From Christensenella sp. UBA3857 (lineage in GTDB: Bacteria; Bacillota; Clostridia; Christensenellales; CAG-138): a stretch of DNA of 22,865 bases. The DNA is taken from NCBI GenBank assembly GCA_002392505.1, contig DGHD01000006.1, positions 1 through 22,865 on the forward strand, in the 5' to 3' direction. The notes beneath the pieces are model-generated. The model saw only the letters and a program-made list of their open reading frames with translations, searched no databases and was not told the origin of the DNA. Each line of letters starts with the position of its first letter. The stretch's first letter is position 1. The position numbers and the translations under genes were made by a program. This document shows positions 1-22,865 of this stretch, piece by piece.

Positions 1-321
1 GGCGGCAACGTGCAGAAGGTGCTCGTCGGGCGAGAGATATCGGGCGACCCCTCCCTGATGATGAGCGCATACGCCGTTCGCGGACTCGACATCAACACTT
101 CGTACACCATATACCGCCTTATGAACGAGCAGAAGGCGCGCGGCACGGCGGTCATATACGTGGGCGAGGATCTCGATGTGCTGCTCGAGCTGTGCGACAG
201 GATCATGGTGCTCTGCGGCGGCAGGCTGAGCGGCATCGTCGACGGGCGCACCGCCACAAAGGAGCAGGTCGGTCTTATGATGACGCATCTTAACGAAGCG
301 GGAACGGAGGACGCCGAATGA
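1..321 (+). CDS. Nucleoside-type ABC transporter ATP-binding protein, C-terminal part (5' partial)
   Basis: The reading frame is open from base 1 and stops with TGA at 319-321, so only the last 106 residues are seen. They begin with GGNVQKVLVGREI, the LSGGN-QK type signature of the second nucleotide-binding domain in the duplicated ATPases of the sugar/nucleoside (RbsA, NupO/YufO) class. This is followed by a D-loop/H-loop-like stretch (TAVIYVGEDLDVLLELCDRIMVL) and the usual short tail. The Walker A and B motifs lie outside the window. The stop overlaps the start of the following permease (ATGA), so the two are translationally coupled. The protein would power uptake through the two permeases downstream. 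Nucleoside substrates are inferred from the permease type; the lipoprotein that binds substrate is not in the window. Confidence 0.88.
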   Translation, partial: GGNVQKVLVGREISGDPSLMMSAYAVRGLDINTSYTIYRLMNEQKARGTAVIYVGEDLDVLLELCDRIMVLCGGRLSGIVDGRTATKEQVGLMMTHLNEAGTEDAE

Positions 322-1997
322 TACATATTTCAAAGAGAGTCGATTTCATCCGCGGCAAGGCGGCGTGGCTCAACCCGTTCATCGGCTGGGCGATCAGGAT
401 ACTCGCCGTGCTTCTGTCGCTCGTCGTCAGCGGCATACTGATCTATTCGATAACGAAGCTCAACCCCATACAGGTCTACATTGTTATGGGCAAGGGCGTA
501 TTCGGAACGAGCCGCCGCATCTGGGCGTGGCTCAGGGACCTTGCGCTGCTCCTGTGCATCTCGGTCGGTCTTGCGCCGGCGTTCAAGATGCGGTTCTGGA
601 ACATCGGCGCGGAGGGGCAGGTGCTCGTCGGCGGCATAGCGACCGCCGCCTGCATGATCTATCTCGGCAACGCCGGTATCCCCACCCCGATCTTCCTTAT
701 TATAATGGCTTCGGCGAGCATACTCGCCGGTATGATCTGGGGCGTTATCCCCGCCCTTTTCAAGGCGAAGTGGAACACCAACGAAACGCTGTTCACGCTG
801 ATGATGAACTACATAGCGATACAGCTCACCTCGTTCTTCATCCCGCGCTGGGAGCATCCGAAGGGCTCCAACACCGTCGGCATTATAAACGCCGGCACCA
901 AGGCGGGCTGGATCCCCGCCCTCCTCGGCAGGCAGTACCTTATTAACATACTGATCGTCGCCGCGGTCGTAATACTCATGTACTTCTATCTTAAAAAGAG
1001 CAAGCACGGGTACGAGATCGCCGTCGTCGGTCAGAGCGAGAATACCGCAAGATACGCGGCGATGAACGTGAAGAAGGTCATTATAAGGTCCATGGCGCTC
1101 TCCGGCGCGATCTGCGGTCTCGGCGGCTTCCTTGCCGTATCGGGCGCGGACCACACGATCTCCACCGCCACTGCGGGCGGCAGGGGCTTCGTCGCGATAA
1201 TCGTCGCCTGGCTCGCCAAATTCAACACGATCACTATGGTGCTCATCTCCGCGATGCTGATATTCCTCGAAAAGGGCGCCATTGCCATCGCGTCCGAATT
1301 CAGCCTCTCGAACGACGTATCGAAGATAATCACCGGTATTATACTCTTCTTCATACTCGGCAGCGAATTCTTTATCAATTATGAGATCAAGATCTCGAGC
1401 GGCGCCGTCAACCGCGAAGCCGTGAAGAAGAATTCCGCCGGCATGGTGCGCGGCAATTATTGGCAGGCGGTGCTCCTCTCCCTGCTCGGAAACCTCCTTT
1501 CCGGCACGGCGATCGGGCTCTTCGTGTTCAACCCCGTCCGCGTCGGCCTCGCGGGGGCGAGCCGCGCCGTCTATAACGGCGAAAAATTCAGACCGGGCGA
1601 CGTATTCAGCCGCTTCAAAAAGGGCAGGTATCTGCACACCGTAGGCACGATGGCGCTCGTAACGCTGTTCATAACCCTCGGTCTGGGCTGCCTTATCGTT
1701 CCCGGCGTGATCGTTGCGATCGGTCTTTCGAGAGTACCCTATCTCCTCGCCGCGGAAAAGGACGGTGAAAAGACGGCGCCGATGGATATCCTCCGCCGTT
1801 CCTGGAGCATGATGAAGGGACACAAGACCGATCATTTCGTATTCCGGCTCACGTTCATAGGCTGGGCGATACTCAATTTCCTCACTTTCGGGATACTGGG
1901 TCTGTTCTGGGTGAACCCGTATTTCAACACCGCGCTCGCGGGATATCACGAGGAGCTCGTCAAAGTTGAGTCTCAGGACAAAAAGGAGGTGTGCTGA
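318..1997 (+). CDS. Nucleoside-type ABC permease (NupP/YufP-like) fused to a DUF975 membrane domain
   Basis: Residues 1 to about 356 are a BPD_transp_2-type permease of the BMP/nucleoside family, with about ten hydrophobic segments. They include the typical FKMRFWNIGAEGQVLVGG motif near residue 90 and GQSENTARYAAMNVKKVI near residue 240. Permeases of this family normally end just after the GSEFFINYEIK stretch, which here lies at about residues 348-358. The frame instead continues without a stop for about 200 residues that resemble a DUF975 protein: VNREAVKKNSAGMVRGNYWQ, then a NPVRVGL motif, RSWSMMKGHK, LTFIGW and a VNPYFNTALAGYHEEL ending. The DUF975 part seems shorter than usual, as if part of its first transmembrane region were missing. 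No ribosome binding site or convincing start is visible at the junction. The 5' end overlaps the ATPase gene by 4 bp, and the stop lies 1 bp before the next permease. DUF975 similarity is from memory of the family pattern. Confidence 0.85.
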   Translation: MIHISKRVDFIRGKAAWLNPFIGWAIRILAVLLSLVVSGILIYSITKLNPIQVYIVMGKGVFGTSRRIWAWLRDLALLLCISVGLAPAFKMRFWNIGAEGQVLVGGIATAACMIYLGNAGIPTPIFLIIMASASILAGMIWGVIPALFKAKWNTNETLFTLMMNYIAIQLTSFFIPRWEHPKGSNTVGIINAGTKAGWIPALLGRQYLINILIVAAVVILMYFYLKKSKHGYEIAVVGQSENTARYAAMNVKKVIIRSMALSGAICGLGGFLAVSGADHTISTATAGGRGFVAIIVAWLAKFNTITMVLISAMLIFLEKGAIAIASEFSLSNDVSKIITGIILFFILGSEFFINYEIKISSGAVNREAVKKNSAGMVRGNYWQAVLLSLLGNLLSGTAIGLFVFNPVRVGLAGASRAVYNGEKFRPGDVFSRFKKGRYLHTVGTMALVTLFITLGLGCLIVPGVIVAIGLSRVPYLLAAEKDGEKTAPMDILRRSWSMMKGHKTDHFVFRLTFIGWAILNFLTFGILGLFWVNPYFNTALAGYHEELVKVESQDKKEVC

Positions 1998-1998
1998 T

Positions 1999-3054
1999 AT
2001 GACAGTGCTTGTACAGATCATTTCACTCATAACCACCGCGATCTCGTTCGGCACGGTCATCATGTACGGCAGCCTCGGCGAGATACTGACGGAGAAATCC
2101 GGTCATCTGAACCTCGGCGTTCCCGGCATCATGTACATGGGCGGCATCGGCGGTCTTATCGGAGCGTTCATCTATGAAACGCACACCGCATCGCCCGTTC
2201 CGTTCGTAGGGCTCGTTATCGCTCTTGTGAGCACGCTCCTGTGCTCGCTCCTGGGCGGTCTCATTTACAGCTTCCTCACCGTTTCGCTCCGCGCGAATCA
2301 GAACGTCACCGGTCTTACGCTGACCATATTCGGAAGCGGACTTGCGAACTTCTTCGGCGGCAGCCTCTCGAAGCTCGCCGGCGGCGTCGGTCAGATCTCC
2401 GTCGCCTCCACCTCCTCCGCCTTCCGCTGGACGCAGCATATCTCCGACCGTCTCGTCGCGCTGCTCTCTGCGAAAGCGGCTGAGGGCGGCTTTATGAAGT
2501 TCCTCGCCGGGCTCTTTGACAGCATCGACAGGATATTCCTCAATTACGGCTTCATGGTGTGGCTCGCCATCGCCATAGCCATACTTATGAGCATATTCCT
2601 CAACAGGACGAGCCGCGGTCTTAACCTGCGCGCGGTCGGCGAGAACCCCGCGACGGCGGACGCCGCGGGCATCAACGTAAAGCGTTATAAGTATCTTTCC
2701 ACCTGCATCGGCGCGATGATCTCCGGTCTCGGCGGGCTCTACTACGTAATGGATTACATAAAGGGCACGTGGGCGAACGACGGCAATATAGAGGCCGTCG
2801 GCTGGCTCGCCGTGGCGCTCGTTATATTCGCCACGTGGAAGCCCCTTCGCTCGATCTGGGGCGCGTACCTGTTCGGCGCGCTGTACTGGCTCTACAATTT
2901 CATCCCCGGTCTTACCCGCAGCTCGCAGGAGATCTTCAAGATGCTCCCCTATATCGTTACGATCATCGTGCTAATAAGCGTTTCGCTCCGCCATAAGCGC
3001 GAGGATCAGCCTCCGACTTCGCTCGGGTTATCGTATTTCAGAGAAGACAGATAG
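1999..3054 (+). CDS. Nucleoside-type ABC transporter permease (NupQ/YufQ-like)
   Basis: This 351-residue polytopic membrane protein is the second permease of the transporter. The pattern is that of the BPD_transp_2 family: the N-terminal YGSLGEILTEKSGHLNLGV motif, and the cytoplasmic coupling motif RAVGENPATADAAGINVKRYK near residue 215. The start is taken at 1999 because AAAGGAGG at 1982-1989 sits 9 bases upstream; an in-frame ATG at 1966 lies inside the preceding gene and has no such site. With the upstream permease it should form the membrane channel of a heterodimeric transporter. It is the last gene of its operon, and a hairpin terminator follows 19 bp after the stop. Confidence 0.9.
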   Translation: MTVLVQIISLITTAISFGTVIMYGSLGEILTEKSGHLNLGVPGIMYMGGIGGLIGAFIYETHTASPVPFVGLVIALVSTLLCSLLGGLIYSFLTVSLRANQNVTGLTLTIFGSGLANFFGGSLSKLAGGVGQISVASTSSAFRWTQHISDRLVALLSAKAAEGGFMKFLAGLFDSIDRIFLNYGFMVWLAIAIAILMSIFLNRTSRGLNLRAVGENPATADAAGINVKRYKYLSTCIGAMISGLGGLYYVMDYIKGTWANDGNIEAVGWLAVALVIFATWKPLRSIWGAYLFGALYWLYNFIPGLTRSSQEIFKMLPYIVTIIVLISVSLRHKREDQPPTSLGLSYFREDR

Positions 3055-3073
3055 CTTCGGCATTCGGCTTCAG

Positions 3074-3099
3074 CCGGCAGTTTGTACTGCCGGTTTTTT
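3074..3099 (+). terminator. Rho-independent terminator of the ABC transporter operon
   Basis: CCGGCAG at 3074-3080 pairs perfectly with CTGCCGG at 3087-3093 around the six-base loop TTTGTA. TTTTTTA follows at once. It lies 19 bp after the last permease stop. Confidence 0.85.
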
Positions 3100-3119
3100 A
3101 TTGCCGCCCATTATTATGC

Positions 3120-3148
3120 TTGACTTGAGCCCCCTATGATGCTACTAT
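3120..3148 (+). promoter_or_regulatory. Sigma-A-type promoter of the dockerin gene
   Basis: TTGACT at 3120-3125 and TACTAT at 3143-3148 are separated by exactly 17 bases. The promoter lies between the upstream terminator and the dockerin gene, so it implies a monocistronic transcript with a leader of about 180 bases. Confidence 0.6.
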
Positions 3149-3242
3149 GTAATTTAGAAGCATATCCGCCCCGCTTTGAAGAAACAATATTACGGCGCGG
3201 CGGTTTTATGATCTCCGGCAGCCACAATTCACGGATCATGCT

Positions 3243-3321
3243 TTGCCGCAAAACGGCGGCAATTATGCAGATATTGAGCCTCAAAAAACAATATGAAAGG
3301 ATGCCTTTGGGCGGCAAAGGC
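3243..3321 (+). promoter_or_regulatory. Structured 5' leader with two hairpins before the dockerin gene
   Basis: The leader holds two perfect 7-bp hairpins. TTGCCGC (3243-3249) pairs with GCGGCAA (3256-3262). GCCTTTG (3303-3309) pairs with CAAAGGC (3315-3321). The second hairpin abuts the ribosome binding site AAAGGGA (3322-3328), which is 7 bases from the ATG at 3336. I recognise no known riboswitch. A role in controlling translation is possible but only inferred. Confidence 0.35.
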
Positions 3322-3335
3322 AAAGGGACAAAAAC

Positions 3336-5903
3336 ATGAATAAGCGTTTGTTCAGGGTGTTCGCCTCGGCGCTCGCCGTGCTGCTCGTAATGACGGCGTC
3401 CGTGCGTCTTCCGATGCTTGATTCGCACGCGGAAGCAGACGCCGGGCTCACCGTTGACGAGATCACCGAGTACAGCTATGAGGTTACGCCGATACTTGCG
3501 CCGTTCCCCTATTTTATCTACGTTAAGACGGATAACCCCGATCCGGAGAGCTTCATGTTCGTGGATAAGGAAAGCGTGTATTTCGGCGATGACGCGACCG
3601 GCTCGATTTCGCTGCCCGGTTCGAGTTACGGTTCGACGATCAGCACAGAGACCGATCCCGGTACGTATTACGTTTCCCCCTATGATTACGCGGACGTCGA
3701 ATACGAAAACACGTCCACCCGCCGTGTCAACGGGGGCTATATTTTCCGTTTTGACGGCGCCATACCCGACGGAGGAGAGCTTGTACTGAAAGCCCGCACC
3801 TCCCAGGGAACGAGCCTTCTCAACCATACCTATCAGGAGACCGACGTTACGATCCCCTGCCCTCAATTCAAAACGAGGCAGGACTATCTGATCGACACGT
3901 ATTCTTCGGATACCCAGTCTTTCTTTGAGAAGATGGACGCCATACAGGCGGGGCTGAACGCGATCGCCATTTATCCGCGCAGTGTTTACGACAGTTCCAG
4001 CCCGAACACCGTGACGCCTTACCCGCTGCTCGCGAGCTCGCGCTATCCGGAGCTTTCGCTCAACGAGCATTATCCCATGTACAACCTTTCAACCGGCGGA
4101 ACGCTGCTCTATAACGCATATCCGTTCGTGCTCGATTCGCTTGGCGTGCCCGGCACGATGGCAAACGTCGCGCTGATGCTCGAACCGGATGCGCAGATCA
4201 GCTACGGCAGCACTCACGCATTCGTCAACGTCACCTTCGGCGACGAAACGCATTCCTACGGCGGCGCAGGCAGGGGCGGCAACGATCCCCTTTTCACCGA
4301 GGACGTTGACAAGACCTTCACCTTCAGCGGCGCAGAAAACGATATGGGCACTCACGGCGGAGTTGAAAGCTTCGGCGTGCAGTTCGACGCATATGCCGAA
4401 GCCGCTGCGGCGGCAATGGAGCCGTACCGCGATCTTATCGCCGGCGCCACGTTCAAGCAGACGATAGGCGCGACCGGCGGCACGTGGATCCGCATTGGCA
4501 CCGAGGGCAGCTTCAACTTCGGCACGTCTTTCTCTTACGCGGTCCCGCACGGCGGCTGGGTCGAGTTCCCGTCCCAGACATGGATCGACGGCAGGTTCAT
4601 CAGCCAATATGAGAACATCGTCCTCCGCGCGAAATTCAGCGATTATCCCACCGCAAGGATACTGCTCCACGACGTGACCTACACGGGCAACGACGGGCAG
4701 GAGCATACCCAGGACGTTATCTATACTTATGTAAGCTCCGCGGACGAATGGCAGGCGCTGTATTACTACGGGCCCAACCTCAAGCTGACCCGCGCCCAGG
4801 TCGAGGAGATCGTCGCTTCCTGGACGGAGGGCAGCCGTCTTCCCGAAGATGGTCTCATCTACGACGGCAGGGAGTACCCCGGAACGCCCTTCCATAACAC
4901 CCTTGTCGAGGGGATCGAAGCGCCGGAGACATTTACCGCGGTGCTCGGCCGTTCGTACAGGCTGCCCGTCACGGTGCTTCCCGAGGACGCGACGTATCCC
5001 CAGGTCACAATGACCTCCACCGACTCCTCCGTCGTTTACTGCGGAAACGGCGCGTACTTCGGCGCGAATGCTGTCGGCACAGCCACCCTCACGATCACCA
5101 CGAACGACGGCGGCTTCTCAAAGACCTGCGTCGTAACGGTAGTGCCCGATAATGAGCTCAACGAGGCGTTGAACATCGAGGGCGGCGAGCTCGATTTCAC
5201 CCGCGGCGGCGAAAAGCTCTTCACCGTTGAGGAATGCGGCGACAGGCTCGTCGCAAAGCAGTCCGGCATTGTGGATTACTATGACTCCAGCATCGATACA
5301 ACGCTTGAGCTGAACGCCGGCGACAGGCTGTGCTTCGATTACAGGATCGGCACGGCGGATCCCTCCGATACCCTTTACGTCAGCATGGGCGGATACTACT
5401 ATATGTTCCGCGCGTATGGCAGCGATGCGTGGAGAGTCAATAATATCACCGCCCAGCAGGCAGGCACTTTTAACGTGACGTGGAACTTTATAGGCAAAGC
5501 CGACGGCTCCTTCTGTATGCTGGATAACGTGAGGATCGTCCGCAGCGGCGAACCCAATCCCACGCAGATAGTCGATCCGACGCCCACTCCCACGCCGACT
5601 CCGACGCCGACTTCCACTCCTACACCTACACCTACTCCGACGCCCACACCGACTCCGACTCCCACGCCGACTCCAACTCCGACGCCTACGCCGACTCCGA
5701 TCCCGACCGGAGCGCCGCTGCTCGGAGACGCCAACGGCGACGGTTCGGTTGGAGCTGACGACGCGCTCCTGATCCTCAGGTACTCGCTCGACATAATCGG
5801 GAGCGACGGGCTCGTGCTTGAAAACTGCGATATGAATTCGGACGGCGAGATCGACGCCTCTGACGCGCTGCTTCTTTTAAGACTTGTGATGCAGATCGGA
5901 TAA
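3336..5903 (+). CDS. Secreted multidomain protein with a bacterial Ig-like domain and C-terminal type I dockerin
   Basis: This 855-residue protein begins with a Sec signal peptide: KR near the N-terminus, a hydrophobic core at residues 8-20, and a likely cleavage near AEA at residues 32-34. Residues about 40-520 are a large extracytoplasmic region I do not recognise with certainty. The stretch at 256-302 (LLYNAYPFVLDSLGVPG ... THAFVNVTF) recalls a transglutaminase-like fold, but no cysteine sits at the expected place. Residues about 530-605 look like a BIG2-type Ig domain. Residues about 612-745 are beta-rich and jelly-roll-like. A Thr-Pro repeat linker covers residues 748-791. Residues about 793-855 form a type I dockerin with two calcium-binding segments, GDANGDGSVGADDALLILR and CDMNSDGEIDASDALLLLR. 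The dockerin should bind a cohesin, which suggests assembly on an extracellular or cell-surface scaffold. No cohesin is in this window. It is transcribed alone between its own promoter and terminator. Confidence 0.9.
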   Translation: MNKRLFRVFASALAVLLVMTASVRLPMLDSHAEADAGLTVDEITEYSYEVTPILAPFPYFIYVKTDNPDPESFMFVDKESVYFGDDATGSISLPGSSYGSTISTETDPGTYYVSPYDYADVEYENTSTRRVNGGYIFRFDGAIPDGGELVLKARTSQGTSLLNHTYQETDVTIPCPQFKTRQDYLIDTYSSDTQSFFEKMDAIQAGLNAIAIYPRSVYDSSSPNTVTPYPLLASSRYPELSLNEHYPMYNLSTGGTLLYNAYPFVLDSLGVPGTMANVALMLEPDAQISYGSTHAFVNVTFGDETHSYGGAGRGGNDPLFTEDVDKTFTFSGAENDMGTHGGVESFGVQFDAYAEAAAAAMEPYRDLIAGATFKQTIGATGGTWIRIGTEGSFNFGTSFSYAVPHGGWVEFPSQTWIDGRFISQYENIVLRAKFSDYPTARILLHDVTYTGNDGQEHTQDVIYTYVSSADEWQALYYYGPNLKLTRAQVEEIVASWTEGSRLPEDGLIYDGREYPGTPFHNTLVEGIEAPETFTAVLGRSYRLPVTVLPEDATYPQVTMTSTDSSVVYCGNGAYFGANAVGTATLTITTNDGGFSKTCVVTVVPDNELNEALNIEGGELDFTRGGEKLFTVEECGDRLVAKQSGIVDYYDSSIDTTLELNAGDRLCFDYRIGTADPSDTLYVSMGGYYYMFRAYGSDAWRVNNITAQQAGTFNVTWNFIGKADGSFCMLDNVRIVRSGEPNPTQIVDPTPTPTPTPTPTSTPTPTPTPTPTPTPTPTPTPTPTPTPTPIPTGAPLLGDANGDGSVGADDALLILRYSLDIIGSDGLVLENCDMNSDGEIDASDALLLLRLVMQIG
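5577..5708 (+). repeat. Thr-Pro coding repeat (linker of the dockerin protein)
   Basis: These 132 bp encode 44 residues of almost uninterrupted Thr-Pro, with a single Ser and a single Ile substituted. Codon use varies along the tract (ACG, ACT, ACC and ACA with CCG, CCC, CCT and CCA), so it is not a fresh slippage product. It links the globular part to the dockerin, as is usual in scaffold-bound enzymes. Confidence 0.9.
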
Positions 5904-5916
5904 CGATCACAAATTT

Positions 5917-5952
5917 GCACCCGGGACGGTTTGACATCCCGGGTGCTTTTTT
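5917..5952 (+). terminator. Rho-independent terminator of the dockerin gene
   Basis: GCACCCGGGA (5917-5926) pairs with TCCCGGGTGC (5937-5946) in a perfect 10-bp stem, followed by TTTTTT. It lies 13 bp after the stop codon. Confidence 0.92.
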
Positions 5953-5995
5953 AACGACTTTACACGTTCTTTACAAAAGCCTTACAGAGCCTTTA

Positions 5996-6024
5996 TTGAA
6001 TACTGAGGGAAAGCGGGATAAAAT
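5996..6024 (+). promoter_or_regulatory. Promoter of the nfeD-floA operon
   Basis: TTGAAT at 5996-6001 and TAAAAT at 6019-6024 are 17 bases apart. An overlapping TATACT follows at 6024-6029. It lies between the dockerin terminator and the first gene of the operon. Confidence 0.55.
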
Positions 6025-6072
6025 ATACTCGTAATCTGGCAGAGTCTTCTGCAACGGAAGGAGCAAATGGCA

Positions 6073-6603
6073 ATGTTACCGCTTATTCTTTCAACAGGGT
6101 TTTTCACCGATTGGGCCGAGACATGGGCGCACAACATCGGCGGGATAGTCCTTGTCGTGATCGGAATGATACTCATCGTCGTGGAGATGATCGTCCCCGG
6201 CTTCGGCGCGGCGGGCGTTTCCGGCGGTATTGCGCTTATCGCAGGTTTGGCTATCGGCTCAAGCAGCCTTACGGGCGCGATGTTCTCGCTGCTCATAATC
6301 GTTGCCCTGCTTGCGATAATCGCAACACTCATATTCAAATCCGCGCTCAAGGGCAAGCTCAGCCGCTCGCCCGTGGTATTGAACACCGCGATAGAGGCGG
6401 GCTCCACCGAGCGTTCTTCCGAGGAGATGCACCGTCTTATAGGAAAGACCGGCAAAACCGTCACCGCGCTCCGCCCCAGCGGGATCGCGCTTATCGACGG
6501 CAAACGGGTGGACGTTTCATCCGAGGCGGAGTTCATCGATAAGGATCGCGAGATCGAGGTCGTCAGCATCGACGGCATGAAGGTGCTCGTCAAACTCAGA
6601 TGA
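6073..6603 (+). CDS. NfeD-like membrane protein
   Basis: This protein of 176 residues has several N-terminal transmembrane segments rich in Gly and Ile (GGIVLVVIGMILIVVEMIVPGFG, then an Ala/Gly/Ile-rich pair). A soluble C-terminal beta domain from about residue 120 carries LIGKTGKTVTALRPSGIALI ... GKRVDV ... IEVVSIDGMKVLVKL. This is the NfeD C-terminal OB-fold pattern. NfeD proteins are usually encoded beside flotillins and act with them in organising membrane microdomains, which fits floA two genes downstream. The start is taken at 6073 because GGAAGGAG at 6056-6063 lies 9 bases before it. The in-frame ATG at 6067 is only 3 bases away, but it is the longer option. The stop overlaps the next start (ATGA). 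Confidence 0.88.
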   Translation: MLPLILSTGFFTDWAETWAHNIGGIVLVVIGMILIVVEMIVPGFGAAGVSGGIALIAGLAIGSSSLTGAMFSLLIIVALLAIIATLIFKSALKGKLSRSPVVLNTAIEAGSTERSSEEMHRLIGKTGKTVTALRPSGIALIDGKRVDVSSEAEFIDKDREIEVVSIDGMKVLVKLR

Positions 6604-6809
6604 AGCGCTGCGAAAAATGCCGAACGCTCTATTCCGAAGAAGCCGCCGCGTGCCCCAAATGCGGCGTAAAGGAGTATGAGGAGGCTCCCGCGGGGGAAAA
6701 GCCCGATAAGGGCAGCGTCGCCCGCGACTGGATCTGGCTCGCAGTGGGGATCCCTCTCTTCATCGGGCTGATCTATCTCCTCGTTTACGTTATCAAATTA
6801 TTAGGCTGA
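6600..6809 (+). CDS. Small zinc-ribbon, single-pass membrane protein
   Basis: This 69-residue protein has a double-cysteine knuckle at its N-terminus (C4-x2-C7 and C18-x2-C21, as CEKC and CPKC), typical of a zinc-ribbon. A charged linker and one transmembrane helix at about residues 44-66 follow. It overlaps the NfeD gene by 4 bp and precedes floA by 19 bp, so it is clearly part of that operon. No function is known to me. Its position suggests a small partner or regulator of the NfeD/flotillin assembly, which is inference. Confidence 0.8.
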
Positions 6810-6828
6810 AAGCCGAAAGGAGTTTCTT

Positions 6829-7842
6829 ATGTTCACAACTGCTTGCCTCGCCATGCTTGCCGGGGGGCTCACTCCGCTGATCATTGCGGCAATAGCGATC
6901 GCGGTCGTCTGCTTCATCATCCTGTTCTTCTCGTTCATACCGCTCGGGCTGTGGATATCCGCCGCTGCGTCCGGCGTAAGGGTCGGACTCTTCACCCTCA
7001 TCGGTATGAAGATCAGGAAGGTCCGCCCCGCAAGGATTATCAACCCCCTCATAAAGGCAACTAAGGCGGGTCTTTCGCTCTCCATAAACAAGATGGAAGC
7101 GCACTACCTTGCCGGCGGTAACGTTGACCGTGTTGCGAACGCGCTGATCGCGGCGCAGAGGGCGGGCATCCCCCTCGATTTCGAGAAGGCCTGCGCTATC
7201 GACCTTGCAGGACGCGACGTTCTGACCGCCGTGCAGATGAGCGTTAACCCCCGCGTTATCGAGACTCCCGTCATCGCGGCTATCGCAAAGGACGGTATCG
7301 AGCTCAGGGCAAAGGCGAAGGTCACCGTTCGCGCTAACATCGACCGACTCGTCGGCGGCGCCGGTGAGGAGACCATCATCGCCCGTGTCGGCGAGGGTAT
7401 CGTTACCACGATCGGTTCGTCCGTATCCCATAAGGACGTTCTCGAGAACCCCGATCTTATCTCCCAGACCGTTCTCGGCAAGGGCCTTGACGCGGGCACC
7501 GCATTTGAGATACTCTCCATCGATATCGCGGACGTTGACGTCGGCGTGAACGTAGGCGCTAAGCTCCAGACCGACCAGGCGGAGGCCGACAAGCGCATCG
7601 CTCAGGCGAAGGCCGAGGAGCGCCGCGCAATGGCTATCGCGCAGGAGCAGGAGAACAAGGCGGAGGTCCAGGGCATGCGCGCCCGTGTTATCGAGGCGGA
7701 AGCAGAGGTTCCCAAGGCAATGGCGGAGGCGTTCCGCAACGGCAACCTCGGCATAATGGACTATTATCGCATGAAGAACATGATGGCGGATACCGATATG
7801 CGTGAAGCCATCGGCAAGACCACCACCACGGAGAACAACTGA
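6829..7842 (+). CDS. floA: Flotillin-like protein FloA
   Basis: At 337 residues it is close to the length of Bacillus FloA (about 330). It has a hydrophobic N-terminal hairpin (residues about 15-55), an SPFH-type domain ([38 protein letters not shown]), and an Ala/Glu-rich coiled coil ([19 protein letters not shown]). The family ending [20 protein letters not shown] is also present. FloA scaffolds functional membrane microdomains and affects secretion, signalling and cell-envelope homeostasis. A strong GAAAGGAG site lies just before the ATG. The gene is in the classic NfeD-FloA arrangement, here with a zinc-ribbon gene between. Confidence 0.95.
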
Positions 7843-7863
7843 CAAGCAAAGGAGTGATGGAAT

Positions 7864-8484
7864 ATGCCGTTCCTCATATTCCTCTTCATAGCGGGAGCGA
7901 TCGTATTCTCTGTCGCCGCCAAGAAAAAGGCCCAAACGGCTGCGAAAGAGCAGCAGGCGCGTGTAAACAGACAGGTCTCCGAAGCCTCGGGCGAAGGGGC
8001 GGACAACCGCCCCGACCCCGTTAAGGAGGCCCAAGCGAGGGCGCGCCAGGAGGAGCTCAAGCGCCGTCTGGAGGAGAATGCCCGCCGCAGGGAGGCCGAG
8101 CGCGCCGCGGCGCAGACCTACGCCGCGCAAACGGTTCAAAAGCCCGCCGCACAGCAGACCGAGCGCCGCCCGCTTGAAAAGCGCACCATGGAGTCCGCGT
8201 TAAAAAAGGAAAGGCCCATCGCCTCGCATTCCGTTGACGACTGCGGCGGCGGGAGCATTCACGACGGCTTCCATGAAGGCGTATCGCAGATCAGCAACAA
8301 GCCCCCGGCATTCGCCGGCACCCTCGGTCACCGCCTTGCGGACGAGGACGAGCGCCTTGAAAAAGAGGCTGCCGCCGCCGAGAACGCAAAGAAGGTGCTC
8401 AACAGGATCTCCAAGCTCCCCCCGCTCGCGCAGGGCATGATCTATTCAGAGATACTCGGCAAGCCCAAGTCCGAGATCGCATAA
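7864..8484 (+). CDS. Membrane-anchored coiled-coil protein of unknown function
   Basis: This 206-residue protein starts with one transmembrane segment (residues about 2-18), then a long charged, Gln/Arg/Ala-rich region likely to be coiled coil (about 20-130). A conserved-looking central patch, DDCGGGSIHDGFHEG, sits near residue 128. The C-terminal helical end carries PPLAQGMIYSEILGKPK. Short endings of the IYSEIL-x-KP kind recur in uncharacterised clostridial proteins, as far as I recall. It follows floA by 21 bp with AAAGGAG in front, so it belongs to the operon. It may act at flotillin sites, in the place of yqfB in Bacillus, but shows no evident relation to that gene. Confidence 0.75.
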   Translation: MPFLIFLFIAGAIVFSVAAKKKAQTAAKEQQARVNRQVSEASGEGADNRPDPVKEAQARARQEELKRRLEENARRREAERAAAQTYAAQTVQKPAAQQTERRPLEKRTMESALKKERPIASHSVDDCGGGSIHDGFHEGVSQISNKPPAFAGTLGHRLADEDERLEKEAAAAENAKKVLNRISKLPPLAQGMIYSEILGKPKSEIA

Positions 8485-8494
8485 CAATGACCGA

Positions 8495-8522
8495 GAGCCG
8501 CCGGAACACCCTCCGGCGGCTC
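8495..8522 (+). terminator. Strong hairpin without U-tract, between operon genes
   Basis: GAGCCGCCGGA (8495-8505) pairs perfectly with TCCGGCGGCTC (8512-8522), an 11-bp GC-rich stem. It is followed by GATTAAAAAG, not by a T run. It may be an RNA-stabilising or partial-termination element that lowers expression of the next gene. An ordinary intrinsic terminator is less likely. Confidence 0.4.
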
Positions 8523-8555
8523 GATTAAAAAGCCTTAGTGCAGAAAGGAGCCGCA

Positions 8556-9023
8556 ATGAAGCTGCTCTTCAAACAGCGTTTCTTCTCATGGTTCGACAGC
8601 TACGATATCTATGACGAGGACGGAAACACCGTCTACACCGTTAAGGGGCAGCTCTCGTGGGGGCATCTCCTCAACGTTTACGACGCCGCGGGCGAGTACC
8701 TCGGCAGAGTGAAGGAAAAGGTGCTGGTGCTCCTGCCGGAATTCGAGATATTCATGGGCGACGTGAGCATCGGCTCGATCAAGCGCAAATTCCTGCCCGT
8801 GTTCCGCCCCGCATACAGTATCGATTTCAACGGCTGGAAGGCGGAGGGCAATTTCATGGAGTGGGATTACACGATCACGGACGACGAAAGCGCCTGCGTT
8901 GCGACCGTCTCGAAGGAGCTCTTCCGATGGACGGACACTTACACGATAGATATCTTAAACCCCGCGGACGCGCTCTGCGTGCTCATGTTCGTGCTCGCGA
9001 TCGACGCGGAAAAGTGCTCGTGA
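8556..9023 (+). CDS. LURP-one-related / tubby-like (YxjI-type) protein
   Basis: These 155 residues have the beta-strand pattern of the LOR/DUF567 family: KLLFKQRFFSWFDSYDIYDEDGN, then GQLSWGHLLNVYDAAGEYLG, EFEIFMGD and KRKFLPVFRPAY. The WDYTI ... FRWTDTYTIDI ... ALCVLMFVLAIDAEKC ending also fits. The family has a tubby-like barrel with a central hydrophobic helix; membrane association is plausible but the biochemical role is unknown. I chose ATG 8556, preceded by GAAAGGAG; an in-frame GTG at 8538 lies upstream of that site. It is downstream of a strong hairpin that may reduce its expression relative to floA. Confidence 0.82.
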   Translation: MKLLFKQRFFSWFDSYDIYDEDGNTVYTVKGQLSWGHLLNVYDAAGEYLGRVKEKVLVLLPEFEIFMGDVSIGSIKRKFLPVFRPAYSIDFNGWKAEGNFMEWDYTITDDESACVATVSKELFRWTDTYTIDILNPADALCVLMFVLAIDAEKCS

Positions 9024-9105
9024 TAAAACGATGACAAAAAATGGCTCGCCTTGGGATGCCTGCGCATAGGGGGGTCGTTTTTGCATCTTCCCAAAACCGG
9101 TCGTC

Positions 9106-9116
9106 TGTGGTATCAT
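9106..9116 (+). promoter_or_regulatory. Extended -10 promoter of the nitrilase-family gene
   Basis: TGTGGTATCAT contains a TGn extension and a TATCAT -10 hexamer. No good -35 is present at 17 bases. It lies 25 bp before the ATG at 9141. The same 11-mer occurs upstream of the TetR gene. Confidence 0.45.
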
Positions 9117-9140
9117 AAGAAAAAACTTTAGGGGTCTGAC

Positions 9141-10016
9141 ATGAGATTCAAGGTCGCGCTTCTGCAGCTCATGCCCGGGCAGGGGCTGGCGGAGCAGTAT
9201 TCGATAGGCGAGCGCGCCTGCCGCGAGGCGGCTCGCATGGGCGCGGATCTCGCGCTTTTTCCGGAGATGTGGTCGACGGGATATGAGTTCCCTCAGGAGC
9301 AGGAGGCGCTCGAGGCGGCGTCGATCGGCAGGGACAGCTTCTTTATGAAGGGCTTCAGCAGCCTTGCGCGGGAGCTGTCTATGGCGATAGGCGTGACGTA
9401 TCTTGAGAGCTACGGCGCGTTTTCGAGGAATTCGCTCGCGGTCTATGATATGCACGGCGAGCGCGTGCTCGATTACGCGAAGGTGCACACCTGCGATTTC
9501 GGCGAAGAGCGCGTGCTCACGCCCGGAGTCGATTTCTTCGTCAAGCCGCTTGAAACGAAGGAGGGCGCGGTGAATATCGGGGCGATGATCTGCTACGACC
9601 GTGAGTTCCCCGAGAGCGCCCGCGTGCTGATGCTCAAGGGCGCGGAGATCATTCTTTGCCCGAACGCGTGCCCGATGGAGATAAACCGCCTCTCCCAGCT
9701 TCGCGGAAGAGCGTATGAGAATATGCTCGGCATTGCCACCTGCAATTACCCCCAGGGCAAGCCCGACTGCAACGGTCACTCCTCCGCCTTCGACGGAGCG
9801 GCGTATCTGCCGGAGCTGCCCGAATCCCGTGATACCTGCATTTTGGAGGCGGGCGAGGAAGAAGGGATCTATATCGCCGATTTCGATATGGATATGCTGC
9901 GCGAATACCGCAAAACCGAGGTGCACGGCAACGCATACCGCCGTCCCGAAAAATACGGGCTCCTTATCTTAGAAAGGGTTGAAGAGCCGTTCATCCGCAA
10001 GGACAGAAGAAGATAA
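9141..10016 (+). CDS. Carbon-nitrogen hydrolase (nitrilase superfamily)
   Basis: This 291-residue protein has the complete Glu-Lys-Cys triad of the superfamily: E42 in LFPEMWSTGYE, K114 in DYAKVHTCDFGEE, and C151 in GAMICYDREFPESA. Such enzymes are cytoplasmic amidases or nitrilases that hydrolyse C-N bonds through a cysteine thioester. The substrate cannot be told from these motifs; N-carbamoyl or omega-amide substrates are common among relatives. Initiation is weak-looking, with only AGGGG upstream of the ATG. The gene is monocistronic, follows an extended -10 promoter, and converges on the upp operon at a shared terminator. Confidence 0.9.
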   Translation: MRFKVALLQLMPGQGLAEQYSIGERACREAARMGADLALFPEMWSTGYEFPQEQEALEAASIGRDSFFMKGFSSLARELSMAIGVTYLESYGAFSRNSLAVYDMHGERVLDYAKVHTCDFGEERVLTPGVDFFVKPLETKEGAVNIGAMICYDREFPESARVLMLKGAEIILCPNACPMEINRLSQLRGRAYENMLGIATCNYPQGKPDCNGHSSAFDGAAYLPELPESRDTCILEAGEEEGIYIADFDMDMLREYRKTEVHGNAYRRPEKYGLLILERVEEPFIRKDRRR

Positions 10017-10031
10017 GTATTTTACGTTATA

Positions 10032-10062
10032 AAAGCTCCCCCGGCTGCGCCGGAGGAGCTTT
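10032..10062. terminator. Bidirectional terminator between the nitrilase gene and upp
   Basis: AAAGCTCC (10032-10039) pairs with GGAGCTTT (10055-10062). An inner CCGG/CCGG stem closes the loop CTGCG. T-rich ends occur on both strands (TTGCTTGTTTT on plus, AGCTTTTATAACG on minus). The two flanking genes converge here. Confidence 0.85.
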
Positions 10063-10077
10063 GCTTGTTTTACGGGA

Positions 10078-10716
10078 TCACATAGTGCCGAAGATACGGT
10101 CGCCCGCATCGCCGAGACCGGGAACGATATAGCCGTGCTCGTTAAGATGATCGTCTATCGCTGCGGTGAATATCTTCACGTCGGGATGCATCTCCTGAAC
10201 GGCGCGGATGCCCTCCGGGACGGCGACAAGGCACATGAGGCGAACGGACTTGCAGCCCGTTTCCTTGACCTTCCTGATGCCCTCGCAGGCGGAGCCGCCG
10301 GTGGCAAGCATGGGATCGACAACGACGACGTCCCTTTCATCAATGTCGGCGGGGAGCTTGCAGTAATAGGTGACGGGCTTAAGCGTTTCCGGATCGCGGA
10401 AGAGACCGATATGCCCCATCTTGGCGGTGGGGATAAGGCTCATGATGCCGTCCGTCATGCCAAGACCCGCGCGGAGAATGGGCACAACGCCCACCTTGCA
10501 GCTGATAAGCATATGCGCCGTGGTGGGCGCAATTGGGGTCTCGATCCTGACTTCGTCAAGGGGAAGATCACGCGTGACCTCATAAGCCATAAGCGTTGAA
10601 AGCTCGGCAAGCAGGGTGCGGAAATCCTTCGTGCCGGTATTTTTGTCCCTCAAGAGGGCAAGCTTGTGCTGCACGAGGGGATGGTCGATCACCGTTACGT
10701 TTTTGAATTCGCTCAT
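10078..10716 (-). CDS. upp: Uracil phosphoribosyltransferase
   Basis: This 212-residue protein makes UMP from uracil and PRPP in pyrimidine salvage. The family motifs are clear: [13 protein letters not shown] near residue 78, the PRPP-binding loop DPMLATGGS at 134-142, and the uracil-binding C-terminus [14 protein letters not shown]. Length matches the bacterial enzyme (about 209). GGAGG lies 6 bases before the ATG. It is the last gene of the minus-strand operon, 30 bp after rpiB. That order (rpiB then upp, downstream of prfA and tsaC) is a conserved Bacillota neighbourhood. Confidence 0.97.
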
Positions 10717-10746
10717 GATTTGCCTCCGTTGATTTATATGATGTAT

Positions 10747-11190
10747 TTATCTTGCTTTGTCATAGAAGGAGATCTTCGCGATCCTTCCCTCATGTCTGCC
10801 GCCGTCGAACGGTTCGGCAAGCCATGTTTTTACGATCGCCTTCGCCGTTTCGACGCCGATGATCCTGCCGCCCATAGCGAGCACGTTCGAGTCGTTATGA
10901 TGCCTTGTGAGCGATGCGGAAAGCACGTCCGAGCAGAGCGCGCAGCGAATGCCCCTGACCTTGTTGCAGCAGATCGAAACGCCTATGCCCGTGCCGCAGA
11001 TCGCGACGCCGCGCTCGAATTCGCCGCGGGCGACCGCCTCCGCCATGGGAAATGCAAAGTCGGGATAATCGACGCTCGCCTCGGAATAACAGCCGAAATC
11101 GGTGACCTCATGCCCGAGCGCCTCCATAAATGGGATGACCTTCATCTTGAGTTCATATCCGCCGTGATCGGAGCATATCGCTATCTTCAT
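10747..11190 (-). CDS. rpiB: Ribose-5-phosphate isomerase B
   Basis: These 147 residues match the RpiB/LacA/LacB family. The signatures are SDHGG at 7-11, the catalytic cysteine C65 in AICGTGIG, and RHHNDSNVLAMGGR in the C-terminal half. The enzyme interconverts ribose 5-phosphate and ribulose 5-phosphate, which links the pentose phosphate pathway to PRPP. This is fitting next to upp, which uses PRPP. It starts 21 bp after tsaC ends. Confidence 0.96.
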   Translation of the reverse strand: MKIAICSDHGGYELKMKVIPFMEALGHEVTDFGCYSEASVDYPDFAFPMAEAVARGEFERGVAICGTGIGVSICCNKVRGIRCALCSDVLSASLTRHHNDSNVLAMGGRIIGVETAKAIVKTWLAEPFDGGRHEGRIAKISFYDKAR

Positions 11191-11211
11191 ATCGGAAAAG
11201 CACCTTTCGAT

Positions 11212-12252
11212 TTATTCATTGAGCACGGTGAAGCCCGCCGCCCTCAAAAGCCTGTTCATGTAGGCAAGCCCCTGATCAGCTTCCTCCACGCCCTCGGCAA
11301 AAATGACGTCGACCCTTCCGGACCATCGCCTCAGCGCGGCGAAAAGCTCCCTGCAAAGGGAACCGGGCTCCTCCCTGTCCCCTATTATATCACAGTTCAT
11401 CCCATGATAACAAGAGCGAGTTTGCTCCGTTCCCAACACGACGCAGTTTTTGCCCATCGCTTCCTCGATCTCGTATTCGCGGCAGATTATCGAGGCGATC
11501 TTCCTCGGATTGCCGACGGCGACGATGACCTCAGCGTCCGGCGCGTAATGCCTGTGCTTCATGCCGGGGGACGCGGCGACCTCGCCCTCCTTAAGGGGCC
11601 TGAGCACCGCGGGCGATACCTCGACGGGCCCGATGACCTGCTCCAGCATCTCTCTCGTGATGCCGCCCGGTCTTAATATGGTGGGTCTGCCGACGAGCGT
11701 CAGCACCGTCGATTCGACGCCGATCTCGCATGCGCCGCCGTCAAGCACGACGTCGATCCTGCCGTCCATATCCTGGAGCACGTGTTCCGCGGTCGTCGGG
11801 CTGGGTCTGCCGGACAGATTTGCGGAGGGCGCCGCGATCGGCACGCCCGCCGCGCGTATCAGCGCAAGCGCCGTCTTATGCTCCGGCATCCTGACGGCTA
11901 CGGTGTCGAGCCCCGCGGTGACCTCGTCGGGAACTATATCGCTCTTTACGAATATCAGCGTGAGCGGTCCCGGCCAGAAGGCGTCCATGAGTCTTTTCGC
12001 GCCGTCCGGCACGTGCCGCCAAAGATCCTTTACGTCCGATTTTTTGGCGACGTGAAGTATAAGGGGATTGTCCTGCGGTCTCCCCTTCGCTTCGAATATC
12101 CTTTCGACAGCCTCGCCGTCGAGCCCGTTTGCGCCGAGTCCGTAGACCGTTTCCGTCGGGAACGCGACGAGCCCGCCCGCGCGGATCACCCGCCCGGCGT
12201 ACTGCGTGCCGTTTTCCTTTTGCGTTTTTGCGTTGAATACTTCGGTGTTCAT
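11212..12252 (-). CDS. tsaC: L-threonylcarbamoyladenylate synthase (Sua5/YwlC type)
   Basis: At 346 residues this is the long, two-domain Sua5/YwlC form of TsaC. The YrdC-like catalytic domain carries PTETVYGLG at 32-40, KGRPQDNPLILHV at 56-68 and APSANLSGRPSPT near 141-153. The inter-domain linker SPGMKHRHYAP at 228-238 leads to the Sua5 domain. It makes threonylcarbamoyl-AMP from threonine, bicarbonate and ATP, the first step of t6A37 tRNA modification. The ribosome binding site is only a weak GAAGAAG. The gene follows prfA by 58 bp in the conserved operon. Confidence 0.96.
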   Translation of the reverse strand: MNTEVFNAKTQKENGTQYAGRVIRAGGLVAFPTETVYGLGANGLDGEAVERIFEAKGRPQDNPLILHVAKKSDVKDLWRHVPDGAKRLMDAFWPGPLTLIFVKSDIVPDEVTAGLDTVAVRMPEHKTALALIRAAGVPIAAPSANLSGRPSPTTAEHVLQDMDGRIDVVLDGGACEIGVESTVLTLVGRPTILRPGGITREMLEQVIGPVEVSPAVLRPLKEGEVAASPGMKHRHYAPDAEVIVAVGNPRKIASIICREYEIEEAMGKNCVVLGTEQTRSCYHGMNCDIIGDREEPGSLCRELFAALRRWSGRVDVIFAEGVEEADQGLAYMNRLLRAAGFTVLNE

Positions 12253-12310
12253 TTTTCTTCTTCAGCTGTGTGCATACTTATCAATGCAAACGCTCCCCCG
12301 CGCGCTGCCG

Positions 12311-13381
12311 TCACTCCTCTTCGCCTTTCAGGAGCTTCATCCTCTCGTCGAGGATGAGCGCGTCGATCATCTCGTCCATATCGCCGTCGACGAACGCCTC
12401 CAGCTTGTAGAGCGTCAGCCCGATGCGGTGATCCGTGACGCGGCTCTGGGGGAAATTGTACGTCCTTATCTTCGCGGAGCGGTCGCCGGAACCGACCATC
12501 GCTCGGCGCGCCTCCGCCTCGGCGTCGTGCGCGCGGGTGGAATAGAGCTCGTAAAGGCGGCTCTTCAAAACGCGCATCGCCTTTTCGCGGTTCTGGATCT
12601 GGCTCCTTTCGTCCTGACTCTGCACCACTATGCCCGTGGGGATATGCGTGATCCTTATCGCGGACGAGGTCTTGTTGACGTGCTGCCCGCCTGCGCCCGA
12701 GGAACGGTAGGTATCGATCCTGATGTCGTTCGGATCGATGACGACGTCGACGTCCTCCGCCTCGGGAAGCACGGCGACGGTCGCGGCGCTGGTGTGTATG
12801 CGCCCCTGCGATTCTGTCTCGGGCACACGCTGTACGCGGTGCACGCCGCTTTCGAATTTCATGCGGGAATAGGCGTTTTTGCCGTTTATCTGGAAGACGG
12901 CTTCCTTTATGCCGCCTATCTCGGTATCGTTCATGTCGATCACTTCGAGCTTAAAATTATGCCGCTCGGCGTACCTTGAATACATGCGGAAGAGCGTCGC
13001 GCCGAAGAGCGCCGCCTCATCCCCGCCTATGCCGGCGCGGATCTCGATTATGACGTTCCTCTCGTCGTTCGGATCCTTCGGAAGCAGCATGAGCTTCAGC
13101 TGTTCCTCGAGGAGCGACGCCTTTTCCTCCGCCTCACGCAGCTCCTCGTGAGCGAGCTCTTTAAGCTCCGCGTCGTCGGTGCCGGCGATGAGCTCCCGCG
13201 CCTCCTCCCGAGAGGCGAGCGCCGCGGAGTATTCATCGTAAACGGCGACTATCTCGCCAAGCTGCGAATGCTCCCTGGCGAGCTCTCTGAAAAGGGTCTG
13301 GTCGCCGATCACGGCGGGCTCCGAAAGCCTTTCGCCCAGCTCCTCGTATCTTTCCTTCATTTTTTTGAGTTTATCAAGCAT
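12311..13381 (-). CDS. prfA: Peptide chain release factor 1
   Basis: This 356-residue class I release factor carries the catalytic GGQ at 231-233 in [17 protein letters not shown] and the stop-codon reading PxT motif (PET, 187-189) in [14 protein letters not shown]. The PxT form identifies RF1 (UAA/UAG); RF2 would have SPF. It releases the nascent chain at the ribosome. prmC, which methylates the GGQ glutamine, lies immediately upstream with a 9-bp gap, so enzyme and target are co-expressed. Confidence 0.98.
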
Positions 13382-13390
13382 TATAAGACC

Positions 13391-14200
13391 TCAAAAACCG
13401 ATCGAAACAACGCGCTCTATACCGTTAAGATCCTTTACCGTACGGGTCTCGCGCCCGGGAAACAGCGCCCTGACCGCGTCCGCTTCGCCCATGCCGACCT
13501 CCATTACGAGCGCGCCGCCGGGCAGTATATGCTCCGCGGCGTCGGCGGCGATACGGCGGTAGAGATCGAGCCCGTCCCTGCCCCCCGCGAGGGCGAGCGC
13601 GGGCTCCCGCTTCACCTCTTCCGGCAAATGCGCCATATCTTCATCATTTATATAGGGCGGGTTCGCGGTGACGATATCATACCGCGAAGCGCCGAAGAAC
13701 AGATCCGCCTCGCGTACGGTCACTTCCGCGTCGTTTTTCAGGGCGTTTTCCCTTGCGAGCCGGACGCACGCGGGCGAGATATCCGACGCCTCCGTCCTTA
13801 TCCCCGAGAGCTTGTTGAGCGATACCGCGACGCAGCCCGTGCCGGTGCAGATATCGAGAAGCGTTTTATACCCTCTCTCCTTGATGAGCGAAAGCGCCTC
13901 CTCGCAGAGGGTCTCCGTATCCTGCCTCGGTATGAGCGCCGCGGGACTCACGTTGAATTCAAGCCCCATGAAGCTCCATCTGCCCAAAATGTATTGAAGC
14001 GGCTCGCCCGAAAGACGCCTTTTTATCATTTCCTCAACGGCGGAGAGCGCGTCGGCGTCAAGCTCCTTCTCCGAGAGGAATATCCGTGCGCGGTCGAGCC
14101 CGGTCGCTTCCCCGAGCATGATGCGGGCTTCCGTCTCCGCCTCGTTTGAGACGGGCAGAAGCCGCGTTGTTATTTGCTTTATTGCCTCGCGGGGCGTCAC
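13391..14200 (-). CDS. prmC: Release factor glutamine methyltransferase
   Basis: This 269-residue N5-glutamine methyltransferase has an N-terminal helical domain and a Rossmann methyltransferase domain. The SAM-binding motif is DICTGTGC at 116-123, and the catalytic NPPY is at 180-183. It modifies the GGQ glutamine of release factors, here most directly the RF1 encoded next to it. Translation starts at GTG (14198-14200), which overlaps the stop of the DUF1385 gene as GTGA, so the two are coupled. Confidence 0.96.
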   Translation of the reverse strand: MTPREAIKQITTRLLPVSNEAETEARIMLGEATGLDRARIFLSEKELDADALSAVEEMIKRRLSGEPLQYILGRWSFMGLEFNVSPAALIPRQDTETLCEEALSLIKERGYKTLLDICTGTGCVAVSLNKLSGIRTEASDISPACVRLARENALKNDAEVTVREADLFFGASRYDIVTANPPYINDEDMAHLPEEVKREPALALAGGRDGLDLYRRIAADAAEHILPGGALVMEVGMGEADAVRALFPGRETRTVKDLNGIERVVSIGF

Positions 14201-15381
14201 GCCTCTTCCTCCGAAGCGGCGTTTTCCCCCTCCGGTGCGGGTTTTTCCTCCGCAGGACTATCCTCCGCAGGCGGGTCGATGTTAACGACCTCGTCCTCTT
14301 CGGCGGCTTCAGAAGCCTTTGCCCTTTCCTCCGCCTCCTTCTTCAAACGCTCCTCCTCGAGCTTCTTTTCCTCGAGCGGGTTCTTCTCTCCCATGGCGAG
14401 GTAGAAGGAGTAGATGGCGACCTCGAGCATATCGAGATCCGGCTCCCTGGTGGTGATGAGCTGCAGCGCCATGCCCGGCGCGCGGACTATCTTCGTTATA
14501 ATATTATCGCGCTTTGCGGCGGCGCGGAGGACTTCGTAGCTCAGACCCGCAACAAGCGGCAGCGCCACGAGCCTTACGCCGAGGCGGATCAGGAACGCGA
14601 GCGCCTTATGGAGCCCCTCGGGCGGGAAGCCGAGGGAGTGCATCACGATGTCGATGACCGTGTTCACGATGATCGATATCGCCATTACGAGGAACAGATA
14701 ATTCGTGCCGCAGCGCGGGTGGAGACGCTTGTACTTCTTTGCGTTTTCGGGGGTCAGTTCGTCAACGCCCGCCTCATAGCAGGCGATGGTCTTATGCTCC
14801 GCGCCGTGGTACATGAACACGCGGCGGATATCCTTTATGCCCGAAACGGCGAAGAGATAACCGACGTAAATGAGCAGCCTCAAGCCGCCCTCCACGAGCG
14901 AGCGCCAGATATAGAAGGAGTCCTCCGCCGCGCTCGCCGCTTTGCCGAATATGAGCTGCGCGACGAACTGGGGCAGGAACATGAACAGACCGACCGCAAG
15001 CAGTATGCCGAGCACCATACCGACGCCCATGACGGCGTCCATTATGTCTATGTGAAGCTTATCTGCCAGCCATTTTTCAAATTTCGAGGGTTCTTCCTCA
15101 AAATCCTCGCCGAGGAGCTCGGTCGATTTGGAGGTGGTCTCCATACCGGTCTTAAGGCTCTCGATGAACGCCACGACGCCCCTTATTACCGGCAGTCCGA
15201 GGAAGGTGCCCTTCTGCGCCTTCGACCTGTATTTCCTGTAACTCTTTACAATGCTTCCGTCCGCACGGCGCACCGCCATAGCGATGCCCACGTCGGATTT
15301 CATCATTACGCCCTCCATTACGGCCTGACCGCCGACAGAGCAGCGCCTTACCGCGGGTGCGGTCTTCTCCTTTTTTGCCAT
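14197..15381 (-). CDS. DUF1385 membrane protein (YqhQ-like)
   Basis: This 394-residue protein shows the DUF1385 hallmarks: VGGQAVMEGVMM near residue 17, LGLPVIRGVVAF near 61, and the HGAEHKTIACYEAG and HPRCGTNYLFLVM motifs in the middle. Several transmembrane helices are present. After about residue 330 an acidic, Glu/Ala/Lys-rich tail (coiled-coil then disordered) is added. The family's function is not known, but in clostridia it commonly sits at the head of the prmC-prfA cluster, as here. The ribosome binding site is AAAGGATAAAGG. Only 37 bp separate it from the upstream secreted peptidase gene, with no clear terminator, so read-through from the MoxR operon is possible. Confidence 0.92.
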   Translation of the reverse strand: MAKKEKTAPAVRRCSVGGQAVMEGVMMKSDVGIAMAVRRADGSIVKSYRKYRSKAQKGTFLGLPVIRGVVAFIESLKTGMETTSKSTELLGEDFEEEPSKFEKWLADKLHIDIMDAVMGVGMVLGILLAVGLFMFLPQFVAQLIFGKAASAAEDSFYIWRSLVEGGLRLLIYVGYLFAVSGIKDIRRVFMYHGAEHKTIACYEAGVDELTPENAKKYKRLHPRCGTNYLFLVMAISIIVNTVIDIVMHSLGFPPEGLHKALAFLIRLGVRLVALPLVAGLSYEVLRAAAKRDNIITKIVRAPGMALQLITTREPDLDMLEVAIYSFYLAMGEKNPLEEKKLEEERLKKEAEERAKASEAAEEDEVVNIDPPAEDSPAEEKPAPEGENAASEEEA

Positions 15382-15418
15382 CCTTTATCCTTTCAAGGCA
15401 GTCTCCTGCCGATGTTGT

Positions 15419-16573
15419 TCATTCCTGTGTCCAAACGGCGTACAGCGTATGATCGCGCATTTCGGCGATCGGCGTTTCGGGAGTAAGCGGCTCGCCGTCG
15501 TGCGTAAGGCTCCAGCCCTTGAAGGCGTACCCCTGCCTGACGGGAACGGCGTCGAGCGCCTCGCCGTAGGGGAGTATGCTTCCCGACGCGTCCTTTGCGA
15601 ACACTATCGCAAGGCTGTTTTCGGGCAGGCTGCCGCCCTTCGGATCGTATGAGATCTCTATCTCGAGCTTGAGATGCCGCTTCGATATCAAACGATAGAA
15701 CTTGTAATAGCCGCCGCTTGAATGCAGCTTGTTGGCATAGGCGAGGAAATCGTCCGCCGAACGCGATTTTTTGATCGCGCGCGGGGATATCTCCTCCACC
15801 GTGTCGACCGTGACCGGCTTTCCGGATGCGTCGGTCTTTATGCCCGTGATGATTATGCAGTGCCCGCGATAGACGGGGCTGCCGTGCTCGTCGACGCCGC
15901 TCGCATGGGCGCAGATCATGGCATCGCCCGGTTCGAGTGCAAGAAGATCGTTATAGGTATATGCGCTCTCATGTCCGCGGGTCGCGGGGACCTGGCGGCA
16001 GACGTTCCAATCCACAGCGTCCGATATGAACATATAGGTCGTCATATGCGGGATCTGCCACGCGTATGAGAGGAACGCGGAGCAATCCGAGCCCAAAAGC
16101 GCGCCCCAGTTGGCGTCCCTCGCCGTCGCCGCCCTTGCGGCAAGATCGAAATCCGATCCGGGCGCGTTGGCGGTCTTTAAGAAATTGGCTATCGAATAGG
16201 CGTACGTGGGAGTCCTGCCGCTGTCCGCGTCGACCCAGCCGATGTACTGCTGCCTGCCGACGAATTCCGTGGCGTTGAAGAGCGCGCTCCTTGAATAGGG
16301 CATGCTGTTTTCAACAACTCCCGCCTGGTATTTCTTATCGGAATTGCAGGCGTAAAAGCTGTACCGGGGAAGCCACGTATTCTCCCCCTCGGGGCTGCCG
16401 AGGAAGGCGAGCCTCAGCGCCCTTTCCACGATTATCTCATTCGCGGCAGGGTATGAAACGCCGGCGGGGGCGCTGTTTGCGGTATTTCCCGCCGCCGCGA
16501 ACGAAAAGAACGCGAATACAAGCGCCAGTATCAGCGCAGCCTTTTTTGCCGTTTTTGTCCGATGAATTATCAT
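15419..16573 (-). CDS. Secreted NlpC/P60-like cysteine peptidase with C-terminal InlB-type repeat
   Basis: This 384-residue protein has a signal peptide (hydrophobic core at about 11-28). An NlpC/P60-like domain follows, with a probable catalytic cysteine C164 in GSDCSAFLSYAW, LEPGDAMI at about 213-220, and a probable catalytic histidine H238 in RGHCIIITG. The C-terminal 80 residues (about 305-384) match a Listeria/Bacteroides Flg_new (InlB B-repeat) module: YDPKGGSLPEN, then GYAFKGWSL and HTLYAVW. Proteins of this kind cut peptidoglycan peptides, or are surface-bound by the repeat. The start overlaps the end of the DUF4129 gene (ATGA), which ties it closely to the MoxR/DUF58 operon. The family call rests on motif spacing; a related papain-like amidase is the alternative. 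Confidence 0.78.
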   Translation of the reverse strand: MIIHRTKTAKKAALILALVFAFFSFAAAGNTANSAPAGVSYPAANEIIVERALRLAFLGSPEGENTWLPRYSFYACNSDKKYQAGVVENSMPYSRSALFNATEFVGRQQYIGWVDADSGRTPTYAYSIANFLKTANAPGSDFDLAARAATARDANWGALLGSDCSAFLSYAWQIPHMTTYMFISDAVDWNVCRQVPATRGHESAYTYNDLLALEPGDAMICAHASGVDEHGSPVYRGHCIIITGIKTDASGKPVTVDTVEEISPRAIKKSRSADDFLAYANKLHSSGGYYKFYRLISKRHLKLEIEISYDPKGGSLPENSLAIVFAKDASGSILPYGEALDAVPVRQGYAFKGWSLTHDGEPLTPETPIAEMRDHTLYAVWTQE

Positions 16574-17835
16574 TCGTTATTACCTTTGTATTCCCAGGTT
16601 TGACCTGCGTACCCGGCGCTCTTTCTGACGCTGTCGTAATCCGTAAGTATCGCATAAGCCGCACGGGCTTTTTCGACGTCCTCCTTAGTTATGCTCGCCG
16701 GATCGCCGTAGCGCGCCCTTATGTAGATCGCCCTCAGCTCCTCGTCGGTGACCTTCAAAAGCTTCTTCTGCGCCTCGTCGGAGACCTCTGAGCTGGTGTT
16801 GCTGCTTTTGAGCTTGACGCCCCACGTTCTCAAGTAAGTCAGATATTGCGCGTAGATCGCCCTTATCTCGCCCGAATTGGTGCGGCGCTTATGCTTTTTG
16901 GCGCGGCGGAAGCCGGGCACTTCTTCCTCTTCTCCAACGGAGAAGGTGAGATCGTCTTTATAGATATCGCGCGAAGATCTCTTGTTCTTCAAAAGCAAGA
17001 TGAGCGCGACGATCAATATCGCGGCGAATATTATAACTGCAACGACCGCCCACGGCGTATCCAGCTTGGGCAGCTCCACGGCAATGCCGTGCGGCTTGAC
17101 GTCCGTCGCTCCGCCGGGGATCACGGGCTCGACGACTTCGGTCGGCTCCGGGGTCGGCGAAGGGGATACCTGCGGTTCCGACATAGTGTACTGGTACAAG
17201 CTGCTCATCACGTAGTAGTAGCCGTAAAGGAACAAGCCGAACAGCCCTGCAATGGGCGTTATGATATAGCTTATATACGGCAGAGCGAATCCGATACCGC
17301 AGCCTATCGCGGCGGCGACAACGACCGGTATAATGAAGAACAGGCAATTTCCGGACTGCCAGCGGAAGCTCTTCACGCTGCCCGTCCTGCAGGCGCGGAG
17401 CGCAAGTATGCCCAGGAGCAGGAACAGCACCACCATGGGCTTGGTCGTCTTATTGCCCACTATAGGGAGGAACGACGTGATCGCCCACACCGGCGTAAGG
17501 CTCGCCAGCGGCATATAGATCCTTCTGTAACGCCATGCCTCGATCGCGTATGCTCCCGATGCGACCGCCGCAGCGGAGTAAACGAGCGGGACCGCGCACC
17601 CCGAAAGCATTATTACATCCCGTCCGCAGAAAGCAAGCCCCGCAAAGGGGATCAGCATTACGACGAGCCTTAACGCGGGATGGTTCAGCCGCACGGCGGC
17701 AAAGCTTGCCGCAAATATGAGCAGCACAATCACGGCGGCGGGGATCCAGCTGTAACGGAAGGGCCCGAAATGGGACACGATCGCAAAGTAATAGCATGCC
17801 GCGGCGGTGATCCTGAATGAAACGAAGTTCTTCAT
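16570..17835 (-). CDS. Polytopic membrane protein with C-terminal DUF4129-like domain
   Basis: This 421-residue protein has about seven transmembrane segments in residues 1-220, then a Pro/Thr/Glu-rich extracytoplasmic linker (PSPTPEPTEVVEP). One more transmembrane helix lies at about 255-280. A cytoplasmic domain at about 320-400 resembles DUF4129 (IRAIYAQYLTYLRTWGVKLK, then TDEELRAIYIRARYG). Its layout recalls TgpA-type proteins, which normally carry a periplasmic transglutaminase domain between the last two membrane parts. Here that place holds only about 35 linker residues. It overlaps DUF58 upstream and the secreted peptidase downstream by 4 bp each. The DUF4129 assignment is from pattern and context. 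Confidence 0.75.
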   Translation of the reverse strand: MKNFVSFRITAAACYYFAIVSHFGPFRYSWIPAAVIVLLIFAASFAAVRLNHPALRLVVMLIPFAGLAFCGRDVIMLSGCAVPLVYSAAAVASGAYAIEAWRYRRIYMPLASLTPVWAITSFLPIVGNKTTKPMVVLFLLLGILALRACRTGSVKSFRWQSGNCLFFIIPVVVAAAIGCGIGFALPYISYIITPIAGLFGLFLYGYYYVMSSLYQYTMSEPQVSPSPTPEPTEVVEPVIPGGATDVKPHGIAVELPKLDTPWAVVAVIIFAAILIVALILLLKNKRSSRDIYKDDLTFSVGEEEEVPGFRRAKKHKRRTNSGEIRAIYAQYLTYLRTWGVKLKSSNTSSEVSDEAQKKLLKVTDEELRAIYIRARYGDPASITKEDVEKARAAYAILTDYDSVRKSAGYAGQTWEYKGNNE

Positions 17836-18905
17836 TCTTCACCCTCCTCTCCGACGAGCACGCAGGCGGGAACGTCCGAATGCTTATTGATCCACGAGAC
17901 GCACGCGGCGTTCCTTCTCGACATGGTGGGGGTTATGATTATGCAGCCCCTTGAGCCGCGCCCGCCCGCGACGACGCGCTCCGCCAGCTCCTCGAACGAG
18001 AAATACCTGACGAAATTGGATACGCCTATCCTGCGCTGAACGCCGAAGGCGTGCTTCCTGCCCACGCCCTTTTCCATGCTGAAAAGGTCTCCGTTGGATA
18101 TCAGCGCATAGGGGATCTTGTTTTCCTCAAGCTTGTCGATCACAGTTCTGACGAGCGATAAGCAGTGTTCTATCAAACGTTTGTTGGTCAGATCCTCAAT
18201 ATTGACGACCACCGCGACGTCGGTATCGACGGTGAAATCGTGGTTCTTTACCATGAGCTGCCCGGTCTTCGCGGTCTGCGCCCAGGATATGTTCTTCAGC
18301 GGTTCATACCCCGTATACTCGCGATAGCCCAGAATAAGATTGGGGTCCTCGTGAATAAAACGGCGCACGGAAACGTCGCCAAGGTATCCGCCGACTGCCG
18401 TGATATCCTGATCTTCGGGCGCGGGAAGCGCCGTGCAGACGACCCTCTTCGGGATATCGTAGCCGCTGGTGACGCTGCTGAATCCCAAAAAATCGCCGCA
18501 CTCAACGTAGACCTTGCCGATCTCGTGATGACCGCGGTGCTTGAATGAGATCCTTACCTTGCCCTCATACATCCTGTGAGGCATAAGGAAAAAATCAACG
18601 GTGAACATCCTGCCGAGATAATTCTCCGTCTTCTCATAGCCGTGGCGGCGGATCCACTCCTCATCCTCCCTGACCTCGACCGCATCGTTCAGAAGGAACG
18701 ATACGCCCGCGCTCATAACGGGAAGTATGGAGGAGTTCCTGACCCGGTAGCTCAGCGTGGCTATTTCGCCAGGCTCCGTAAGCTCCATATTGACGTCGCA
18801 CCGGAAAATGAGCTTTTGCGGCAGCCTGTTGACGCTTATCACTTCAATTGTGATGACCACCGCTAAAACGGCGACGATCATCGTAATAATAACGTATACC
18901 GGCAT
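17832..18905 (-). CDS. DUF58 domain protein
   Basis: This 357-residue protein has one N-terminal transmembrane helix (about 4-24), a beta-rich region, and the DUF58 core LGYREYTGYEPLKNISWAQTA at about 192-212. After this comes a vWA-like fold (DTDVAVVVNIED). DUF58 proteins are the usual partners of MoxR ATPases, probably as clients or adaptors in assembling membrane or secreted complexes. Its ATG overlaps the MoxR stop by one base (TAATG), and its stop overlaps the next start (ATGA). Confidence 0.9.
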   Translation of the reverse strand: MPVYVIITMIVAVLAVVITIEVISVNRLPQKLIFRCDVNMELTEPGEIATLSYRVRNSSILPVMSAGVSFLLNDAVEVREDEEWIRRHGYEKTENYLGRMFTVDFFLMPHRMYEGKVRISFKHRGHHEIGKVYVECGDFLGFSSVTSGYDIPKRVVCTALPAPEDQDITAVGGYLGDVSVRRFIHEDPNLILGYREYTGYEPLKNISWAQTAKTGQLMVKNHDFTVDTDVAVVVNIEDLTNKRLIEHCLSLVRTVIDKLEENKIPYALISNGDLFSMEKGVGRKHAFGVQRRIGVSNFVRYFSFEELAERVVAGGRGSRGCIIITPTMSRRNAACVSWINKHSDVPACVLVGEEGEE

Positions 18906-19843
18906 TATTGTTCAAGGGGTACGGGCAGCTCGTCGAGCAGTTCGGAGATAAAGGTCTCCGAATCCATGTGGCTGCGGGTAATTACAGCTATCCTGTGGGA
19001 AAGCACGGGGATCGCCTCGCGCTTTACGTCCTCCGGTATGACGTAATCGCGGCCCTCCATCGCGGCAGAGATCTGGCTCGCCCTGTAAAGAGCTATGGTA
19101 CCCCTCGCGGAGACGCCGTAAGCAAGGCGTTCGCTCTCACGCGTGGCGGTGACTATCGACATGATGTAATCCTTAACGTCGTCGCTGACGTTAACGAGCT
19201 TGTACTCGTTCCTCAGCGTCATCAGTTCCTCCCGGGTGATGCACACGGAAAGCCTGTCGATGATATCCTTCGCGTCCTCGCGGCCCATGATCTGCTTCTC
19301 CTGCTCCTCGGTCATGTAACCGAGCTTCATCTTCATGAAGAAACGGTCGAGCTGCGCTTCGGGCAGCGGGAACGTGCCGTAGGACTCGACTGGGTTCTGC
19401 GTCGCCATGACGATATAGGGCTCCTCCATGCGGAAGGTCTCGCCGTCGATGGAGATCTGCCTCTCCTCCATTACCTCGAGCAGAGCGGACTGGCTCCTCG
19501 GCACGGCGCGGTTGATCTCATCCGCGAGCACTACGTTGGCGAAGAGCGGTCCCTTCCTCAATTCGAACTCGCTCGTTTTCTGGTTGAAGAAATGAATACC
19601 CGTAAGATCTGTCGGTACGATATCCGGCGTGAACTGGATCCTCTTGAAGTTGCCGCCGATGCTCTTTGCAAAGGCTCTCAACAGCATCGTTTTGCCCGTG
19701 CCGGGGAGATCCTCCAGCAGCACGTGTCCGGAGGCGACGAGGCAGACGCCAAGGCGGCGGATCGCCTCGTCCTTGCCGACGATGACCTGCCCGCAGTTCT
19801 CGATAAGACGCTTCTTGTACTTAACAAAAATATCGGTGTTCAT
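18905..19843 (-). CDS. MoxR-family AAA+ ATPase
   Basis: This 312-residue ATPase carries Walker A LPGTGKT at 46-52, Walker B VVLADEINRA with D108-E109, sensor 1 in MATQNPVESYGTFPLPEAQLDRF, and the C-terminal lid with GVSARGTIALYRAS. These are all typical of the MoxR (RavA-like) clade. Members act as chaperone-like ATPases that mature or switch on partner complexes. The gene heads a compact minus-strand operon with DUF58, DUF4129 and a secreted peptidase. No strong Shine-Dalgarno sequence lies close to the ATG. Confidence 0.95.
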   Translation of the reverse strand: MNTDIFVKYKKRLIENCGQVIVGKDEAIRRLGVCLVASGHVLLEDLPGTGKTMLLRAFAKSIGGNFKRIQFTPDIVPTDLTGIHFFNQKTSEFELRKGPLFANVVLADEINRAVPRSQSALLEVMEERQISIDGETFRMEEPYIVMATQNPVESYGTFPLPEAQLDRFFMKMKLGYMTEEQEKQIMGREDAKDIIDRLSVCITREELMTLRNEYKLVNVSDDVKDYIMSIVTATRESERLAYGVSARGTIALYRASQISAAMEGRDYVIPEDVKREAIPVLSHRIAVITRSHMDSETFISELLDELPVPLEQ

Positions 19844-19899
19844 TTTATAACTCTGCCGCTGTAACGCGGTCCTTTCTTGAGATTTTTGTATGATTTTTC

Positions 19900-19910
19900 A
19901 TTATATCACA
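19900..19910 (-). promoter_or_regulatory. Extended -10 promoter of the moxR operon
   Basis: On the minus strand, TGTGATATAAT has the TGn extension and a consensus TATAAT. It lies about 57 bases before the MoxR start codon. No clear -35 is present. The same 11-mer precedes the DUF2500 gene. Confidence 0.55.
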
Positions 19911-19956
19911 TCCGCGGCAAAACTGCACGCTTTTTTTCTGCAAAGCTCCGTAAATA

Positions 19957-20793
19957 TCAACCGTTCTCTTCGCACGACAATTCCAAAAGCTGCAGCTCGT
20001 CTCCGAGATCGCGAAGGACCGCTTTGCCGTGCGCGATCAGTTTGTACCAGTCCTTTGTCTCCCTGTCTGTTCTATCGGCGTCCTGGAGCGACATCATGGG
20101 CATGATCGGCACGTGCCTCTCCGCTTCCCCAATGCCCCATGCCTCGGGATTGATCTGGTATAATCTGAAATACAGAGTGCAGGTTTCCTCGTCTACGCTT
20201 TCCACAAGCGCAAAGCGGATCGGGAATGAGTACTTTTCGGTCGGATAAGGGGGAACGTTCCAAAAGCAGCCGTCACGGAAAAAGCAGTTAAAGCTCTCGT
20301 TTTCATCGAGCATTATGCTGTAATCCTCCCGATCGGGAGAAATGGTTTTCCCAAAGAAATAGGTCAGCGTTTCATTGACCTGTTCAAGCGTCAGCGTTCG
20401 GCAGGAAACGCCGTTGTCCTGCCGTTCAATGACGGAATCCTTATCGTTCGCTCTTCTGTACCCAAAGACAAATCTTATCAGCTCGGCGTCCTCATCCAGA
20501 TCGGTCTTCGTGTCCATGATGTTCTGCTGAACTATGTAGGTTACGAAACGATTCACCCGAATCTGATTCTCGCTGATCTCCCATGCGGGAGGCTTTTGCG
20601 TTTCCTCTGGAACGTCGGTCGTCTCCGCCTGTTCGGTCACCGTCGGTTCGGTCACCGTCGGTTCGGTCACCGTCTGCGCGGGAGCAGCTCCCCGCTTGAT
20701 CAGTGCCCTGATCGCAAAGCCCCCTGCTGTCAGAAGCACGACTGCCGCCGCGATGAGAAGCGCCTGTTTCCATCCGAATTTGTGTTTTTTCAT
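19957..20793 (-). CDS. Membrane-anchored extracytoplasmic protein of unknown function
   Basis: This 278-residue protein has one N-terminal transmembrane or signal-anchor helix (about 11-29, after KKHKFGWKQ). A low-complexity linker contains three copies of the VTEP/VTEQ motif. A soluble domain of about 200 residues, acidic with scattered Cys and aromatic residues, follows. I do not recognise the domain. GGAGG lies 6 bases before the ATG. It is separate from the moxR operon, which has its own promoter downstream. It may be reached by a transcript from the strong promoter at 21153-21181, with a leader of about 350 bases. Confidence 0.75.
   Translation of the reverse strand: MKKHKFGWKQALLIAAAVVLLTAGGFAIRALIKRGAAPAQTVTEPTVTEPTVTEQAETTDVPEETQKPPAWEISENQIRVNRFVTYIVQQNIMDTKTDLDEDAELIRFVFGYRRANDKDSVIERQDNGVSCRTLTLEQVNETLTYFFGKTISPDREDYSIMLDENESFNCFFRDGCFWNVPPYPTEKYSFPIRFALVESVDEETCTLYFRLYQINPEAWGIGEAERHVPIMPMMSLQDADRTDRETKDWYKLIAHGKAVLRDLGDELQLLELSCEENG
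20636..20673 (-). repeat. Short coding repeat (VTEP) in the anchored protein's linker
   Basis: The 15-bp plus-strand unit GTCACCGTCGGTTCG recurs about two and a half times in tandem and encodes the repeated VTEPT motif. It sits in the linker after the membrane anchor and could vary in copy number. Confidence 0.6.
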
Positions 20794-20914
20794 GTCAATC
20801 CTCCTTTTCCGTCCTGTTTTTCCAAGACTCGTTCATTTGGCAGTTCAGAGGACTTTATGCTTATTATGCTTGGCATTAAGTCCGATCCGCCTCTTTATTT
20901 CAGCCGCATATGCA

Positions 20915-20942
20915 AACGGCCTTTCCCCTGTGGAAGGCCGTT
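20915..20942 (-). terminator. Hairpin downstream of the hydrolase remnant
   Basis: AACGGCCTT (20915-20923) pairs with AAGGCCGTT (20934-20942). On the minus strand it is followed by TGCATATG, a poor T-tract. It may be the old terminator of the pseudogene upstream of it. Confidence 0.4.
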
Positions 20943-20982
20943 GGATCACTTTGTAAATCAGCCTCTATGGCGGGGATCTGCC

Positions 20983-21109
20983 TTAATGGATCACGCCGAT
21001 CTGCTGCAAATACCGAAGGGTATTGGCTCCTGCCTCCTTCATTTTCTCGCCTGCAAAGCCGTGATCCGCACCTTAGATCACACAGAAATCGGCATTGCGT
21101 TGTTTTCAT
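20983..21109 (-). pseudogene. Remnant of an alpha/beta-hydrolase gene (start and C-terminus only)
   Basis: On the minus strand, the frame ending with TAA at 20983-20985 reads GADHGFAGEKMKEAGANT followed by LRYLQQIGVIH. The ADHGF motif with a closing helix is the usual C-terminus of dienelactone-type alpha/beta-hydrolases and holds the catalytic His. A stop codon (21073-21075) breaks the frame just before it. Upstream, AAGGAAGG lies 7 bases before ATG 21109, in another frame. The gene seems to have lost its middle by deletion, leaving its promoter, ribosome binding site, first codons and last 36 or so codons. The identification rests on a short motif, so it is tentative. Confidence 0.5.
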
Positions 21110-21142
21110 TTTTTTGCCTTCCTTCAATGCGTGATCTTTTAG

Positions 21143-21206
21143 TGTCGACTGAATTATATGTAGATATCTCGCATTTTTCAAGACATTTGTCGCTTGTATG
21201 TCGACT
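21143..21206. promoter_or_regulatory. Possible TetR operators flanking the promoter
   Basis: The 8-mer TGTCGACT occurs at 21143-21150 and again at 21199-21206, on either side of the strong promoter. Each contains the palindrome GTCGAC. GACAT and ATGTC are also arranged as an inverted pair between the upstream copy and the -35. The nearby TetR gene makes these reasonable operator candidates, but this is inference. Confidence 0.35.
21153..21181 (-). promoter_or_regulatory. Near-consensus sigma-A promoter downstream of the TetR gene
   Basis: On the minus strand, TTGAAA (21181-21176) and TATAAT (21158-21153) are exactly 17 bases apart. It would start transcription near 21146, towards the hydrolase remnant and then the anchored-protein gene. 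It is the best match to consensus in the window. Confidence 0.7.
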
Positions 21207-21211
21207 AATAT

Positions 21212-21790
21212 TCAGTCTTCGAGAACGCTGTAGTAGCCCTTGTACCGCAGCCGCTCTATCATTGCGTGGAACTCCTCCTCCTCGAAGCCGTCGCCGTCCT
21301 CGAGCCACCATTTCACAATGGACGCCAGGCTGACGGAGTAGATTTTGATAAACAGATCGTATTTCTTCTGTTTCTTTTCATTCGCTGCCTTCAGGATGTT
21401 CTGCGCGGTCATATTCTTCTCGATCTCGTCCGCAAACAGGAAGAACCCGTCGAACGGCTCCGTCCTGACGTTCAGGATCCGCGTGAGCGCGTTGCGCCAT
21501 TGCGCTATCCACGCGAGCAGTTCACTGAAGAGCGCCTTCTCCCTGTCCGTATCCCGGGCGATATTCAGATCGAAAAACCGCTGAAACCACTGGTCGACCA
21601 ACGATCTGCACATTTCTTTGAAAAGCTCTTCCTTCGAGCCGAAGAAGAGATAGAACGTCGTCCGGTTGATCCCGGCGCGTCTGGACAATTCCGAGATCGT
21701 AACGTCGCGGTATTCCTGTTCGTTCAGGCAGGACAATAACGCCTCCCTCAGTTTTTCAACCGTGCTCGCGGAATCAGCAAGTCGTCTCAT
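21212..21790 (-). CDS. TetR/AcrR-family transcriptional regulator
   Basis: The chosen product is 192 residues. Its N-terminal helix-turn-helix reads LREALLSCLNEQEYRDVTI followed by SELSRRAGINRTTFYLFFGS and KEELF, the TetR_N pattern. The remaining two thirds is a helical ligand-binding domain of unknown ligand. I start it at ATG 21790 because GGGAGG lies about 9 bases upstream; the frame is open up to 21964, and ATG 21796 is too close to that site. An extended -10 lies just upstream at 21836-21826. The gene probably controls itself and the downstream promoter, whose hydrolase target is now broken. Confidence 0.9.
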   Translation of the reverse strand: MRRLADSASTVEKLREALLSCLNEQEYRDVTISELSRRAGINRTTFYLFFGSKEELFKEMCRSLVDQWFQRFFDLNIARDTDREKALFSELLAWIAQWRNALTRILNVRTEPFDGFFLFADEIEKNMTAQNILKAANEKKQKKYDLFIKIYSVSLASIVKWWLEDGDGFEEEEFHAMIERLRYKGYYSVLED

Positions 21791-21825
21791 AATCATTTTC
21801 CTCCCGTTTCGGATCCTTTTCATCA

Positions 21826-21836
21826 ATGATACCACA
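21826..21836 (-). promoter_or_regulatory. Extended -10 promoter of the TetR gene
   Basis: On the minus strand, TGTGGTATCAT contains TGn plus TATCAT and lies about 36 bases before the ATG at 21790. It is identical to the element before the nitrilase-family gene. Confidence 0.45.
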
Positions 21837-21967
21837 ACCGCCCGGGAATCTCCACAACGGATTGCGCGATAATGAAAAAAGTCCGCACGCCAAGGATAAA
21901 TAATCAGCGCGGATCGAAGGATATGCAAACCCAATTCGCACAAATCCCGGCAAAAAAAGAGCAAGGG

Positions 21968-21995
21968 TTGTGAAAATCTTAAGATGTGATATAAT
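21968..21995 (+). promoter_or_regulatory. Promoter of the DUF2500 gene
   Basis: TTGTGA at 21968-21973 and TATAAT at 21990-21995 are 16 bases apart, with an extended TGTGA just before the -10. AAAGGAG follows at 22004-22010. Confidence 0.7.
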
Positions 21996-22021
21996 CAGGC
22001 AGGAAAGGAGAATGTACCGCA

Positions 22022-22357
22022 ATGAAATCAAGCATACTTTTTATCGCTTTGTTGATAATGTCTTTGGTCGTTTTTTCTGGCGCCGCCGCCGTGGTGGTTA
22101 TTATCATTATTATGACCCGCAGGAACAGCCGCGCGCAAAAGGTCGCCGTCCGCGCAGAGGTCGTTTCAAAGTACATGGGCGTGTTTAGCGGCGATACGGT
22201 ACACAGGACTCGCCATCACGTGATCTTCAGAACGGAAAGCGGCGAGGATCACGATTTCGCCGTCAACATGACCGAATACGACGCCCTTTCCGAGGGCATG
22301 CGCGGGCAGCTTTCGTATCAAGGGACGTGGTTCCTGGGATTCGATAAGGACGAATGA
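22022..22357 (+). CDS. DUF2500-family membrane protein
   Basis: This 111-residue protein has one long N-terminal transmembrane helix (about 4-31), ending in positively charged RRNSR. A small beta domain follows: KVAVRAEVVSKY, then HHVIFRTESGEDHDFAVN, EYDALSEGMRGQLSYQG and TWFLGF. This strand pattern and the QGT-FLGF ending match DUF2500 (YhhM-like). The function of the family is unknown. AAAGGAG lies 11 bases before the ATG. It is divergent from the TetR gene, 231 bp apart, with its own promoter. No clear terminator follows. Confidence 0.85.
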   Translation: MKSSILFIALLIMSLVVFSGAAAVVVIIIIMTRRNSRAQKVAVRAEVVSKYMGVFSGDTVHRTRHHVIFRTESGEDHDFAVNMTEYDALSEGMRGQLSYQGTWFLGFDKDE

Positions 22358-22403
22358 TCCTTGCGTGCAACTTGGACGGCGTAAACGGGAAAAGCATAGT
22401 GCT

Positions 22404-22562
22404 ATGATAATTGATACTGCCTTTGATTTTCGTTCAGACGCAAACGGAAGGGATCCGGACATCTGGAGCCCCATGCTTAAGGCTTATCAGCGCATTCTTT
22501 ACAGTAAACCGCTGCCCAAAACTGACTGTTCTCATACCGTCTTTCTTTTACCAAACAAATAG
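22404..22562 (+). pseudogene. DUF6994-like gene truncated by the repeat array
   Basis: From ATG 22404 the frame gives MIIDTAFDFRSDANGRDPDI followed by WSPMLKAYQRILYSKPLP. This closely recalls the N-terminus of DUF6994 proteins as I remember it (I-DT-FDF-SD ... DPD ... SP-L-YH-LLWSKPLP-NG). Directly after KPLP the frame enters the 162-bp repeat and stops at 22560-22562, 14 residues later. The gene is thus cut at about 22518. Whether its remainder lies beyond the array cannot be seen. The ribosome binding site is weak. The family name is from memory. Confidence 0.55.
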
Positions 22563-22594
22563 GGACGCCGGATGGCGTCCCTATTCGTTTGGTA
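22549..22594. repeat. Long palindrome in unit 1 (21-bp arms, GGAT loop)
   Basis: The left arm 22549-22569 and right arm 22574-22594 are complementary except at one position (A at 22557 faces C at 22586). The core is GGGACGCC-GGAT-GGCGTCCC. Transcribed in either direction it would give a very stable hairpin. Confidence 0.95.
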
Positions 22595-22616
22595 GCGGCA
22601 ATCTGATTCTGAACAC

Positions 22617-22664
22617 ACGTTCCGCTGTTTCTTGCGCGCTGCCTTACTTGCGTGTGCGGAACGT
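22617..22664. repeat. Second inverted repeat of the unit (copy 1)
   Basis: ACGTTCCGC at 22617-22625 is complementary to GCGGAACGT at 22656-22664, with 30 bases between. Three of the four differences between units 1 and 2 fall in this loop. The arms are unchanged in copy 2 at 22779-22826. Confidence 0.85.
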
Positions 22665-22665
22665 A

Positions 22666-22686
22666 CAGTTTTGCTTCGCAAAACTG
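22666..22686. repeat. Short hairpin at the unit border
   Basis: CAGTTTTGC (22666-22674) and GCAAAACTG (22678-22686) pair around TTC. The hairpin joins the end of unit 1 to the start of unit 2 and recurs at 22828-22848. At the left edge of the array only its right half is present. Confidence 0.85.
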
Positions 22687-22710
22687 ACTGTTCTCATACC
22701 GTCTTTCTTT

Positions 22711-22756
22711 TACCAAACGAATAGGGACGCCGGATGGCGTCCCTATTCGTTTGGTA
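22711..22756. repeat. Long palindrome in unit 2 (21-bp arms, GGAT loop)
   Basis: The arms 22711-22731 and 22736-22756 are perfectly complementary around GGAT. The position mismatched in unit 1 is paired here. Confidence 0.95.
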
Positions 22757-22865
22757 GCGGCAATCTGATTCTGAACACACGTTCCGCTGTTTCTTGCGTG
22801 ATGCCTTTCTTGCGTGTGCGGAACGTACAGTTTTGCTTCGCAAAACTGACTGTTCTCATACCGTC

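Follow-up and report, generated by a model that had tools for sequence, protein, structure and literature searches.

The best supported reading of the tandem array at the end of the contig described here is that it is not an ordinary repeat, but is made of insertion units that are anchored to tRNA genes. These units probably insert at the T-loop of tRNA genes, which thereby acquire a new 3' end. If this is true, essential tRNA genes can be used as landing sites without being damaged.

The window (the whole stretch of DNA that was analysed, 22,865 bases) is the entire contig C25 of genome G000, which consists of 61 contigs and is about 54% complete. Since the window spans the whole contig, the array does run past the contig end, in line with the statement in the earlier note that it is cut off there. 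As the window shows, short-read assemblies will break at tRNA genes that are followed by such arrays. TRF reported a period of 162 with 2.2 copies and 97% matches for positions 22517-22865. When the two full units were compared base by base, starting from either 22517 or 22518, exactly 4 differences in 162 bp were found (22557 A/G, 22637 C/T, 22639 C/A and 22646 A/T), which confirms the tandem 162-bp unit with four differences that had been noticed earlier. The final 31 nt of the window are an exact repeat of 22673-22703. The 162-nt unit, folded as RNA, was compared with dinucleotide shuffles and gave z-scores of -8.08 on the plus and -7.23 on the minus strand; none of 200 shuffles folded as well on either strand.

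The strand of the array was assigned by the copies of a tRNA 3' end it contains and by sister genomes, in which such arrays, when oriented in the same way, have the tRNA on their right. The features are as follows.

22517..22865, minus strand: array; in tRNA sense, leftwards from the contig end, an incomplete unit, then two full ones, then the oldest, which is truncated
22752..22771, minus strand: copy of the 20-nt 3' end of tRNA-Met(CAT), from T-loop position 57 to CCA, identical to the sister tRNA-Met genes
22590..22609, minus strand: second-unit copy of the 20-nt tRNA-Met 3' end, identical to the sister tRNA-Met genes
22711..22756, minus strand: terminator-like hairpin directly after CCA, its stem entering CCA; 21-nt arms (22711-22731/22736-22756), 100% complementary
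22549..22594, minus strand: terminator-like hairpin of the second unit; 21-nt arms (22549-22569/22574-22594), 95% complementary
22765..22861, minus strand: three-way-junction core with T-arm flanks, full unit 1; covariance model R1 80.6 bits (both window cores are among the 21 sequences that built R1), model R2 75.4 bits, E 1.4e-15
22603..22699, minus strand: three-way-junction core, full unit 2; R1 79.4 bits (same reservation), R2 74.2 bits
22779..22826, minus strand: hairpin A, 9-bp stem and loop of about 30 nt; second copy 22617-22664; helix 3, which covaries at 6/6 pairs
22828..22848, minus strand: hairpin B, CAGTTTTGC-TTC-GCAAAACTG; second copy 22666-22686; helix 2, which covaries at 6/6 pairs
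22517-22524, minus strand: half of an older hairpin B copy
22773..22855, minus strand: outer stem P1, arms 22773-22777 and 22851-22855
22611-22615 and 22689-22693, minus strand: arms of the second copy of P1

The difference in arm pairing between the two terminator-like hairpins (95% and 100%) bears out the remark that an arm difference in one unit is paired in the other. An additional inverted pair, 22659-22674/22678-22693, is 81% complementary. The position of the hairpin at 22711..22756 corresponds to that of the terminator that follows CCA in the sister genomes. In several units of Met arrays, this one included, the terminator stem reaches into the CCA of the tRNA (TACCA...TGGTA), and the palindrome thus exceeds what a terminator needs. 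The DNA fold of the core of full unit 1 has -19.1 kcal/mol and was equalled by 2 of 200 shuffles. The loop of hairpin A contains two CACGCAAG-like direct repeats (motif read by eye). Elsewhere in the window, a 24-bp tandem repeat lies inside a reading frame of 855 aa (5576-5707) and a 15-bp tandem repeat inside a minus-strand reading frame of 278 aa (20613-20674).

On the minus strand, the window unit thus reads from the last 20 nt of an elongator tRNA-Met(CAT) directly into a terminator hairpin. A nucleotide search of the genus, a check the earlier note had proposed, yielded matches in 12 of the 13 genomes, several of them in arrays inside contigs; the unit is therefore not confined to this genome, and the tandem copies are not an assembly artefact. 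In 8 sister genomes, units were found directly 3' of an intact tRNA-Met gene in a tRNA-fMet/tRNA-Met operon, while G010 has a tRNA-Met gene with a terminator only and G004 just a remnant at this gene. Because the contig ends before the tRNA-Met gene, we infer from this pattern that the window array stands behind an elongator tRNA-Met(CAT) gene beyond the contig end. The window's own genome has a similar array behind tRNA-Ala(GGC) on contig C34. According to ARAGORN, the tRNA genes in front of units are intact.

The covariance model R1, built from 21 units, was applied to 74 loci and gave 123 matches, 105 of which were used for counts. The 18 that were left out comprise 14 matches on the opposite strand that overlap stronger ones, 2 truncated by a contig end and 2 weak independent ones (L094:823-920 and L144:1026-1102). 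For 27 of the 105 units there is no same-strand tRNA upstream within the locus sequence examined, and the other 78 are preceded by a same-strand tRNA or tmRNA (19 labels). At least 10 nt are common to the unit and the 3' end of its own upstream tRNA in 66 of these 78, and in 65 this match of at least 10 nt is also better than that to any other label; 29 carry the full 20-nt 3' end, and 12 have less than 10 nt in common with the upstream tRNA. Cognate units with at least 10 nt occur at 15 tRNA species and at tmRNA. The distance from the tRNA is nearly constant, as 45 of 47 first units begin 48-55 nt past CCA.

With a broader covariance model (R2, 101 units), 124 matches were obtained in 12 of the 13 genomes of the genus, or 117 without 7 opposite-strand duplicates; G010 was the one genome in which R2 found no such type I units. 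In the family, R1 matched 14 of 103 genomes (2 of 26 genera), and R2 matched 5 of 396 genomes of the order (2 of 142 genera). The window array had no match in phage and plasmid collections, and a scan of viral contigs for the exact tRNA-end pattern found none. The same pattern was present in 4 contigs of a genome contig collection, all of them Clostridia MAGs.

In tRNA sense, a unit consists of CCA, terminator hairpin, spacer, P1 5' arm, hairpin B, hairpin A and P1 3' arm, with one extra base between the P1 3' arm and the tRNA tail. The nested inverted repeats of the earlier note are present, but are actually a terminator followed by a three-way junction, the outer stem of which repeats the T-arm of the tRNA. 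All three helices of the junction covary. In 99 distinct units, 98.5% of cells are paired, both partners have changed in 15 of 17 pairs, and covariation scores 0.577 as compared to 0.164 for shuffled data (0 of 500 shuffles as high, slid controls far lower); as the alignment was fitted to the covariance model, these values lean towards that structure. An unfitted MAFFT alignment of 21 units that was analysed by RNAalifold has double changes in 12 of 17 pairs. The covariation that the earlier note had proposed to look for is thus strong.

In other arrays, the sequence of the P1 arms tracks the T-stem of the tRNA next to them. The dinucleotide in front of GTTC agrees with the cognate T-stem at a frequency of 0.82 in the 3' arm and 0.85 in the 5' arm, as opposed to 0.41 and 0.38 when the T-stem dinucleotide is shuffled, and 0 of 2000 shuffles were as high. 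When the whole inverted arm was compared with all tRNAs, the cognate tRNA was best or tied in only 15 of 47 first units. The whole-arm test is weak because T-arms resemble each other, whereas the two-base test is clear.

Many displaced tRNA ends follow a different core, which we call type II. These units have the same architecture, and their P1 is an inverted copy of positions ~57-64. A covariance model (R3) built from 18 type II units matched 18 of 396 genomes of the order in 7 of 142 genera, including two genomes of another family and also G010. Of the 13 best R3 loci in other genera, the piece examined includes a tRNA in 10, and in 9 of these 10 a displaced 3' end lies 125-215 nt past CCA. 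A third design with a longer, multi-branched fold was seen at tRNA-Ser(GCT) of G001 (L250) and in G002 (L225); its P1 is GGGATTTG/CAAATCCC. In some gaps between copies there are genes, namely for a GNAT acetyltransferase, a DUF6572 protein, PF05635 IVS proteins and proteins without a Pfam match.

Comparison of the close relatives G001 and G002 gave a precise presence/absence pair. Behind tRNA-Arg(ACG), the two genomes are identical except for 172 bp that are extra in G001. The breakpoint, GTTC|GAATC, lies within the T-loop and is associated with a direct repeat of 20 nt. With the extra sequence come a second GAATC...CCA and a different terminator; the original 3' end and its original terminator follow farther downstream. 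The 172 bp are not copied from the sequence of G002 at this place, and slippage as the sole source was thus rejected for the tRNA-Arg case. G002 lacks a unit at tRNA-Ala(GGC), and the sequence that natively lies downstream of the tRNA there follows the last (second) displaced 3' end in G001 (87.8% over 41 nt between the native flanks). The remaining pairs are less clean: in three, no native flank could be aligned, and in the others the matches are partial or repeated. Alternatively, the presence/absence pairs could stem from recombination between the 20-nt repeats that removed a unit exactly; as such losses would look identical, the pairs do not establish gain as the direction.

Displaced copies of the 3' end were found for 12 of 41 tRNA genes in G002 and 12 of 42 in G001. 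As a control, the tRNA's own end was detected in 21 of 81 downstream pieces, compared to 110 of 6230 for the ends of other tRNAs. A set of 145 displaced copies likely includes chance matches far from the tRNA. Copies that were ranked by their distance from the tRNA had been selected by having not more than 2 mismatches in the first 12 nt, and only positions 70-76 are thus informative for decay. The identity of these positions is 0.72, 0.57, 0.52 and 0.32 for units 1-4 (n=72, 30, 18 and 8), and beyond unit 4 it is 0.50 (n=4), 0.29 and 0.14 (n=1 each). The CCA side is eroded in units distal to the tRNA; older units therefore tend to sit farther out.

These observations suggest how an array might arise. 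The window array is probably a stack of T-loop insertion units behind tRNA-Met(CAT), each of which comprises a new 3' end (57 to CCA), a new terminator, a spacer, the inverted T-arm, hairpin B, hairpin A and the direct T-arm. Entry into tRNA genes (or exit from them) would take place between positions 56 and 57 of the T-loop. On entry, a unit would give the tRNA a fresh, identical 3' end and a terminator, so that the tRNA would stay whole, and would push the old 3' end and the older units downstream, so that arrays would stack up behind the tRNA. The moving form may be DNA that is recognised via its folded P1/hairpin structure, much like integron attC sites, and a tyrosine-type recombinase provided in trans may make the crossover in the T-loop. 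A plain exchange with a circle does not explain how one core can bear the 3' ends of many tRNAs, and the small size of such circles (~170 bp) is a point against mobility as an excised circle. If the proposal is true, it predicts excised circles or junctions, a recombinase acting on the T-loop, and presence/absence differences at the strain level.

The search for an enzyme tied none to the units. Tyrosine recombinases (PF00589) are encoded in 12 of the 13 genomes of the genus, including G010, which is without type I units. By coordinates, only one PF00589 gene in the genus genomes lies beside arrays, a truncated one at the tRNA-Pro/tRNA-Ser arrays of G007. The five recombinases that were scanned out of 30 are Xer-like, and the best of them reached 65.2 bits, the cut-off of the integron integrase model TIGR02249 being 265. 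In each of two genomes, a pair of neighbouring tyrosine recombinase genes with split PF00589 matches was noticed (G007:C50:24300-26305 and G002:C8:36788-38802; L263, L264).

Other explanations have to be weighed against T-loop insertion. The units could be structured, RtT-like small RNAs that arise when transcription from the tRNA promoter reads through and that are freed at the tRNA-like ends, with selection acting on the fold and with arrays changing by recombination between the 20-nt repeats. The location of the units on the tRNA-sense strand behind tRNA promoters, the strong covariation and the annotation of E. coli rttR as a small RNA at the matching place all agree with this. So does P1, where most of the changes that are tolerated give G-U on the tRNA-sense strand (24 G-U versus 3 unpaired), which fits a fold of the sense strand, possibly as RNA. 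Hairpins A and B, however, have no G-U preference (7 G-U and 9 A-C cells beside 1818 Watson-Crick cells), which fits the expectation for DNA, whereas the terminators do have one (12 G-U versus 5 A-C). Moreover, a terminator hairpin stands between the tRNA and the unit in the sister arrays inspected, and a small RNA would leave the 3' ends of the units' own tRNAs and the exact 56|57 breakpoint unexplained. We consider this explanation unlikely.

Cognate ends at any tRNA would be accounted for at once if the units were non-autonomous transposons or retro-inserted copies that cause a 20-bp target duplication from position 57 to CCA, with a template switch or the correction of a palindrome forming the inverted arm. 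At tRNA-Arg, the direct repeat has a length of exactly 20 nt, the full 20 nt are found in 29 of the 78 units, and growth beside a fixed end is familiar from CRISPR adaptation and casposons. Nevertheless, a simple duplication would not extend upstream of position 57 with an extra base, as the direct T-arm copy does, and the terminator is exchanged along with the 3' end. Neither a transposase nor a reverse transcriptase caught the eye in the surroundings of the arrays. Cas1 (PF01867) was detected in only 4 of the 13 genomes while units are present in 12, and the idea of a Cas1-dependent CRISPR or casposon system was rejected for this reason. Transposition of this kind thus appears improbable to us. 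It is very improbable that the copies of 3' ends are scars of since-deleted phages or integrative elements that had attached at tRNA genes. The T-loop is a classic attachment region, some gaps between copies contain genes, and the truncated integrase adjoins the tRNA-Pro/tRNA-Ser arrays of G007. Scars would not be expected to have the same covarying core behind many tRNA species, nor a fixed distance and an exact boundary in both unit types, and no further PF00589 match lies beside an array by coordinates. A prophage or ICE attachment site was likewise rejected, because apart from the G007 gene no PF00589 match lies, by coordinates, beside the duplicated ends.

The architecture of the proposed T-loop insertion units recurs in the enterobacterial RtT units (RF00391). 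Like the Clostridia units, these are arranged in tandem 3' of a tRNA, each unit ends in the 3' end of that tRNA (tRNA-Tyr from position 58, 19 nt; tRNA-Pro 18 of 20 nt), and an inverted T-arm segment follows 50-60 nt past each CCA. At the E. coli tRNA-Tyr locus, end copies lie at 159, 337 and 515 nt, an inverted GGGGAAGGAT is located 60 nt past each CCA, and the unit, which is RtT according to Rfam, folds into an outer stem enclosing two hairpins. A Salmonella contig has two RtT copies behind tRNA-Pro, whose ends are those of tRNA-Pro and whose arms are cognate; the enterobacterial core, too, thus occupies different tRNAs. The core sequences of RtT and the Clostridia units differ, and we therefore claim the same plan and not membership. 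The Clostridia family also differs from RtT in that it is found at many tRNAs of a genome and that relatives differ by the presence or absence of units. RF00391 did not match the window at the gathering threshold, nor 5 + 8 further loci at relaxed E-values; as a positive control, it gave 4 matches in the E. coli piece and 2 in the Salmonella piece. Conversely, R3 did not match the E. coli tRNA-Tyr locus. No Rfam family exceeded its gathering threshold in the window, and in related loci at relaxed thresholds only tRNA and one T-box were clear, other matches being below gathering scores. The 178-bp tyrT repeats of E. coli were reportedly the subject of papers of 1978 and 1991. If T-loop insertion is real, these repeats with their tRNA 3' ends, an oddity for decades, are one case of a wider insertion system.

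Integron cassettes share with the units arrays of hairpin sites that are conserved in structure and variable in sequence, with an unpaired extra base in one arm, and some stretches between copies hold single small genes (GNAT acetyltransferase, DUF6572 protein), as cassettes do. The attC core consensus is GTTRRRY / RYYYAAC, whereas the arms of the units follow the T-loop GTTCRA of the tRNA, and it is a tRNA gene that serves as the anchor. As judged by eye, the 3' arm reads GTTC, then an additional base, then GAATC or a similar sequence, and no attC core was recognised in the units. As the scanned recombinases also score far below the cut-off, membership in integrons is not claimed. Among the three options listed in the earlier note, a MITE-like element amplified in tandem is the nearest, and no sign of a replication array was seen. 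The units are indeed dispersed (12 of 13 genomes), small, non-coding and strongly structured, as MITEs and casposons are, and casposons insert at tRNA 3' ends with target duplication. However, the terminal arms are not fixed but follow the cognate T-stem, at the frequencies given above, and the units are anchored to tRNAs; they use the same T-loop target site in different tRNAs, unlike MITEs, and membership in MITEs was rejected.

According to PMC4990558, the 23S rRNA IVS is a structured insert with complementary ends in a loop of a stable RNA, which interrupts the rRNA and leaves it fragmented. The units are also structured inserts with complementary ends, and genes for PF05635, the 23S rRNA IVS protein, lie 3' of tRNAs in the genus. 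In contrast to the IVS, a second 3' end restores the unit-bearing tRNA, and units with the three-way-junction core are non-coding. Membership in the IVS was rejected since the tRNA genes in front of the units are intact. PMC7657543 and PMC12306157 were also used for the comparison with known systems. An open-access literature search (PMC) retrieved no description of these units, which does not prove that none exists.

PF05635 has 17 matches in 9 of the 13 genomes of the genus. In ten of the 17 cases, a same-strand tRNA precedes the gene by 163-1226 nt, and displaced tRNA ends accompany 5 of the 10, which links this unexplained protein to tRNA genes. Tentatively, we can imagine a general class of bacterial mobile units in tRNA T-loops that travel as folded DNA, copy or exchange the 3' end of any tRNA they enter so that no tRNA is lost, now and then carry genes as cargo, and stack up with the newest unit proximal to the tRNA. 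The Clostridia units and tyrT/RtT would be two branches of this class, and PF05635 maybe a partner.

The tRNAs that precede PF05635 genes are Trp, Gln, Cys and Ser (L265, L267, L268, L273-L278, L280), and several of these tRNA-adjacent genes have AT-rich leaders with inverted repeats. Type II and PF05635 matches do occur in G010, the genome without type I units; the latter number four, two of them with in-frame stops (L046, L288). At tRNA-Trp of G007 (L164), about 4 kb separate the tRNA from displaced tRNA-Trp ends; this gap encodes an 876-aa repeat protein and a 265-aa protein that is HNH-like by eye and has no Pfam match.
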